Assembly: GCF_001752365.1 (NCBI RefSeq)
Contig: NZ_MEIY01000001.1
Location: forward strand, 2,710,918-2,774,917
Length of the DNA: 64,000 bases
Source of the DNA: Marinobacter sp. X15-166B
GTDB taxonomy: Bacteria > Pseudomonadota > Gammaproteobacteria > Pseudomonadales > Oleiphilaceae
Direction: 5' to 3'
Position numbers and translations under genes: made by a program. This document shows, one piece after another, positions 1 to 64,000 of this stretch (the first letter of the stretch is position 1; each line of letters begins with the position of its first letter). Under the pieces are notes generated by a model. It worked only from the letters and a program-made list of their open reading frames with translations. It was not told where the DNA came from and ran no database searches.

Positions 1-193
1 GAAAGGGTTTCGTAACGAGCGCGTTGGGGTGCACAACCGGCAAGCTTTGGTGCTGGTGAACCATGCCCGGGGAACGGGCAGGGACATACTGGCGCTGGCG
101 GACCAGATCCGCAGCGCTGTGTGGGCCCGCTTCGGGGTCGCGCTGGATATAGAGCCCAGGGTTTACCCGCAGGGTCGGGAGGGCCGTGAATAA
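1..193 (+). CDS. murB: UDP-N-acetylenolpyruvoylglucosamine reductase MurB, C-terminal fragment
   Basis: The last 63 codons of a gene that begins before the window, read in the frame starting at base 2 and ending with TAA at 191-193. The residues GVHNRQALVLVN, then a GTGRDIL segment and FGVALDIEPRVY, match the C-terminal substrate-binding domain of MurB, where this GVH..QALVLVN stretch and the terminal E-P-x-[IV] are conserved. MurB reduces UDP-GlcNAc enolpyruvate to UDP-MurNAc with NADPH and FAD in the cytoplasm, for peptidoglycan synthesis. The FAD domain is outside the window. The gene is convergent with proS, 45 bases away. Identity is fairly sure despite the short fragment. Confidence 0.88.
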   Translation, partial: KGFRNERVGVHNRQALVLVNHARGTGRDILALADQIRSAVWARFGVALDIEPRVYPQGREGRE

Positions 194-238
194 GGGGCAA
201 ATCGGCTGGCGACCGCCGTCACCAGCCGGATATGGCAG

Positions 239-1984
239 TTACAGCCCGCGACGGGGGGAGGCGGCCAGCAAGAACGGCAGGATATCAGCCACAGCGATGT
301 CCTGACTCTCGTCATCACGACGACCCTTGTACTCCAGGGTCCCGGCTTTCAGCCCGCGTTCCGAAATCACAATGCGATGGGGAATGCCGATCAGTTCCAT
401 GTCGGCAAACTTCACGCCCGGACGTTCTTTACGGTCATCCAGCAGTACATCAAAGCCCGCCTGACGCAACTGGTCATAGAGTTTCTCTGCTCCCTCCATG
501 ACCGCTTCGGACTTATGGGCATTCAGCGTGATGAGGGCAATCTCGAACGGCGCAATGGCCTCCGGCCAGATGATGCCCTTGTCATCGTGGTTCTGTTCAA
601 TGGCCGCGGCGACAATCCGCGACACCCCAACCCCGTAACAACCCATTTCCACAATTGTGGCTTTGCCGTGTTCATCCAGTACGGTGGCGTTCAGGGCCTT
701 GCTGTATTTGTTGCCCAGCTTGAAAATATGGCCGACTTCGATACCGCGGCGGATTTCGAGAGTGCCCTTGCCGTCCGGACTGGGGTCGCCTTCGATCACA
801 TTGCGCAGGTCCTCCACCCGGGACAGCGGGGCGTCGCGCTCCCAGTTTACGCCCGTGAGGTGCATGCCTTCCTTGTTGGCACCACAGACAAAGTCCGCCA
901 GATGGGCCGCGCTGCGGTCAACAATGACCGGGATGTTCAGACCCACCGGACCGATCGAGCCCGGATTGCAACCGGTGGCTTGCTCGATTTCTTCGTCGGT
1001 CGCCATGGTCAGTGGGTCGGCAACGCCGGGCAGGTTGGCGGCCTTGATTTCGTTAAGGGTGTGGTCTCCGCGCAGAATCAGGGCCACCACCCCGGCATCG
1101 GCATCGGCTTCGGCTTCCTCCGGCAGTTCGGCTTTCACCAGCAGGGTTTTCACCGTACGGGTGGCGTCGATACCGAGGAATTGCGAGACCGCTTCGATGG
1201 TGCGCTGGTCCGGGGTGGCGACTTCGGTCAGTGGCTCGGCCGGAGCCGGACGCTCGCCGGCGGGGGCCACCGCTTCGGCTTTCTCGATGTTGGCGGCGTA
1301 ATCACCCCGGGTGCTGAACGCGATGTCGTCTTCACCGGAGGAGGCGAGTACGTGGAATTCGTGCGAGGCGCTGCCGCCGATCGAACCGGAATCTGCTTGT
1401 ACCGCACGGTAATTGAGGCCCAGCCGGTCGAATATGGCACAGTAGGTGTGGTGCATCAGCTGATAGGTCTCATCCAGGGAGTCCGCGTTCAGATGGAAGG
1501 AATAGGCGTCCTTCATCAGGAACTCCCGCGCGCGCATGACCCCGAACCGGGGGCGGCGCTCGTCGCGGAATTTGGTCTGAATCTGGTAAAAGTTGGCGGG
1601 CAGCTCTTTATAGCTTTTCAGCTCATTGCGGACGATGTCGGTGATCACTTCCTCGTGGGTCGGGCCAAAGCAGAATTCACGGCCGTGGCGATCGTTCATC
1701 CGCAAAAGTTCGCCCCCGTATTCCTCCCAGCGTCCGGATTCTTGCCAGAGTTCGGCCGGCTGCACGGCGGGCATCAACAGTTCCTGAGCCCCGCTTTTAT
1801 CCATTTCGGTGCGCACGATTTTTTCCACTTTGCGCAATACCCGCAGCCCCATGGGGAGCCAGGTATATAATCCTGATGCCAGTCTGCGGATCATGCCCGC
1901 GCGGAGCATGAGCTGGTGACTGATGATCTCGGCATCGGCCGGACTTTCTTTCTGGGTGGCAATCAGATAACGGCTTGCTCGCAT
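239..1984 (-). CDS. proS: Proline--tRNA ligase (bacterial type, with editing domain)
   Basis: Class II aminoacyl-tRNA synthetase charging tRNA-Pro. The start is placed at MRASRYL because GGA lies at the right distance upstream and family members begin this way; a longer frame would add 12 residues. The protein is about 581 residues, close to the 572 of E. coli. Visible are GPTHEE near residue 110, motif 2 ([16 protein letters not shown]) near 140-155 and motif 3 ([13 protein letters not shown]) near 450. The YbaK-like INS editing domain ([11 protein letters not shown], later GPVGL) lies between motifs 2 and 3, followed by the anticodon-binding domain. The INS insertion marks the bacterial form that clears mischarged Ala-tRNA-Pro. 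It is transcribed alone, convergent with murB. Confidence 0.97.
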
Positions 1985-2156
1985 TGTATCTTCCGTAAGC
2001 TGTTGAAGGAGAATTGACAACTCTGGAGACCGTCAAACCTGCGCGGTTTGGTCGGGGCGGTTGTTGTCCTCATGGTGATGTGGGGGTTATTGTACGGAGC
2101 CTGCCGGTCAAGGTACAGATTCATGGGTGAGCGGCCCGACACCGGAGGGCCGGGGG

Positions 2157-2666
2157 CTAGGGGGCCGGCTGTTCCAGGTAACTCAGGGGCAGGGCCGTGC
2201 TGTCCAGCACCCGTCGCAGAACAAAACTCGAGTGCACCCCGCTGACACCCTTGATGCGGGTGAGGTGATTGAGCAGAAAGTGATGGTAGTGGTCCATGTC
2301 GGGGACCACCACCTTGAGCATGTAGTCCGCTTCGTGGCCGGTGATCAGGTAGCACTCCTGCACTTCCGGGTGACTGGCCACCGCAGCTTCAAACGCGGCG
2401 AACCGTTCCGGTGTGTGCCGGTCCATACCAATCAGAATGATCGCGGTCAGGGACAGCCCGAGCTTTTTGGGGTCCAGCACGGTGACCCGGTGACGGATGA
2501 TCCCGGCCTCCTCCAGGGCACGTACCCGGCGCAGGCACGGTGAGGGCGATAAGCCCACGGTGTCGGCGAGTTGCTGGTTGGTCAGGTCGCCCCGCAACTG
2601 CAGTTGCTCGAGGATTTTTCGGTCCATTCTGTCCAGTTTTACCAGCTTTTTGTCGCTTGCAGGCAT
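2157..2666 (-). CDS. Lrp/AsnC-family transcriptional regulator
   Basis: A 169-residue protein with an N-terminal winged helix-turn-helix (LDRMDRKILEQLQ, then LTNQQLADTVGLSPSPCLRR) and a C-terminal RAM ligand-binding domain (YLITGHEADYMLKVVV). The length matches the family (Lrp of E. coli is 164). The ATG at 2664-2666 follows a GGAG sequence; a 24-residue upstream extension is possible but has no such site. It is divergent from leuA with about 140 bases between the coding regions, so it may regulate leuA and itself. That is inference from position: these proteins bind amino acids and often control neighbouring amino-acid genes. Whether it is the global Lrp or a specific paralogue cannot be decided here. 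Confidence 0.9.
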   Translation of the reverse strand: MPASDKKLVKLDRMDRKILEQLQLRGDLTNQQLADTVGLSPSPCLRRVRALEEAGIIRHRVTVLDPKKLGLSLTAIILIGMDRHTPERFAAFEAAVASHPEVQECYLITGHEADYMLKVVVPDMDHYHHFLLNHLTRIKGVSGVHSSFVLRRVLDSTALPLSYLEQPAP

Positions 2667-2790
2667 GATTGGTCTCCATGGTGCATGTATTGGCAATAAT
2701 GTAGCTGATAATAGTTTTTTTAGAGCGCTAAAACGCAATCATTATCCCGGTCGGGTGCAGTATGCTGTCCCCACTGTCTGACTATTCACA

Positions 2791-2807
2791 TTGAAAGGTG
2801 GTTTCAA
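2791..2807 (+). promoter_or_regulatory. Inverted repeat enclosing the leuA ribosome-binding site
   Basis: TTGAAA at 2791-2796 and TTTCAA at 2802-2807 are perfect complements around the loop GGTGG, which is the Shine-Dalgarno sequence of leuA; the ATG follows one base later. The six-pair AU-rich stem would be weak in RNA. It may tune ribosome access, or at the DNA level be a protein-binding half-site pair. Function is not shown. Confidence 0.4.
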
Positions 2808-2808
2808 C

Positions 2809-4506
2809 ATGAGCTTTACCCATCGTAAATACGTTGCCTTCAAACCAGTGCGCAAAACCGACCGTCGCTGGCCGGACCGGGTGATCGAGCAGGCGCCGCA
2901 ATGGTGTGCGGTTGATCTCCGGGACGGCAATCAGGCGCTGGTTAAGCCCATGGGTGTGAGTCAGAAGCAGCGGTTATTTGATTTGTTGGTAAAGCTGGGG
3001 TTCAAGGAAATTGAAATCGGATTTCCGGCGGCCAGTCAGCCCGATTTCGATTTTTGTCGCAAATTGATCGAAGAAGACCGCATTCCCAACGACGTGAGCA
3101 TTCAGGTGCTGACCCAGGCACGTCCCGAACTGATTGCCCGCACCTTCGAAGCGCTGAAGGGTGCCAAACAAGCGATTGTGCACGTCTACAACTCGACCTC
3201 CACCGTGCAACGGGAGCAGGTCTTTGAGCTGGACCGGGACGGCATCCGCGAGATTGCCGTGAACGGCGCGCGCTGGGTGAAAGAGCATGCCGATCGCACC
3301 CCCGAAACCCAGTGGACCTTTCAATACTCGCCCGAAAGTTTTACCGGGACCGAGCTGGACTTTGCGGTTGAGGTCATTGACAGCGTCAACGCGGTGTGGC
3401 GACCGGATCAGGGGCAGGCGGTGATCATCAACTTGCCTGCGACCGTCGAAATGTCCACCCCCAACGTGTTCGCCGATCAGGTTGAATGGGTCTGCGACCA
3501 CGTGCGCCATCGGGACCACTTCAGTATCAGTGTGCACACCCACAACGACCGGGGCTGCGGGGTTGCAGCCGCTGAGTTGGCGGTGATGGCCGGTGCCGAC
3601 CGGGTGGAAGGTACGTTGATGGGCAATGGTGAGCGCACCGGAAACATGGACCTGGTGACCATGGCTATGAACCTCTATTCCCAGGGAATCGACCCGTGCC
3701 TGGACCTGTCCGGGATGGCCGAAATCGTGGAAACCGTGGAGGCCTGCACCGAGATCTCCACCCATCCCCGTCACCCCTATGCCGGTGATCTGGTGTTTAC
3801 CGCGTTTTCGGGCAGCCACCAGGATGCCATCCGCAAGTGCCTGGCCCGGCGTTCGGCCGATGATCTCTGGCAGGTGGCGTATTTGCCGATAGATCCCTCG
3901 GATGTGGGGCGTCGTTACGACGAAGTTGTGCGTATCAACAGCCAGTCAGGCAAAGGCGGCGTTGCTTACGTGCTGGAGCGGGATTACGACATCAGTCTGC
4001 CGCGCTGGTTGCAGATCGAGTTCAGTAAGGTGGTGCAGCAAGAGGCTGAAACCAACGGCGGTGAAATCGACTCGCTGACCATACACCGCCTGTTTGAAGA
4101 GAAATACCTCAGTGTGGCCCCCGCCTGGGCATTGGCGTCCTACGATCTGCACCGGGACGAAGCCGGGGTGCGTGCCCACGTAAGCTTTGGCCGGCCGGAT
4201 CATCCCATGCAGCTTGAAGGTCAGGGCCTGGGGGCGGTCGAGGCCGTTGTGGAAGCCCTGAAAGCCGAATTTGGGGTGGTGGTGGCAGTAGAGGCCTATG
4301 ATGAGTTTGCCTTGGGTGAAGGGACCCGAGCCAATGCACTGGCCTGTATCCGGGTGAGCATCGAAGGCGCCCATTACAGTGGGGCGGCCCTGGCGGAAGA
4401 CACTACCTCCGCCACGATTCAGGCGCTGTTGTCCGCGGTTGCCCGTCACGTGGGTACGGATCGACCGGCGCCGGCGGCGGCCCGGCCCGCAGAATTAAGC
4501 GCCTGA
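2809..4506 (+). CDS. leuA: 2-isopropylmalate synthase (long form)
   Basis: First committed step of leucine synthesis: acetyl-CoA plus 2-oxoisovalerate gives 2-isopropylmalate. The protein has 565 residues, the long LeuA form (about 550-570) rather than the roughly 520-residue enterobacterial form. The TIM-barrel DRE-type domain shows VDLRDGNQAL near residue 35, which supplies metal and catalytic residues, and the metal-binding HTHNDRG near 245. The C-terminal LeuA dimer domain, the leucine-feedback site in this family, covers roughly 430-550. The start MSFTHRKY follows GGTGG by 7 bases. It is divergent from an Lrp-type regulator and ends at a strong terminator. I saw no leucine-rich leader peptide upstream. 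leuBCD are not in the window. Confidence 0.96.
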   Translation: MSFTHRKYVAFKPVRKTDRRWPDRVIEQAPQWCAVDLRDGNQALVKPMGVSQKQRLFDLLVKLGFKEIEIGFPAASQPDFDFCRKLIEEDRIPNDVSIQVLTQARPELIARTFEALKGAKQAIVHVYNSTSTVQREQVFELDRDGIREIAVNGARWVKEHADRTPETQWTFQYSPESFTGTELDFAVEVIDSVNAVWRPDQGQAVIINLPATVEMSTPNVFADQVEWVCDHVRHRDHFSISVHTHNDRGCGVAAAELAVMAGADRVEGTLMGNGERTGNMDLVTMAMNLYSQGIDPCLDLSGMAEIVETVEACTEISTHPRHPYAGDLVFTAFSGSHQDAIRKCLARRSADDLWQVAYLPIDPSDVGRRYDEVVRINSQSGKGGVAYVLERDYDISLPRWLQIEFSKVVQQEAETNGGEIDSLTIHRLFEEKYLSVAPAWALASYDLHRDEAGVRAHVSFGRPDHPMQLEGQGLGAVEAVVEALKAEFGVVVAVEAYDEFALGEGTRANALACIRVSIEGAHYSGAALAEDTTSATIQALLSAVARHVGTDRPAPAAARPAELSA

Positions 4507-4518
4507 GTTACGCCAAAG

Positions 4519-4546
4519 AAAAAGCCGGCAAGCTTGCCGGCTTTTT
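4519..4546. terminator. Bidirectional rho-independent terminator between leuA and the cold-shock gene
   Basis: A perfect palindrome with A5 on the left and T5 on the right and the GC-rich core AGCCGGCAAGCTTGCCGGCT. Because it has an A run on one side and a T run on the other, it can end transcription from both converging genes. Confidence 0.92.
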
Positions 4547-4583
4547 CGATGCCCGTGAGGGACAACGGCGAGAGGCACGCGCC

Positions 4584-4793
4584 TCAAACAGGGGTTACAT
4601 TCTCCGCTTGGGGGCCTTTCGGGCCTTGGGTCACGGTGAACTGTACCTGTTGGCCTTCAGTCAGTGTGCGGAAGCCTCCGGCGTTTATGGCGCTGTAGTG
4701 TACAAATACGTCACTGCCACCATCCTGAGCGATAAAGCCGAAACCTTTGGATTCATTGAACCACTTCACGTGGCCGGTTTTGATGTCAGACAT
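4584..4793 (-). CDS. Cold-shock protein, CspA family
   Basis: A 69-residue single cold-shock domain (OB fold) that binds single-stranded RNA and DNA and melts RNA structures. The two RNA-binding motifs are present: RNP1 as KGFGFI (about 16-21) and RNP2 as VFVHY (about 29-33), after the typical [13 protein letters not shown] start. The length is standard. AGGA lies 8 bases before the ATG. The gene is monocistronic, with its own strong promoter and an unusually long leader upstream and a shared terminator downstream. Which CspA-E paralogue it corresponds to cannot be told from sequence alone. Confidence 0.96.
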
Positions 4794-4961
4794 TGATCTT
4801 TCCTGTAGTTCCTGGATTGTGCCCGCACGGGCGTGCTGTTATTCCTGACGGAATAACTATTGCTGATAATAAGTTCAGAGAGTACCGGAGAAGGGTCAGC
4901 GAGCAGCTACTAGCCATAGAGCGTCGAGCACTTTCACGAAATACCACTGTTCTTACACCGC
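4794..4961 (-). promoter_or_regulatory. Long structured 5' leader of the cold-shock gene
   Basis: From the predicted transcription start near 4961 to the ATG there are about 165 untranslated bases, close to the roughly 160-base leader of E. coli cspA. Just upstream of the Shine-Dalgarno sequence lie two hairpins: an 8-pair stem with a 4-base loop (4838-4857) and a GCCCG/CGGGC stem (4821-4832). In known cspA mRNAs such leaders refold with temperature to control translation. Here the structure is seen and the function inferred. I did not find a clear classical cold box. Confidence 0.6.
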
Positions 4962-4967
4962 AAATTC

Positions 4968-4995
4968 AGTATAGACCCAGTTTTGGGGGCGTCAA
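4968..4995 (-). promoter_or_regulatory. Sigma-70 promoter of the cold-shock gene
   Basis: Read on the minus strand: -35 TTGACG, 16-base spacer, -10 TATACT. Each box differs from consensus at one position. This is one of the best promoter matches in the window and fits a highly expressed gene. Confidence 0.8.
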
Positions 4996-5006
4996 AGTTG
5001 GGTTGT

Positions 5007-6890
5007 TTATGTTTCGCCACCGGACAGGCGCTGGTTGATTTCTTCCAGAATCGCCGGGTCATCAATGGTGCTGGGGGCGGACCAGGGCTCACCGTCAGCC
5101 ATCTGCCGGATAATACGGCGCAGGATTTTTCCGGATCGGGTCTTGGGCAGCCGTTCAACCACGATCGCCCGCTGAAAACAGGCGAGTGCGCCGATTTTTT
5201 CCCGCACCATATCGATCAGTTCTTCTTCCAGTTCGTCGGGGGCGATGGTGGCGCTGTCCTTGACCAGTACCAATCCGAGTGGCAATTGCCCTTTCAGGCC
5301 GTCATGCGTGCCCACCACGCAGCATTCGGCCACCGCCGGGTGGGAAGCAATGACCTCTTCCATCTGGCCGGTAGACAGTCGGTGCCCTGCCACGTTGATG
5401 GCATCGTCCGTGCGCCCCATGACAAACACATATCCGTCTTCATCGATGTAACCGCTGTCCCCGGAGTCGTAATAGCCGGGTATCGGATCCAGGTAGGTGC
5501 TCCGGTAACGGCCATCGTCCCCCCACACCGTGGTCAGGCAGCCCGGTGGCAGGGGCAGTTTGATGGCAATCCGACCCTGTTCGCCCGCGCCCGCCTGGCG
5601 ACCGGCGGCATCCACGACCTGAACGTTGTAACCAGGGGAGGGCAGGCTGGCGGAACCGGGCTTGACCGTCATCATCTCGATGCCGATGGGGTTGCAACAG
5701 ATGGCCCAGCCGGTTTCGGTCTGCCACCAGTGGTCAAGCACTGGCAGGTGGGTGCACTCCCGAAGCCAGTCATAGGTGGCTGGATCCAGACGTTCTCCGG
5801 CAAGGAAGATGCGTTTCAGGGCCGGAATCTGGTAACGGTGCAGCTGATCCGCTTCCGGGTCTTCCTTGCGTATCGCCCGGAAGGCGGTTGGCGCGGCAAA
5901 CAGCAGGTTGACCTTGTGGTCCTGGCACACGCGCCAGAAGGCCCCGGCATCGGGGGTTTTAACGGGCTTGCCCTCATAGAGTACGCTGGTGCAACCCGCA
6001 AATAGGGGGCCGTAAACAATATAGCTGTGGCCAACCACCCAACCCACGTCGGAAGCGGCCCAGAACACGTCACCGGGGCGGGCATCGTAAACCAGCGACA
6101 TGCTGTAGCGCAGTGCCACCGCGTGTCCACCATTGTCCCGCACCACCCCTTTGGGTTTTCCGGTGGTGCCGGAGGTGTACAGAATATACAGCGGATCGGT
6201 GGCCGCCACCGGTACCGGGTCGGCGGGGTGCGCGGCGGCCATCACTTCGCCCCAGTCCTTGTCTCTGCCAGCCACCAGGGTGGCGGTCGCTTCCGGGCGC
6301 TGAAACACAATGCAGCAGTCCGGTTGATGGCGGGCCTGCCGGAGCGCTTCGTCAACGAGCGGTTTGTAGGCAATGATCTTGCTGACTTCAATGCCGCAGG
6401 AGGCGGTCACCACGGCTTTCGGTGCTGCATCGTCAATACGCGCCGCCAGTTCACCGGCGGCAAAGCCGCCAAACACCGTGGAGTGCACCGCGCCCAGGCG
6501 GGCACAGGCCAGCATGGCAATGACCGCCTGCGGGATCATGGGCATGTAAATGACCACCCGGTCACCTTTCTGGACGCCTTCGGCCCGCAGGGCGCCGGCA
6601 AATCGCGCCACTTCTTCTTTCAGTTCTGTGTAAGTGTAATAGCGGACAGTGTTGGTCACCGGCGAGTCGTAGATCAGCGCATGCTGGGCTCCCCGTCCGG
6701 CACGGATATTGGCGTCAAGCGCCAGGTCAGACGAGTTGAGGGTGCCATCGGAAAACCATTCGCCATGGGCGGCGTCAACGGCCCTGAAAATGGTTTTCGG
6801 CGGGGTCAGCCAGTGGATGTGTTGCGCTTGCTCGCCCCAGAATTGTTCCGGAGCGTTGATGGAGAGGTCCCACGTGGCACGGTAATCCAT
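5007..6890 (-). CDS. prpE: Propionyl-CoA synthetase (acyl-CoA synthetase family)
   Basis: An AMP-forming acyl-CoA ligase that activates propionate (or acetate) to its CoA thioester via an acyl-adenylate. At 627 residues it matches PrpE (628 in E. coli) and is shorter than acetyl-CoA synthetase Acs (about 650). Motifs in order: P-loop YTSGTTGKPKGVVRDNGG near 235-252, HWWQTETGW near 385 (acyl-pocket region, typical of PrpE), DSGD and GRTDDAINVAGHR around 495-515, and the C-terminal catalytic lysine in KTRSGKILRR, which is acetylated in homologues. The ATG follows AGGGGA. No methylcitrate-cycle genes are adjacent, so it may be a stand-alone scavenging enzyme. PrpE is better supported than Acs. 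Confidence 0.9.
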   Translation of the reverse strand: MDYRATWDLSINAPEQFWGEQAQHIHWLTPPKTIFRAVDAAHGEWFSDGTLNSSDLALDANIRAGRGAQHALIYDSPVTNTVRYYTYTELKEEVARFAGALRAEGVQKGDRVVIYMPMIPQAVIAMLACARLGAVHSTVFGGFAAGELAARIDDAAPKAVVTASCGIEVSKIIAYKPLVDEALRQARHQPDCCIVFQRPEATATLVAGRDKDWGEVMAAAHPADPVPVAATDPLYILYTSGTTGKPKGVVRDNGGHAVALRYSMSLVYDARPGDVFWAASDVGWVVGHSYIVYGPLFAGCTSVLYEGKPVKTPDAGAFWRVCQDHKVNLLFAAPTAFRAIRKEDPEADQLHRYQIPALKRIFLAGERLDPATYDWLRECTHLPVLDHWWQTETGWAICCNPIGIEMMTVKPGSASLPSPGYNVQVVDAAGRQAGAGEQGRIAIKLPLPPGCLTTVWGDDGRYRSTYLDPIPGYYDSGDSGYIDEDGYVFVMGRTDDAINVAGHRLSTGQMEEVIASHPAVAECCVVGTHDGLKGQLPLGLVLVKDSATIAPDELEEELIDMVREKIGALACFQRAIVVERLPKTRSGKILRRIIRQMADGEPWSAPSTIDDPAILEEINQRLSGGET

Positions 6891-7037
6891 GGCGTCCCCT
6901 TATTATCTGCGTGGTGTTGTTGTCGTTATTGTCTGGAGCGTCGCTGGCTCCAACTTTTCAGCAGATTGAGGTCGGCGGCTACTAGACCATTGGCTAAGTG
7001 CGTCACCGTCGGACGCCGGCATGCCGGTCGTGCCGGT

Positions 7038-8399
7038 CTACAGCAAAGCGTTGGAGGTAACGGTCGCTTCGATGACCCCTTCGGCGACACGGGCGCGGAT
7101 TGGGTCGCCGGGCTGCACATCACTGGCGTGCCGGATGATCCGCTGGTGCTCGTCCTGGACAATGGCGTAGCCGCGACCGAGGGTGGCCAGGGGGCTGACC
7201 ACATGCAGCGTCTGCACCAGGTGTTCGAGTTGGCGCCGGCGTTGTGCCATCAGGGTATGGATCGTATGGTCCAGGCGTTGTTGCAGGCGGGCCAGTTCCT
7301 GCTGGTGTTGGCCAAGCTGGCGACGGGGCGACTGACCGCGCAGCCGGTCCTGCAGCTGCTCCACGCGATTGCGTAATTGCCGCACCGCCTGGGTCATGCT
7401 GTTATCCAGGCGCAGCTCCAGCTCGTCCAGGCGCTGAGCCTTGATCTGCAATTCCCGGCGCGGGTCCCGCAGTCGCGTGCTCAGATGGTTCAGGCGGGTT
7501 TCGAACAGTCGCAGCGCCCGGCCGGTGGCGTGCACGAGGCGCTGTTCATAATCGCGCAAGGCCCGCAGCCAGTCCTGCTGGTCGGGCGAAATGCTCTCGG
7601 CGGCGGCCGACGGGGTCGGCGCGCGCAAATCCGCAACAAAATCGGCGATGCTGACGTCGACTTCGTGACCGACGGCGCTGACCGTGGGGATGGTGCAGGC
7701 GGCCAGCGCCCGGGCCAGCGACTCTTCGTTGAAACACCACAGGTCTTCGACGGAGCCGCCCCCCCGGCCAACAATCAGTACATCCGCCTTGCCGTGTTGC
7801 TGCGCCCGCTCGATGGCGGCGATGATGTCGGCTGTGGCCGCCTTGCCCTGTACCGCGGTGGGGTAGAGAGTGACCGGGATGCTGGGGCAGCGGCGCGCCA
7901 GCACGGTCAGTATGTCGTGGATGGCCGCGCCGGTGGGCGAGGTCACAATGCCAATGTGCCGGGGTGGGTAGGGTAGTGCCCGTTTGCGCTCCACAGCAAA
8001 CAGACCCTCGCCGTGCAGCTTGCGCTTGAGAGCCTCGAAGGCCTGCTGTAAGGCCCCCAGGCCCGCGGGCTCAATCTGTTCGGCGATCATCTGGAAGTCG
8101 CCCCGGTTTTCGTACAGGCTGACTTTGCCCCGGATGCGCACCAGGTCCCCTTCCCGCGGGATGCTGCGGACCCGCTGGTTGAACCCGCGGAACATGGCGC
8201 AACGAACCTGACACTTGCGGTCTTTCAGAGTGAAGTACCAGTGGCCGGAGGAGGGCCGTGAAAAACTGGACAGCTCGCCTTCCACCCAGACCTGCATGAA
8301 GCTGGTTTCGAGCAGATGACGTACCTGGTGGTTGAGTTCGCTGACGGTCAGCGCACGAATTTGCGCGGGAATGTGCGGGTGATCCATAGAATCCTGCAT
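7038..8399 (-). CDS. xseA: Exodeoxyribonuclease VII large subunit
   Basis: Catalytic subunit of ExoVII, which degrades single-stranded DNA from both ends in repair and recombination. The protein is 453 residues (E. coli 456). The N-terminal OB-fold nucleic-acid domain (about 10-110) contains LTVSELNHQVRHLLE and VWVEGELSSFSRPSSGHWYF. The catalytic region follows, with VTSPTGAAIHDIL, VGRGGGSVEDLWCFN and SAVGHEVDVSIADFVADLRAPTPSAAAE in pieces, then a long coiled-coil segment. The upstream ATG has no obvious Shine-Dalgarno sequence; an ATG four codons later follows AGGA at short spacing, so the start is uncertain by four residues. xseB is not nearby. It is divergent from guaB. Confidence 0.96.
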   Translation of the reverse strand: MQDSMDHPHIPAQIRALTVSELNHQVRHLLETSFMQVWVEGELSSFSRPSSGHWYFTLKDRKCQVRCAMFRGFNQRVRSIPREGDLVRIRGKVSLYENRGDFQMIAEQIEPAGLGALQQAFEALKRKLHGEGLFAVERKRALPYPPRHIGIVTSPTGAAIHDILTVLARRCPSIPVTLYPTAVQGKAATADIIAAIERAQQHGKADVLIVGRGGGSVEDLWCFNEESLARALAACTIPTVSAVGHEVDVSIADFVADLRAPTPSAAAESISPDQQDWLRALRDYEQRLVHATGRALRLFETRLNHLSTRLRDPRRELQIKAQRLDELELRLDNSMTQAVRQLRNRVEQLQDRLRGQSPRRQLGQHQQELARLQQRLDHTIHTLMAQRRRQLEHLVQTLHVVSPLATLGRGYAIVQDEHQRIIRHASDVQPGDPIRARVAEGVIEATVTSNALL

Positions 8400-8529
8400 T
8401 TAATTTGGGTCGCGGTGACGGGATTGTCGGTCAGATGCGGGTCTATTTTATAAGGGAATGCCGAAGATGCCGAAAGGCACATTCAGCGAGATTTCAGAAA
8501 CATGCGATCGACCCCTTGGCAGTGTGCGG

Positions 8530-8558
8530 TTTACTGTAAGCTGTCACCTACTTATAAT
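8530..8558 (+). promoter_or_regulatory. Probable sigma-70 promoter of guaBA
   Basis: -35-like TTTACT, 17-base spacer, consensus -10 TATAAT, followed by a G/C-rich stretch (AGGCCG) near the expected start. Such a discriminator is typical of promoters under stringent control, as known for guaB of E. coli. The mRNA leader would be about 60 bases. Confidence 0.6.
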
Positions 8559-8624
8559 AGGCCGATTAAGGGTTTGGCGTCATCGTCAAACCCGCAACTT
8601 AGCATGTTCAAAAGGCGGGTCCCA

Positions 8625-10094
8625 ATGCTGCGTATTGCCGAAGAAGCCCTCACATTTGACGATGTCCTGCTTGTGCCTGGATATTCTGAAATTCTGCCCA
8701 AAAATGTCAGCCTCAAAACACAATTGACCAAAGGGATCGCTTTGAATATTCCCCTGGTCTCGGCCGCGATGGACACGGTGACCGACGCTGACCTGGCCAT
8801 TGCCATGGCGCAGGAAGGCGGTATCGGCATGATGCACAAAAATATGACCGTTGAACAGCAGGCGGCCGAAGTGCGCAAGGTCAAGAAGTTCGAAAGTGGC
8901 GTGGTCAAGGACCCGATCACGGTAACCCCCGACACCACAGTGCGCGAACTGGTTGATATCACCCTGGCGAATAACTTCTCAGGCATGCCGGTGGTGGAAG
9001 GTCGTGAGCTGGTCGGCATTGTGACCGGACGCGATATCCGTTTCGAGAGCCGCATGGATACGCTGGTGTCCGAGATCATGACGCCCAAGGAAAAGCTGGT
9101 GACGGTCAAGGAAGGCGCTGATCTGACGCTGGTCAAAGAGCTATTGCACAAACACCGCATCGAAAAGATTCTGGTGGTCAACGACGAGTTCGAACTGCGG
9201 GGTCTGATTACGGTCAAGGACATCCAGAAGGCGAAAGATTATCCCATGGCCTGCAAGGATGAACACGGCCGTTTGCGTGTGGGCGCGGCCGTGGGTACCG
9301 GCGCCGACACTGAGGCACGGGTCAAGGCGCTGGTCCAGGCCGAGGTTGATGTCATCGTGGTGGATACCGCCCACGGACATTCCAGCGGGGTGATCGAGCG
9401 GGTCCGCTGGGTGAAGGAAACTTACCCCCATGTGCAGGTCATTGGTGGCAATATTGCAACCGCCGACGCCGCCATTGCCCTGGCGGATGCCGGCGCTGAC
9501 GGCGTCAAAGTGGGCATTGGCCCGGGCTCGATTTGCACCACCCGGATCGTTGCCGGAATCGGTGTGCCGCAAATCACCGCAGTGTCCAACGTGGCCGCCG
9601 CGCTGAAGGAGCGCGGCGTGCCGGTGATTGCCGACGGTGGGGTGCGTTTCTCCGGCGATATATCCAAAGCCATTGCGGCGGGTGCCTACAGCGTGATGGT
9701 TGGCAGCCTGTTAGCGGGAACGGACGAAGCACCCGGCGAAATCGAACTGTTCCAGGGGCGCAGTTACAAAGCGTACCGGGGCATGGGCTCGTTGGGTGCC
9801 ATGGGGCAGGGACAGGGATCCAGTGACCGCTATTTCCAGGACGCCAGCGAAGGTGTTGAAAAACTGGTGCCCGAAGGCATTGAAGGCCGCGTTGCCTGCA
9901 AGGGACCCATGCGCAATATTGTTCATCAGCTGATGGGCGGGCTGCGTGCGTCCATGGGGTACACCGGCTGTGAGGATATGGAGCAGATGCGCACCAAGCC
10001 CCAGTTTGTGCGCATCACCAACGCAGGTATGCGGGAGAGTCATGTCCACGACGTGACCATCACTAAAGAAGCGCCAAACTACCGTATCGGCTGA
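8625..10094 (+). CDS. guaB: Inosine-5'-monophosphate dehydrogenase
   Basis: Oxidises IMP to XMP with NAD+, the rate-limiting step of guanine nucleotide synthesis. The protein is 489 residues (E. coli 488). The start [14 protein letters not shown] is the family start; a longer in-frame extension of 41 codons overlaps the promoter and is rejected. A TIM barrel is interrupted by a pair of CBS domains (about 95-205; note the [10 protein letters not shown] and [10 protein letters not shown] repeats). The catalytic Cys304 sits in [11 protein letters not shown], and the flap and active-site loop RGMGSLGAM is present. guaA follows after 31 bases, so the two form the classical guaBA operon. Confidence 0.98.
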
Positions 10095-10125
10095 TGCCAG
10101 CCGATTACCCTGATTTGAGGAACTC

Positions 10126-11703
10126 ATGGCCCAGAACATTCACGACCACCGCATCCTGATTCTCGACTTTGGATCACAGTACACCCAGCTGATCGCTCGC
10201 CGCGTTCGTGAAATCGGCGTGTATTGCGAAATCAGGGCGTTCGATATTACCGACGACGAGCTGAACGAGTTTGGCGCCAAAGGCATCATTCTGGCCGGTG
10301 GCCCGGAGTCCGTCACTGAGCTGGGCGGACCCCGCGCGCCTCAAAGCGTGCTGGATGGCAAGGTGCCCGTCCTGGGAATTTGCTACGGCATGCAAACCAT
10401 GGCCGAGCAGTTGGGCGGCAAGGTGGCCAATTCAGAAAAACGCGAGTTCGGCTACGCCCAGGTCAAAGTGCGCGCCGAGAGCCCCTTGCTGAACGACATC
10501 AAAGACCACCTGACGGCGACCGGCGACGCGTTGCTGGATGTGTGGATGAGCCACGGCGACAAAGTAGTCACCATGCCGGCCGGGTTTGAGTTGCTGGCGT
10601 CCACCGAGAGCGCGCCCATCGCCGCGATGCAGGACCTGTCCCGTAACCTTTACGGTGTCCAGTTCCACCCGGAAGTGACCCACACGCTGCAGGGTACGCG
10701 GATTCTGGAGCACTTTGTGGTGAACATCTGCGGCTGTGAAGCCCTGTGGACGCCCGCGAAAATCGTTGATGACGCGGTCCGTCAGATCCAGGCGCAGGTC
10801 GGCACCGACAAGGTGCTGCTGGGGCTCTCCGGTGGGGTGGATTCTTCGGTTACGGCGGCCCTGCTGCACCGGGCCATTGGGGATCAGCTGACCTGTGTGT
10901 TTGTGGATAACGGTCTGCTGCGGTTGCACGAAGGCGAACAGGTGATGGATATGTTCGCCCGTAACATGGGCGTGAAGGTCATTCGCGCAGACTCCCAGGA
11001 CTTGTTCCTCGAGCGATTGCAAGGCGTCAGTGACCCGGAGCAGAAGCGCAAGATCATCGGCAACACCTTTATAGAAGTGTTTGATGAAGAAGCCCACCGG
11101 ATCACCGATGTGAACTGGCTGGCGCAAGGCACCATCTACCCCGATGTGATTGAATCGGCGGCGGGTAAAACCGGTAAAGCCCAGGTCATCAAATCCCACC
11201 ACAACGTGGGGGGGCTGCCTGAGACCATGAAACTCAAGCTGGTGGAGCCGCTGCGGGAGCTCTTCAAGGACGAAGTGCGCAAGATCGGTCTGGAGCTGGG
11301 CTTGCCCTATGACATGGTGTACCGCCATCCATTCCCAGGCCCGGGGCTTGGCGTCCGTATCCTCGGAGAGGTCAAAAAAGAATACGCGGATATTCTGCGT
11401 CGTGCGGACGCGATTTTCCTGGAAGAACTTCACCGTGCGGACCTCTACCACAAAACCAGTCAGGCGTTTGCGGTGTTTTTGCCGGTCAAGTCGGTCGGGG
11501 TGGTGGGCGACGCCCGCCGCTACGAATGGGTGATCGCGTTGCGTGCGGTAGAAACCATCGATTTTATGACCGCTCGCTGGGCGCACCTGCCCTATGAGTT
11601 GCTGGAAACCGTATCCAACCGGATTATCAACGAGATATCCGGGGTGTCGCGGGTGACGTACGATGTGTCATCCAAACCGCCCGCCACCATTGAGTGGGAA
11701 TGA
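10126..11703 (+). CDS. guaA: GMP synthase (glutamine-hydrolysing)
   Basis: Converts XMP to GMP using ATP and glutamine amide nitrogen. At 525 residues it equals the E. coli enzyme. The class I glutamine amidotransferase domain (1-200) has the triad Cys86 (GICYGMQ), His181 and Glu183 (QFHPEV). The ATP pyrophosphatase domain carries the P-loop LSGGVDSSV near 235, and the C-terminal dimerisation domain ends in the conserved PPATIEWE. It lies second in the guaBA operon and ends at a rho-independent terminator. Confidence 0.99.
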
Positions 11704-11750
11704 TCCAGCGCCCGGCCGTGACGGGCGATTGTTGGATTGAATGCATTCTC

Positions 11751-11775
11751 AAGCCCACGTATGGTGGGCTTTTTT
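11751..11775 (+). terminator. Rho-independent terminator after guaBA
   Basis: An 8-pair stem AAGCCCAC / GTGGGCTT with the loop GTATG, running into a T tract. It ends 34 bases before the start of the downstream PAS-GGDEF-EAL gene. Confidence 0.85.
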
Positions 11776-11808
11776 ATTGGCTATATACGAGGCAGTCAAG
11801 CTGACGAT

Positions 11809-13881
11809 ATGGAAATCCGAAAAACAGCTACACGTGAGTCCGTACATCAGTTATTTGATGCGGTGGATGCGATCTCCGTTCAGGGGTACGACGAACAGCG
11901 TCGGGTTGTTTATTGGAACAGAGGGAGTGAAGTGATCTATGGCTACACCGCAGCAGAAGCCCTGGGTCGCAAGCTGGAAGATCTGATCATTCCCGCAGAC
12001 ATGCGCGGCGCGGTGATCGCGGGCCATCGGGACTGGCTGGAGCAAGGGGTGGCGATTCCCGCGTCCGAACTGGTATTGCGCAACAAGGCGGGCGAAGACG
12101 TCAACGTCTTTTCCAATCATGTCATGTTTGTCGACGACAACAATCAGCGGGAAATGTATTGCATCGATATCGATTTGGCTGAAGTGCGCCGGGCCCAGGC
12201 CGAAACGGTATTGAAGGAGCACATGCTCAGGGCCGTCTTTGAAGCGACCCCCGATTTGTTTTTCTTGATGAATGCAGACGGGGTGGTCATCGACTACCAC
12301 GCCGGCGATCATACCAACCTTTACGTTGCACCCGAGAACTTGATTGGTCAGCGGGCCATGGAGTTTCTGCCCAACAAGATCGCGCGCAAGTTTCAGACCC
12401 AAATGGCGCGAGCCATGGAACAGAGCGGGCATTCCAGTTTCGAGTATGAGCTGAACCTGCCTGCAGACCTGGCGTACTTCGAAGCGCGGGTGAGTTACCT
12501 GCCGACGCAGGCACAGTTTATGGTCATCGTGCGCGATATCACCGAAAAACAAAAAGCTGCCAAAATGATTCGCCAGCAGGCGTATTTTGACGCGCTGACC
12601 TCCTTGCCCAACCGTTTCCTGTCTCTGGACCGGTTGTCGCAAATGCTCAAGGAAATGGAGCGGGACGGGGAGCAAGCCGCGGTCCTGTTTCTGGACATCG
12701 ACGATTTCAAGAAGGTCAACGACTCTCTGGGCCATGAGGTCGGCGACAAACTGCTGGTTGAAGCCGCCCGGCGGTTGAAACGGGCGGTGCGCAAATCGGA
12801 TACGGTGGGCCGTCTGGGCGGGGACGAGTTCATTGTTCTGCTGCGGGCCCTGAAGGACATCAACGATCTGGTGGACATTGCCGAAGGTTTGCTCGGGTTA
12901 TTTCGGGAGCCTTTCCGGTTTGATGGCCGGGAGCTGGTCCTGACCCTGAGTATTGGCATCGCGATTTACCCCGACAACGGTGCATCCGCCTCCAACCTGT
13001 TGCGCAATGCGGACACCGCCATGTATCAGGCCAAGGCCCTGGGGCGTAACGCCTATTCTTTTTTTACCAAAGAAATGAACGACCGCATTTTACGCCGTCT
13101 GGAAATCGAAGCGCAGCTGCACGGTGCGCTGGAACGTAACGAGTTTTCAGTGTCTTACCAGCCTAAATTCGACGTCCGCACGGAACGCATGGTAGGCGCG
13201 GAAGCCTTGCTGCGCTGGCGTAATCCGATTCTGGGCCAGGTGTCGCCGGCCGAGTTCATTCCCATCGCCGAACATACCGGGTTGATTGGTCCCGTCGGCA
13301 AGTTTGTCATCAAACAGGCAATTGCGTTTCTGGGTCAGTGGCAAGCGCAGCACCAACGGCACTACACCATGGCGGTGAATCTGTCCCCCCGACAGTTCCG
13401 GGACAAAAAACTGGTCGAATTTATTGCACAAACCCTCCGCGAGCAAGAGATCGAGCCAGCGAGACTGGAACTTGAAATCACCGAAGGCGTGTTGATGAAC
13501 GGCGAGGCACACATTGACAAGGCGCTGGCAGACCTCAATGAGCTGGGGGTTCTGCTGGCGATGGACGATTTCGGGACCGGGTATTCGTCGTTAAGTTATC
13601 TGCGGCGGTATGCATTCGATGTGTTGAAGGTGGATCGAAGTTTCATTAACGGCATTACCCTGAACAAAGAGGATCGCGATCTGGTCGTCGCCACCATTGC
13701 CATGGCGCACAGTCTGGGATTGCTGGTGGTGGCGGAAGGCGTTGAGGAGCGGGCCCAGTTGGCATTGCTGGACGAGCTGGGGTGTGATCTGGCGCAGGGC
13801 TATTACTTCAGTGAACCCCTACCGCCTGATGAACTGGTCAATTTTCAGCACCAATCAGCCGACCGACCCCAAACTGAATAG
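11809..13881 (+). CDS. PAS-PAS-GGDEF-EAL cyclic-di-GMP signalling protein
   Basis: A 690-residue cytoplasmic protein with no membrane segments. An N-terminal PAS domain (about 10-130, with WNRGSEVIYGYTAAEALG) is followed by a second PAS-like domain (about 145-255, ATPDLFFLMNADGVV). The diguanylate cyclase domain has an intact GGDEF at 337-341 and an RxxD inhibitory site (RKSD) five residues before it. The phosphodiesterase domain has an intact EAL at 465-467, MDDFGTGYSSLSYL and KVDRSFI. Both catalytic signatures look complete, so it could make or break c-di-GMP depending on PAS input. The frame extends 24 codons upstream into the guaA terminator, so the ATG at 11809 is preferred although its ribosome site is weak. 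Confidence 0.93.
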   Translation: MEIRKTATRESVHQLFDAVDAISVQGYDEQRRVVYWNRGSEVIYGYTAAEALGRKLEDLIIPADMRGAVIAGHRDWLEQGVAIPASELVLRNKAGEDVNVFSNHVMFVDDNNQREMYCIDIDLAEVRRAQAETVLKEHMLRAVFEATPDLFFLMNADGVVIDYHAGDHTNLYVAPENLIGQRAMEFLPNKIARKFQTQMARAMEQSGHSSFEYELNLPADLAYFEARVSYLPTQAQFMVIVRDITEKQKAAKMIRQQAYFDALTSLPNRFLSLDRLSQMLKEMERDGEQAAVLFLDIDDFKKVNDSLGHEVGDKLLVEAARRLKRAVRKSDTVGRLGGDEFIVLLRALKDINDLVDIAEGLLGLFREPFRFDGRELVLTLSIGIAIYPDNGASASNLLRNADTAMYQAKALGRNAYSFFTKEMNDRILRRLEIEAQLHGALERNEFSVSYQPKFDVRTERMVGAEALLRWRNPILGQVSPAEFIPIAEHTGLIGPVGKFVIKQAIAFLGQWQAQHQRHYTMAVNLSPRQFRDKKLVEFIAQTLREQEIEPARLELEITEGVLMNGEAHIDKALADLNELGVLLAMDDFGTGYSSLSYLRRYAFDVLKVDRSFINGITLNKEDRDLVVATIAMAHSLGLLVVAEGVEERAQLALLDELGCDLAQGYYFSEPLPPDELVNFQHQSADRPQTE

Positions 13882-14194
13882 AGCGGGTGCCCCGGCGACC
13901 GTTGCGTGGCCTCTGAGTCCGCATCCTCAGGGTAACCATCTCACCCGCACGTTTATTTCACAGTGCGACGGTAAGCTTCGTGATAACGGGAGCGACAACA
14001 GGCAGGCCTGGATTAATATCGATAAAGAGGCCGGCGGGAATGTGCAGCTTGACAAGCAGCCCTTCCGCTGAACCTTCATTGGTGGATTTCGCGCAGCGCG
14101 CGACCGCCCCGGCAAAAATCACCCGGTCCTGCATCGCTAAGGACATTTCAGTGAAGTCCGCCTATCCTGAAATGACGTGGAGCGGGAGAAAAAG
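13882..14194. other. 313-base intergenic stretch, no confident gene
   Basis: No recognisable protein or RNA family. On the minus strand a 62-codon frame (14146-13958, starting MSLAMQDRVIFAG) encodes a hydrophobic, valine- and proline-rich peptide. It has no clear ribosome-binding site and no family I recognise. The region must hold the promoter of the downstream methyltransferase gene, but I found no convincing -35/-10 pair. Confidence 0.4.
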
Positions 14195-14803
14195 ATGATC
14201 AATCATTACGAGCTCTGTCGTCATCTGCAGCAGCGCGGGGTGCTCAAATCTGCGCGGCTGATCGAAAGTTTCAAGACGATTGACCGCAAAGACTTTGTCA
14301 GCCCGGACCTGCAGGATGAGGCTTATGAGGATTATCCGCTGGCCATCGGCTCCGGACAAACGATTTCCCAGCCTTACACCGTGGCGTTTATGCTGGAACT
14401 GCTGGAGCTTGAAGAAAGTGACCGTATTCTTGATATCGGCTGTGGATCGGGCTGGAGCACCGCGCTGCTGGCTCAAACCGCCCGCTCGGGTTTTGTGACC
14501 GGGGTTGAGCGTGTTCCCGGACTGCTGGCGCTGGCACGCAGCAATCTCGAAAAATATCCGTTCACCAACATCAAACTGCAGGCTGCCGGCGGGGCTCTCG
14601 GCGTCCCAGGCCAGACCTTCGACAAGATTCTGGTATCCGCCGCCGCCAAAGAGCTTCCTTCCGGGCTGATTGAACAGCTGAACCCCGGCGGCATCATGGT
14701 GATTCCCGTCCAGACCGATCTGGTGGTTGTGGCTAAGCGTGAGGACGGCCACCTTGAGCGTCGCGCATTCCCGGGCTTTCGTTTTGTGCCGCTTATTGCC
14801 TGA
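14195..14803 (+). CDS. Protein-L-isoaspartate O-methyltransferase family protein
   Basis: A SAM-dependent methyltransferase of 202 residues (E. coli Pcm is 208). Family members methylate isoaspartyl residues in damaged proteins to start their repair. The signature SGQTISQPYTVAFML, which contacts the isoaspartyl substrate, is near 50-65. The SAM-binding glycine motif LDIGCGSGWSTALLA is near 83-97, and PGGIMVIPV is near the C-terminus. The start MINHYEL follows GGGAG by 6 bases; a GTG six codons earlier is less likely. It is not next to surE/nlpD/rpoS, the usual pcm locus in gammaproteobacteria, so it may be a paralogue with a different substrate. Confidence 0.85.
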   Translation: MINHYELCRHLQQRGVLKSARLIESFKTIDRKDFVSPDLQDEAYEDYPLAIGSGQTISQPYTVAFMLELLELEESDRILDIGCGSGWSTALLAQTARSGFVTGVERVPGLLALARSNLEKYPFTNIKLQAAGGALGVPGQTFDKILVSAAAKELPSGLIEQLNPGGIMVIPVQTDLVVVAKREDGHLERRAFPGFRFVPLIA

Positions 14804-14888
14804 CTGGCTGCACCGACGGGCGAACCTGTAGCGGTTAATACACCAGGTGGGCGCTGCGAAGCCGGGATTAAGAGATTCAATAACAAAG

Positions 14889-14908
14889 GCCGGTATAATT
14901 CGACCGGC
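14889..14908 (+). promoter_or_regulatory. Palindrome over a -10-like box upstream of the thioesterase gene
   Basis: GCCGGT and ACCGGC, perfect complements, flank ATAATTCG; the consensus -10 TATAAT (14894-14899) begins inside the left arm. No good -35 is seen at 16-18 bases. A dyad over a -10 box is where a repressor could act; the binding protein is unknown. Confidence 0.3.
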
Positions 14909-14973
14909 AGTTGACGCCGCTCAGGGTATCGGGCACCGCGTTGACGGGCTGGCAATCTTCTTAAGAGAGCATT

Positions 14974-15459
14974 ATGGAACTCGAATCTAAAACACTGACC
15001 ATGACGGTTTTGATGACACCGGACATGGCCAACTTTTCTGGTAATGTGCACGGTGGCGACTTGCTCAAATACCTTGATCAGGTGGCCTATGCCTGCGCCA
15101 GCCGGTACGCCGGGAGTTATGTGGTCACTCTGTCCGTCGATCAGGTTACCTTTCTCCAACCCGTCCACGTCGGTGAACTGGTCACCTTTCTGGCCAGCGT
15201 TAATTATACCGGCAACACGTCCATGGAAGTGGGCATCAAAGTGATCACTGAAAACATCCGTGAAAAGTTGGTCCGGCATACCAACAGCTGCTTTTTTACC
15301 ATGGTGGCGGTTGACGAGGATGGTAAATCCGTCAAGGTGCCCCCGCTGGACCCACGCACCGATGATGAAATCCGGCGATTTGCCAATGGCAAGGAACGGC
15401 GGGCGATTCGTGCCGAGTTGGCCGAGCGCTACAAAGCCCTGCAAGCGTCCAAGGCCTAG
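14974..15459 (+). CDS. Acyl-CoA thioesterase, hotdog fold
   Basis: A 161-residue protein of the YciA/ACOT family, which hydrolyses acyl-CoAs to free acids and CoA in the cytoplasm. The central-helix signature FSGNVHGGDLLKYLDQVAY (about 20-38) carries the conserved Asn, His and Asp; VTFLQPVHVGELVTF and NTSMEVGIKV are the following hotdog strands. The C-terminal tail after residue 130 is charged and longer than in minimal members. The start follows AAGAGAG. It appears to be a single-gene unit. Substrate chain length cannot be read from the sequence. Confidence 0.9.
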   Translation: MELESKTLTMTVLMTPDMANFSGNVHGGDLLKYLDQVAYACASRYAGSYVVTLSVDQVTFLQPVHVGELVTFLASVNYTGNTSMEVGIKVITENIREKLVRHTNSCFFTMVAVDEDGKSVKVPPLDPRTDDEIRRFANGKERRAIRAELAERYKALQASKA

Positions 15460-15577
15460 ACGGCTCCCTGCACAGAACTCTGGTCATCCCCCTGCCGGCG
15501 CTTCATAATGCTCGTTTTAATACCAAATGAAGATCAATCTGGGGCCATGCGGCGCCGGCTGAACCGGAGAGCAACCG

Positions 15578-16084
15578 ATGTTGGTTGACGATGCAGAATG
15601 GATGCGCCGCGCGCTCACCCTGGCCGAGCAGGCGGCCGCCGCGGGCGAAGTACCTGTGGGTGCGGTGGTGGTGCGTGATGGCAAAGAACTCGGGTCCGGC
15701 TATAATTTGCCGATAAGTAGCTGCGATCCCACGGCCCATGCCGAAATTCAGGCAATCCGGGCCGCAGCCAGGCGAGAAGGTAACTACCGCCTGAGCGGCG
15801 CGACCTTATACGTTACGTTGGAACCCTGCACCATGTGTGTGGGTGCGCTTGTGCACAGTCGGATCTCCAGGCTGGTGTATGGCGCAACCGAGCCCAAGGC
15901 CGGGGCGGTCGAATCCGCACGCCGGACGCTTGATGAGACCCACCTGAACTGGCGGGTGGAAACCACTGGCGGCGTGTTGGCCGAGCGTTGCAGCCAGCTG
16001 ATCAGTGATTTTTTTGCGGCGCGGCGGGCACAGAAGCGCCGCCTGCGTCAGTCAGTATCAGGGACACACAAGGCGGAATTATGA
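15578..16084 (+). CDS. tadA: tRNA-specific adenosine deaminase
   Basis: Deaminates adenosine-34 to inosine in the anticodon of tRNA-Arg(ACG). The protein is 168 residues. The zinc-deaminase signature is complete: His54 and Glu56 in TAHAEI, and Cys84/Cys87 in EPCTMC. The C-terminal DFFAARRAQ region is typical of TadA rather than of cytosine or guanine deaminases. GGAG precedes the ATG. The stop codon overlaps the galE start (ATGA), so the two are translationally coupled, an uncommon pairing. Confidence 0.95.
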   Translation: MLVDDAEWMRRALTLAEQAAAAGEVPVGAVVVRDGKELGSGYNLPISSCDPTAHAEIQAIRAAARREGNYRLSGATLYVTLEPCTMCVGALVHSRISRLVYGATEPKAGAVESARRTLDETHLNWRVETTGGVLAERCSQLISDFFAARRAQKRRLRQSVSGTHKAEL

Positions 16085-17070
16085 AAGTTTTGGTTACCGG
16101 CGGGGCGGGTTATATCGGCAGTCATGTGGTGCGGCAACTGGGCCGCGCCGGTCACGAAGTGGTGGTGTTTGACAATCTGTCCACCGGGTACCGCTGGGCC
16201 GTCACCTGCGGCGAGCTCGTGGTTGGCGATCTGGCCGATGAGCAGGCGCTGGAAGCGCTGTTCGAAACCCACCGCTTTGATGCGGTCCTGCACTTCGCCG
16301 CCAACATTGTGGTGCCTGAGTCGGTCAGCAACCCCCTCAAGTATTACAGCAACAACACCCGCAATACCTTGAACCTGCTGAAGGCGATCGAGCGCCATCG
16401 GGTGCCTCACATGGTGTTTTCGTCGACCGCAGCCGTGTACGGCATGCCGGCTGAAACCGTGCTCACCGAAGATTTGCCGCTGGCGCCCATCAACCCCTAC
16501 GGGGCCTCGAAAATGATGAGCGAGCGCATGATCATGGATTTGGCCGCTGCCTCGTCCCTGGGCTACGTGATTCTGCGATATTTCAATGTTGCCGGTGCCA
16601 ACCCCGAAGGAGTGCTGGGCCAGGCCACCCCCGAGGCCACCCACCTGATCAAGGTGGCCTGTGAGTGCGTGGCGGGGGTCCGCGAGGGCATGAGTGTGTT
16701 CGGCACCGACTACGATACCCGCGATGGCACCTGCGTGCGGGACTATATCCATGTCGAGGATCTGGCCAAGGCTCATGTGATGGCGCTTGACTACATGGCC
16801 CGTGGGGGAGAATCCGTGGTGTTGAATTGCGGGTACGGCCGTGGCTTCACCGTGCGTGAGGTGATCGATGTGGTGAGGGAACAGGCGGGGGTGGATTTCC
16901 CGGTCACCGAAACCGGACGTCGTGCGGGAGATCCGGCGGCGCTGATGGCCGACAACCGCCGCATTACCGAAACCCTGGGTTGGACCCCGGACTTTGATGA
17001 TCTGGCCACAATTGTCCGCACCGCGTTGGCCTGGGAGAAGATCTGGCAGGACCGGAAAGCGGGCAGCTGA
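16081..17070 (+). CDS. galE: UDP-glucose 4-epimerase
   Basis: Interconverts UDP-glucose and UDP-galactose through a bound NAD. It is an extended short-chain dehydrogenase of 329 residues with the Rossmann glycine motif TGGAGYIGSH at 6-15, catalytic Tyr140 and Lys144 (PYGASK), and the Ser/Thr pair in FSSTAAVYG near 113-121. DNLSTG at 31-36 is typical of GalE. Its start overlaps the tadA stop, and ugd follows after 45 bases. The pairing with ugd points to making surface polysaccharide precursors rather than growth on galactose; no galK or galT is nearby. Confidence 0.95.
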   Translation: MKVLVTGGAGYIGSHVVRQLGRAGHEVVVFDNLSTGYRWAVTCGELVVGDLADEQALEALFETHRFDAVLHFAANIVVPESVSNPLKYYSNNTRNTLNLLKAIERHRVPHMVFSSTAAVYGMPAETVLTEDLPLAPINPYGASKMMSERMIMDLAAASSLGYVILRYFNVAGANPEGVLGQATPEATHLIKVACECVAGVREGMSVFGTDYDTRDGTCVRDYIHVEDLAKAHVMALDYMARGGESVVLNCGYGRGFTVREVIDVVREQAGVDFPVTETGRRAGDPAALMADNRRITETLGWTPDFDDLATIVRTALAWEKIWQDRKAGS

Positions 17071-17115
17071 ACAGCCGGGCTTACGACCGACACAAAATAA
17101 CGGGTATATATACGG

Positions 17116-18465
17116 ATGAAAATCACAATATTTGGTACAGGCTACGTGGGATTGGTGACGGGGGCCTGTCTTGCGGATGTGGGTCACGATGTTTTGTGCA
17201 TGGATGTGGATCAGGCAAAAATCGACCGGCTGCTGAGCGGACAGATCCCCATCTATGAGCCTGGACTGGAGCCCATTGTCCGGCAGACCGTTGAGGCCGG
17301 CCGCCTGCAGTTCACCACGGATGCCGACGCGGCGGTGGCCCATGGGGTTCTGCAGTTCATTGCGGTGGGCACACCACCGGATGAAGACGGTTCGGCGGAT
17401 CTGCAGTACGTGACCGCGGTCGCCCGCAGCATCGGCCAGCGCATGAGCGAGTACAAGGTGATCGTGGATAAGTCCACGGTGCCGGTGGGCACCGGGGATC
17501 GGGTCAGGGCCGCAGTCCGGGCGGAGTTGGAGCAGCGCGATCTGGAACTGGAGTTTGACGTGGTGTCCAACCCGGAATTTTTGAAAGAGGGCGCCGCCAT
17601 CCACGACTTCATGAAGCCGGACCGGATCATCATCGGCTCTGACAGTGAGCGGGCTCAGGAGTTGTTGCGGGAGGTCTACTACCCGTTCAATCGCAGCAAC
17701 GACCGCATGATCTACATGGATATCCGCTCCGCAGAGCTGACCAAGTATGCGGCCAACGCGATGCTGGCGACCAAAATCAGTTTCATGAACGAAATCGCCA
17801 ATCTGGCGGAGCGGTTGGGTGCTGATGTTGAACAGGTGCGCCGCGGTATTGGGTCGGATCCCCGTATCGGCTACCACTTCATCTACCCTGGTGCCGGTTA
17901 TGGGGGCTCGTGTTTCCCCAAGGATGTGCAGGCGCTGGCGCGTACTGCCCGCAGTTGTGACTACGAGGCGGTGTTGCTGAATGCGGTGGAGCAGGTCAAT
18001 GCCGCGCAGAAGTACGTGCTGGTCGACAAGCTCAACCATTACTTCAACGGTGATCTCGGCGGAAGGGTTATCGCCTTGTGGGGACTGGCCTTCAAGCCCG
18101 ACACCGACGACATGCGCGAAGCACCGTCCCGGGTGTTTATGGAGGAGTTGTGGAAAGCCGGCGCCACCGTGCAGGCGTTCGACCCGGAGGCCATGCAGGA
18201 AACCCAGCGCCTGTACGGTGATCAGGAGGGGTTGATCCTGTGCGGGACCAAGGAACAGGCCCTGAAAGGCGCTGACGCGCTGGTGATCTGCACCGAATGG
18301 AAAGAGTTTCGCTCACCGGATTTTGCCGGCATGGCCGCGGCCCTGAAAGAAAAAGTCGTATTCGATGGCCGTAACCTGTACGAGCCCGACATGCTGGCGC
18401 GCCACAAACTGGTGTATTACGCCATTGGCCGCGGCCACAACCAGTTTCACCCGGGGGGCGGGTAA
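17116..18465 (+). CDS. ugd: UDP-glucose 6-dehydrogenase
   Basis: Oxidises UDP-glucose twice with NAD+ to UDP-glucuronate. The protein is 449 residues, with the N-terminal Rossmann motif [14 protein letters not shown] (7-20), STVPVGTG near 120, NPEFLKEG near 155, and catalytic Cys266 in [11 protein letters not shown]-terminal UDP-binding domain carries [15 protein letters not shown] near 330. It follows galE and its stop overlaps the start of a HIT-family gene (TAATG). The product could feed the uronate epimerase encoded near 38.8-39.8 kb. Confidence 0.96.
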
Positions 18466-18890
18466 TGGCGCAGAGCTATCGGTTGCATGACCGTCTGCAG
18501 GCCGATACGGTCGGCTTGGGGGTCAGTGCCCTGTGCGACATCCGGCTGATGAACGATGCCACCTGGCCGTGGGTCATTCTGGTGCCAAGACGCCCCGCCG
18601 TCCGGGAAAGTTATGAGCTGGCGGACGCCGATCAGGTGCAGCTGATGCGGGAGTCGGCGGCGCTGGGCCGGGCGCTCATGGCTCATTTTGGCGGTGACAA
18701 GCTGAACGTGGCGGCGCTGGGTAATGTGGTGCCGCAACTGCACGTGCATCACATCGTCCGCTTCAACAGCGATCCGGCGTGGCCCGCACCGGTGTGGGGC
18801 AAGCAGCCGGTGGTCCCTTATGGGCGTGAGGCGCTGACGCAGCGGATTGCCGAGCTGAGCACCGTGGTGCAGGCGGTACAGGCAGTGTGA
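18465..18890 (+). CDS. HIT-domain protein
   Basis: A 141-residue histidine-triad protein. The HxHxH-type motif QLHVHHIVRF (about 90-99) is the nucleotide-binding and catalytic signature of hydrolases and transferases acting on nucleoside phosphoramidates, dinucleoside polyphosphates or nucleotide-sugar-like compounds. Its ATG overlaps the ugd stop by one base, so it is translated with ugd. The partner could hint at a nucleotide-sugar substrate, but HIT genes of this kind are also found in unrelated contexts. Converges with fabR, 5 bases apart. Confidence 0.87.
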   Translation: MAQSYRLHDRLQADTVGLGVSALCDIRLMNDATWPWVILVPRRPAVRESYELADADQVQLMRESAALGRALMAHFGGDKLNVAALGNVVPQLHVHHIVRFNSDPAWPAPVWGKQPVVPYGREALTQRIAELSTVVQAVQAV

Positions 18891-18895
18891 GCAAG

Positions 18896-19519
18896 CTACT
18901 GCTTGGCCGCCACCCGGGCCAGCACTTGTGCGCCGATCAGAATCATCCGCAGTTCCAGCTTCAGTTTGGTGGTGAGCACCTTGCGTTCTTTGGGGCTGGC
19001 ATCCAGGGCGTCAGCACCCTGGTTGAAGACCAGGGTTACCATGGCCTCGGCGACCAGGCGCGCGTCCAGCAGCGGCCGGTTTTCCTCCTGAGCGACCCGG
19101 CGCAGGTCGTCCGCCAGTTCGGTCACAAAATGGTCGATTTCCGCCTGCACGGCGGTGCGGAACGGCTTGGAGACACCGGTGCGTTCCCGCAACATTAACC
19201 GGAACAGATTGGCGTTGTCGTCCAGGTATTCCATGAAAGTGTCAATGGAGGTGGTAATGGCGCTGCCGTTCTGGGCGATGCGTTTACGGGCCTGCCGCAT
19301 CAGCTGGCGCAGGGCCACACCGCCTTCATCCACCAGCACCAGGCCGAGTTCATTCAAGTCGCTGAAGTGGCGGTAAAAAGACGTCGGGGCGATGCCGGCT
19401 TCACGGGCCACCTCACGCAGACTCAGGCTGCCAAAGCCGCGTTCGGCACTGAGCTGGGCAAGGGCGGCGTCCATCAGCGCACGGCGGGTTCGGAGTTTTT
19501 GCTCGGCTCGGGCGGACAC
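18896..19519 (-). CDS. fabR: TetR-family fatty-acid synthesis repressor FabR
   Basis: A 207-residue TetR regulator whose N-terminal DNA-binding part ([20 protein letters not shown], about 31-50) and following [27 protein letters not shown] and LFRLMLRER stretches match FabR (YijC), the repressor that adjusts unsaturated fatty-acid synthesis (fabA, fabB) to the acyl-CoA/acyl-ACP pool in the membrane. The start is GTG after GGAG. No fatty-acid gene is adjacent, so it would act on distant promoters, as FabR does in enterobacteria. It is convergent with the HIT gene and divergent from aspS. Confidence 0.87.
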
Positions 19520-19592
19520 TGCTTATCTCCACGGGTAGATCAGGCTGAACGGGCCATTCTAGCCCTCCGGCGGGACAGCGTCATTAACAACC

Positions 19593-19621
19593 CTGATTTT
19601 CGCCGCTATTGTGTTTATAAT
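19593..19621 (+). promoter_or_regulatory. Probable promoter of the aspS operon
   Basis: Consensus -10 TATAAT with a weak -35-like CTGATT 17 bases upstream. It lies in the divergent fabR-aspS interval and would give a leader of about 50 bases. Confidence 0.5.
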
Positions 19622-19676
19622 GGGCGGCTTTTCCAGAAACCAACTTTACCTACACACAGAGCGAACGGGAACGGGT

Positions 19677-21488
19677 ATGCGCAGTCACTATTGCGGTGGA
19701 ATCAACGAATCTCACATTGACCAGGACGTAACCCTTTGCGGTTGGGTTCATCGTCGTCGCGATCACGGCGGTGTCATTTTTCTTGACCTGCGGGACCGCG
19801 ATGGCATCGCCCAGGTGGTGTTCAATCCGGAAGCCGCTGAGAGTTTTGCGATTGCCGAAAAAGTCCGCAGTGAGTTTGTCATTCAGGTCAGCGGGCGCGT
19901 GCGTCGTCGCCCGGCGGGTACTGAAAACAACACTATGGTCACCGGCCAGGTTGAAGTTGTGTGCCATGAGGTCAGTATCCTGAACGCCGCGGCAACGCCG
20001 CCTTTCCCGCTGGACGAACACGTGGACGTGGGTGAGGATGTGCGTTTGCGCTATCGGTTCATCGATTTGCGTCGCCCTGAAATGCTCAAACGGTTGCGGT
20101 TCCGTTCCCGGGTCACCAGTTATATGCGCAACTTTCTGGACAGCAACGGCTTTATGGATGTGGAAACCCCCATACTGACCCGGGCCACGCCCGAGGGCGC
20201 CCGGGACTATCTGGTGCCCAGCCGCACCCATGAAGGCTCGTTCTTCGCCTTGCCCCAGTCACCGCAGCTGTTCAAACAGTTGCTGATGGTGTCCGGTGCG
20301 GATCGCTATTATCAGATCGCCAAATGTTTCCGCGATGAAGACCTGCGGGCCGATCGCCAGCCGGAATTCACCCAGATTGACATCGAGGCATCGTTCATCG
20401 ATGAAGAAGGTCTGATGGGCCTGACCGAAACCATGATGCGGGATCTGTTCCGGGAAGTGATGCAGGTTGACCTGCCCGAATTCCCGCGGATGCCTTATGC
20501 CGAGGCCATGCGGCGTTTTGGCAGCGACAAGCCGGATTTGCGTATTCCGCTGGAACTGGTGGACGTGGGTGAATTGGTCGCCAATGTGGATTTCAAGGTG
20601 TTCGCAGGCCCGGCCCGGGATCCCAAAGGACGTGTGGCGGCTTTGCGGGTACCGAAAGGCGGCGAGTTGACCCGCAAGCAGATTGATGATTACACCAAAT
20701 ACGTGGGCATCTACGGTGCCAAGGGGCTGGCGTACATCAAGGTCAATGAGCTGAGCAAAGGCGCAGAAGGCCTGCAGTCGCCCATCGTCAAATTCCTCGG
20801 TGATGAGGTGGCGCTGGCGGTAGTAGAACGCGCCGGTGCCGAAGACGGCGACATCGTCTTTTTCGGGGCGGACCGCGCCACCGTGGTCAACGAAGCCCTG
20901 GGCGCATTGCGCGTTCGCATCGGTCACGACATGAACCTGCTGACCCGCGAATGGGCGCCCCTGTGGGTGGTGGACTTCCCCATGTTCGAAGAAACGCCGG
21001 ACGGTGGCCTGACGCCCATCCATCACCCGTTCACTGCGCCCGCCTGCACGGCCGACGAGCTGGCGGCCGCACCGGCTGCGGCCCTGTCCCGGGCCTACGA
21101 CATGGTGCTGAACGGCACGGAACTGGGCGGTGGCTCCATCCGTATCCACGATGCCACCATGCAGAGCACGGTGTTCCGCACCCTGGGTATTGATGACGAG
21201 GAAGCTCAGGCGAAGTTCGGGTTTTTGTTGGACGCGCTCAAGTACGGGTGCCCTCCCCACGGTGGGTTGGCGTTCGGGCTGGACCGCCTGATCATGCTGA
21301 TGACCGGCGCTTCGTCGATCCGCGACGTGATCGCCTTCCCGAAAACCCAGAGCGCAACCTGTCTGATGACCCAAGCGCCGGGCGTGGTGGAGGACAAGCA
21401 GCTCAAAGAGTTGCACATACGCTTGCGTCGGTCGGCATTAACATCGGCTGGTGATGCGGCTACAGACGGTGCAAAACCGCAAGGTTAA
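19677..21488 (+). CDS. aspS: Aspartate--tRNA ligase
   Basis: Class IIb synthetase charging tRNA-Asp; 603 residues (E. coli 590). The start [14 protein letters not shown] is the family start; a longer frame adds 22 codons that overlap the promoter. An N-terminal OB anticodon-binding domain contains [11 protein letters not shown]. Class II motifs: [20 protein letters not shown] near 170-190, motif 2 [18 protein letters not shown] near 220-237, and motif 3 [15 protein letters not shown] near 535-550, with the bacterial GAD insertion between. It starts the run aspS-yebC-ruvC-ruvA. Confidence 0.97.
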
Positions 21489-21539
21489 GACACCGGGTAA
21501 GAGACACCAGATGTGGATTAAGCGGTAACGGAGTGGGTT

Positions 21540-22289
21540 ATGGCCGGACACAGTAAATGGTCCAATATCAAGCATCGCAAGGCGGCTCAGGACGCCAAGC
21601 GTGGCAAGATTTTCACCAAAATCATCCGGGAGTTGACGGTGGCCGCCCGTGAGGGCGGGGGCAATCCGGAAGACAACCCCCGGTTGCGCGGGGTGATCGA
21701 CAAGGCGCTCACCGCCAACATGAAAAAAGACACCATCGAGCGCGCCATTGAGCGGGGTGCCGGTGGGGGCGATGACAGCAATTATGAAGAGCTGACCTAC
21801 GAGGGCTACGGCCCGGGTGGCGTGGCGATCTATGTTGAGGTCATGACCGATAACCGAAACCGTACCGTGGCCGAAGTGCGTCATGCGTTCAGCCGCAATG
21901 GTGGCAATCTGGGTACGGATGGCTCGGTGGCCTACCTGTTCAGCAAGCAGGGGGTCCTGACCTACTCGCCGGACGCCGACGAAGAGGCGTTGATCGAGGT
22001 CGCTCTCGAAGCCGGGGCGGACGATGTGGCCGAGCAAGAGGATGGATCCTTTGAAATCCTCACCAGCCCCGAGCAATATCTGGGGGTTAAAGAGGCTCTG
22101 GTGGCGGCCGGGCTGACCCCGGACGACGCCGAGATTACCATGGTGCCCTCCACCACCGCCGAGCTCGATAGCGAGAGTGCGGAAACGGTGTTGAAGCTGT
22201 TGGACATGCTCGAAGATCTGGACGATGTTCAGAACGTGTATTCCAACGCCGAGATACCGGAGGACATCATGGCGCAACTGACCGATTGA
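21540..22289 (+). CDS. yebC: YebC/TACO1-family DNA-binding regulatory or translation factor
   Basis: A 249-residue member of the YebC family, starting [14 protein letters not shown] as in almost all bacteria. [17 protein letters not shown] and the conserved [14 protein letters not shown] follow. The family has been reported both as transcriptional regulators and as translation factors that relieve stalling at proline stretches; which applies here cannot be read from sequence. The position directly before ruvC is the usual one in gammaproteobacteria. Confidence 0.95.
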
Positions 22290-22308
22290 TCCTTCCCAGG
22301 GAGTGAAT

Positions 22309-22857
22309 GTGGCCATCATACTGGGTGTCGATCCTGGATCCCGAATTACCGGGTACGGTATCGTCCGTACCGAGGGGCGTCATATTCACTACCTCGATAG
22401 CGGGTGCATCCGGCTGGGTGAAAAACCTCTCGCCGAGCGCCTGCAAATCATCTTTCACAGCCTGGCGACCCTGATCGGCGAATATCGTCCGCAGGAATTC
22501 GCCATTGAGCAGGTGTTCATGGCCCGCAACCCGGATTCTGCCCTCAAACTGGGGCAGGCCCGGGGAGCCGCAATTGTCAGCGCGGCGAACAGCGGGTTAC
22601 CCGTCAGCGAATATTCCGCCCGTCAGGTGAAACAGGCGGTGGTCGGTAAAGGCGGCGCGGACAAATCCCAGGTGCAGCACATGGTGCAGGTCCTGTTGGG
22701 GTTGTCGCGCAAGCCTCAGGCCGATGCCGCCGATGCCCTGGCGATTGCCATGTGCCATGCCCACATGAGCCAGAGTCTGATTCGGGTGGCTGCCAGTGCG
22801 GGCCCGTCAGGGGCAGCCCCGGCGAGAGGCCGTGTGCGCGGCGGCCGCATTCGCTGA
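22309..22857 (+). CDS. ruvC: Crossover junction endodeoxyribonuclease RuvC
   Basis: Resolves Holliday junctions by symmetric cuts. The protein is 182 residues from the GTG at 22309, which sits 5 bases after AGGGAG; a GTG two codons earlier overlaps that site. RNase H-like fold with acidic residues in [13 protein letters not shown] (first Asp), [18 protein letters not shown] (Glu) and [12 protein letters not shown] (the last two Asp). The C-terminal tail is basic and glycine-rich. It is 19 bases downstream of yebC. Confidence 0.96.
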
Positions 22858-22915
22858 ATACCCGGTTTGTAGACCCAACAACTAACGTCTGGCCTGGTGC
22901 CGAAGGAGTCATGCA

Positions 22916-23536
22916 TTGATTGGTCGTATTCGAGGCCTGCTGGTGGAAAAAGCGCCGGCACAGGTATTGGTTGATTGCGGCGGGGTGGGCTACGAGGTGG
23001 ACATTCCCTGCACCACGTTTTACCAGTTACCGGAGCCGGGGCAGGAATTGATCCTCCACACCCATCTGGTGGTGCGGGATGACGCCCAGAGTCTGTGCGG
23101 TTTTGCCACCAAGATTGACCGGGATCTGTTCCGGTTGCTGATCCGGGTCAACGGCGTGGGTCCCAAGGTGGCGCTGGGCATACTCTCGGGCCTTGATGCG
23201 GAACGTTTCATCCGTTGCATCGAAGCCAAGGATGTCAAATCCCTGGTCAAACTGCCGGGTATCGGCAAGAAAACCGCGGAGCGCCTGTTGATCGAGATGG
23301 CCGACCGGGTGGGGCAACTGGAGGGGCAGTTCACACCGGTGCCGGCGGGCGGGGAGGGCAGTGAGCCTGCGCCGGCCGGGGTCAGCGATCCTGCCGAAGA
23401 GGCCGAAGCGGCACTCATTACCCTGGGGTATCGCCCCCAGGAGGCCGCCAAGGCGGTCAATTCAGTGGCCGCACCCGGAATGAGCAGCGCCGAGCTGATT
23501 CGTTTGTCGCTGAGAAGCATGATTCCGGCAGGATAA
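22916..23536 (+). CDS. ruvA: Holliday junction branch-migration protein RuvA
   Basis: Tetrameric junction-binding protein that loads RuvB. The protein is 206 residues and starts at TTG (MIGRIRGLLVEK), 8 bases after GGAG; an out-of-frame ATG five bases earlier reads only two codons. An N-terminal OB domain is followed by two helix-hairpin-helix motifs (RVNGVGPKVALGILSG near 80 and LVKLPGIGKKTAERLLIEM near 112). A flexible proline/glycine linker leads to the C-terminal RuvB-binding domain (ALITLGYRPQEAAKAV). ruvB follows after 124 bases with a possible promoter of its own. Confidence 0.96.
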   Translation: MIGRIRGLLVEKAPAQVLVDCGGVGYEVDIPCTTFYQLPEPGQELILHTHLVVRDDAQSLCGFATKIDRDLFRLLIRVNGVGPKVALGILSGLDAERFIRCIEAKDVKSLVKLPGIGKKTAERLLIEMADRVGQLEGQFTPVPAGGEGSEPAPAGVSDPAEEAEAALITLGYRPQEAAKAVNSVAAPGMSSAELIRLSLRSMIPAG

Positions 23537-23595
23537 CCGGAATTTAATCTCAATATGAAGGCCTTAGCTGGCGCGTTATGTGTAGAGAGGGTAAC

Positions 23596-23623
23596 GTGAC
23601 ACCCTCAGCGACATTTGTACAAT
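23596..23623 (+). promoter_or_regulatory. Possible internal promoter before ruvB
   Basis: GTGACA, 16 bases, TACAAT. A GAGGGT/ACCCTC inverted repeat (23587-23592 and 23601-23606) straddles the -35 box. No LexA-type CTGT-N8-ACAG site is visible here. Confidence 0.45.
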
Positions 23624-23660
23624 AGCCAGCGTTACGCCGTCATCACTAACGGGCACCTTA

Positions 23661-24689
23661 ATGATTGAGTCTGATCGACTGATTTCCGCCGAACACGGCC
23701 AGTATGAAGAGGTTTACGACCGGGCCATCCGGCCCACGTTACTGGCCGAATACGTGGGTCAGGAAGCGGTGCGCGAACAGATGGGTATATTCATATCCGC
23801 GGCGCGCAAACGGCAGGAGGCACTGGACCATGTGCTGATCTTCGGGCCGCCCGGGCTGGGCAAAACCACTCTGGCCAACATCATCGCCAATGAAATGGGC
23901 GTGGCGATCAAAACCACCTCCGGACCGGTACTGGAAAAGGCCGGTGACCTGGCGGCCATGTTGACCAATCTGGAAGAAGGCGATGTGCTGTTCATCGATG
24001 AAATCCATCGCCTCAGCGCGGCCATCGAAGAAGTGCTCTACCCGGCCATGGAAGACTACCAGCTGGATATCATGATCGGCGAGGGCCCTGCAGCCCGCTC
24101 CATCAAGCTGGATTTGCCGCCGTTTACCCTGGTCGGCGCCACCACCCGCGCCGGCTTGCTGACCGCGCCCTTGCGGGACCGGTTTGGGATCGTCCAGCGT
24201 CTGGAATTTTATAACACCGACGATCTGACCCGGATCGTCATGCGCTCGGCCGAATTGTCGGGAGTGGGCATTGATCGCGCCGGGGCCTTCGAGATTGCCC
24301 GGCGCTCACGGGGCACCCCGCGCATCGCCAACCGTCTGCTGCGCCGGGCCCGTGATTTTGCCGAAGTAAAAGCGGATGGCAGCATCACTGCGCAACTGGC
24401 CGACGACGCGCTGAATATGCTCAAGGTGGACAGCGAAGGCTTCGATCATATGGACCGTCGGCTGCTGTTGGCGATGATTGAAAAGTTTGACGGTGGTCCG
24501 GTGGGGGTTGAAAGCCTGGCGGCCGCCATCAGTGAAGAGCGGGGCACCATTGAAGATGTGCTCGAACCGTTTTTGATCCAGCAGGGTTTCATTGTCCGCA
24601 CCCCGCGCGGGCGCATGGTCACCTCCAATGCCTACCTGCATTTCGGGGTTACGCCGCCACGCAATCTGCAGGAGAGCCGCATTGACTGA
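23661..24689 (+). CDS. ruvB: Holliday junction branch-migration helicase RuvB
   Basis: Hexameric AAA+ motor driving branch migration with RuvA. The protein is 342 residues. The N-terminal [11 protein letters not shown] is typical; Walker A is [11 protein letters not shown] near 62-72, Walker [10 protein letters not shown] near 113-121, sensor 1 [10 protein letters not shown], and arginine finger region LRDRFG. A winged-helix DNA-binding domain ends with [15 protein letters not shown]. Its last 8 bases overlap the start of ybgC. Confidence 0.98.
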
Positions 24690-25104
24690 ATCAGCCTCAG
24701 CCACGTACCGGCTACCGGTGCGGGTATATATTGAAGATACCGATGCAGGTGGTATTGTTTTTCATGCCAAGTACCTGCATTACATGGAGCGGGCACGCAC
24801 GGAGTGGGTCCGGGACCGGGGAATTGGTCTGCGCGGTGGTTTGGCCGACAACTACAGCTACGTGGTGCAGCGGCTGTCCATTCATTACGCGGCGGCCGCA
24901 AAACTGGATGACGAACTGCTGGTCAGCGCCGAACTGACCGGTTTTGGACGGGTCTGGATGGGGTTTTTGCAACGGGTCACGCGCAAAAGTGACGGCGTCC
25001 TGTTGGCGGAGGCCGATGTAAAGGTTGCCTGTGTGGCACTGGATACGGGCAAGCCCAGGCGGATGCCGGACGCAATCCTCGAACTATTGAACAAGATACG
25101 CTAA
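24682..25104 (+). CDS. ybgC: Tol-Pal-associated acyl-CoA thioesterase YbgC
   Basis: A hotdog thioesterase of 140 residues from a TTG start ([11 protein letters not shown]) that overlaps the ruvB stop and follows AGGAGA by 8 bases. The 4HBT signature [20 protein letters not shown] (about 16-35) has the catalytic Asp and His. In E. coli YbgC acts on short acyl-CoA or acyl-ACP, interacts with phospholipid enzymes and is always linked to the tol-pal operon, as here. tolQ follows after 37 bases. Confidence 0.94.
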
Positions 25105-25141
25105 CCCACACCTATAAATTGGAATGGACCGGGAGTAGAAG

Positions 25142-25834
25142 GTGGAAACAGACGTTTCGGTATGGTCTCTCATTGCGAACGCTGGCTTGTTGGTCAAGTT
25201 GGTTATGTTATTGCTGGTCGTCGCCTCGATTGTTTCGTGGGCGCTGATTTACCAGCGGGTCAAAGTCTTTAACCAGGCCCGCAAGGCGCAACTGGCGTTC
25301 GAGGAACAGTTCTGGTCCGGTATGGATCTGGGGCAGCTCTACCGGGACGTCAACGCCAATCCGACCCCCTTCTCGGGGATGGAGTCGCTGTTCCGGGCCG
25401 GTTTTAAAGAGTTTTCACGTTTGCGCCAGCAAAGCCGGGATGCGGATGCGGTCATGGAGGGTACCCAGCGGGCCATGCGCGTAGCCTTCTCGCGGGAGCA
25501 GGAGCGTCTGGAGTTGCATCTGCCGTTTCTGGCGACGGTGGGTTCCACCAGTCCCTACATCGGTTTGTTTGGCACCGTCTGGGGCATTATGAACTCCTTC
25601 CGTGGGCTGGCTCAGGTGCAGCAGGCGACTCTGGCAACGGTCGCCCCCGGCATCTCCGAAGCGCTGATTGCCACCGCCATGGGGTTGTTTGCGGCCATTC
25701 CGGCAGTCATTGCCTATAACCGGTTTGCCGCCAAGTCCGACGCGTTGTTGAAAAACTACGAAACTTTTGCGGATGAATTTTCCAGCATCCTGCATCGCCG
25801 GGTGCACCACAGTGAAAAAGCGGCGGCCAAGTGA
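25142..25834 (+). CDS. tolQ: Tol-Pal system proton-channel subunit TolQ
   Basis: Inner-membrane subunit of the TolQR proton-driven motor; homologous to ExbB and MotA. The protein is 230 residues with a GTG start after GGGAG. There are three membrane segments: about 17-37 (LVKLVMLLLVVASIVSWALI), about 135-155 (LATVGSTSPYIGLFGTVWGI) and about 170-190 (ISEALIATAMGLFAAIPAVI). The conserved TVGSTSPYIGLFGTVWGIM motif lines the proton path. First of tolQRAB-pal-cpoB, which constricts the outer membrane at division. Confidence 0.96.
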   Translation: METDVSVWSLIANAGLLVKLVMLLLVVASIVSWALIYQRVKVFNQARKAQLAFEEQFWSGMDLGQLYRDVNANPTPFSGMESLFRAGFKEFSRLRQQSRDADAVMEGTQRAMRVAFSREQERLELHLPFLATVGSTSPYIGLFGTVWGIMNSFRGLAQVQQATLATVAPGISEALIATAMGLFAAIPAVIAYNRFAAKSDALLKNYETFADEFSSILHRRVHHSEKAAAK

Positions 25835-25883
25835 GCCTTAACAGCATGACCGCACAGAGACCCGAGGTGACAGGAGCGCGATT

Positions 25884-26330
25884 ATGAAGGGCATGGGAAT
25901 GATGCTGGGCCCCCGGCGCAAGCCGATGGCCGAAATCAACGTGGTGCCGTATATCGATGTCATGTTGGTGCTGCTGGTGATCTTTATGGTGACTGCGCCG
26001 ATGATGACCCAAGGCGTTAAAGTGGATTTACCGGAAACCACCTCGGATCCGATTCACGCGGAGAAAGACGTCGAATCCATTATCATTTCGGTCGACAGCA
26101 ATGGAGCTTATTATCTGGACGTGGGTGATCGGGGCAGCGATCCGATGGCGCTGTCAGAGCTGGGCGAGCAGATCGCGAAGATTTTGGCGGGCCGCAGCAA
26201 TCGTGAAGTGCTGGTGCGCGGCGATGCCAACGTGGAATACGGCACCGTAGTCCGGCTGATGGCAGAACTGCAGGGTGCGGGTGCCACCGGTGTTGGCTTG
26301 ATAACTGAAGCGCAGGCAGACGACAAGTAA
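25884..26330 (+). CDS. tolR: Tol-Pal system proton-channel subunit TolR
   Basis: Partner of TolQ (ExbD family), 148 residues. A short cytoplasmic N-terminus (RRKPMAEINVVPYIDVM) contains the essential membrane Asp. A single membrane segment follows (VMLVLLVIFMVTAPMM), then a periplasmic domain with VKVDLPET and the peptidoglycan-binding region. The Shine-Dalgarno sequence is AGGAG. tolA follows 12 bases after its stop. Confidence 0.96.
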   Translation: MKGMGMMLGPRRKPMAEINVVPYIDVMLVLLVIFMVTAPMMTQGVKVDLPETTSDPIHAEKDVESIIISVDSNGAYYLDVGDRGSDPMALSELGEQIAKILAGRSNREVLVRGDANVEYGTVVRLMAELQGAGATGVGLITEAQADDK

Positions 26331-26342
26331 GGTGGGTGTTGA

Positions 26343-27351
26343 GTGACGGGTCGAGAGCGGGAGAGTATCAGTGCCGGCGCGCCGCCATGGAAGTCGCCGG
26401 TTGCCTTCTCGTTGGTGCTGCATGGCGTGATTCTGGCGGTGGCCTTGTTCAGTTGGGAGTGGACCTCACCGAAAGAAATAGCGGCGCCGAGCAGTATCTC
26501 GGCAACCCTGATGATCCAGCAGCCCGAACCGGTCAGTCAGCCTCCGGCCCGGGCAGAGCAAGAGCAAGAGCGACAGCGACAAGCAGCGGAGCAGGCCGCG
26601 CGCGCCGAGCAGGCCAGGCTGGAACAGAAGCGCCGGGAAGAGCAAAAGAAAGAGGAGCAGCGGCGCCAGCAGGAACAGCAGGCCAGGGCCGCGCAAGAGC
26701 GTGAGCGCGAGCAGGTTGCGCGACGGGCCGAAGCGGCCCGCCAGAAAGCCGAGGCAGAAGCAAAAGCTCAGGCCCAGCGCAAGGCCGAAGCCGAAGCCGC
26801 GCAGAAACAAGCCGAACGTGAACGCCGGGCCGCTGAAGAGAGGCGTCGTCAGGCCGAGGCCGAGAAGCAGCGCCGGGAACAGGAAGCCGCCGCCGAGGCC
26901 CAGCGGGTGGCCGAGGCTCAGCGTCGGGAGGTCGAGCGTAAACGGCAGGAAGCACTGCTGCAGTCCCTGGCGGATGAGGCTCAGAAAAACAGACTGGCGG
27001 AAGAAGCCCGCCGGGCCGAGGCCGCCGCAGCGGCCCAAGCGAAAAAACGCCCGCATGCTGTCAGACAGCGAGCGTTATCAGGGGTTGATCCGGCAAAGGC
27101 TGAGTCAGGCCTGGTACGAGCCACCCTCCGCCACCAACGACATGGTGGCGCGGGTGCAGATCAGCCTCCTGCCTACCGGCGAACTGGTGTCGGCAAAGCT
27201 GGTGAGCGGCAGTGGCAACGCTGCGTTTGACAGTTCGGCGATGAGTGCGGTGCGCAGCTTGAACCGCTACCCGGTGCCAAACGACCGGGATACGTTTGAA
27301 GCCTATTTTCGCCAATTCACCATTGAATTCAATAAACAGCGACTGAGATAA
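26343..27351 (+). pseudogene. tolA: TolA, reading frame broken by one extra A (possible sequencing error)
   Basis: Links the TolQR motor to Pal and the outer membrane. The first frame (GTG at 26343, after AAGGTGG) encodes a cytoplasmic end, a membrane anchor with SLVLHGVIL (about 22-42), then a long Ala/Glu/Gln/Arg/Lys helix to about residue 233. The C-terminal domain III (MLSDSERYQGLIRQ, QISLLPTGELVSAKLV, AVRSLNRYPVP) is in another frame ending at 27351. The switch is at six A residues (27042-27047); removing one A gives a single 335-residue protein of normal TolA layout. Because tolQ, tolR, tolB and pal are intact and TolA loss harms the envelope, a sequencing or assembly indel is more likely than a true null. 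Confidence 0.88.
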
Positions 27352-27365
27352 AGAGAGTGCCGCGC

Positions 27366-28706
27366 ATGAACAGAACTCATATCAAATTCTCGGCCCGCGG
27401 GGCTTCTGGTCTGGGGGCGATTGCCCGAGCTCTGGCGCTGCTGTTGTTGGTGTCCGGATTTGCAGTCTCGGCCCGGGCGGAGTTGCTGATCCGGGTGACC
27501 GAGGGGGCCGACCGGGCGATTCCAATGGCGGTGGTGCCCTTTGCCAAGTCGGGAGATCTCGGCGCCGCCCATGATCTGAGTGACATCGTCCGCCAAAATC
27601 TGATGCTCAGCGGGGAGTTCGCCACCCTGTCGCCGGAAAAAATGCTGAGTCTGCCTTCCCGGGGGGCGGACGTATATTACCGCGACTGGCGGCTGCTGGG
27701 GCAGCGTTACCTGTTGATTGGTGAGCTGACCCGTGACGGTGCCAAGGTGGTGGTCCGCTATGAACTGTTTGACGTAAACCGGGAGGAGCGCCTGCTGGGG
27801 GAAACGGCGTCGGCACCGGTCAAAAGCATGCGCTCTCTGGCCCACTTCGTCAGTGACAAGGTGTACGAGGCTATTACCGGGGTACCGGGGGCGTTCTCCA
27901 CGAAGCTGGCCTATGTGACCCTGCAAAAACGGGGTGGTGAGCCGCTCTACAAGCTTCAGGTCAGTGATTTCGATGGCCAGCGCTCGCGCATCCGCCTGGA
28001 AAGCAAGGAACCCATTTTATCGCCGGCCTGGTCACCGGACGCCAAAAAGCTTGCCTATGTGTCATTTGAAACCGGCAAGCCGGCAATTTACATTCATGAA
28101 CTGGCGACCGGGGCGCGGACCAAAATTGCGGCCTTTGCGGGACTGAACTCGGCCCCCGCCTGGTCGAGTGACGGGCGCTCACTGCTGATGACCCTCTCCA
28201 AGGATGGTAACGCCGAGATCTATAAAATGGATATCGCGAGTCGCAAACTGACCCGCTTGACCAACCATTGGGCGATCGATACGGAAGGCGCCTGGGCGCC
28301 GGACGGCAAGGGCTTTTACTTCACCTCCGACCGCTCCGGGGGGCCTCAGATATACTACAAGCAAAGTGAGCGTGCTGCACCGCGACGTCTCACCTTTGGC
28401 AGTCGCTACAACGCCCGGCCGCGTCCCAGTGCCGATGGCAAACACGTGTATTACGTGCATCAGCGGGCGGGAGCGTTTCACATTGCGCGGATGAACACCG
28501 ACAGCGGTGAAGAAACCGTATTGACCCGCACCCGTCTGGACGAGTCACCCAGCGTCTCGCCCAATGGCCGGATGCTGATTTACGCCACCCGGCAGGGTGA
28601 GCAAAGTGTGTTGACGGTTATTTCCGTTGAGGGAGGGGCCAGCTACACATTACCGGCCACAGAAGGCGATGTCCGGGATCCTGCCTGGTCACCGGTGATC
28701 CGGTGA
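27366..28706 (+). CDS. tolB: Tol-Pal system periplasmic beta-propeller TolB
   Basis: Periplasmic protein that binds Pal and TolA. The protein is 446 residues from MNRTHIKF; a GTG three codons earlier lies too close to the ribosome site. A Sec signal peptide ([21 protein letters not shown], cleaved near residue 38) precedes the N-terminal TolB domain ([12 protein letters not shown]). The six-bladed propeller is marked by repeats [51 protein letters not shown] and [14 protein letters not shown]. It sits between tolA and pal. Confidence 0.97.
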
Positions 28707-28755
28707 TCCTGATGATCATTACTACTTAACATCCATGATATACAAGGAAAGCATT

Positions 28756-29325
28756 ATGAAGTTTTCTGTGCAGCAAAAAGCATTTGCAATCGTACTGTCA
28801 CTGGGGTTGATGGCGGGTTGCTCCTCGACCGGTGACATTGACGGCGAAGAAGGTTACGGTACCGGTGCGTCTGCGGTAGACCAAAGTGGTGGCAGTACGG
28901 TTTATGGCGGTGCCGGAGAAGATGGCATTTCCTCAACCGGACTGACCGATGCCGAGGCGCAGCAGTTGGCCGAACAGGCAGAACTGGAAGCGCTGCGCAA
29001 TGTGACGGTGTTTTACTTCGACTTTGACACCTCCGAGATCAAGCAGGACGTTCGTGATGTGCTGATCGCCCACGCCCAGTTCCTGGCCGCCAACCCGGGG
29101 CAGCGTGTACGCCTGGAAGGCCATGCCGATGAGCGTGGCAGCAAAGAGTACAACCTGGCCCTCGGCGAGCGTCGTGCCAACTCCGTGCAGCGTTTTCTGA
29201 TCGTTAACGGTGCCTCCCGCAATCAGCTGGAAACCGTGAGCTACGGTGAAGAGAAGCCACAAGCGATGGGTTCCAGCGAAAGTGATCACGCCCAGAACCG
29301 CCGGGTTGAGCTGGTCTTCCAGTAA
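28756..29325 (+). CDS. pal: Peptidoglycan-associated lipoprotein Pal
   Basis: Outer-membrane lipoprotein anchoring the Tol-Pal system to peptidoglycan; 189 residues from MKFSVQQKAF, after AAGGAAAG. The lipobox LMAGC gives a lipidated Cys near position 22. A glycine- and serine-rich linker follows. The C-terminal OmpA-like domain has FYFDFDTSEI and LEGHADERGSKEYNLALGER, which contact diaminopimelate. The 7-codon upstream extension has no ribosome site. Confidence 0.97.
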   Translation: MKFSVQQKAFAIVLSLGLMAGCSSTGDIDGEEGYGTGASAVDQSGGSTVYGGAGEDGISSTGLTDAEAQQLAEQAELEALRNVTVFYFDFDTSEIKQDVRDVLIAHAQFLAANPGQRVRLEGHADERGSKEYNLALGERRANSVQRFLIVNGASRNQLETVSYGEEKPQAMGSSESDHAQNRRVELVFQ

Positions 29326-29359
29326 AACCGGCCGGGCTCACGTTTATACAGGATAATCC

Positions 29360-30112
29360 ATGAGAAAATACCTCATGGCGACGGTGGCACTATCCTTCGT
29401 GGGTAGTGCACTGGCGCAATCGGCTACACCGGCTTTTCAGACCAGTCAGGCTGCAGCGCAGCGCACGTCCGCCGCTACCCAGGGGAATGCCGAGCTGTTT
29501 TATATGATCGAACAGCTGCAGCGGGAGGTGCGCCAGTTGCGGGGCACGCTGGAAGAGCAGAGCAATCAGATTGACCGGCTTTCCAGGCAATCCAAAAGCC
29601 GTTACATCGATCTGGATCAGCGCATCCTGAGTCTGTCAGAACAATTGCAGAACGTGACTGCCGTGCCCGTCGCGGCAGAGCAACCAGCGCAGGCGCAGAG
29701 CGAGCCGCGTCCGAGTCGCGACTACCGGGCTCCTGGCGACGAGGAACAGCAGGCCTATCAGGCCATCCAGGCACTCATCCACGACGACAAAGACTACGAT
29801 GCGGCCATCAGTGCCCTGTACGACTTTATCAGCAAGTACCCCGAAGGGGATCTGATGGTGAATGCGTATTACTGGCTGGGCGAGGTGTACCTTGTCAAGC
29901 CGCAGCTGGAGCAGGCGAAGCAGGCCTTCACCATTGTCATCAGCCGCTATGACGATCACCGCAAGGCCCCCGATGCGGCCTATAAACTCGGCATTACGCT
30001 GGACCGGCAGGGCAGCAAACAGCAGGCCATCAGCCGGATGGAAGAGGTGGTAAGTAACTATCCGCAGAGCAGTGCGGCCGCGCTGGCGCAGAAATTTTTG
30101 GACGCGCGCTGA
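29360..30112 (+). CDS. cpoB: Cell division coordinator CpoB (YbgF)
   Basis: Periplasmic TPR protein that couples Tol-Pal to PBP1B and septal peptidoglycan synthesis. The protein is 250 residues with a signal peptide ending SALA-Q near 20, an N-terminal trimeric coiled coil (about 40-95, IEQLQREVRQLRGTLEEQ), and a proline-rich linker. Three TPR-like repeats follow from about 130 (AISALYDFISKYPEGDLMVN, LGEVYLVKPQLEQAKQAF, LGITLDRQGSKQQAI). It is the last gene of the tol-pal run. In Pseudomonas queE and queC often follow; here the next genes are tRNA-Lys. Confidence 0.95.
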   Translation: MRKYLMATVALSFVGSALAQSATPAFQTSQAAAQRTSAATQGNAELFYMIEQLQREVRQLRGTLEEQSNQIDRLSRQSKSRYIDLDQRILSLSEQLQNVTAVPVAAEQPAQAQSEPRPSRDYRAPGDEEQQAYQAIQALIHDDKDYDAAISALYDFISKYPEGDLMVNAYYWLGEVYLVKPQLEQAKQAFTIVISRYDDHRKAPDAAYKLGITLDRQGSKQQAISRMEEVVSNYPQSSAAALAQKFLDAR

Positions 30113-30141
30113 ATTTCTGCCAGATTTCTGCAAAAAAGGGG

Positions 30142-30169
30142 TTGATTACCGGAATAAAATCCGTATTAT
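30142..30169 (+). promoter_or_regulatory. Promoter of the tRNA-Lys genes, stringent type
   Basis: -35 TTGATT, 16-base spacer, -10 TATTAT, then the G/C-rich discriminator GTGCGCC. A GC-rich discriminator is the mark of stable-RNA promoters controlled by ppGpp. The first tRNA begins 13 bases after the -10. Confidence 0.7.
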
Positions 30170-30182
30170 GTGCGCCTCGCTT

Positions 30183-30258
30183 GGGTCGTTAGCTCAGTTG
30201 GTAGAGCAGTTGGCTTTTAACCAATTGGTCGATGGTTCGAATCCATCACGACCCACCA
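30183..30258 (+). tRNA. tRNA-Lys (anticodon TTT), copy 1
   Basis: A 76-base cloverleaf with encoded CCA. The acceptor GGGTCGT pairs with ACGACCC; D-arm TAGCTCAGTTGGTAGAGCA; anticodon stem GTTGG/CCAAT around the loop CTTTTAA with anticodon TTT; T-arm with GGTTCGAATCC. Decodes AAA and AAG. Confidence 0.98.
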
Positions 30259-30341
30259 TATTTGAATGATTCTGGTGGCTGAGCATCAGGACATTCGGGT
30301 AAGCAGGTGGTAAAGTTGTCGCAGGCTTGCTGAGTAGTTTT

Positions 30342-30417
30342 GGGTCGTTAGCTCAGTTGGTAGAGCAGTTGGCTTTTAACCAATTGGTCGATGGTTCGAA
30401 TCCATCACGACCCACCA
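30342..30417 (+). tRNA. tRNA-Lys (anticodon TTT), copy 2
   Basis: Identical in all 76 bases to the first copy, 83 bases downstream. Probably co-transcribed from the same promoter and released by processing; no separate promoter is evident in the spacer. Confidence 0.98.
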
Positions 30418-30460
30418 ACATGATTTCGCCTGCCGGCCCCAAGAGTCGGTGCGAAGTCGG

Positions 30461-30488
30461 AAAAAAGAGCCTGAGGGCTCTTTTTTTT
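30461..30488 (+). terminator. Rho-independent terminator after the tRNA-Lys pair
   Basis: A6 then GAGCC-TGAG-GGCTC then T8; the A and T runs extend the stem. It closes the tRNA unit before nadA. Confidence 0.88.
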
Positions 30489-30622
30489 GGCCGAAAGAAC
30501 CCATCTAATAGGGCAATGTGTGCAGGAGAGGTTGCAACCGCAAGCTCCTGAGGTCGAGTGATCAAAGCCATTTTTAAGGTGGTATACTGATCCCGAAACT
30601 GCCAATAATCAGAGATGCTGTA

Positions 30623-31684
30623 ATGACAAAGTCTGTAGACCGAATTCTGGTACAAGAATATCTGGCTCATGCCGCCGAACCCAAACCGCTGAGCCATGAA
30701 GAAAAGGCGGCACTGGAAGCGCGTATCCGTCAGGCGTTGTTAGATCAGGATGCGGTGCTGGTCGCTCATTACTACACCGATCCGGATATTCAAAGGCTGG
30801 CCGAAGAAACCGGTGGCTGCGTGGCGGACTCGCTGGAAATGGCTCGTTTTGGCAATCGTCATCCGGCGTCAACCGTGGTGGTGGCCGGGGTGCGGTTCAT
30901 GGGTGAAACTGCCAAGATACTGAACCCTGAAAAACGGGTCCTGATGCCCACTCTGGAGGCCACCTGTTCTCTGGATATCGGTTGCCCGGCCGATGAGTTC
31001 GCGGCTTTTTGTGACCAGCACCCCGATCGCACGGTGGTGGTCTATGCGAACACCTCTGCGGCGGTCAAGGCGCGGGCCGACTGGGTGGTCACCTCGAGTT
31101 GCGCGCAGGCGATTGTCGAATCGCTGGATGCCAAGGGGGAAAAGATACTCTGGGCACCGGACAAACACCTGGGGAACTACATCCAGAAAACCACCGGCGC
31201 CGATATGCTCATGTGGGACGGATCGTGCATCGTGCACGAAGAGTTCAAGTTCCGCGGCCTGGAAGACCTCAAGGCACTTTACCCGGACGCCGCGGTACTG
31301 GTGCACCCCGAGTCGCCGGAGGCGGTGGTAGAGCTGGCTGATGTGATTGGATCAACCTCGCAATTGATCCATGCGGTGCAGTCCATGCCGAATGAACGCT
31401 TCATTGTGGCCACCGATAACGGCATTTTTTACAAGATGCAGCAGCTGGCGCCGAACAAAACGCTGATCGAGGCCCCGACCGCAGGGGATGGAGCGACCTG
31501 CCGAAGCTGTGCGCAATGCCCGTGGATGGCCATGAACGGTCTGGAAAACCTGCTCCATGTGCTAGAGAATGGTAATCAGGAGGTGCTGGTCGACGCGGAT
31601 CTGCGTGAGCGGGCGCTGTCGCCTTTGCAGCGCATGCTTGATTTTACCTCCGGCATGAATCTGGCGGCCGCCGCCAATAACTGA
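30623..31684 (+). CDS. nadA: Quinolinate synthase A
   Basis: Condenses iminoaspartate with dihydroxyacetone phosphate to quinolinate, an early step of NAD synthesis. The protein is 353 residues (E. coli 347). The three conserved [4Fe-4S] ligand regions are visible: [11 protein letters not shown] near 110, [11 protein letters not shown] near 198 and [10 protein letters not shown] near 290-299. [12 protein letters not shown] near 46 and NTSAAVKA are substrate motifs. A -10-like TATACT at 30583-30588 lies upstream but its -35 is poor. The gene converges with bepA, 8 bases apart. nadB is not in the window. Confidence 0.97.
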
Positions 31685-31692
31685 GGGTCAGC

Positions 31693-33162
31693 TCACTGGC
31701 GCCTCTGCAGGGCTGCAGACACAGCCGAGAGGCGCTCGGTGATCACCTGACGGAGGGGGGCACCAGGAGCCACTTTTTCCTGGGCCTCCTGCAACTGCCG
31801 TTGGGCGGCTTCAAGATCGCCCATCAAGATGAAATATTCCGCTTTTGCCCGATGCACACCGACAATGTTGCGGGCCAGGCCTTCCGCGTCCGCCAGCCGG
31901 CGCCACAATTCATCGTTCTGTGGGTCCTGTCGGGTGAGACCTTGTAAATATCCGGCCGCCGCCCGGCCATGACCGTCGCTCATTTCCACCGTAGCGAGGG
32001 CATCCATGATCGGGGTGTTGCCCGGATTCCGCACCAGGGCAGCTTCCAGCAGGCTCCGGGCGCGTGCCAGCTTCTGCTGTGCGACCAGCGCTTCCGCCAG
32101 GGTGACCTGGTAGGTGATCCGGTTTGGGTGTGCGCTGAGCAGTTGTTGCAGGATAGCTTCGGCCTTGTGCGGAGCCTGGTTGGCAAGATGGGCGACCGCG
32201 AGCCCGTACTGGCGGGCGCTGCGCAATTTGTCAGAGCCGGCATTCAGGTTGGCTTCCAGCGTCTTGATAGCCGCGCTGGCGTCTTGGGCGTAGTGCACTT
32301 GCAGCCGGTTGCGCATCAGATGGTATTCCAGATCGTCAGTGGCCTCGCTGGCGCGGTATTGCGCCGCACGGGCGTGGGTGTCGGACACACGGCTCTGGGT
32401 CAGGGGGTGGGTCGACAGGTACTCGGGCATCTGGTTACCCTGCAAACGGCTTTCCTGCAGCATGATGGCAAACATTTCCGGCATGCCCCGGGGGTCCATG
32501 CCGGCATCGGCCATGATTTCCAGGCCGATGCGGTCCGCTTCCTGTTCGTGGGCGCGACTGTACTGCAGCATGTTCTGCACGGCGTAGGCCTGGGTGCCGG
32601 CAATGGCCGCAATGCCGATGTCCGATTTGGTGACCACCGAGAGGATGATGCCTGCCATCATGCCGGCCAGCGCCACCGGTGCGCTTTGTTCATGTTGTTC
32701 CAGGCGTCTGGCAAAATGCCGTTGGCTGAGGTGGGCCAGTTCGTGGGCCAGAACTGCGGCAAACTGCTGCTCGCTGCTGGCGTGCAGAAACAGCCCGCCA
32801 TTGACGCCGACAATATTGCCCGGCACCGCAAACGCGTTGATGTCTGCGTTGTCGATGATCACCAGAGTGATGTTTTTATCGTTCAGGGGCACCGAGGGCA
32901 GCAAGCGGTAGACCAGGTTGCGCAGGTAATCGTTAACCAGGGCGTCGCTGATCCGCGGTGCGGACCGCCTCAGTGACCCCATGACCTGGCGGCCAATTTC
33001 AGCCTCCATCTGATCGGAGATCAGACCGCCGCCCAGGCCGCCAAAAGAAGGCAGGGGCTGATCGGCGGCGAACAGCTGGTGCGGGGAGAAGCTGACGACC
33101 AGGAGGGCGGTCAGTGTGGCTTTAACTGCAGGTGAAAAAAGATGTTGCCTGATGAATCTCAT
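31693..33162 (-). CDS. bepA: Periplasmic M48 metalloprotease/chaperone BepA
   Basis: Outer-membrane assembly protease and chaperone (BepA/YfgC), which helps LptD and BAM substrates mature or be degraded. About 489 residues from MRFIRQHLF (E. coli BepA 487); an ATG 12 codons upstream is possible but neither has a strong ribosome site. A signal peptide ends near LFA-ADQ (about 33). The zinc motif HELAH is near 138-142, with the third ligand in HEQEAD near 205. A C-terminal TPR domain follows from about 300 (AILQQLLSAHPN, ARSLLEAALVRNPGN). Located nadA-bepA-tusA as in Pseudomonas. Confidence 0.93.
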   Translation of the reverse strand: MRFIRQHLFSPAVKATLTALLVVSFSPHQLFAADQPLPSFGGLGGGLISDQMEAEIGRQVMGSLRRSAPRISDALVNDYLRNLVYRLLPSVPLNDKNITLVIIDNADINAFAVPGNIVGVNGGLFLHASSEQQFAAVLAHELAHLSQRHFARRLEQHEQSAPVALAGMMAGIILSVVTKSDIGIAAIAGTQAYAVQNMLQYSRAHEQEADRIGLEIMADAGMDPRGMPEMFAIMLQESRLQGNQMPEYLSTHPLTQSRVSDTHARAAQYRASEATDDLEYHLMRNRLQVHYAQDASAAIKTLEANLNAGSDKLRSARQYGLAVAHLANQAPHKAEAILQQLLSAHPNRITYQVTLAEALVAQQKLARARSLLEAALVRNPGNTPIMDALATVEMSDGHGRAAAGYLQGLTRQDPQNDELWRRLADAEGLARNIVGVHRAKAEYFILMGDLEAAQRQLQEAQEKVAPGAPLRQVITERLSAVSAALQRRQ

Positions 33163-33257
33163 GTACACTCTGATGCGGTTGCGTCTTTGCCCGTGCATTC
33201 ACCGAAGACCATCGGCATAATGCGCCTGTTCCATTAATATGATGCCTGTTACTCACT

Positions 33258-33488
33258 ATGCCTACTAAATTTCTGGACACCTCCGGGCTGCGTTGTCCCA
33301 TGCCCCTATTAAAAACCAAGCTGGCCCTTAATGCGATGAGTCCGGGTGAGCAGCTGGAAGTGATTGCTACAGATGCCGGCTCGGTACGGGACATTCCGGC
33401 GTACCTCAAATTGTCGCACCATCACTTGGTCTGCCAGACAGAAACCGATGGCAATTTCCGTTTTGTGATACGGTGCGGCGGCCAGTAA
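33258..33488 (+). CDS. TusA-family sulfur-carrier protein
   Basis: A 76-residue protein with the family signature LRCPMPLLKTK (about 11-21), whose single Cys carries persulfide sulfur. TusA proper relays sulfur for the 2-thiouridine of tRNA; in Pseudomonas the homologue in this position has been linked to molybdenum and iron-sulfur homeostasis. Both roles use the same fold, so the function is left open. It is divergent from bepA, and perM follows after 19 bases, probably co-transcribed. Confidence 0.92.
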   Translation: MPTKFLDTSGLRCPMPLLKTKLALNAMSPGEQLEVIATDAGSVRDIPAYLKLSHHHLVCQTETDGNFRFVIRCGGQ

Positions 33489-33507
33489 GCAGCCTCAGGA
33501 GGCCTTG

Positions 33508-34581
33508 ATGGTTCGGATTCTACGCGGTCTTGCGTACAAATACTTTTCAGACGAAGAAGCAATTGTCCTGCTGCTGTTGTTGGTGGTGGGCACCCTGGCG
33601 GTCATCTTTTTTGGTGCCATGCTGGCCCCGCTGATTGCAGCCATAATCATTGCCTTCATTCTGCAGGGGCTGGTGACCAAGCTGACCCAATGGGGGGTGC
33701 CGGAAAGCCTGGCGATTGCCGTGGTGTTCGTGGTCTTTCTGGGGGTGCTGATCGGGTTCATGTTCGGGCTGTTGCCGCTGGTGTGGACTCAGGTGACCGC
33801 GCTGGCCGGTGAAACCCCAAGAATAATAAGAGGCTTACAGGAACACCTTGAGCTTTTGCCTGAGCAGTATCCAGCCCTGGTGTCCGCTGAGGCGGTCAAT
33901 AACCTGTATCGGCAGGTGACGGCTGAAACCGCGCGCATGACCCAGTGGTTGGTGTCGTTTTCCCTGTCGAGCATCCCCGATCTGCTCGCCATACTGATTT
34001 ACATCGTGTTGGTGCCGATTCTGGTGTTCTTTTTTCTCAAAGACCGCAATCTGCTGATTGATGCCATTGCCCGGATGTTGCCCCATCAGCGCCCGCTGAT
34101 GCGTCAGATTGGGGACGAAGTGAACGTCCAGTGTGCCAATTACGTGCGCGGCAAGGCCGTGGAAATCATCATTGTGGGGGGCACCAGTTATGTGACCTTC
34201 AAGCTCTTTGGGTTGCCCTATACGGCGTTATTGGCCCTGCTGGTGGGGTTGAGTGTGGTGATTCCCTACATAGGTGCGGCGGCGGTGACCATACCGGTCG
34301 CTGTGATAGCCCTGTTTACCTTTGGCTGGGGTTCGCAGTTTGTCTGGGTGATGGTGGCCTATGGTGTGATCCAGGCGCTGGACGGTAACGTGCTGGTGCC
34401 GATCCTGTTTTCCGAAGTGAACAACCTGCACCCGGTGGTCATCATTGCCGCGGTACTGTTTTTCGGTGGGGTCTGGGGGTTGTGGGGGGTGTTCTTTGCG
34501 ATTCCGCTGGCCACCATGCTGAAGGCCGTATTTACCGCCTGGCCGGTCAAACGCGATCTTCCCCGGTTTGACCGGGCCTGA
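33508..34581 (+). CDS. AI-2E/PerM-family membrane transporter
   Basis: A 357-residue inner-membrane protein of the AI-2E transporter family (PF01594, includes PerM and TqsA). The ATG follows a full AGGAGG by 5 bases. About eight hydrophobic segments: two near 20-60, one near 70-90, one near 150-175 (LLAILIYIVLVPILVFFF), and four near 205-330. The family signature GVIQALDGNVLVPILFSE is near 290. Family members export small molecules or ions; a substrate cannot be assigned. Its stop lies inside an inverted repeat shared with the convergent bcp gene. Confidence 0.9.
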   Translation: MVRILRGLAYKYFSDEEAIVLLLLLVVGTLAVIFFGAMLAPLIAAIIIAFILQGLVTKLTQWGVPESLAIAVVFVVFLGVLIGFMFGLLPLVWTQVTALAGETPRIIRGLQEHLELLPEQYPALVSAEAVNNLYRQVTAETARMTQWLVSFSLSSIPDLLAILIYIVLVPILVFFFLKDRNLLIDAIARMLPHQRPLMRQIGDEVNVQCANYVRGKAVEIIIVGGTSYVTFKLFGLPYTALLALLVGLSVVIPYIGAAAVTIPVAVIALFTFGWGSQFVWVMVAYGVIQALDGNVLVPILFSEVNNLHPVVIIAAVLFFGGVWGLWGVFFAIPLATMLKAVFTAWPVKRDLPRFDRA

Positions 34582-34596
34582 GAGGAAGGCCCGGTC
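34570..34596. terminator. Inverted repeat between perM and bcp
   Basis: GACCGGGCC and GGCCCGGTC, a perfect 9-pair stem with a 9-base loop spanning the perM stop codon. There is no T run, so it is a weak candidate terminator or a 3'-end stabilising hairpin for two convergent mRNAs. Confidence 0.4.
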
Positions 34597-34607
34597 AGCG
34601 CGCTGGC

Positions 34608-35078
34608 TTAGAGCGCGTTGACAGCGTCGAGTACTTCGTCGACATGGCCTTTGACCTTGACGGTGCGCCATTCCCGGCGCAAGACCCCGTCCTTGTCGAT
34701 CAGGAAGGTGCTGCGGTCAATGCCCATGTATTCTCGACCATACAGCTTCTTGAGTTTGATTACGCCGAAATGCTGGCACAAGGCTTCGTCGGGGTCGGAG
34801 ATCAGCTCGAACGGAAACTCGTGTTTGGCACGGAAATTCTCATGGGTTCTGAGGCTGTCCCGGGATACCCCCAAAATCACCGTGTCCAGTGCCTGGAACG
34901 CCTGGTGGTGGTCGCGAAAATTCTGTCCCTGGGTGGTACAGCCCGGGGTGTGGTCTTTGGGGTAGAAATAGATCACCACATTTTGCTTGCCTTTGAAATC
35001 CGCCAATCGGATGTGTTTTTCACTGGTCGCCCGGGCTTCAAAATCCGGTACCGGCTTGTTAAGTTCAACCTTGGACAT
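34608..35078 (-). CDS. bcp: Thioredoxin-dependent peroxiredoxin Bcp/PrxQ
   Basis: Thiol peroxidase reducing H2O2 and organic peroxides; 156 residues (E. coli 156). The peroxidatic Cys is in YPKDHTPGCTTQG near residue 47. The E. coli resolving Cys five residues later is replaced (QNF), so this is either a 1-Cys type or uses another thiol; a Cys in ALCQHFGV near 100 is the only other candidate. GGAGAA precedes the ATG. It is divergent from dapA with 74 bases between them, an arrangement kept in pseudomonads. Confidence 0.95.
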   Translation of the reverse strand: MSKVELNKPVPDFEARATSEKHIRLADFKGKQNVVIYFYPKDHTPGCTTQGQNFRDHHQAFQALDTVILGVSRDSLRTHENFRAKHEFPFELISDPDEALCQHFGVIKLKKLYGREYMGIDRSTFLIDKDGVLRREWRTVKVKGHVDEVLDAVNAL

Positions 35079-35152
35079 GGGTTCTCCTCTATTTCCCTTG
35101 TGTCAGTTCGCAGCCAACATTACCATAACCATTTTACTCGGACGGAGTCTTT

Positions 35153-36028
35153 ATGATTACTGGTAGCCTTGTCGCGCTGGTGACCCCCATGCACGAGGAT
35201 GGCAGCATCCATTGGGAACACCTGGATGCATTGCTTGACTTTCATCTTGAGAATGGCACCCACGGCATTGTGGCCGTCGGTACCACAGGGGAGTCGTCAA
35301 CACTCGATCCGAATGAACACTGTAAGGTTATTGGTCATATCATCAAATATCTTGATGGTCGCATACCGGTGATTGCCGGGACCGGCGGTAACAGCACCCG
35401 CGAAGCGATACATCTGACCACCGAGGCATACAAACTGGGGGCCGACGCGTGTCTGCTGGTGGTGCCTTACTACAACAAACCGAGTCAGGAAGGCTTGTAC
35501 CGCCATTTCCGCGCCATTGCAGAAGCGGTGCCGGTGAACCAGATTGTTTATAACGTTCCGGGGCGCACCGCCTGCGACATGCTCAATGAAACGGTGGAGC
35601 GGCTGGCCGATATCCCCAATATTGTCGGCATCAAGGACGCCACGGGAAATATTCCCCGGGGCATTGAGTTGATCAATGCGGTCAGTGGGCGGATGGTGGT
35701 TTACTCAGGCGACGATGCCACGGCTGCTGAACTGATGCTCGCCGGGGGCAAGGGCAACATCTCGGTGACCGCCAACGTTGCACCCAGAGCCATGGCCAGC
35801 TTGTGCGAGGCGGCCATCGCGGGTGACCGGGCCGAAACCGAGCGCCTGAACGAATTGCTGATGCCGTTGAACCGGAAACTGTTCCTCGAGGCCAATCCCA
35901 TCCCGGTCAAGTGGGCCCTGCATCGTCTCGGACACCTTGATGACGGCATCCGTTTGCCACTGACGTCCCTGCATGAGCAGTTTCATGGCGAGGTCGAAGA
36001 CGCTCTGGTTGCCGCAGGTGTGCTTTGA
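35153..36028 (+). CDS. dapA: 4-hydroxy-tetrahydrodipicolinate synthase
   Basis: Condenses pyruvate and aspartate semialdehyde, the first committed step to diaminopimelate and lysine. A TIM barrel of 291 residues (E. coli 292). It shows GTTGESSTL near 43-51 (Thr pair of the proton relay), Tyr in YNVPGRT near 133, and the Schiff-base Lys in IVGIKDATG near 161. CGGA is upstream. It begins dapA-bamC-purC, the same trio as in E. coli. Confidence 0.98.
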   Translation: MITGSLVALVTPMHEDGSIHWEHLDALLDFHLENGTHGIVAVGTTGESSTLDPNEHCKVIGHIIKYLDGRIPVIAGTGGNSTREAIHLTTEAYKLGADACLLVVPYYNKPSQEGLYRHFRAIAEAVPVNQIVYNVPGRTACDMLNETVERLADIPNIVGIKDATGNIPRGIELINAVSGRMVVYSGDDATAAELMLAGGKGNISVTANVAPRAMASLCEAAIAGDRAETERLNELLMPLNRKLFLEANPIPVKWALHRLGHLDDGIRLPLTSLHEQFHGEVEDALVAAGVL

Positions 36029-36073
36029 GGGCGGCGGTGACGCTATTTGTTGGAATTTCTTTAGGACAGCCTG

Positions 36074-37120
36074 ATGGCCATTAGAGTTGTTGCGGTGAGC
36101 GCACTGCTAGTGACGACGCTCGCCGGGTGTGGAGTGATTGAAGATCGCTCCCAGCGTTATGTCGATGCGACGGCGAGGGCGCCCATAAAAACCGCGAATG
36201 AAGCGCAGAGAGCGCGGATCGGCGAGGCCTATCCCATCCGTGAACTGCCTGGCCGCAATCAGGGCCGGCTGTACGCGTCCGAGATTCCGGTGCCGCCCGA
36301 TATGACCGCGGAAATTCTGGAGCAGAATTACCTGGTCGAAGCGCTGGACGATAACGCCTGGTTGCTGGTCAACGAAGTGCCGGGCCAGTTGTGGCCGCGG
36401 ATGACCGCCTATCTGAACGACCGGGGTCTGGGGGTTGCCTACGACAGTCCCCAGTTAGGGCAGGTGCAGAGTGAGCTGGTGAACTACAGTCGCCGTGCCA
36501 GGGAGTTACTGGAATTGCCCCTGGACGCAGACAATGAACCACTGATGCTGGTGCAGGCCCGAGTCGCGCCCGGGGTGCGCCGTAAAACCACCGAGCTCCA
36601 GTTGCGCCCCCGTCGGGTTGCCTCGGCACCTGCGCAGTTGCTGCAATGGCAGGCCCGGGCGATCGACATCGAGCTTGAAAAGAAATTGCTGGCGGATCTG
36701 GCCGAGTTTCTGCAAGCGCGGGATGACACCAAATCCTATTCCCGGGCTGCGTTGGGGATTGCCAATGTGCCTCGGGTCCAGTTGATCACCGAGGGGGAGC
36801 GCCCGGTCGCCCTGGCGATGACGCTGGGCTTTGACCGCGCGTGGATCGAGGTGCGCAAGGCTTTGGCGCAGGCGGGGGTGACCGTCGTCGATCTGGACCG
36901 CAGCGAGGGTCAGCTGTACGTGGATTTCCGTTCCGAGAAAGAGCTGTCCCGGGGCTGGTTTCGCTGGTTTGCGGATGATCCCGAGCCGGAGTACACCTTC
37001 CATGTCAGCCTCGCGCGGGATGACGGCGGCGTACGGGTAACCACCGGCAAGGCGGGCGACCACCAGGGCGAGGACCGCTCGGCACAGCTGCTGTCCCGGC
37101 TATACGAGCAGCTTTATTAA
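36074..37120 (+). CDS. bamC: Outer membrane assembly lipoprotein BamC
   Basis: Accessory lipoprotein of the BAM complex; 348 residues (E. coli NlpB/BamC 344). The signal peptide ends at lipobox TLAGC (Cys at about 19). A disordered, BamD-binding N-terminal stretch follows (ANEAQRARIGEAYPIRELPG), then two helix-grip domains (about 95-200 and 225-345; the second contains FDRAWIEVRKALAQAGVTV and FRWFADDPEPEYTFHV). Sequence conservation in this family is low; identity rests on this layout plus the dapA-bamC-purC context. Confidence 0.9.
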   Translation: MAIRVVAVSALLVTTLAGCGVIEDRSQRYVDATARAPIKTANEAQRARIGEAYPIRELPGRNQGRLYASEIPVPPDMTAEILEQNYLVEALDDNAWLLVNEVPGQLWPRMTAYLNDRGLGVAYDSPQLGQVQSELVNYSRRARELLELPLDADNEPLMLVQARVAPGVRRKTTELQLRPRRVASAPAQLLQWQARAIDIELEKKLLADLAEFLQARDDTKSYSRAALGIANVPRVQLITEGERPVALAMTLGFDRAWIEVRKALAQAGVTVVDLDRSEGQLYVDFRSEKELSRGWFRWFADDPEPEYTFHVSLARDDGGVRVTTGKAGDHQGEDRSAQLLSRLYEQLY

Positions 37121-37163
37121 CTTCTGAAATTACATGCGCGGTTGCGACTGCCGGAGAACACCA

Positions 37164-37877
37164 ATGGAAAAACGTGAAGAACTTTATGCAGGTAAGGCCA
37201 AGTCAGTGTACCGCACCGATGATCCGAACCTGTTTGTACTGGAATTCCGGGACGATACCTCGGCGTTTGATGGCCAGAAGGTCGAGCAGCTCAACCGGAA
37301 GGGGCGGGTGAACAACCAGTTCAACGCATTCATCATGGAAAAGCTGGCCGCTGCGGGTATCCCCACCCACTTCGAAGGTTTGCTGTCCCCCCATGAGTCC
37401 CTGGTCAAAAAGCTGGACATGATCCCCGTCGAGTGTGTGGTGCGTAATATTTCTGCCGGCAGTCTGTGTCGTCGCCTGGGGGTGGAAGAAGGGCTGGAGC
37501 TGACCCCGCCGACCTACGAATTGTTTCTCAAGAACGACGCCTTGCACGATCCGATGGTGAACGAAGCCATTTCCATCAGTCTTGGCTGGGCCACTGCTGA
37601 CGAGCTCGAGCAGATGAAGGTGCTGACCTACAAGGTCAACGACGTGCTGAAAACCCTGTTTGACCAGGCCGGTATGTTGCTGGTGGACTACAAACTGGAG
37701 TTCGGTCGCGCCGATGGCACGATTGTTCTGGGGGACGAATTCAGCCCCGATGGGTGCCGGATCTGGGACAAGGACACCCGCACCAAAATGGACAAAGATC
37801 GCTTCCGCCAGGGGCTGGGGGATGTTATCGAAGCCTATGAAGAAGTGGGTCACCGTTTGGGGATGCAGTTCAATTGA
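37164..37877 (+). CDS. purC: Phosphoribosylaminoimidazole-succinocarboxamide synthase
   Basis: Joins CAIR with aspartate to SAICAR in purine synthesis; 237 residues, identical in length to E. coli. Starts [16 protein letters not shown], 9 bases after GGAG; the longer frame lacks a site. Family motifs: [10 protein letters not shown] near 36-45, the nucleotide-binding [13 protein letters not shown] near 91-103, [15 protein letters not shown] near 175-190 and SPDGCRIWD. Last gene of dapA-bamC-purC. Confidence 0.98.
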
Positions 37878-37907
37878 TATTCATCGCTCAACAGGAAAGG
37901 GAATGCT

Positions 37908-38642
37908 ATGCGTAAGTTGATGGTGGCAGTCGGTGGCGCTCTGGTGTTGGCCGCACCACTGGCAAACGCGGACATAGTCGGTGTGGGCGCCAGTATCAGT
38001 TACTGGGACTCCGAACTGACCGGCACCGCAGGTAAGAACAGTAAGTTCGTCGACGTGGACAACGAGCTCAATCTGAAGAATCAGGACAACGTCAATCTGG
38101 GCATCCACATTGAGCACCCGATTCCGCTGCTGCCCAATGTGCGCCTGACCTACACGGCGATAGAGCAGAGTGGTCGGGGCGAGTTGGGGTTGAGCGGTTA
38201 CGACACTCTGGTCGCCGGACCGGTCAGGTCTGATCTGGAGCTGGATCAACTGGATCTGACGCTGTATTACGAATTGCTGGATAACTGGCTCAATCTGGAC
38301 CTGGGGCTCACCGTGCGGGACCTGTCCGGCGAACTGACCATGACTCAGCTCAGCCCCGTGGTCGCGGCCAGCAAGACCGAAATCGATGCGGTACTGCCCA
38401 TGGGCTACGTAGCTGCCCGGTTTGATCTGCCCATGACCGGCCTGGCGGTCGGTGCCGAAGGCAACGCCATCGCGTACAGTGGTGATTCCGTCTACGATTT
38501 CAACGCTTACGCCCAGTACCAACTGGCGGTGGTGCGCTTGCGCGCGGGCTATCGCCAGATGTCGATCGATTACGAAGACAGCAACGACAAGCTCGACATC
38601 AGGATTGGTGGCCCCTTTCTGAGCGCCGGGCTGGTGTTCTGA
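37908..38642 (+). CDS. TIGR04219-like outer membrane beta-barrel protein
   Basis: A 244-residue protein with a signal peptide ending LANA-D near 22. Alternating hydrophobic strands follow and it ends in ...SAGLVF, a terminal Phe typical of BAM substrates. GVGASISYWDSELTG at the mature start and the central IEHPIPLLPNVRLTYT resemble a family of small gammaproteobacterial outer-membrane proteins that I recall as TIGR04219; its function is unknown. Followed by a strong terminator, so it is the end of the purC transcript or its own unit. Confidence 0.82.
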   Translation: MRKLMVAVGGALVLAAPLANADIVGVGASISYWDSELTGTAGKNSKFVDVDNELNLKNQDNVNLGIHIEHPIPLLPNVRLTYTAIEQSGRGELGLSGYDTLVAGPVRSDLELDQLDLTLYYELLDNWLNLDLGLTVRDLSGELTMTQLSPVVAASKTEIDAVLPMGYVAARFDLPMTGLAVGAEGNAIAYSGDSVYDFNAYAQYQLAVVRLRAGYRQMSIDYEDSNDKLDIRIGGPFLSAGLVF

Positions 38643-38658
38643 TCGGTAGCCGGTCTGC

Positions 38659-38690
38659 AAAAGAGCGCCCGCACCGGGCGCTCTTTTTGT
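38659..38690 (+). terminator. Rho-independent terminator after the outer-membrane protein gene
   Basis: AAGAGCGCCC and GGGCGCTCTT form a perfect 10-pair stem around GCACC, followed by a T tract interrupted by one G. Confidence 0.9.
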
Positions 38691-38771
38691 TTTTGGGGCC
38701 AGAGTGGCATATTCGATAAACTGGGCGACACTCAGCAGAGCAGCCCACGAACGACCTACGGAGATTCGGCG

Positions 38772-39778
38772 GTGAAAATTCTTGTGACAGGGACAGCGGG
38801 GTTCATCGGTTCACACCTGGCGCAGCGCCTGCTCGCCCGCGGTGATGAAGTCATCGGTGTCGACAACGTCAACGATTACTACGACGTGAACCTCAAGGAG
38901 GCGCGGCTGGCCCGCCTGACAGGACAACCGGGTTTCACCGAGGTACGCCAGGACGTGGCCGACCGGGAGGCCATGGCGGAACTCTTCCGCACCCACAAAC
39001 CAGAGCGGGTGGTGCATCTGGCGGCCCAGGCGGGGTGCGTTATTCCCTTGAAAACCCCCACGCCTACGTGGATGCCAATCTGGTGGGTTTTATGAACATT
39101 CTCGAAGGCTGTCGTCACCACGGGGTGCAGCACCTGGTGTACGCCTCCAGCAGCTCGGTGTATGGCGCCAACGAGACCATGCCGTTTTCGGTGCACGACA
39201 ATGTCGATCATCCGCTGAGCCTGTACGCGGCCTCCAAAAAGGCCAACGAGCTGATGGCGCACACCTACAGCCATCTGTATCAGTTGCCCACCACCGGGCT
39301 GCGCTTTTTCACCGTTTACGGGCCCTGGGGCCGGCCGGATATGGCGTTGTTTATTTTTACCCGTAAAATTCTCGCCGGTGAACCGATTGATGTGTTCAAT
39401 TTTGGCAGGCATCGCCGCGATTTCACCTACATCGATGATATTGTGGAAGGTGTGATACGCACGCTGGACCAGGTGGCCACGCCCAACCCGGCATGGACGG
39501 GCGGCACCCCGGATTCTGCCACCAGCATGGCACCTTACCGGTTGTACAACATCGGCAGCAACAACCCGGTGGAATTGTCCCGCTTCATTGAAATCATCGA
39601 GGAGCGGGTGGGTAAAAAGGCGATCAAAAACCTGCTGCCCCTGCAGCCGGGCGATGTTCCCGCCACCTATGCGGACGTTAACGCCTTGATGGACGACGTG
39701 GGTTATAAACCCTCCACTCCGGTGGAAGAGGGCATAGCCAGATTCGTGGACTGGTATCGGGCGTTTTACCAGCTCTAG
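38772..39778 (+). pseudogene. NAD-dependent nucleotide-sugar (UDP-glucuronate 4-) epimerase, frameshifted
   Basis: GTG start after GGAG. The first frame gives the Rossmann half (MKILVTGTAGFIGSHLAQ, then [16 protein letters not shown], typical of uronate epimerases). After VVHLAAQAG the sense continues in another frame as [18 protein letters not shown], with YASSSSVYG, the catalytic YAASKKANE and [13 protein letters not shown]. The break is at four G residues (39032-39035), where five would restore one frame of about 335 residues, the normal family length. Either a fresh one-base deletion or a sequencing error. The intact enzyme would turn UDP-glucuronate (from Ugd) into UDP-galacturonate; exact sugar specificity is inferred. 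Confidence 0.85.
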
Positions 39779-39815
39779 CCCGTGCCCCGGGGCGCCGCGC
39801 ACCCACCGGGGCGGA

Positions 39816-40979
39816 TCAACCCGGCTTCTGCTCCGCCGGTGCGGCTGTGGCCGTATACAGGGGTTCCAGCACCGGTGTCAGACCCGCCGCCTCGTCGATG
39901 AACAGCTGCAGGTGCGGGAAGGGAATCTCGATATCCTCGGCATCGAGGGCTTCCTTGATGGTTTCCAGCAGGTCCGCCATGATTTTCGGCTGATGGTCCA
40001 GATCGCCGGCTTCGATCCACACCTGGGCCATCAGGTTGACCGAAGAGTCGGCCAGATTTTTCAACAGCACCCGCGGCGCCATGTCGTCCCGCTGAATCAC
40101 CTCCGGATGCGCCGCCAACACCTTCATGATTGCGTCCCGCGCCGTGGCGACCGACTCCTTGTAGGCAATACCCAGCGGAATGTTAAGCCGGGTGGGACCC
40201 TCGGCGCTGTAATTGATGATATCGGTTGACGCAACGCTGTCATTGGGGATCATGGTGAAAATGTTGTCGCGGGTGCGCAGCCAGGTGGTACGCAAGGCGA
40301 TGCGGATGACTTTGCCCTCCTGACCGTTGATGATGACCCAGTCGCCGATGCTGAACGGACGTTCGATCAGCAGGGTAATGCCGGCGATAAAGTTGGACAG
40401 GGTGGACTGGGCGGCAAAACCCACCGCGATCCCCACGATGCCCAGTCCGGCCACAATGGACACCACGTCAAACCCGAACTGGGCCAGCACCGTTACCACC
40501 CCCAGAGCCAGAGCGCATACCGACAACAGATTTTCGATCAGCTGCTGGATGGATGGGTCAACCCGGTAGCGGGACAGCAGATTCTCAACGACGCGGGACA
40601 GAATCATCCAGCCGATAAAAAAGCCCAGCGCCACGAACCCGGCGCGCGCCAGGGCACCGAGAAACTCGGTGCTGGCGCCGAACTGGGCAAATATGGCCAG
40701 CGAGGCGCCCAGTAAAAGCAGATAGCGCACACTGGTACGCACATGGCGGATATTGATGGAGCGCAAGGGAATGCGGCCGAACACCTGCTGGACGATAAAC
40801 ATAACCAGCAGGTACAGACCCGCAAAAAAGGCAAGATAGATGCTGGTGATGATCAGCTGACCGGCGAGGTGCACAAGCAGCACCTGCCAGTCGATTCCGC
40901 TCATGCCCAGAGAGTTGAGCGTGTCGCCCAGATTTTTGTAAAGTTGGTCGACCAGATTGCTGACAAAAGTTGCTTCCAT
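39816..40979 (-). CDS. MscS-family small-conductance mechanosensitive channel
   Basis: A 387-residue member of the MscS family, larger than the 286-residue E. coli MscS because it carries extra N-terminal membrane segments (about 40-65 and 85-105). The pore-lining TM3 signature is VSIVAGLGIVGIAVGFAAQSTLSNFIAG in pieces near 175-205. The beta domain follows with FSIGDWVIINGQEGKVIRIALRTT, and then the cytoplasmic alpha/beta cage. It starts at MEATFVSN after AGGGTG. It would release solutes on hypo-osmotic shock. Converges with the uronate epimerase and is divergent from the SMR gene. Confidence 0.92.
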   Translation of the reverse strand: MEATFVSNLVDQLYKNLGDTLNSLGMSGIDWQVLLVHLAGQLIITSIYLAFFAGLYLLVMFIVQQVFGRIPLRSINIRHVRTSVRYLLLLGASLAIFAQFGASTEFLGALARAGFVALGFFIGWMILSRVVENLLSRYRVDPSIQQLIENLLSVCALALGVVTVLAQFGFDVVSIVAGLGIVGIAVGFAAQSTLSNFIAGITLLIERPFSIGDWVIINGQEGKVIRIALRTTWLRTRDNIFTMIPNDSVASTDIINYSAEGPTRLNIPLGIAYKESVATARDAIMKVLAAHPEVIQRDDMAPRVLLKNLADSSVNLMAQVWIEAGDLDHQPKIMADLLETIKEALDAEDIEIPFPHLQLFIDEAAGLTPVLEPLYTATAAPAEQKPG

Positions 40980-41074
40980 AGGGTCACCCTGACTGGTGGC
41001 TGCCATATACACATAGTTGCGGGTAATGTGACCGCATGCAAACCCCTGGCTTTATTATTTCCCGGAACCATACG

Positions 41075-41407
41075 ATGAAAAACTGGTTATTCCTGCTAAC
41101 GGCGATCGTCGCTGAAGTAGTGGCTACCTCGGCGCTGAAATCCAGTGAGGGTTTCAGCCGCCTCTGGCCCTCCCTGATTGTGGTGCTGGGCTACGGCATC
41201 GCGTTTTATTTTCTGTCGCTCATGCTGCGTACCATCCCGGTCGGCGTGGCTTACGCACTCTGGTCGGGGATTGGCATTGTGCTGATATCCGTGGTGGGCT
41301 GGTTGGCGTTTGGGCAGCGACTGGATGCCCCCGCCGTGGTCGGTATGGCGCTGATCATTGCAGGTGTTCTGGTGATGAACGTATTGTCGAAATCGATCCC
41401 GCACTGA
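41075..41407 (+). CDS. Small multidrug resistance (SMR) efflux transporter, EmrE-like
   Basis: A 110-residue, four-helix inner-membrane protein, the same length as E. coli EmrE. The essential proton- and drug-binding Glu14 is present ([18 protein letters not shown]), as is the GVAYALWSG motif of helix 3 near 57-65. Helices are at about 3-22, 32-51, 58-76 and 85-104. It exchanges quaternary ammonium or similar cations for protons as an antiparallel dimer. The EmrE-type residues favour multidrug rather than Gdx guanidinium exporters, but substrates are not certain. Confidence 0.92.
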
Positions 41408-41418
41408 GCTTCACAACC

Positions 41419-41450
41419 ACCCGGGGCCAGACGCAGGTCTGTCCCCGGGT
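41419..41450. terminator. Long hairpin between the SMR gene and ggt
   Basis: ACCCGGGG (41419-41426) pairs with CCCCGGGT (41443-41450); after one mismatch, CAGAC pairs with GTCTG around GCAG. Very stable and placed between two convergent stops, but without a T run. Probably a 3'-end structure serving both transcripts. Confidence 0.5.
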
Positions 41451-41467
41451 AAATTCCGCAATAATTT

Positions 41468-43213
41468 CTAGTAGCCTTGTGCCGATGAAGTGCTGCGCCG
41501 TGGGTCCGCGCCGCCGTAGAATCGGCCCGTATCATCGATGTAGATGCTTTGAATGGCGCCCATGGCCGGCTTGGTGACCACGGTATGCCCCTTGTCCTGC
41601 AGCAGCCGGACGGTGTCCGGGCTGATGCCCCGTTCGATACGGATTTCATCCGGCAGCCACTGGTGGTGAATGCGCGGGGCCGCAACCGCAGACTGAATGT
41701 TCATGCCGTGGTCGATCACGTTCATCAGTACCTGCAAGGTGGTGGTGATGATGCGGGAGCCTCCGGGGCTGCCGGTGACCAGCCGGTTGCTGCCGTTCTG
41801 ACGCACGATGGTGGGCGACATGGAGCTGAGCATGCGCTTGTTGGGTTCGACCTTGTTGGCACCGCCGCCGAGCAGGCCGTAGGCATTGGCTACCCCGGGT
41901 TTGGCACTGAAGTCATCCATCTCGTTATTGAGCAGGAATCCTGCGCCGGCCACGGTGATGCCTGAGCCATAACTGAAGTTGATGGTGTAGGTGTTGGACA
42001 CGGCGTTGCCCCAGCGGTCGACGATCGAAAAATGCGTGGTTTCGTTGCTTTCGTATTCCCCCGGCTGCCCCGCCTGTATGTCTTTGGCCGGCCGGGCCCG
42101 GTCGGGATCGATACCCTGACGCAGATGGCGGGCATAGTCCTTATCGGTCAACCCCTTCAGCGGTACCTCCACAAAATCCGTGTCACCCAGGTAGCGGGTC
42201 CGGTCGGCGTAGGCCAGCTTCATCGCTTCGGCCATCAGGTGGAGGGTCTGGGCCGAGTTATGGCCGTAGTCCGCGATCGGATAGTCTTCCAGGATGTTCA
42301 GGATCTGTACGATGTGGGTGCCACCCGAGGAGGGGGGCGACATGGAGTAAATGTCGTAACCCCGGTAGCGACCGTGCACCGGTTCGCGCATGACCGGCCG
42401 GTAATTGGCGAGATCCTCCATGGTAATCAGGCCGCCATTGCGTTCCATTTCTGCCACAATCAGCTTGGCGGTTTCACCTTCATAGAAATCCTGTATGCCG
42501 GTATCGGCAATGCGTTGCAGGGTGTCGGCCAGCTCCGGTTGACGGAATCTTTCCCCCGGCTGGTAAGCTGAACCGTCCTGTTTGTAGAAGGTGGTTTTGG
42601 TGGTGGCCGAACGTTGCAATCGTTCTTTCGCCTGTTCCAGCCCCTGGGTAAAGCGGAGCGGCACGATAAAGCCCTCGCGGGCCAGACGTATGGCCGGCGC
42701 CAGCGCTTCCGCCAGGGTTATAGTGCCGTACTGCTCCAGGGCCATGGCCATGCCCGCCACCGTGCCCGGTACGCCCGCGGCCAGATGAGTGTAGCGGCTG
42801 CGCTCCTGCACCACGTTGCCGTCTTCATCCTGGAACATGGTCTCGTGGGCCGCCGCGGGTGCCTTCTCCCGGTAGTCTATGGCGGTGACCGGGGAGCCGT
42901 CTCCCGGGGCAAACAGCATAAAGCCACCACCGCCAATATTGCCGGAACGCGGCTGGGTGACCGCCAGCGCGAAGCTGGCCGTCACCGCTGCGTCGACGGC
43001 GTTGCCGCCCTGTTTCAACACTTGCAGGGCGACGTCGGTGGCCAGCGTGTGACTGGTGGCCACCATGCCCTGTGAGCCTTCCACCGGGTGGTGACGTTCA
43101 CCTTCCAGTATCGGGGCGGCGGCCATGGTGTGCGCGGCGAAGCCGAAAAGCGTTATTGAAACAATGAAGTAGTGCAAGAATTTGAGGGGTGATGCGTCTC
43201 GATCCATGGTCAT
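41468..43213 (-). CDS. ggt: Gamma-glutamyltransferase
   Basis: Periplasmic N-terminal-nucleophile hydrolase that cleaves gamma-glutamyl bonds of glutathione and related compounds. A 581-residue precursor (E. coli 580) with a signal peptide ending HTMA-A near 31. The precursor self-cleaves before the nucleophile Thr in NETTHFSIVDRWGNAVS near 390. QPRSGNIGGGGFML near 87-100 and GSPGGSRI near 470 are substrate-pocket motifs. AGGTGA lies before the ATG; an ATG two codons later is an alternative. Ends at a hairpin shared with the SMR gene. Confidence 0.96.
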   Translation of the reverse strand: MTMDRDASPLKFLHYFIVSITLFGFAAHTMAAAPILEGERHHPVEGSQGMVATSHTLATDVALQVLKQGGNAVDAAVTASFALAVTQPRSGNIGGGGFMLFAPGDGSPVTAIDYREKAPAAAHETMFQDEDGNVVQERSRYTHLAAGVPGTVAGMAMALEQYGTITLAEALAPAIRLAREGFIVPLRFTQGLEQAKERLQRSATTKTTFYKQDGSAYQPGERFRQPELADTLQRIADTGIQDFYEGETAKLIVAEMERNGGLITMEDLANYRPVMREPVHGRYRGYDIYSMSPPSSGGTHIVQILNILEDYPIADYGHNSAQTLHLMAEAMKLAYADRTRYLGDTDFVEVPLKGLTDKDYARHLRQGIDPDRARPAKDIQAGQPGEYESNETTHFSIVDRWGNAVSNTYTINFSYGSGITVAGAGFLLNNEMDDFSAKPGVANAYGLLGGGANKVEPNKRMLSSMSPTIVRQNGSNRLVTGSPGGSRIITTTLQVLMNVIDHGMNIQSAVAAPRIHHQWLPDEIRIERGISPDTVRLLQDKGHTVVTKPAMGAIQSIYIDDTGRFYGGADPRRSTSSAQGY

Positions 43214-43414
43214 GCTGTCACCTGTCTGAGTGGCTCGGAGGATTTATAAAGACTGGCCCATAGCGGCAAATGATGCAAATGGGCAGACGGTGCACCGGTT
43301 CGGGCCAGGCACTTCGTTTCTGACGGGCAGATGCGGTATCATAGCCCGTCATTTTTACGGGCAGATCTGTTTTATGTTTGCCTGCTTTCCCTGAATCTAG
43401 AAGGAAAGGTTCCC

Positions 43415-44269
43415 ATGGAGCATACCTATCGCCTTGTGATCTCTTGCCCTGACAGGGTTGGCATTGTCGCAAAGGTTAGTAATTTTTTGTCGACCTACAA
43501 CGGCTGGATCACCGAGGCCAGTCATCACTCGGATCCCCAGGTCGGCCGTTTTTTCATGCGTCACGAAATTAAAGCGAGTTCACTGCCCTTTGGTCTGGAA
43601 CAGTTCCGTGCAGCCTTTGAGCCCATTGCCCGTGAGTTCGACATGGCCTGGCACATCGCCGACTCGGCCCGTCCCAAGCGGGTTATTCTGATGTGCAGCA
43701 AAGAGTCCCATTGTGTCGCCGACCTGTTGCACCGTTGGCACAGCAATGAGCTGAGTGCGGAAGTGGTTGCAGTGATTTCCAACCACGACGACTTACGCCG
43801 CATGGTCGAGTGGCACGATATACCCTATCACCACGTCCCGGTGAGCCGGGAGACCCGGGAACAGGCATTTGCTGACGTCAGCGCGTTGATCGATTCCTAC
43901 GAAGCGGACGTCATCGTGCTGGCGCGTTACATGCAGATTCTGCCACCGGACCTGTGTGAGCGTTACGCCGGGCGGGCCATCAACATCCACCACAGTTTCC
44001 TGCCGTCGTTCGCGGGTGCCCGTCCTTACCATCAGGCGGCCAGCCGCGGGGTCAAACTGATCGGTGCCACCAGTCACTATGTGACCGAGGAGCTGGACCA
44101 GGGCCCGATTATCGAACAGGACGTGATTCGCGTCAGCCACAGCGACACCATCGAAGACATGGTGCGCCTCGGCAAAGACGTGGAAAAGAACGTGCTCGCC
44201 CGGGGCCTTCGCGCTCACATTGAAGACCGCGTAATCATCTACGAAAACAAGACCGTGGTTTTTGACTGA
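43415..44269 (+). CDS. purU: Formyltetrahydrofolate deformylase
   Basis: Hydrolyses 10-formyl-THF to formate and THF, balancing one-carbon pools. The protein is 284 residues (E. coli 280). The start MEHTYRLVISC follows AAGGAAAGG. An N-terminal ACT domain (1-80, CPDRVGIVAKVSNFL) is followed by a formyltransferase domain with NIHHSFLPSFAGARPY near 192-207 and ELDQGPIIEQD near 230-240, giving the Asn-His-Asp catalytic set. It sits between ggt (divergent) and gyrA. Confidence 0.96.
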   Translation: MEHTYRLVISCPDRVGIVAKVSNFLSTYNGWITEASHHSDPQVGRFFMRHEIKASSLPFGLEQFRAAFEPIAREFDMAWHIADSARPKRVILMCSKESHCVADLLHRWHSNELSAEVVAVISNHDDLRRMVEWHDIPYHHVPVSRETREQAFADVSALIDSYEADVIVLARYMQILPPDLCERYAGRAINIHHSFLPSFAGARPYHQAASRGVKLIGATSHYVTEELDQGPIIEQDVIRVSHSDTIEDMVRLGKDVEKNVLARGLRAHIEDRVIIYENKTVVFD

Positions 44270-44354
44270 GCCAACGGCTTGATTGTGGTAGAATCATCGG
44301 CTTGTGAGTGAATAACCAAGTCGACTTCCAGCAAATGTAAAGGAACCTCTCTCG

Positions 44355-46973
44355 ATGGGTGAATTAGCCAAAGAGATCCTGCCCGTTAATATTGAAGACG
44401 AGCTCAAGCAGTCTTATCTCGATTACGCCATGAGCGTTATTGTCGGGCGGGCACTTCCGGATGTCCGTGACGGTTTGAAACCTGTACACCGACGCGTACT
44501 GTACGCCATGTCCGTCATGAACAACGACTGGAACAAGGCCTATAAAAAATCAGCCCGTGTGGTGGGTGACGTTATTGGTAAATACCACCCCCACGGTGAT
44601 TCGGCCGTTTACGACACCATTGTACGGATGGCTCAGCCGTTCTCGCTTCGCTACCCGCTGGTAGACGGGCAGGGCAACTTTGGCTCCATCGACGGCGACA
44701 ACGCGGCCGCTATGCGTTACACCGAAATCCGCATGAAAAAGATTGCCCACGCGATCATGGCGGATCTCGACAAGGAAACGGTGGATTACGTACCCAACTA
44801 CGACGGCACTGAGTTCATTCCCGAAGTCATGCCCACCCGGATACCAAATCTGCTGGTGAACGGCTCTTCGGGAATTGCCGTGGGTATGGCCACCAACATA
44901 CCCCCCCATAACCTGACCGAAGTGGTGAACGGTTGTCTGGCCCTGATTGACAACCCGGATCTGAGCGTGGATGAGCTGATGGAGTTCATTCCCGGGCCGG
45001 ACTTCCCCACCCAGGGCATCATCAACGGCCGGGCGGGGATTGTTGAGGCTTACCGCACCGGCCGCGGGCGGATCCGCATCCGTGCGCGCTATGAAATTGA
45101 GGCCGATCCCAAGAACGGTCGTGAGTCCATCGTCATCACCGAGTTGCCCTACCAGCTGAACAAGGCCCGGTTGATCGAGCGGATTGCCGAGCTGGTCAAA
45201 GAAAAGCGTCTGGAAGGCATCACTGAGCTGCGGGACGAATCCAACAAAGAGGGGATCCGTGTCGTCATCGAACTGCGACGCAATGAAAACCCCGAGGTGG
45301 TGGTCAATAACCTGTTCATTCATACCCAGCTTGAAACCGTGTTCGGTATCAATATGGTTGCATTGATTGACGGTGAGCCCAAAATACTCAACCTGAAAGA
45401 CATGCTCAGCGCCTTCGTGCGCCACCGGCGCGAAGTGGTCACCCGCAGGACCATTTACGAGCTGCGCAAGGCCCGGGAACGGGGCCACATTCTGGAAGGG
45501 CTGTCGATTGCGCTGGCGAACATCGATGAAGTCATCGAGTTGATCCGTCAGTCGCCTTCGGCGTCTGAAGCGAAAGACAAGCTGGTGGCCCGTGGCTGGC
45601 CGCCCGGCGTGGTCAGCGCCATGCTGGAGCGGGCCGGCGAAGACGCCTGCCGTCCCGACGATCTGCCGGAAATCTACGGGTTGCGCGACGGCCAATACCA
45701 TCTGTCGCCGGAGCAGGCGCAGGCCATTCTGGATCTGAGGCTGCATCGGTTGACCGGATTGGAGACGGAAAAGCTCCAGAGCGAATACCGTGAAATTCTG
45801 GAAAAAATTGCCGATCTGCTGGACATTCTCAGCTCGCCCGAGCGCCTGATGCAGGTTATCCGGGACGAATTGGCGGCCGTGGTGGACGAGTACGGTGATG
45901 AGCGCCGCACCGAGATCATGAGCTCCAGCCAGGATCTGACCGTGGCGGACCTGATTGACGAAGAAGATCTGGTGGTCACCATATCCCACGGCGGCTACGC
46001 CAAGACCCAGGCGGTCGAAGACTACCAGGCCCAGCGCCGGGGTGGTCGCGGCCGTGCCGCTACCTCCATGAAAGAAGAAGATTTCATCGAGAAGTTGCTG
46101 GTGGCCAACTCCCACGACACTATCCTGTGCTTCACCAACCACGGTAAAGTCTACTGGTTGCGGGTGTTTGAAATTCCCCGCGCCAGTCGTGCCTCCCGCG
46201 GGCGTCCGATGGTCAACATCCTGCCCCTGGACGAAGGTGAACGGATCACCACCTTCCTGCCGGTGCGCGATTACCCGGAAGATCACTTCGTGCTGATGGC
46301 CACCGCCAACGGGGTGGTCAAAAAGACCCCGCTGGTCAACTTTTCCCGCCCGCGCAGCAGCGGCTTGATCGCCCTGTCGCTGGATGAAGGGGATACCCTG
46401 ATCGGTGCCGCCATCACCGAAGGAGACGCCGAAATCATGCTGTTTTCCTCGGCCGGCAAGGCGGTACGATTCAAAGAGGACGCGGTGCGGCCCATGAGTC
46501 GGACGGCTCGTGGGGTGCGCGGCATCCGCATGCCGGAGGGGCAGCGGGTCGTTTCGCTGATCATTCCCCAGGAGGATGGTGTGCTGCTGATGGCCAGTGA
46601 ACACGGTTACGGCAAACGCACCGCACTGGACGAGTTCCCCGTGTACGGCCGCGGCAGTCAGGGAGTCATCGCCCTGCAGTGCACCGACAGAAACGGCGAT
46701 CTGGTGGCCGCCTTGCAATTGTTCGAAGGCGACGAAATGATGCTGATCTCCGACAAGGGCACCCTGGTGCGCACCCGTACGGATGAAGTCAGTATTCTTG
46801 GTCGTAACACTCAGGGCGTGCGCCTGATCCGGCTGAGTCAGGAGAACGAGCGGCTGGTGGGCGTTGAGCGCATCGAAGACAGCGGTGAGGACGAGTCCGG
46901 ATTGGCCGACGCCGCCGCAGCAGATGGCGACGCCGACGCCGGGGATGAGTCTGCAGAGACCGCCGACGAGTAA
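44355..46973 (+). CDS. gyrA: DNA gyrase subunit A
   Basis: Breakage-reunion subunit of gyrase, introducing negative supercoils with GyrB. The protein is 872 residues (E. coli 875). The catalytic Tyr122 is in [10 protein letters not shown]. The quinolone region reads [15 protein letters not shown] with Ser83 and Asp87, the susceptible residues. The GyrA box QRRGGRG, needed for DNA wrapping, is near 560, followed by the six-bladed C-terminal pinwheel. The last 30 residues are acidic (Asp/Glu/Ala), as in other GyrA tails. It precedes serC. Confidence 0.99.
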
Positions 46974-47068
46974 GTGTGCAAGCTGGATCATCCGGTTCTG
47001 TGGCGGACAGCGCATGTCCGTTACCGAACCGGGTGGCGTAAATTGGAAGAGCGAGAGATCGGCTGACT

Positions 47069-48151
47069 ATGAGTAGGGCGTATAATTTTTGTGCGGGTCC
47101 GGCCACGCTGCCGGCAGAAGTGTTGGCTCAGGCCCGGGATGAAATGCTGGATTGGCAGGGCACCGGCATGTCAGTCATGGAAATGAGCCATCGCAGCGAC
47201 GAGTTTGTCGAGATTGCGACCACCGCCGAGCAGGATTTCCGTGAGCTGGCGGGCGTGTCCGATGACTATGCGGTCCTGTTCATGCAGGGCGGCGCCAGCA
47301 GTCAGTTCGCCACTGTCCCCCTGAATCTGCTCGGAGACAAAACCTCAGCCGACTATATCAACACCGGTATCTGGTCGCAGAAAGCCATTGCGGAAGCCCG
47401 TCGCTATGCCACCGTCAACGTGGCCGGCAGCAGTGAGCCGCAAGGTTTCGCGACCATTCCTGCCGCCGAGAGCTGGACCACCAGCCCGGATGCGGCCTAC
47501 CTGCATTACACCCCCAATGAAACGATTGGCGGGCTGGAGTTCGATTTTGTACCGGACAGCCCCGGTGTGCCGTTGGTGGCCGACCTGTCGTCCACCATCC
47601 TGTCGCGGCCGATGGACATGTCCCGGTTCGGTTTGATCTACGCCGGCGCGCAGAAAAACATCGGGCCCTCGGGGCTGGTGGTGGTGGTGGTGCGTAAGGA
47701 CCTGCTCGGGCGGGCCCGCAAGGACACGCCGACCATGATGAATTACCAGGTGGCGGCCGCCAACGGCTCCATGTACAACACGCCGGCAACCTATTCCTGG
47801 TACCTGTCGGGGCTGGTGTTCAAGTGGCTCAAGGCCCAGGGTGGGGTGGCCGCAATGGGCGAACGGAACCAGCGCAAAGCCGGCAAGTTGTACGATTTCA
47901 TCGACGGCAACGATTTTTATGCCAATCCGATCGAGCAGCGTTATCGCTCCTGGATGAACGTACCGTTTGTGCTGGCGGACGACAGCCTCAATGGTGCCTT
48001 TCTGGCGGGGGCTGAAGAACGCCGCCTGCTGAATCTGCAAGGGCACCGCTCGGTGGGCGGCATGCGCGCCAGTCTGTACAACGCCATGCCGGAAGCCGGC
48101 GTGGACGCACTCATTGATTATATGGCCGAGTTTGCGAAAGAGAGGGCATAA
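47069..48151 (+). CDS. serC: Phosphoserine aminotransferase
   Basis: PLP enzyme making O-phosphoserine from 3-phosphohydroxypyruvate and also serving in pyridoxine synthesis. The protein is 360 residues (E. coli 362). Family start YNFCAGPATLPAEVL, HRS region MEMSHRSDEF, and the PLP lysine in IYAGAQKNIGPSGL near 195. The start of pheA is one base past its stop, so the cluster serC-pheA-hisC-tyrA/aroA-cmk is tightly packed. Confidence 0.98.
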   Translation: MSRAYNFCAGPATLPAEVLAQARDEMLDWQGTGMSVMEMSHRSDEFVEIATTAEQDFRELAGVSDDYAVLFMQGGASSQFATVPLNLLGDKTSADYINTGIWSQKAIAEARRYATVNVAGSSEPQGFATIPAAESWTTSPDAAYLHYTPNETIGGLEFDFVPDSPGVPLVADLSSTILSRPMDMSRFGLIYAGAQKNIGPSGLVVVVVRKDLLGRARKDTPTMMNYQVAAANGSMYNTPATYSWYLSGLVFKWLKAQGGVAAMGERNQRKAGKLYDFIDGNDFYANPIEQRYRSWMNVPFVLADDSLNGAFLAGAEERRLLNLQGHRSVGGMRASLYNAMPEAGVDALIDYMAEFAKERA

Positions 48152-48152
48152 C

Positions 48153-49247
48153 ATGGCGAATGAACAGGCCCGACTTGGTAAGCTGAGAGACGAGATCGAT
48201 CGTCTGGACAAAGAAATCATGGCCCTGATCAGCGCACGGGCGACCTGCGCCCAGGAGGTCGCCCGGGTCAAAGTGGAGGCCAACCCGGAGGACGTGTTCT
48301 TTTATCGTCCCGAGCGGGAAGCGCAGGTGCTGCGGCGGATCAAGGCGGACAACCCCGGGCCGCTGGCGGACGAAGAGATGGCGCGCCTGTTCCGGGAAAT
48401 CATGTCGGCGTGTCTGGCGCTGGAGAAGCCCATGCACGTGGCCTTTTTGGGGCCGGCCGGCACCTTCACCCAGTCGGCGGCGCTGAAACACTTCGGCCAT
48501 TCCGCCATCAGTGTGCCCATGCCGGCGATTGACGCGGTATTCCGTGAGGTGGAATCCGGGGCAGCCCATTACGGGGTGGTGCCGGTTGAGAACTCCACCG
48601 AGGGGATGATCAGTCACACCCTCGACATGTTCATCAGTTCGCCGTTGAAGATCTGTGGTGAAGTGCAGTTGCGGATACACCACCACCTGCTGACGTCTCC
48701 GGACACCAACAGTGAGGACATCACCCGCATTTATTCCCATCAGCAATCATTTGCCCAGTGCCGGCAGTGGCTGGATACACACCGTTTTGGAGTCGAGCGC
48801 ATCACCGTCAGCAGTAATGCGGAAGCGGCGCGCAGGGCCTCCGAGGAACCCGGTGCCGCCGCGATTGCGGGCGACATGGCGGCCGAGCTGTATGGTTTGC
48901 AGGTGTTGGCGGGCAACATCGAAGACCGTCCGGACAACACCACGCGTTTCCTGATCATCGGACGTGAAGATGTGGCCATCAGTGGCGAGGACAAGTCATC
49001 GATTCTGGTGTCCATGCGCAACAAGCCCGGTGCCTTGTACCAGGTGCTGGAGCCGTTCCACAAGCACGGTTTGAGTCTGACCAAAATCGAGACCCGGCCG
49101 TCCCCCAATCGCACCTGGGCTTATGTGTTCTATATAGATTTTGAAGGCCACATGGACGATGAAAATGTGGCCAAGGTCATTGCTGAAATTGACCAGGAAG
49201 CGGTTGAGCTCAAGCGGTTGGGGTCCTACCCAATCGGTGTGCTCTGA
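48153..49247 (+). CDS. pheA: Bifunctional chorismate mutase/prephenate dehydratase (P-protein)
   Basis: Turns chorismate to prephenate and then phenylpyruvate. The protein is 364 residues. The N-terminal AroQ mutase helices are about 1-90 (LRDEIDRLDKEIMALISAR, with ERE.QVLRR). The dehydratase domain runs from about 95 (FLGPAGTFTQSAALKHFG) through PVENSTEGMISHTLDM. A C-terminal ACT domain for phenylalanine feedback follows from about 280 (SMRNKPGALYQVLEPF, LTKIETRPSP). The ATG is one base past the serC stop, after AGAGGG. Confidence 0.98.
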   Translation: MANEQARLGKLRDEIDRLDKEIMALISARATCAQEVARVKVEANPEDVFFYRPEREAQVLRRIKADNPGPLADEEMARLFREIMSACLALEKPMHVAFLGPAGTFTQSAALKHFGHSAISVPMPAIDAVFREVESGAAHYGVVPVENSTEGMISHTLDMFISSPLKICGEVQLRIHHHLLTSPDTNSEDITRIYSHQQSFAQCRQWLDTHRFGVERITVSSNAEAARRASEEPGAAAIAGDMAAELYGLQVLAGNIEDRPDNTTRFLIIGREDVAISGEDKSSILVSMRNKPGALYQVLEPFHKHGLSLTKIETRPSPNRTWAYVFYIDFEGHMDDENVAKVIAEIDQEAVELKRLGSYPIGVL

Positions 49248-49299
49248 TCCTGAATCACGCAACGCCGGGCTCTGGAAGCCTGGCCCGGGAGGCGTTTAT

Positions 49300-50424
49300 A
49301 TGTCTGTTGATTATCAGAGCCTGGCCGTACAAGGTGTGCAGGCGTTGTCACCCTACCAGCCCGGCAAGCCGATCGAAGAGCTGGCCCGCGAGTTCGGACT
49401 GAGCCCCGAGGGCATCATCAAGCTGGCCAGCAACGAAAACCCCCTGGGGCCCAGTGAGCTGGCCATGGCCGCTGCCGGCCGGGCACTGGCGGAGTTGTGC
49501 CGTTATCCGGACGGTAACGGATTTGCGCTGAAACAGGCACTGTCGACACGCTTTTCGGTGAGCCCGGAGCAGATCACTCTGGGTAACGGGTCCAACGATA
49601 TTCTGGAAGTGATCGCCCGTTGCTACGCCGACGGATCCGCCGAAGTTATTTATTCGCAGTATGCGTTTGCGGTCTATCCGCTGGTTACCCAGGCCATAGG
49701 CGCGCGCGGTGTGTGTGTGCCCGCCAAAGAGTGGGGGCACGATCTGGACGCAATGGCCGACGCGGTGACCGACGCCACCCGGCTGATTTTCGTCGCCAAC
49801 CCCAACAACCCCACCGGCACGGTGCATACCGCGGCCGCCATTGAGGCTTTTCTCCGGCGTATTCCCGCACGGGTGCTGGTGGTGCTGGATGAAGCCTATT
49901 GTGAATTCATGGTCGATGAGGGCAGCGCTGATGGGGTTGCGTTGCTCCGTCAGTTCCCCAATCTGATTGTCGTGCGTACCTTTTCAAAGGCCTGGGGGCT
50001 TGCCGCCCTGCGGGTCGGTTACGCCCTCAGTCACCCGGCGATCGCCGATGTGCTCAACCGGGTGCGCCAGCCTTTTAATGTCGATGCCATTGCGCTTTCT
50101 GCGGCCACTGCGGTGCTCGCCGATGATGCTTATCTGGAGCGCTCCCGAGCGGTCAACAGCGCCGGGATGACACAATTGGAAACCGGGTTTGAACGGCTCG
50201 GGCTGGAGTTCATTCCATCAGCGGGTAACTTTATCGCGGTGCGGGTGGGGGAGCGGGCCGCCGACATCAACACCAGCCTGCTCAGGCAGGGCGTGATCGT
50301 ACGCCCGGTAGCCGGGTACGGGATGCCCGAGCACTTGCGGGTATCGGTGGGCTTGGCGGACGAGAACGACAAGCTGCTGCAGGCACTGGCGGTAGCCCTG
50401 AACGAGGTGGGTGCGGGTGCCTGA
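49300..50424 (+). CDS. hisC: Histidinol-phosphate/aromatic aminotransferase HisC
   Basis: PLP aminotransferase of 374 residues. The start MSVDYQSLAV follows GGGAGG by 8 bases; the longer frame overlaps pheA. Motifs: KLASNENPLGPS near 44-55, NPNNPTGT near 167-174, DEAYCEF, and the PLP lysine in RTFSKAWGLAALRVGY near 227-242. In this aromatic operon it most likely makes phenylalanine and tyrosine from their keto acids (the HisC2 role) and may also serve histidine synthesis. The stop overlaps the next gene. Confidence 0.95.
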   Translation: MSVDYQSLAVQGVQALSPYQPGKPIEELAREFGLSPEGIIKLASNENPLGPSELAMAAAGRALAELCRYPDGNGFALKQALSTRFSVSPEQITLGNGSNDILEVIARCYADGSAEVIYSQYAFAVYPLVTQAIGARGVCVPAKEWGHDLDAMADAVTDATRLIFVANPNNPTGTVHTAAAIEAFLRRIPARVLVVLDEAYCEFMVDEGSADGVALLRQFPNLIVVRTFSKAWGLAALRVGYALSHPAIADVLNRVRQPFNVDAIALSAATAVLADDAYLERSRAVNSAGMTQLETGFERLGLEFIPSAGNFIAVRVGERAADINTSLLRQGVIVRPVAGYGMPEHLRVSVGLADENDKLLQALAVALNEVGAGA

Positions 50425-52645
50425 CCAACGCCCCGTGTTTCAGCGGATGGCCGTTATCGGGCTGGGGCTCATTGGCGGCTCACTCGCCAAAGCCTGTAAA
50501 AGCCGGGGTCTCGTGGCCACGGTCGTTGGTGCCGACGCCCGGGCTGGGGATCTCGCGCAGGGCCTGGCTGCGGGAGTGATCGACGAAGCGGCCTCGATCC
50601 GTGACGCGGTCACTGGCGCCGACCTGGTGGTGGTCGCCGTCCCGGTAAAGGCCACCCGGGCGGTGCTCGAGCAGGTGCGGCCCTGGCTGCACGCGGATGC
50701 GCTGCTGACCGATGTGGGCAGTACCAAAGTCAGTTTTGTGCAGGCGGTGGCCGCGGTGTTCGGACAGGTCGGCCCCAAGGTGATTCCGGGACATCCGATT
50801 GCAGGCTCCGAGCGCAGCGGTATCCAGGCGGCCACCGGCGATCTGTTTGACCGCCACAAGGTCATCCTGACCCCGCAGGCCCACACCGACAGTGACGGGC
50901 TCGCAAAGCTGACCCGCTTGTGGGAAGGGTGCGGCGCAACCGTGTTGACCATGACCGCCGCCTACCATGACGAAGTCCTGGCCGCCACCAGCCACCTTCC
51001 GCACCTGATCGCGTTTTCGCTGGTTGATACCCTGGCCGGTGAAGATCAGAATATGGACATCTTCCGCTACGCGGCCGGTGGTTTTCGTGACTTTACCCGC
51101 ATCGCCGCCAGCGATCCGGTCATGTGGCACGACATATTTTTGTCGAATCGGCAGGCTGTGTTGAGGGTGATTGATCATTTCAACGCGGATCTGCAGCAGT
51201 TGCGCACCGCCATTGCCACTGAGGACGGAGCCCGGTTGCTCAAGGTATTTACCCGTGCCAAAGCGGCGCGGGAACACTTTTCTAAAATGCTTTCAGGACA
51301 GTCGTACGTGACAGACATGAATCAAAAACAAGTAACCTTTCATATGCAGCCCGGCGGACGTGTTTCCGGGGATATACGGGTGCCGGGCGACAAGTCAATG
51401 TCCCACCGCTCCATCATGCTGGGGGCGCTGGCCGACGGCGTCACGGAAGTCACCGGGTTTCTGGAGGGTGAAGACAGCCTGGCGACCATTCAGGCGTTCC
51501 GCGATATGGGGGTGACCATCGAAGGCCCGGACAAGGGCCAGGTGCGCATCCACGGGGTCGGCATTGATGGTCTGGCCGCACCGCGCGGGCCCATCTATCT
51601 GGGCAATTCGGGCACCGGCATGCGGCTGTTTGCCGGCTTGCTGGCGGCCCAGGCGTTTGACAGCGAGCTCACCGGTGACGCCAGCCTGACGTCCCGGCCG
51701 ATGAACCGGGTTGCCTCCCCTCTGCGCGCCATGGGCGCGGTCATCGACACCGCAGAGGGTGGGCGTCCGCCGTTGAAAATCAGCGGTGGCCAGAAGCTGA
51801 CCGGCATTCACTACGACATGCCGGTCGCCAGTGCCCAGGTCAAATCCTGCTTGTTGCTGGCCGGCTTGTACGCCGAGGGCATGACCTCGGTGACTGAACC
51901 CGCGCCGACCCGTGATCACACCGAGCGGATGCTCGCCGGCTTCGGGTGCCACGTGCACCGCGACGGCGCCACCGCCAGCGTCACCGGCGGCAGCCGGTTA
52001 ACCGCCACCACCATTGACGTGCCCGCAGACATCTCCTCTGCGGCTTTCTTTATGGTTGCTGCGACCATCGCGCCGGATTCCGAGTTGACCCTGCGCCACG
52101 TGGGCATGAATCCCACCCGCGTTGGCATCATCAACATTCTGCGCCTGATGGGGGCTGATATAGAAGTCAGCAACGAGCGCGACATGGGCGGCGAGCCGGT
52201 GGCGGATCTGACGGTACGCTCGGCCCAGCTGAAAGGCATTGAAATTCCCGAAGACCAGGTGCCACTGGCCATCGACGAATTCCCGGTGCTGTTCATTGCG
52301 GCGGCCTGTGCCGAGGGGGAGACGGTGCTGCGCGGGGCAGAAGAGTTGCGGGTCAAGGAGAGTGACCGCATTCAGGTGATGGCGGACGGGCTGGCCACCC
52401 TGGGCGTGACCACGACGGTGACGCCGGACGGCATTGTTATTCCCGGCGGGCAAACCATTGGTGGCGGGCGGGTACACAGCCACAGTGACCACCGCATCGC
52501 CATGTCGTTTGCGGTGGCCTCATTGCGGGCAACGGGCCATATCGAAATCAACGATTGCGCGAATGTGGCCACTTCATTCCCCGATTTCGTCGAGCTGGCC
52601 AAGCGCACCGGTTTCCAGATTCGTGAGGACGTCAGCGGATCATGA
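50417..52645 (+). CDS. Fused prephenate dehydrogenase / EPSP synthase (TyrA-AroA)
   Basis: Two enzymes in one chain of about 742 residues. Residues about 1-295 are a TyrA domain: NAD motif [35 protein letters not shown] and a helical dimer domain. Residues about 305-742 are Aro[47 protein letters not shown] and [14 protein letters not shown]. TyrA makes hydroxyphenylpyruvate; AroA makes EPSP for chorismate, so the fusion joins steps before and after chorismate. The GTG at 50417 is 9 bases past GAGG; a GTG two codons earlier is closer to it. It overlaps hisC and cmk. The fusion is known in Pseudomonas relatives. Confidence 0.95.
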
Positions 52646-53325
52646 CCGACCACCCTGAAGTACCGGTAATTGCAGTGGACGGACCAGGCGGTTCGGGCAA
52701 AGGGACCATAACCCAGATGCTGGCCCGCCGGCTTGGCTGGCACCTGTTGGACAGCGGCGCCCTGTATCGCCTGACCGCGTTGGCGGCGGAGCAGCAGGGG
52801 GTCTCGCTGGATGACGAATCGGCTCTGGTGCGGGTGGCGCTGGCCCTGGACGTGGCGTTCGAGCCGACCGCTCCGGGGGAACCGGTAAAGGTGATTCTGG
52901 CGGGGGTGGACGTGACGCGCGAGATACGCACCGAGCGCTGCGGTGACAACGCATCCCGGGTCGCCGTGATGCAGCCGGTGCGGGACGCGTTGTTGCAGCG
53001 TCAGCGGGATTTCCGCCAGGCCCCGGGGTTGGTGGCCGACGGCCGGGATATGGGCACGGTGGTTTTCCCCGACGCCCCCACCAAGATTTTTTTGACCGCC
53101 AGTGCCGAAGAACGTGCACGCAGACGGTATAGTCAGTTGAAGGCCGCCGGTCTCAATGTTACCATGAGCGACCTTTTAGACGAAATCAGGGTACGTGATG
53201 AGCGTGATATGAACCGCTCCGCTGCTCCACTTAAGCCTGCAAGCGATGCGCAAGTCATTGATTCGACAGGGTTGAGTATTGATGAGGTGTTGTCTGAGGT
53301 TCTGATCGCAGCAGGTCAGACCTAG
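52642..53325 (+). CDS. cmk: Cytidylate kinase
   Basis: Phosphorylates CMP and dCMP with ATP. The protein is 227 residues (E. coli 227). P-loop [15 protein letters not shown] near 13-27; [26 protein letters not shown] near 134-145; RARRRYSQL; and [16 protein letters not shown] near 188-203. Its ATG overlaps the stop of tyrA-aroA (ATGA). rpsA follows after 127 bases, as in most gammaproteobacteria. Confidence 0.98.
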
Positions 53326-53452
53326 CAACGCCTTTCGTCGTTGGAACGCTGGTTGCGGTGTATTCGGTCAGCCTTGGCCGTAATCAGTTCATAAATCACA
53401 GACCGTGTCGCTGACAACACGGAGTACTTGCGTTGATCACATAGGACATATA

Positions 53453-55144
53453 ATGAGCGAGAGCTTTGCGGATCTATTTGAAGAAAGCCTAAAAGAAATT
53501 GACATGCAACCGGGTTCCATCGTCCAGGGAACCGTTGTTGATATCGACCACGACTGGGTAACTGTCCACGCCGGTCTGAAGTCTGAAGGTGTCATTCCTG
53601 CTTCCCAGTTCCTGAACGAAAAGGGTGAGCTGGATGTTGAAATTGGCGATACAGTTGACGTAGCTCTCGACGCTGTTGAAGACGGTTTCGGTGAAACCCG
53701 TCTGTCCCGTGAAAAAGCCAAGCGCGCTGAGGCCTGGAAGGTTCTTGAGAAATCTTTCGAAGCCGAAGAAGTCGTCAAAGGCGTGATCAACGGCAAGGTC
53801 AAGGGTGGCTTCACAGTCGATCTGTCCGGCATCCGTGCCTTCCTGCCGGGCTCACTGGTAGACGTTCGTCCGGTACGCGACACTGCGCACCTGGAGAACA
53901 AAGAGCTCGAATTCAAGGTCATCAAACTCGACCAGAAGCGCAACAACGTGGTGGTCTCACGTCGTGCGGTACTGGAAGCCGAAAACAGCGCCGAGCGTGA
54001 TGCATTGCTTGAGACCCTGACCGAAGGTCTGGAAATCAAGGGTATCGTCAAGAACCTGACCGATTACGGTGCGTTTGTTGATCTGGGCGGTGTGGATGGT
54101 CTGTTGCACATCACCGACATGGCGTGGAAGCGCATCAAGCATCCGAGCGAAATTGTTAACGTTGGTGACGAGATCAACGTCAAGGTCCTGAAATTCGACC
54201 GTGAGCGTAACCGTGTATCCCTGGGTCTGAAGCAGCTGGGCGAAGATCCCTGGGTTGACATCAAAGGCCGTTACCCCGAAGGCAGCCGCGTCCAGGCGCG
54301 GGTGACCAACCTGACCGATTACGGTTGCTTTGCAGAGCTGGAAGAAGGGGTCGAGGGTCTGGTTCACGTATCCGAAATGGATTGGACCAACAAGAACATC
54401 CATCCTTCAAAAGTCGTTCAGGTGGGCGATGAAGTAGAGGTGATGATTCTGGACATCGATGAAGAGCGTCGTCGTATTTCCCTGGGTATCAAGCAGTGCG
54501 TTTCCAACCCGTGGGAAGACTTCTCCGGTAACTTCAACAAGGGTGACCGCATTTCCGGTAAGATCAAGTCAATCACCGACTTTGGTATCTTTATCGGTCT
54601 GGATGGCGGCATCGACGGTCTGGTTCACCTGTCCGATATCAGCTGGAACGAAACCGGTGAAGAAGCGGTACGTGAATACAAGAAGGGTGACGAGGTTGAT
54701 ACCGTGATCCTGTCTGTTGATCCGGAGCGTGAGCGTATTTCTCTGGGAATCAAGCAGCTTGAAAACGACCCGTTTGCCGAGTTTGTGCAGCTGAACGACA
54801 AGGGTTCTATCGTGAAAGGTGTGGTTTCCTCCGTGGACGCCAAAGCCGCAACGATCACCCTCAGCGATGAGGTTGAAGCCACGCTGAAAGCCTCCGAAAT
54901 CAGCCGCGACCGTGTTGAAGATGCACGCAACGCGCTGAACGAAGGCGACGAAGTTGAAGCCAAGATCATCAGCATTGATCGCAAGAACCGTGTAATCAAC
55001 CTGTCGGTCAAGTCGAAAGACGTGGAAGAAGACAAGCAGGCGCTGGACTCAGTTCGCAGCAAGGCCGCTGAGACTTCGGGTGCGACCACCATCGGTGATC
55101 TCATCAAGGAGCAGATGCAGCAGCAAAACGCCAACAAGGACTAA
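53453..55144 (+). CDS. rpsA: 30S ribosomal protein S1
   Basis: RNA-binding ribosomal protein that brings structured or weak-leader mRNAs to the 30S subunit. The protein is 563 residues (E. coli 557). Start [13 protein letters not shown] follows AGGA; a longer frame adds 16 unsupported codons. Six S1 OB domains, at about 20-87, 105-170, 190-260, 277-347, 364-434 and 450-520, seen as repeats such as [40 protein letters not shown] and [20 protein letters not shown]. Codon use shifts to the highly expressed pattern. Ends at a strong terminator. Confidence 0.99.
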
Positions 55145-55161
55145 GATGACCTTGTGGTAAG

Positions 55162-55193
55162 AAAAAAACGGGCTGTAACAGCCCGTTTTTTTT
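55162..55193 (+). terminator. Rho-independent terminator after rpsA
   Basis: A7-CGGGCTG-TAA-CAGCCCG-T8: a perfect 7-pair GC stem extended by A/T pairs, with a 3-base loop. Confidence 0.95.
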
Positions 55194-55272
55194 GTGTTTT
55201 TTTTCAGTTTGGCTAAACTAGAGGCATGAAGCTGAAGGGTTGGCTTCCCTAAAAGGAAGAGGGTGTTGCCTC

Positions 55273-55569
55273 ATGACAAAATCTGAACTGGTAGAACTGG
55301 TTGCGTCCAAGCAAACACAGCTTTCGGTCAAAGACGTCGAGCTGGCTGTAAAAACCATTATTGAGCACATGTCGCAATCGCTTTCCGAAGGGCAGCGTAT
55401 CGAGATTCGCGGATTTGGCAGTTTCTCGCTGCATCACCGGGCGGCCCGGGTGGGGCGTAACCCGAAGACAGGCGAAGCGGTGCAATTGCCCGCAAAGTAC
55501 GTGCCCCATTTCAAGCCTGGCAAAGAGTTGCGGGAGCAGGTGAATGAAAGCATGAAGCAGGGTTTTTAA
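55273..55569 (+). CDS. ihfB: Integration host factor subunit beta
   Basis: DNA-bending nucleoid protein; forms a heterodimer with IhfA. The protein is 98 residues from MTKSELVEL (E. coli 94). The HU/IHF core includes [14 protein letters not shown], the arm sequence [24 protein letters not shown] (in pieces near 45-68) with the DNA-intercalating proline in RNPKTG, and [14 protein letters not shown] at the end. The upstream extension of 11 codons is not supported. It lies after rpsA as in E. coli and Pseudomonas. Confidence 0.97.
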
Positions 55570-55670
55570 GGCCCTTCAGCTTCCCACAGGTTGCCCGCGT
55601 GTCGGCGGGGGTGCCTGGTAGTCTAGAATACTCGCCGGATCACGCTGGTGATTCGTTTGGAGCGTGGCGT

Positions 55671-55973
55671 ATGGCTGGATTCCAGAAAATACTGATCATC
55701 CTGTTGGTGCTGTGTTTTATTCTTCTGGCGCTGGTGTTTTCACTCAACAACCAGATGCCGGTAGCACTGAACTTTCTGTTGTTTGAGACCGGTCCCCACG
55801 GCGTTGGCCTGTGGCTCATTCTGGCGTTTGTGGCTGGCGCCCTGGTGGGTGTGTTGATGACCTTGCTGGCAACCGTCAGGGTCTCTGTGTCCCGCAGGCA
55901 CTTGCAGAAGCGCCTGACCCGTGCCGAGCAAGAACTGGAAAAGAGCAAAAACCAGACCCCCCGGGTACTTTGA
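55671..55973 (+). CDS. lapA: LapA-domain membrane protein
   Basis: A 100-residue inner-membrane protein (LapA/YciS) with two membrane helices (about 5-25, ILIILLVLCFILLALVF, and about 45-68, GLWLILAFVAGALVGVLMTL), then a cytoplasmic coiled coil (LQKRLTRAEQELEKSK). It works with LapB in lipopolysaccharide assembly and LpxC turnover. GGAG lies about 11 bases before the ATG; a longer frame is unlikely. Its stop overlaps the lapB start (TGATG), so the pair is coupled. Confidence 0.92.
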   Translation: MAGFQKILIILLVLCFILLALVFSLNNQMPVALNFLLFETGPHGVGLWLILAFVAGALVGVLMTLLATVRVSVSRRHLQKRLTRAEQELEKSKNQTPRVL

Positions 55974-57142
55974 TGGAGTTAGTGTCTCAGTGGTTGCTGC
56001 TGACGGCCGCTGTTGCTTTGGGGTGGCTGGCCGGCCGGTTCGGACGCTCCGGTGTCCAATCCCGTCAAGTGATCTCCGATGAGGGTTCAGTGCGGGATCG
56101 TCTGCAGTTTCTGTTTACCAATTACTCCGATCAGGCGGTCGAAAACTTTGTGGAATCCCTGGCGGTTAACAGCGATACCGTCAGCCTGCATCTGTCCATT
56201 GGCGCGCATTTCCGGCACAAGGGGGAGACCGATCGCGCCATTGTGATTCATCAGAACCTGTTGGCTCGTCCTGAGCTGCCCACCCGCTATTCCCCGCAGG
56301 TAACTATGGAGCTGGCGCTGGATTATCTGGCGGCGGGCCTGCTGGATCGGGCCGAGGCCCTGTTGCATGAACTGATGGGGGATTCTGACTACGGCCACCG
56401 GGCGGCGATGCAATTGATCGAAGTGTATCAGCAGCAAAAAGAGTGGGCCAACGCCCGCAAGGTTGCGGTGGCGCTGCAGGGGAAGAGTCAGGATCCCGGC
56501 ATCAAGACCATGCTGGCACACATCACCTGTGAGCTAGCGGAAGAGGCCATCGCCCGGGACGACCGCTGGGGCGCGCAAAAATACGTTAAGGAAGCGCTGG
56601 ACTATGATCGCGCCTGCGCCCGTGCCTCGTTTATAATGGCAACCTTGTTGCAGCGTCAGGGGAGTTACAAGGACGCGACCGCCCAGTATTTTAAAGTGTT
56701 CGAACAGAATCCTGAATTCGGGTCTGACGCCGTGGACGGCGTCATGGCGATTGAGCGGGAGCACGGCGATCCCCGAAAGCTGGTCAGACGGTTGCGCAAG
56801 CTTTACGCCCGCTGGCCCAGTACCACCCTGCTGCTGGCGCTGGTAAAGTGCGTCGAGCAGGCGTCCACCCGGCCGGTTGCCATAGAGCTGTTGCGTGAAG
56901 AGCTGGAAAAACGTCCCAGCGTCGGTGGCCTGCTGCGCCTGGTGGAAATGGCCGGCTACGAAAAAGGCATGACCACAGACGAGGGGCGGCTCATCAGCCG
57001 GATCGGTGAGATGCTGCTGATCAACCGGCCGGTTTACCGGTGTGTCAGTTGCGGTTTTTCGGGTCAGCAGCTGCATTGGCTGTGCCCCAGTTGCAAGCAG
57101 TGGGAAACCGTCAGGCCCATTCAGGGGGTCGAAGCCGAGTAG
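55973..57142 (+). CDS. lapB: Lipopolysaccharide assembly protein LapB (YciM)
   Basis: Essential regulator that brings LpxC to the FtsH protease and coordinates LPS assembly. At 389 residues it equals E. coli LapB. An N-terminal membrane anchor (WLLLTAAVALGWLAGRF) is followed by many TPR repeats (about 70-350, e.g. HFRHKGETDRAIVIHQNLL and AIARDDRWGAQKYVKEAL). A C-terminal rubredoxin-type zinc site has CVSCGF and CPSCKQW near 355-380. pyrF is 60 bases downstream, as in E. coli. Confidence 0.96.
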   Translation: MELVSQWLLLTAAVALGWLAGRFGRSGVQSRQVISDEGSVRDRLQFLFTNYSDQAVENFVESLAVNSDTVSLHLSIGAHFRHKGETDRAIVIHQNLLARPELPTRYSPQVTMELALDYLAAGLLDRAEALLHELMGDSDYGHRAAMQLIEVYQQQKEWANARKVAVALQGKSQDPGIKTMLAHITCELAEEAIARDDRWGAQKYVKEALDYDRACARASFIMATLLQRQGSYKDATAQYFKVFEQNPEFGSDAVDGVMAIEREHGDPRKLVRRLRKLYARWPSTTLLLALVKCVEQASTRPVAIELLREELEKRPSVGGLLRLVEMAGYEKGMTTDEGRLISRIGEMLLINRPVYRCVSCGFSGQQLHWLCPSCKQWETVRPIQGVEAE

Positions 57143-57202
57143 CGGCCAGAACCAATCACTTCACCGACAGTTACACCGTCCCAGCAAAGAGAGACAGCTA
57201 TT

Positions 57203-57913
57203 TTGCAAATTTCACATGACCCGAAAATCATTGTCGCGCTTGATTTCCCGTCCGAGATGCCTGCTCTGGCGCTGGTGGATCGGTTGGATCCGTCGCTGTG
57301 CCGCCTGAAGGTGGGCAAGGAGTTGTTTACCCGGTCCGGTCCGGCGCTGGTGAGCACCCTGCAAGACAGAGGGTTTGAGGTGTTTCTCGACCTGAAGTTT
57401 CACGACATACCCAACACGGCTTCGGCGGCGGTCGCGGCAGCCGCCGATCTGGGCGTGTGGATGGTCAACGTGCATGCCTCCGGTGGTGAGGCCATGATGA
57501 CCGCCTGCCGTGAACGCCTGGAGACGTTTGGTGCGCAGCGGCCGTTGCTGATCGCGGTAACGGTGTTGACCAGTATGACGGCGGCCGATCTCGCCGGCAT
57601 TGGTATCACCGATACACCGGAAGCTCAGGTATCCCGTCTTGCGGCGTTAACCAGCGCCTGTGGGTTGGACGGGGTGGTGTGTTCCGCACAGGAAGCAGTC
57701 AAGCTGAAAGCCGAGCAGGGCGCCGGCTTCAAGCTGATTACACCGGGTATAAGACCGCTTGCAACGGACCAGGGCGATCAGTCGCGCATCATGACGCCGG
57801 CAGCGGCTGTAAAAGCCGGGAGTGATTACCTGGTGGTGGGCCGGCCAATCACCCAGGCGGCTGACCCCCTGGTGGCTCTGGAGGCCGTCCACAAGGAGAT
57901 AGCGGGGCTGTAG
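57203..57913 (+). CDS. pyrF: Orotidine 5'-phosphate decarboxylase
   Basis: Last step of UMP synthesis. TIM barrel of 236 residues from a TTG start ([16 protein letters not shown]). The active-site [11 protein letters not shown] near 59-69 holds the Asp-Lys-Asp charge network. Phosphate-binding TPGIRP near 187 and VGRPIT near 213 are present. The AGAGAG upstream is a weak, slightly distant ribosome site. The gene ends at a terminator shared with a convergent tRNA. Confidence 0.97.
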
Positions 57914-57961
57914 CGCCCGCTTCCCTCCGGTTGCCCGGCCGGTGCGCTGGCGCGGGCAAAA

Positions 57962-57996
57962 AAAAAGCCGCTGATTCGATGAATCAGCGGCTTTTT
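57962..57996. terminator. Bidirectional terminator between pyrF and tRNA-Asn
   Basis: A perfect 16-pair stem: A5-GCCGCTGATTC, loop GAT, GAATCAGCGGC-T5, preceded by more A residues. The runs on both sides let it serve the plus-strand pyrF and the minus-strand tRNA. Confidence 0.95.
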
Positions 57997-58002
57997 GAAT
58001 AG

Positions 58003-58078
58003 TGGCTCCCCGAGCTGGGCTCGAACCAGCGACAAACGGATTAACAGTCCGGTGCTCTACCAACTGAGCTATCGGGGA
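58003..58078 (-). tRNA. tRNA-Asn (anticodon GTT)
   Basis: A 76-base cloverleaf on the minus strand with encoded CCA. Acceptor TCCCCGA/TCGGGGA, D-arm TAGCTCAGTTGGTAGAGCA, anticodon loop CTGTTAA with GTT, T-arm GGTTCGAGCC. Decodes AAC and AAT. Confidence 0.97.
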
Positions 58079-58147
58079 ACATCGTCAGCAGTGACGAGGC
58101 GCGTATATTAAGCATCGCGGAGCGCCCCGTCAAGCCCCTTTCAGGTT

Positions 58148-59332
58148 TTAGTTAAGAGCCTTCTGCAATCGGGCGATGGCTTCCTTCAGAATATCCAGGC
58201 TGGTCGCGAAGCTCAGGCGCATATGGCCCGGCACCCCGAAGGCGGACCCGGGCACCAGCGCCACGCCTGCCTCTTGCAACAGTTTTTCGGCCAGTTCCAC
58301 ATCGCTGCTCACCCCGTTGTCAGCGGCAATGACTTCGTGAAAGCTGGGGAATACATAGAAGGTACCATCGCCCTGCAGGCAATGAACGCCCGGCAGAGTG
58401 TTCAGGGCTTCCACCAGATAGTCGTGGCGCTCCTTGAATGCCTTTACCATTTCGCCGACGCACTCCTGTGGGCCGTCCAGGGCGGCCTGCGCGGCGGCCT
58501 GCGAGATCGATGCCGGGTTGGAGGTGCTCTGCGACTGGATCTTCTTCATTGCGCCAATCACCCGGGCCGGACCCGCGGCGTAACCGATTCGCCAGCCTGT
58601 CATCGCATAGGCTTTGGAGACCCCGTTGAGAACGAAGGTGCGGTCATACAGCTCAGGGGTGGTGTTCAGAATGTTGCAGAAGGGCTCATCGGACCACAGA
58701 ATCGGTTCGTACATATCGTCGGTGGCGATCATCACCTGCGGGTGTTTTTTCAACACCTCGCCAAGGGCGGTCAGTTCGTCCCGTGTATAGGCCATGCCGC
58801 TCGGATTGGAGGGGCTGTTAATCACGAACAACCGAGTACGGGGGGTGATGGCAGCTTCCAGTTGCGCGGCTGAAATTTTAAAACGGCTGTCGGCGTTGGT
58901 TTCGAGGATGACCGGTTTGCCCTCGGCGACCAGCACCATGTCGGGGTAGGAGACCCAGTAGGGCGCCGGAATAATCGCTTCGTCACCGGGGTTCAGGACG
59001 GCCAGCGCCAAATTGAAAAAGCTTTGCTTGCCGCCGCCGGAGACCAGAATCTGGTTGGGCTCGTAGCTCAGGCCGTTATCCCGTTTGAACTTGGCGATGA
59101 TCGCCTGTTTCAGAGCGGGCGTGCCGTCCACGGCAGTGTACTTGGTCTGGCCGGAACTGATCGCTTCAATGGCAGCGTTTTTGATATGATCTGGCGTATC
59201 AAAGTCTGGCTCACCGGCACCAAGGCCGATTATGTCGTGACCTGCTGCCCGCAGCTCTGCCGCTTTATTGGTGACGGCGAGGGTGGGGGATGGTTTGATT
59301 GACTGAACTCGGGTAGATAGTGGAAGGTCCAA
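58148..59332 (-). CDS. Class I/II PLP aminotransferase (aspartate/aromatic type)
   Basis: A 394-residue fold-type I aminotransferase of the Thermus/Bacillus aspartate aminotransferase subgroup, unlike E. coli AspC. Starts at TTG (MDLPLSTRVQSIKPSPT) 8 bases after AAGGAG. Motifs: GAGEPDFDTP near 38-47, YTAVDGTPALK, SGGGKQSFFNLALAVL near 98, NSPSNPSGM near 171, and the PLP Lys in NGVSKAYAMTGWRIGY near 235. It probably makes aspartate from oxaloacetate with glutamate; substrate range is not certain. Divergent from uvrB, a pairing also found in Pseudomonas. Confidence 0.92.
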   Translation of the reverse strand: MDLPLSTRVQSIKPSPTLAVTNKAAELRAAGHDIIGLGAGEPDFDTPDHIKNAAIEAISSGQTKYTAVDGTPALKQAIIAKFKRDNGLSYEPNQILVSGGGKQSFFNLALAVLNPGDEAIIPAPYWVSYPDMVLVAEGKPVILETNADSRFKISAAQLEAAITPRTRLFVINSPSNPSGMAYTRDELTALGEVLKKHPQVMIATDDMYEPILWSDEPFCNILNTTPELYDRTFVLNGVSKAYAMTGWRIGYAAGPARVIGAMKKIQSQSTSNPASISQAAAQAALDGPQECVGEMVKAFKERHDYLVEALNTLPGVHCLQGDGTFYVFPSFHEVIAADNGVSSDVELAEKLLQEAGVALVPGSAFGVPGHMRLSFATSLDILKEAIARLQKALN

Positions 59333-59487
59333 ACTTGCGCTCCTTAAAGCTGCCTTTGAAAGGTCTCACGTCGGCGCTCTGGATCAGAGTAACAGACGCT
59401 AATCAAGCAAATGTTATCACGAAGGTGGCAGGACAATAAATTGAGTTGTGCCGTTAACTACCCTTACCCGGAGGTCTGACCGCTATC

Positions 59488-61519
<2,032 letters not shown>

Positions 61520-61548
<29 letters not shown>

Positions 61549-62683
61549 CAAAGCCTCGTTTGGGGCCGACAACCACGGCCGCCTGCAGGGGTTGCTGGCG
61601 GCCGTAGCGGGACATGCGGTTGAACACCTTGCGGTCAATGGGCAGATGTTGTTTGTCGGCGATGGTATCGCCCTCTTCAAGGTCAATCTCGGGGTCGTGC
61701 AGATACACGAACTGCTCGTCGAGCGCACAAACGGTGACCCAGTGAGGAACGCGGCTGCGGTTCAGTTGCCAGGTGCTGATCAGGATCACCGGTATCCGCC
61801 CGGCTTTCAGCGCTTGCTCCATATCGTCCAGGGATAAAGGGTTGTGATGCAGGGCAATGTCGGTACTACGGATGTCCTGCAAAAAGCCTTCGTGCACCAG
61901 TTTCAATACCCGTTTCTTGTCTTCGCTGCGCACCGTATCCCGGAACAGCGCCCCTTCCTTGCTGATGTACGCACGGACTTCGAACCCACGGTGCCAGGCC
62001 GACAGGGCCAATCCATGAGGTCCGCAGCCGCCATGTCCGGCGAGCATGAAAATGGTGGTCGCTTCACGCCAGATCTTCAGTTCTTCCAGGGTGGTCAGGG
62101 GTTGGTGTTGGTCCAGCGCGGCCATGGCCATCATCAGCGCCGCCGGGCCACAGGAAAAGTCCGTGGTCTGGGGATAGTAGGGCACGGGCGGGAACGCCTG
62201 TTGGGGCTCGTAAAAAAGAATCCGGCGCTCAAAGCGCAACGCCGTACCGCGGTCCTGGTAATAATCCCGATAGGTGCCGAACTGGCGATACCCCAGGCGG
62301 CGGTACAGGTGGATCGCCGCCGGGTTATCGTCGCGCACCTCCAGGCGCATTATAATCCGGCCGGCATCCACCGCCTGCTGTTCAGCCTCGCGCACCAGAA
62401 GTTCACCGACGCCCATACCGCGGATGTGGGGTGCTACGGCAATGGAATAAATGCGCGCCAGGCGAGTGGCGGCGTTCATTAATACCAGGCAATAGCCGGC
62501 AAGTTCACCCAGATGTTCAGCGACAATCAAGCGATCCCGAGGCATGTCGAGAAAACGCCGAAAACTGCGACGGGAGATACGATCTTCATGGAAACACCGG
62601 GCTTCAAGGGCAATCAGGCCGGGCAGGTCCTGCACATTGGCGAGCCTGGTCGTCGGTGGGCACTGGACGTCGGGGAAGTTCAT
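61520..62683 (-). CDS. GNAT acetyltransferase fused to a C39-like cysteine peptidase
   Basis: A 387-residue two-domain protein. Residues about 10-155 are a GNAT acetyltransferase, with acetyl-CoA motif [17 protein letters not shown] (R88-x-x-G91-x-G93) and [12 protein letters not shown]. Residues about 165-375 form a papain-fold C39-like domain: [18 protein letters not shown] (Cys178), PHWVTVCAL (His314) and LHDPEI (Asp330), a plausible catalytic triad. No signal peptide or membrane segment. It is divergent from a RimK-like ATP-grasp gene, a pairing known but functionally unassigned in bacteria. The set suggests peptide or amino-acid conjugate modification; the true substrate is unknown. The ribosome site is weak. 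Confidence 0.88.
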
Positions 62684-62887
62684 GATGGTGGCTGGCTCAA
62701 CCTCAGCTGCGAATCTTCATTATGGAGGTGATTTTGCCCGCCGCATAGCGGCTATTGATGAGTAAATTTACGCACCAGCGAGTGATTGTGGTGATGGGCA
62801 AGCGAGCGTATTCTGACGATTTTCCGGCCAGGTATTGTCCCCGCCAGCTCGCTCCGGGTTTGCCGTTTCAAGGAAGGGTAACCGTTT

Positions 62888-64000
62888 ATGTCCCGTTTGC
62901 TTCTGATTGTGGATCAGGCCCAGGATTGGGCACCGTATTACCCCAGTGAAGACGTCCTGACATTTGATCAGTACCTCACCTTCTCAACCTCCCCATCCAC
63001 CCGCGTGCGCGTGCTCAATCTGTGCCAGAGTGCCCGCTACCTCAGCCGGGGCTATTATTGTTCGTTACTGGCGGAGGCGCGGGGGCATCACGTGGTGCCG
63101 TCGGTCATGACCCTGAACGACCTGTCGCGTAAGGCATTGTTTACACTGCAGCTTGAAGAGCTGGAAGCGGGCGTGGTGCAGTGGCTGGATCAGGCCGGAG
63201 CGGCATTGAAACCTGGTGCCGACGAGCGGGGCGCGAGTCACGAAGTGCGCATCAAAACCTACTTCGGTCAGGTGCAGGAAGCAGCCTTGAAGCCGGTTGC
63301 CCGGTTGTTGTTCGAACGATTCCCGTGCCCGGTGCTGGAAGTGGTGTTCAGGTATCGCAGAAGCTGGCAGATCGCGTCCATGAAACCCGCGTCCCCGGCG
63401 GAGCTGACGGAGTCGGAGCAGGACAGTTTTGCCGCCGCTCTGGATCGGTTCAGCAGCATCGTGTGGCGCAAACCCCGTACCCGGCGCCGGTATCGATTCG
63501 ATCTGGCGGTACTGGTCAACCCGGATGAAACCATGCCGCCCAGCGACCCGGTGGCACTGCAGCGTTTTGCAAGGGCGGGCCGTAAACTGGGGATCAACGT
63601 TGAGCAGATCACCAGGCGGGATTACATGCGATTGCCGGAATACGACGGGCTGTTTATTCGTGCAACCACGGCCATAGACCATCACACCTTTCGATTCGCC
63701 CGCAAAGCCGAAGCCGAAGGGTTGGTGGTGATTGATGACCCGACCTCTATCCTCAAGTGCACCAACAAAGTGTTTCTGGCCGACCTGTTGAAAAATCACC
63801 GGGTGCCCGCGCCGAAAACCCTGATTCTGTCGAAAGATCACAAAGACACCGTGCAACGGGTTGTATCGGAACTTGGTTTGCCGGCGGTGGTGAAAATTCC
63901 CGATGGTGCCTTTTCCCGCGGCGTGATCAAGGCCACCGATGAGGGGAGTCTGCGTGCCGGGTTGAAAGAACTGTTTCGGCAATCCGCGCTGGTGCTGGCT
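62888..64000 (+). CDS. RimK-like ATP-grasp ligase with extra N-terminal domain, 3' end missing
   Basis: 371 codons are present without a stop; the gene runs past the window. GGAAGGG is 7 bases before the ATG. Residues about 1-200 form an alpha/beta domain (MSRLLLIVDQAQDWAPYYP, LCQSARYLSRGYYCSLLAEARGH in pieces, HEVRIKTYFGQVQE) that resembles the domain often fused before RimK ATP-grasp ligases (RLAN). A pre-ATP-grasp region (DLAVLVNPDE, LFIRATTAIDHHTFRFARKA) comes next. The ATP-grasp core follows from about 288, with DDPTSILKCTNKVFLADLL and LPAVVKIPDGAFSRGV (ATP-binding Lys and loop). The catalytic C-terminus is outside. Relatives of RimK join glutamate to a carboxylate; the acceptor here is unknown. 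Confidence 0.85.
   Translation, partial: MSRLLLIVDQAQDWAPYYPSEDVLTFDQYLTFSTSPSTRVRVLNLCQSARYLSRGYYCSLLAEARGHHVVPSVMTLNDLSRKALFTLQLEELEAGVVQWLDQAGAALKPGADERGASHEVRIKTYFGQVQEAALKPVARLLFERFPCPVLEVVFRYRRSWQIASMKPASPAELTESEQDSFAAALDRFSSIVWRKPRTRRRYRFDLAVLVNPDETMPPSDPVALQRFARAGRKLGINVEQITRRDYMRLPEYDGLFIRATTAIDHHTFRFARKAEAEGLVVIDDPTSILKCTNKVFLADLLKNHRVPAPKTLILSKDHKDTVQRVVSELGLPAVVKIPDGAFSRGVIKATDEGSLRAGLKELFRQSALVLA

Follow-up and report, generated by a model that had tools for sequence, protein, structure and literature searches.

An ATP-grasp ligase and an acetyltransferase–peptidase fusion protein, encoded divergently at the end of the window (the whole stretch of 64,000 nucleotides of Marinobacter sp. 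X15-166B that was analysed), constitute a real enzyme module which is near-core in Marinobacter. It is built from known families, and the evidence gathered here is new as to which of its parts belong together. The alpha-amino acetyltransferase is the usual companion of the ligase and the peptidase is an often-present extra, with exceptions in the family designated f7 and in Pseudomonas aeruginosa. The reading preferred here, which is given a probability of roughly 0.5, is of a cytoplasmic module that would make and break an N-acetylated peptide-like product. The features are as follows.

61520..62683, minus strand: GNAT–DUF3335 fusion protein P0001, 387 residues from an ATG start (open reading frame list and Pfam).
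62204..62659, minus strand: GNAT domain of P0001, residues about 9-160 (Pfam, alignment and predicted fold).
61568..62185, minus strand: DUF3335 domain of P0001, predicted to be papain-like, residues 167-372 (Pfam and alignments; class as given in passages of PMC10318531).
62684..62887, no strand: divergent intergenic region of 204 bp (open reading frame coordinates).
62758..62775, plus strand: degenerate inverted repeat ATGCGT-N6-ACGCAT, a candidate operator, perfect in several other Marinobacter genomes.
62888..64000, plus strand: RLAN–RimK-like ATP-grasp ligase P0002, first 371 of 499 residues, running on to about 64387 in the genome.
62966..63436, plus strand: RLAN domain (PF14401) of P0002, residues 27-183 (Pfam).
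63497..64000, plus strand: onset of the RimK/LysX/ArgX-like part of P0002, residues 204 on, comprising pre-ATP-grasp and ATP-grasp (Pfam; range as modelled for the Marinobacter profundi homologue).

The open reading frame coordinates agree with the initial annotation in that the ligase gene begins on the plus strand 204 bases from the start of P0001 on the minus strand (62888 and 62683, respectively). At its stop end P0001 overlaps by 29 bp the 3' end of a gene on the opposite strand (59488–61548), which we take from its sequence to be uvrB. With the addition of sequence from beyond the window, out of a genome of 3.49 Mb, P0002 reaches 499 residues and ends at about window coordinate 64387, where a convergent gene on the opposite strand overlaps it by 4 bp and is followed by another gene. 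These two genes presumably encode a CDF-type cation efflux protein and a pyrD-like protein. This extension revealed no further gene of the module and, although a precursor had been suggested to lie past 64000, no evident precursor gene. The nearest named relatives of P0002 are from Marinobacter, with 74-82% ligase identity in six records.

Pfam searches of P0001 returned PF00583 at 3e-19 and PF11814 (DUF3335) at 6e-84, and with 281 bits against a cut-off of 25 the protein is a member of the latter family. The combination of a GNAT domain with a Cys178/His314/Asp330 triad in one protein, as originally described, is borne out by an alignment of P0001 with 42 of the 52 listed GNAT–DUF3335 proteins, in which Gln172, Cys178, His314 and Asp330 are invariant across all 43 rows. 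A wider alignment of 25 rows again had Gln172, Cys178 and His314 invariant, with position 330 occupied by Asp in 21 rows and by Glu in four (three from f39 and one from f40). Gln172 is likely the oxyanion residue. The label of C39 peptidase proved too loose, the curated match being DUF3335, with Peptidase_C39_2 at 21.4 bits falling below its cut-off of 24, and PF03412, the C39 family of ABC exporters, was absent from the Pfam matches of P0001 at E 0.001. Glu115 and Tyr127 of the GNAT domain do not vary across the 43-row alignment, and we take their 12-residue spacing to equal that of the RimI catalytic pair Glu103/Tyr115. The AlphaFold model of the window's protein is confident (pLDDT 90.6) and the predicted GNAT fold, for which the structural match list covers residues 8-166, is closest to Ard1/RimI (Z 22.4, rmsd 1.7-1.8), enzymes that acetylate the alpha-amino groups of polypeptides. 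Against TIGR01575, the model for the RimI S18 acetyltransferase, P0001 was a near miss, scoring 79.8 and thus below the cut-off of 86.4.

The extra N-terminal domain that had been noticed before the ATP-grasp core of P0002 is RLAN (PF14401 at 5e-47, 159.8 bits, cut-off 25), and it is followed by the RimK-like ATP-grasp (PF08443 at 1e-8, 35.5 bits, cut-off 21), so that P0002 has the RLAN-ligase architecture. An alignment of 35 of the 75 ligases showed K294, K336, D450, E462 and N464 to be invariant in every row, and by analogy to RimK these are assumed to be ATP/Mg ligands. The confident AlphaFold model of the Marinobacter profundi ligase (pLDDT 85.8), for which the structural match list covers residues 202-499, is closest to RimK over residues 204–497 (Z 28.6, rmsd 2.3, 274 aligned), with ArgX/LysX tied with it (Z 27.4-27.9 over 262-269 residues) and D-Ala ligases lower (Z up to 24.7). 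The profile scores of P0002 lie below the cut-offs of both RimK models (TIGR00768, 77.8 against 143.4; PRK10446, 31.6 against 331), and the LysX model gave 74.5 bits against a cut-off of 275.6.

The initial annotation spoke of a gene pair that recurs in bacteria, and when loss of pairing in relatives was tested the pairing held. Among 398 genomes of the phylum RLAN was found in 72 and DUF3335 in 58, with 57 carrying both, 15 RLAN only, one DUF3335 only and 325 neither. Fisher's test on this table is extreme but ignores ancestry, and as shared ancestry inflates the co-occurrence figure two more tests were made, using a family in which the genes are unlinked (f7) and the genus. No GNAT or peptidase adjoined the ligase in 10 of the 11 f7 loci examined (that of G193 and 10 from the remaining 22 genomes with RLAN); the identical 23 of 26 f7 genomes carry RLAN and DUF3335 and the identical three, all less than 90% complete, are without both. 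The two genes lie about 313 kb apart in the single-contig f7 genome G527. Among 120 Marinobacter genomes RLAN and DUF3335 were each found in 112 (a count that includes genes split over frames in G429, G430 and G449), with both in 111, neither in seven and one remnant each in the other two. Three of the seven genomes with neither (G423, G494 and G511) are 99-100% complete and the other four are 58-91% complete. It is supported that the pair acts as a functional unit: the families co-occur unlinked and are missing or decayed jointly, and the families and folds assigned suit an amide-bond ligase together with an acetyltransferase and a papain-like hydrolase. Chance neighbourhood was rejected on the distribution over the 398 genomes and the unlinked co-occurrence in f7.

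Decay of the genes was seen in two Marinobacter genomes. Both the ligase and the GNAT–DUF3335 gene are broken by several deletions in G475 (L237), and in G435 (L238) internal stretches of the GNAT–DUF3335 gene are missing and the ligase is cut off after 33 residues by the contig end. A single genome, G008, carries DUF3335 but neither GNAT nor RLAN. The module is also carried by Pseudomonas, methanotrophs and other proteobacteria.

The 75 ligase loci of the 72 RLAN genomes included 73 with a GNAT of the family of P0001, and of the two without one nearby L066 has its GNAT–DUF3335 on another contig and L102 lies where the contig ends. All 15 RLAN genomes lacking DUF3335 have a solo GNAT at the locus, generally of about 150–250 residues (one open reading frame reads 323, its start being unsure) and in L106 situated 1.4 kb away. 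Three f73 genomes have the GNAT fused to the N-terminus of the ligase, the two parts occupying residues 8–164 and 180–657 in L123, and these genomes hold a separate GNAT–DUF3335 as well. The best 80 named loci among the matches, a set biased toward close relatives, comprised 53 with GNAT–DUF3335, 23 with a solo GNAT and four with none. Two of these four (L159 and L168) begin with less than 300 bp to the end of the contig, in L160 a fragment of DUF2817 takes the position of the GNAT and the contig then stops, and L165 has no GNAT in the 6 kb upstream, its downstream view being about 200 bp. No GNAT of this family was found within 6 kb of the Pseudomonas aeruginosa ligase (L251). That ligase, at 5911-7500 of L251, stands on a 179-kb plasmid record, and the genes around it (ggt, a glutamate transporter and pagP) are presumably chromosomal ones.

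A tree of the ligases from 73 rows, leaving out the two of the 75 that lack a nearby GNAT, had at least eight switches between presence and absence of the peptidase and at least three between same and opposite strand. In the GNAT tree most GNATs linked to a peptidase fell away from the fused ones and from several solo ones, a separation that is modestly supported and has some exceptions; this tree and that of the ligases are quick ones that carry a warning of long branches meeting. The presence of the GNAT in 73 of 75 loci and the repeated changes of peptidase state on the tree make the GNAT the usual companion of the ligase, and the peptidase as defining partner was ruled out by those changes. 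The proposal that ligase, acetyltransferase and peptidase form one system therefore stands as regards a functional unit and the fit of families and folds, and needs amending in that the peptidase is optional and the GNAT is the usual neighbour. Two f51 genomes contain extra GNAT–DUF3335 genes away from the RLAN ligase (two copies in L139, and L140), the GNAT parts of which are very divergent. The fusion may be put to a different use in these copies.

Two further families recur beside the ligase. DUF2817 was found within 2 kb of it in 15 of the 80 named loci and 14 of the 75 phylum loci, and in f7 it adjoins or overlaps GNAT–DUF3335 in the 10 loci listed of 23 matches, though not at the G193 locus (L137). 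The proteins keep HxxE, NRN, a later His and a LEFG-Glu motif, a set which we take to be the M14 carboxypeptidase pattern, and the profile weakly matches REP34 and MpaA (E 0.002 and 0.03); DUF2817 is accordingly predicted from sequence to be a zinc carboxypeptidase. DUF155, to which the mitochondrial protein RMND1 belongs, occurs within 2.5 kb of the ligase in 13 of the 75 phylum loci and two of the 80 named loci. Loci with a DUF155 gene beside the module come from f39, f9 and f40, with two more among the named loci (L084, L086, L088, L090-L093, L096, L101, L102, L105, L131, L134, L138, L151 and L161), and this neighbourhood offers a possible clue to what the RMND1 family does in bacteria. Genome-wide, full-length DUF2817 is present in 25 of 72 RLAN genomes and 25 of 326 others (10 weak partial matches having been dropped from 60 genomes) and DUF155 in 21 of 72 and 17 of 326, so both families also live outside this module. 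The window's genome has neither.

Between the divergent genes of six Marinobacter (L143, L144, L145, L146, L077 and L079) there is a perfect inverted repeat, ATGCGT-AAAAGC-ACGCAT, which is imperfect in the window (62758-62775), in L142 and in L147. An exact copy of the 18-bp palindrome occurs once per genome in those six genomes, which were chosen mostly because the repeat had already been seen there. No regulator gene was noticed beside the repeat. A regulon sharing the operator was considered and is not shown, there being seven other sites with 2-3 mismatches compared with five for a control pattern.

The product proposed here would arise in two steps and be removed in a third. The ligase would use ATP to activate an acceptor carboxylate and join an amino acid to it by an amide, as do RimK, LysX and ArgX; the RimI/Ard1-like GNAT would acetylate that product at its free alpha-amino end; and the putatively papain-like DUF3335 domain would hydrolyse it, for recycling or turnover. 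In other lineages DUF2817 may trim it from the C-terminus. The data establish the domain assignments, the conservation of catalytic residues, the association of GNAT and ligase (gene fusion included), the co-occurrence of unlinked genes and their joint absence; we infer that all three activities share a product, which way the flow runs, and that a small N-acetyl peptide is made and not a tagged protein. This last preference is weak and goes by the company of an enzyme likely to trim C-termini and by the lack of any recurring target gene. Several observations count against this scheme: the 15 of 72 RLAN genomes that are without DUF3335, so that cleavage by this domain is not common to all; the pattern in G008; the ligases of Pseudomonas aeruginosa and L165 without a nearby GNAT; and the restriction of the f7 absences to incomplete genomes.

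Reversible protein modification, in which a protein would receive amino acids from the ligase at its C-terminus or on a side chain, the GNAT would acetylate either that protein or the tag, and the peptidase would take the tag off, is somewhat unlikely. It would also fit the closest folds, RimK, which has also been solved with RpsF, acting on that protein and RimI/Ard1 on protein N-termini. RimK modifies ribosomal protein S6 (RpsF) and RimB removes the tag from it. The recurrence of DUF155 (RMND1 family) as a neighbour and the want of a precursor gene nearby also point this way, as does the precedent of the RimK/RimB ligase–protease pair described in PMC12239564. On the other side are the lack of any recurring target gene among the neighbour clusters looked at, the presence in the window's genome of a separate true RimK (283 bits, cut-off 143.4), and DUF2817, which would suggest the free C-terminal carboxylates of small peptides. 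The name of conjugation system, with its implication of a protein or peptide target, found no evidence in its favour. An osmolyte of the NAGGN kind, that is, an N-acetylated dipeptide made by ligase and GNAT and degraded by the peptidase after stress, would draw on the same toolkit of GNAT, ATP-grasp and peptidase; the f73 fusion has the GNAT to ATP-grasp order of the TIGR03103 profile and several carriers are marine by name. It appears quite improbable, as on TIGR03103 P0001 scored 36.4 against a cut-off of 569 and P0002 had no match at E 0.001, so that neither is the NAGGN synthetase, and no match over the cut-off was found in the window's genome. Soil, plant and freshwater genera are also among the carriers.

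Two other explanations seem very improbable. The best PDB sequence match of P0001, in the GNAT region, is nourseothricin acetyltransferase (6e-9), which would suit a role in modifying or detoxifying a peptide or amine that resembles an antibiotic, acetylated by the GNAT and inactivated by the peptidase or ligase, but the GNAT fold is nearer Ard1/RimI. Resistance genes are usually patchy in distribution, and the near-core presence in the genus (112 of 120) therefore counts against detoxification. The same is true of the mobility searches, in which the ligase had no matches in phage records and matched 23 plasmid records, 11 of them covering at least 80% of the query; nine of the 11 are from Azospirillum, Tistrella and Pseudomonas at 46-52% identity and the other two are a short one from Legionella (43%) and one from Aeromonas (34%). 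No PADLOC model matched P0001 or P0002, and with these results a defence system or mobile element was set aside. Maturation of a graspetide-like ribosomal peptide with an unseen precursor gene is scarcely to be expected either: an ATP-grasp ligase, a papain-like peptidase and a GNAT can form a toolkit for such peptides, but the 60 largest neighbour clusters (open reading frames of at least 50 residues) contained no small gene found repeatedly next to the ligase in different families, collinear genes often overlap by 1-4 bp and there was no graspetide model among the profile matches of P0001 and P0002. A precursor peptide was seen neither in the sequence past the window nor among open reading frames of that size in those clusters.

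The evidence for joint action of GNAT and ligase replaces the loose labels of RimK family ligase and C39 peptidase by a reaction in two steps that can be tested and that carries its own reversal. If the make-and-break reading were true, a common metabolite or protein tag not yet described would be at hand. It is possible, and put forward only tentatively, that there is a widespread, chromosomally conserved metabolite class or reversible tag, an N-acetylated peptide built by ATP-grasp, produced by an RLAN ligase with a RimI-like GNAT and taken apart by two unrelated peptidases (papain-like DUF3335 and M14-like DUF2817), joined in some lineages by DUF155/RMND1. Such a class or tag could provide a bacterial entry to RMND1 function.

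PF11814 and PF14401 are both catalogued Pfam families and so are not new. The 2009 work of Iyer et al. is said to hold contextual predictions on the DUF3335–GNAT and RLAN–RimK families. The Pseudomonas aeruginosa RLAN ligase is, by gene order, presumably PA1345. Two leads from the literature are weak. In PMC12802237 PA1345 is a CpxR target by motif only and not by DAP-seq, and it is absent from the part of Table 2 available. A passage of PMC12153261 reports that pellicles of Pseudoalteromonas tunicata contain much more of an alpha-L-glutamate ligase of the RimK family. Passages of PMC10318531 class DUF3335 as papain-like and often fused to GNAT domains, and state, citing Iyer et al. 2009, that these GNATs might act in peptide ligation or acetylation. 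The description of an uncharacterised system holds in so far as no functional study or biochemistry of the RLAN or GNAT–DUF3335 families was found among literature titles, abstracts and passages, and fails in so far as the families are known and the fusion is mentioned in those passages.

Among known systems RimK/RimB, the S6 glutamate ligase with a retropepsin-like protease, is similar in that a RimK-type ligase (fold Z 28.6) is opposed by a hydrolase, whereas the window's pair has the extra RLAN domain, scores below the RimK cut-offs, uses a predicted papain-like rather than an aspartic peptidase and adds a GNAT. LysX and ArgX, the amino-group carrier ligases, are as close in fold and differ in that the LysX score is under its cut-off. 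C39 peptidases of ABC exporters are fused to the exporter, whereas the peptidase part of P0001 is fused to a GNAT. The NAGGN osmolyte system, in which TIGR03103 is a GNAT–ATP-grasp synthetase, also has a peptidase, but no amidotransferase recurs among the ligase neighbours looked at here, unlike in NAGGN; the module resembles NAGGN in logic and is not a member. RloABC of Pseudomonas aeruginosa likewise has an ATP-grasp protein and a peptidase in one operon, but its peptidases are secreted aspartic proteases accompanied by a membrane transglutaminase-like protein, and a GNAT is unmentioned in the text of PMC12239564. The families as catalogued under PF11814 and PF14401 are the same two, with the same architecture as the window's pair, and what is added to them here are GNATs standing alone or fused to the ligase, DUF2817 and DUF155 as partners, the unlinked co-occurrence and the joint decay.
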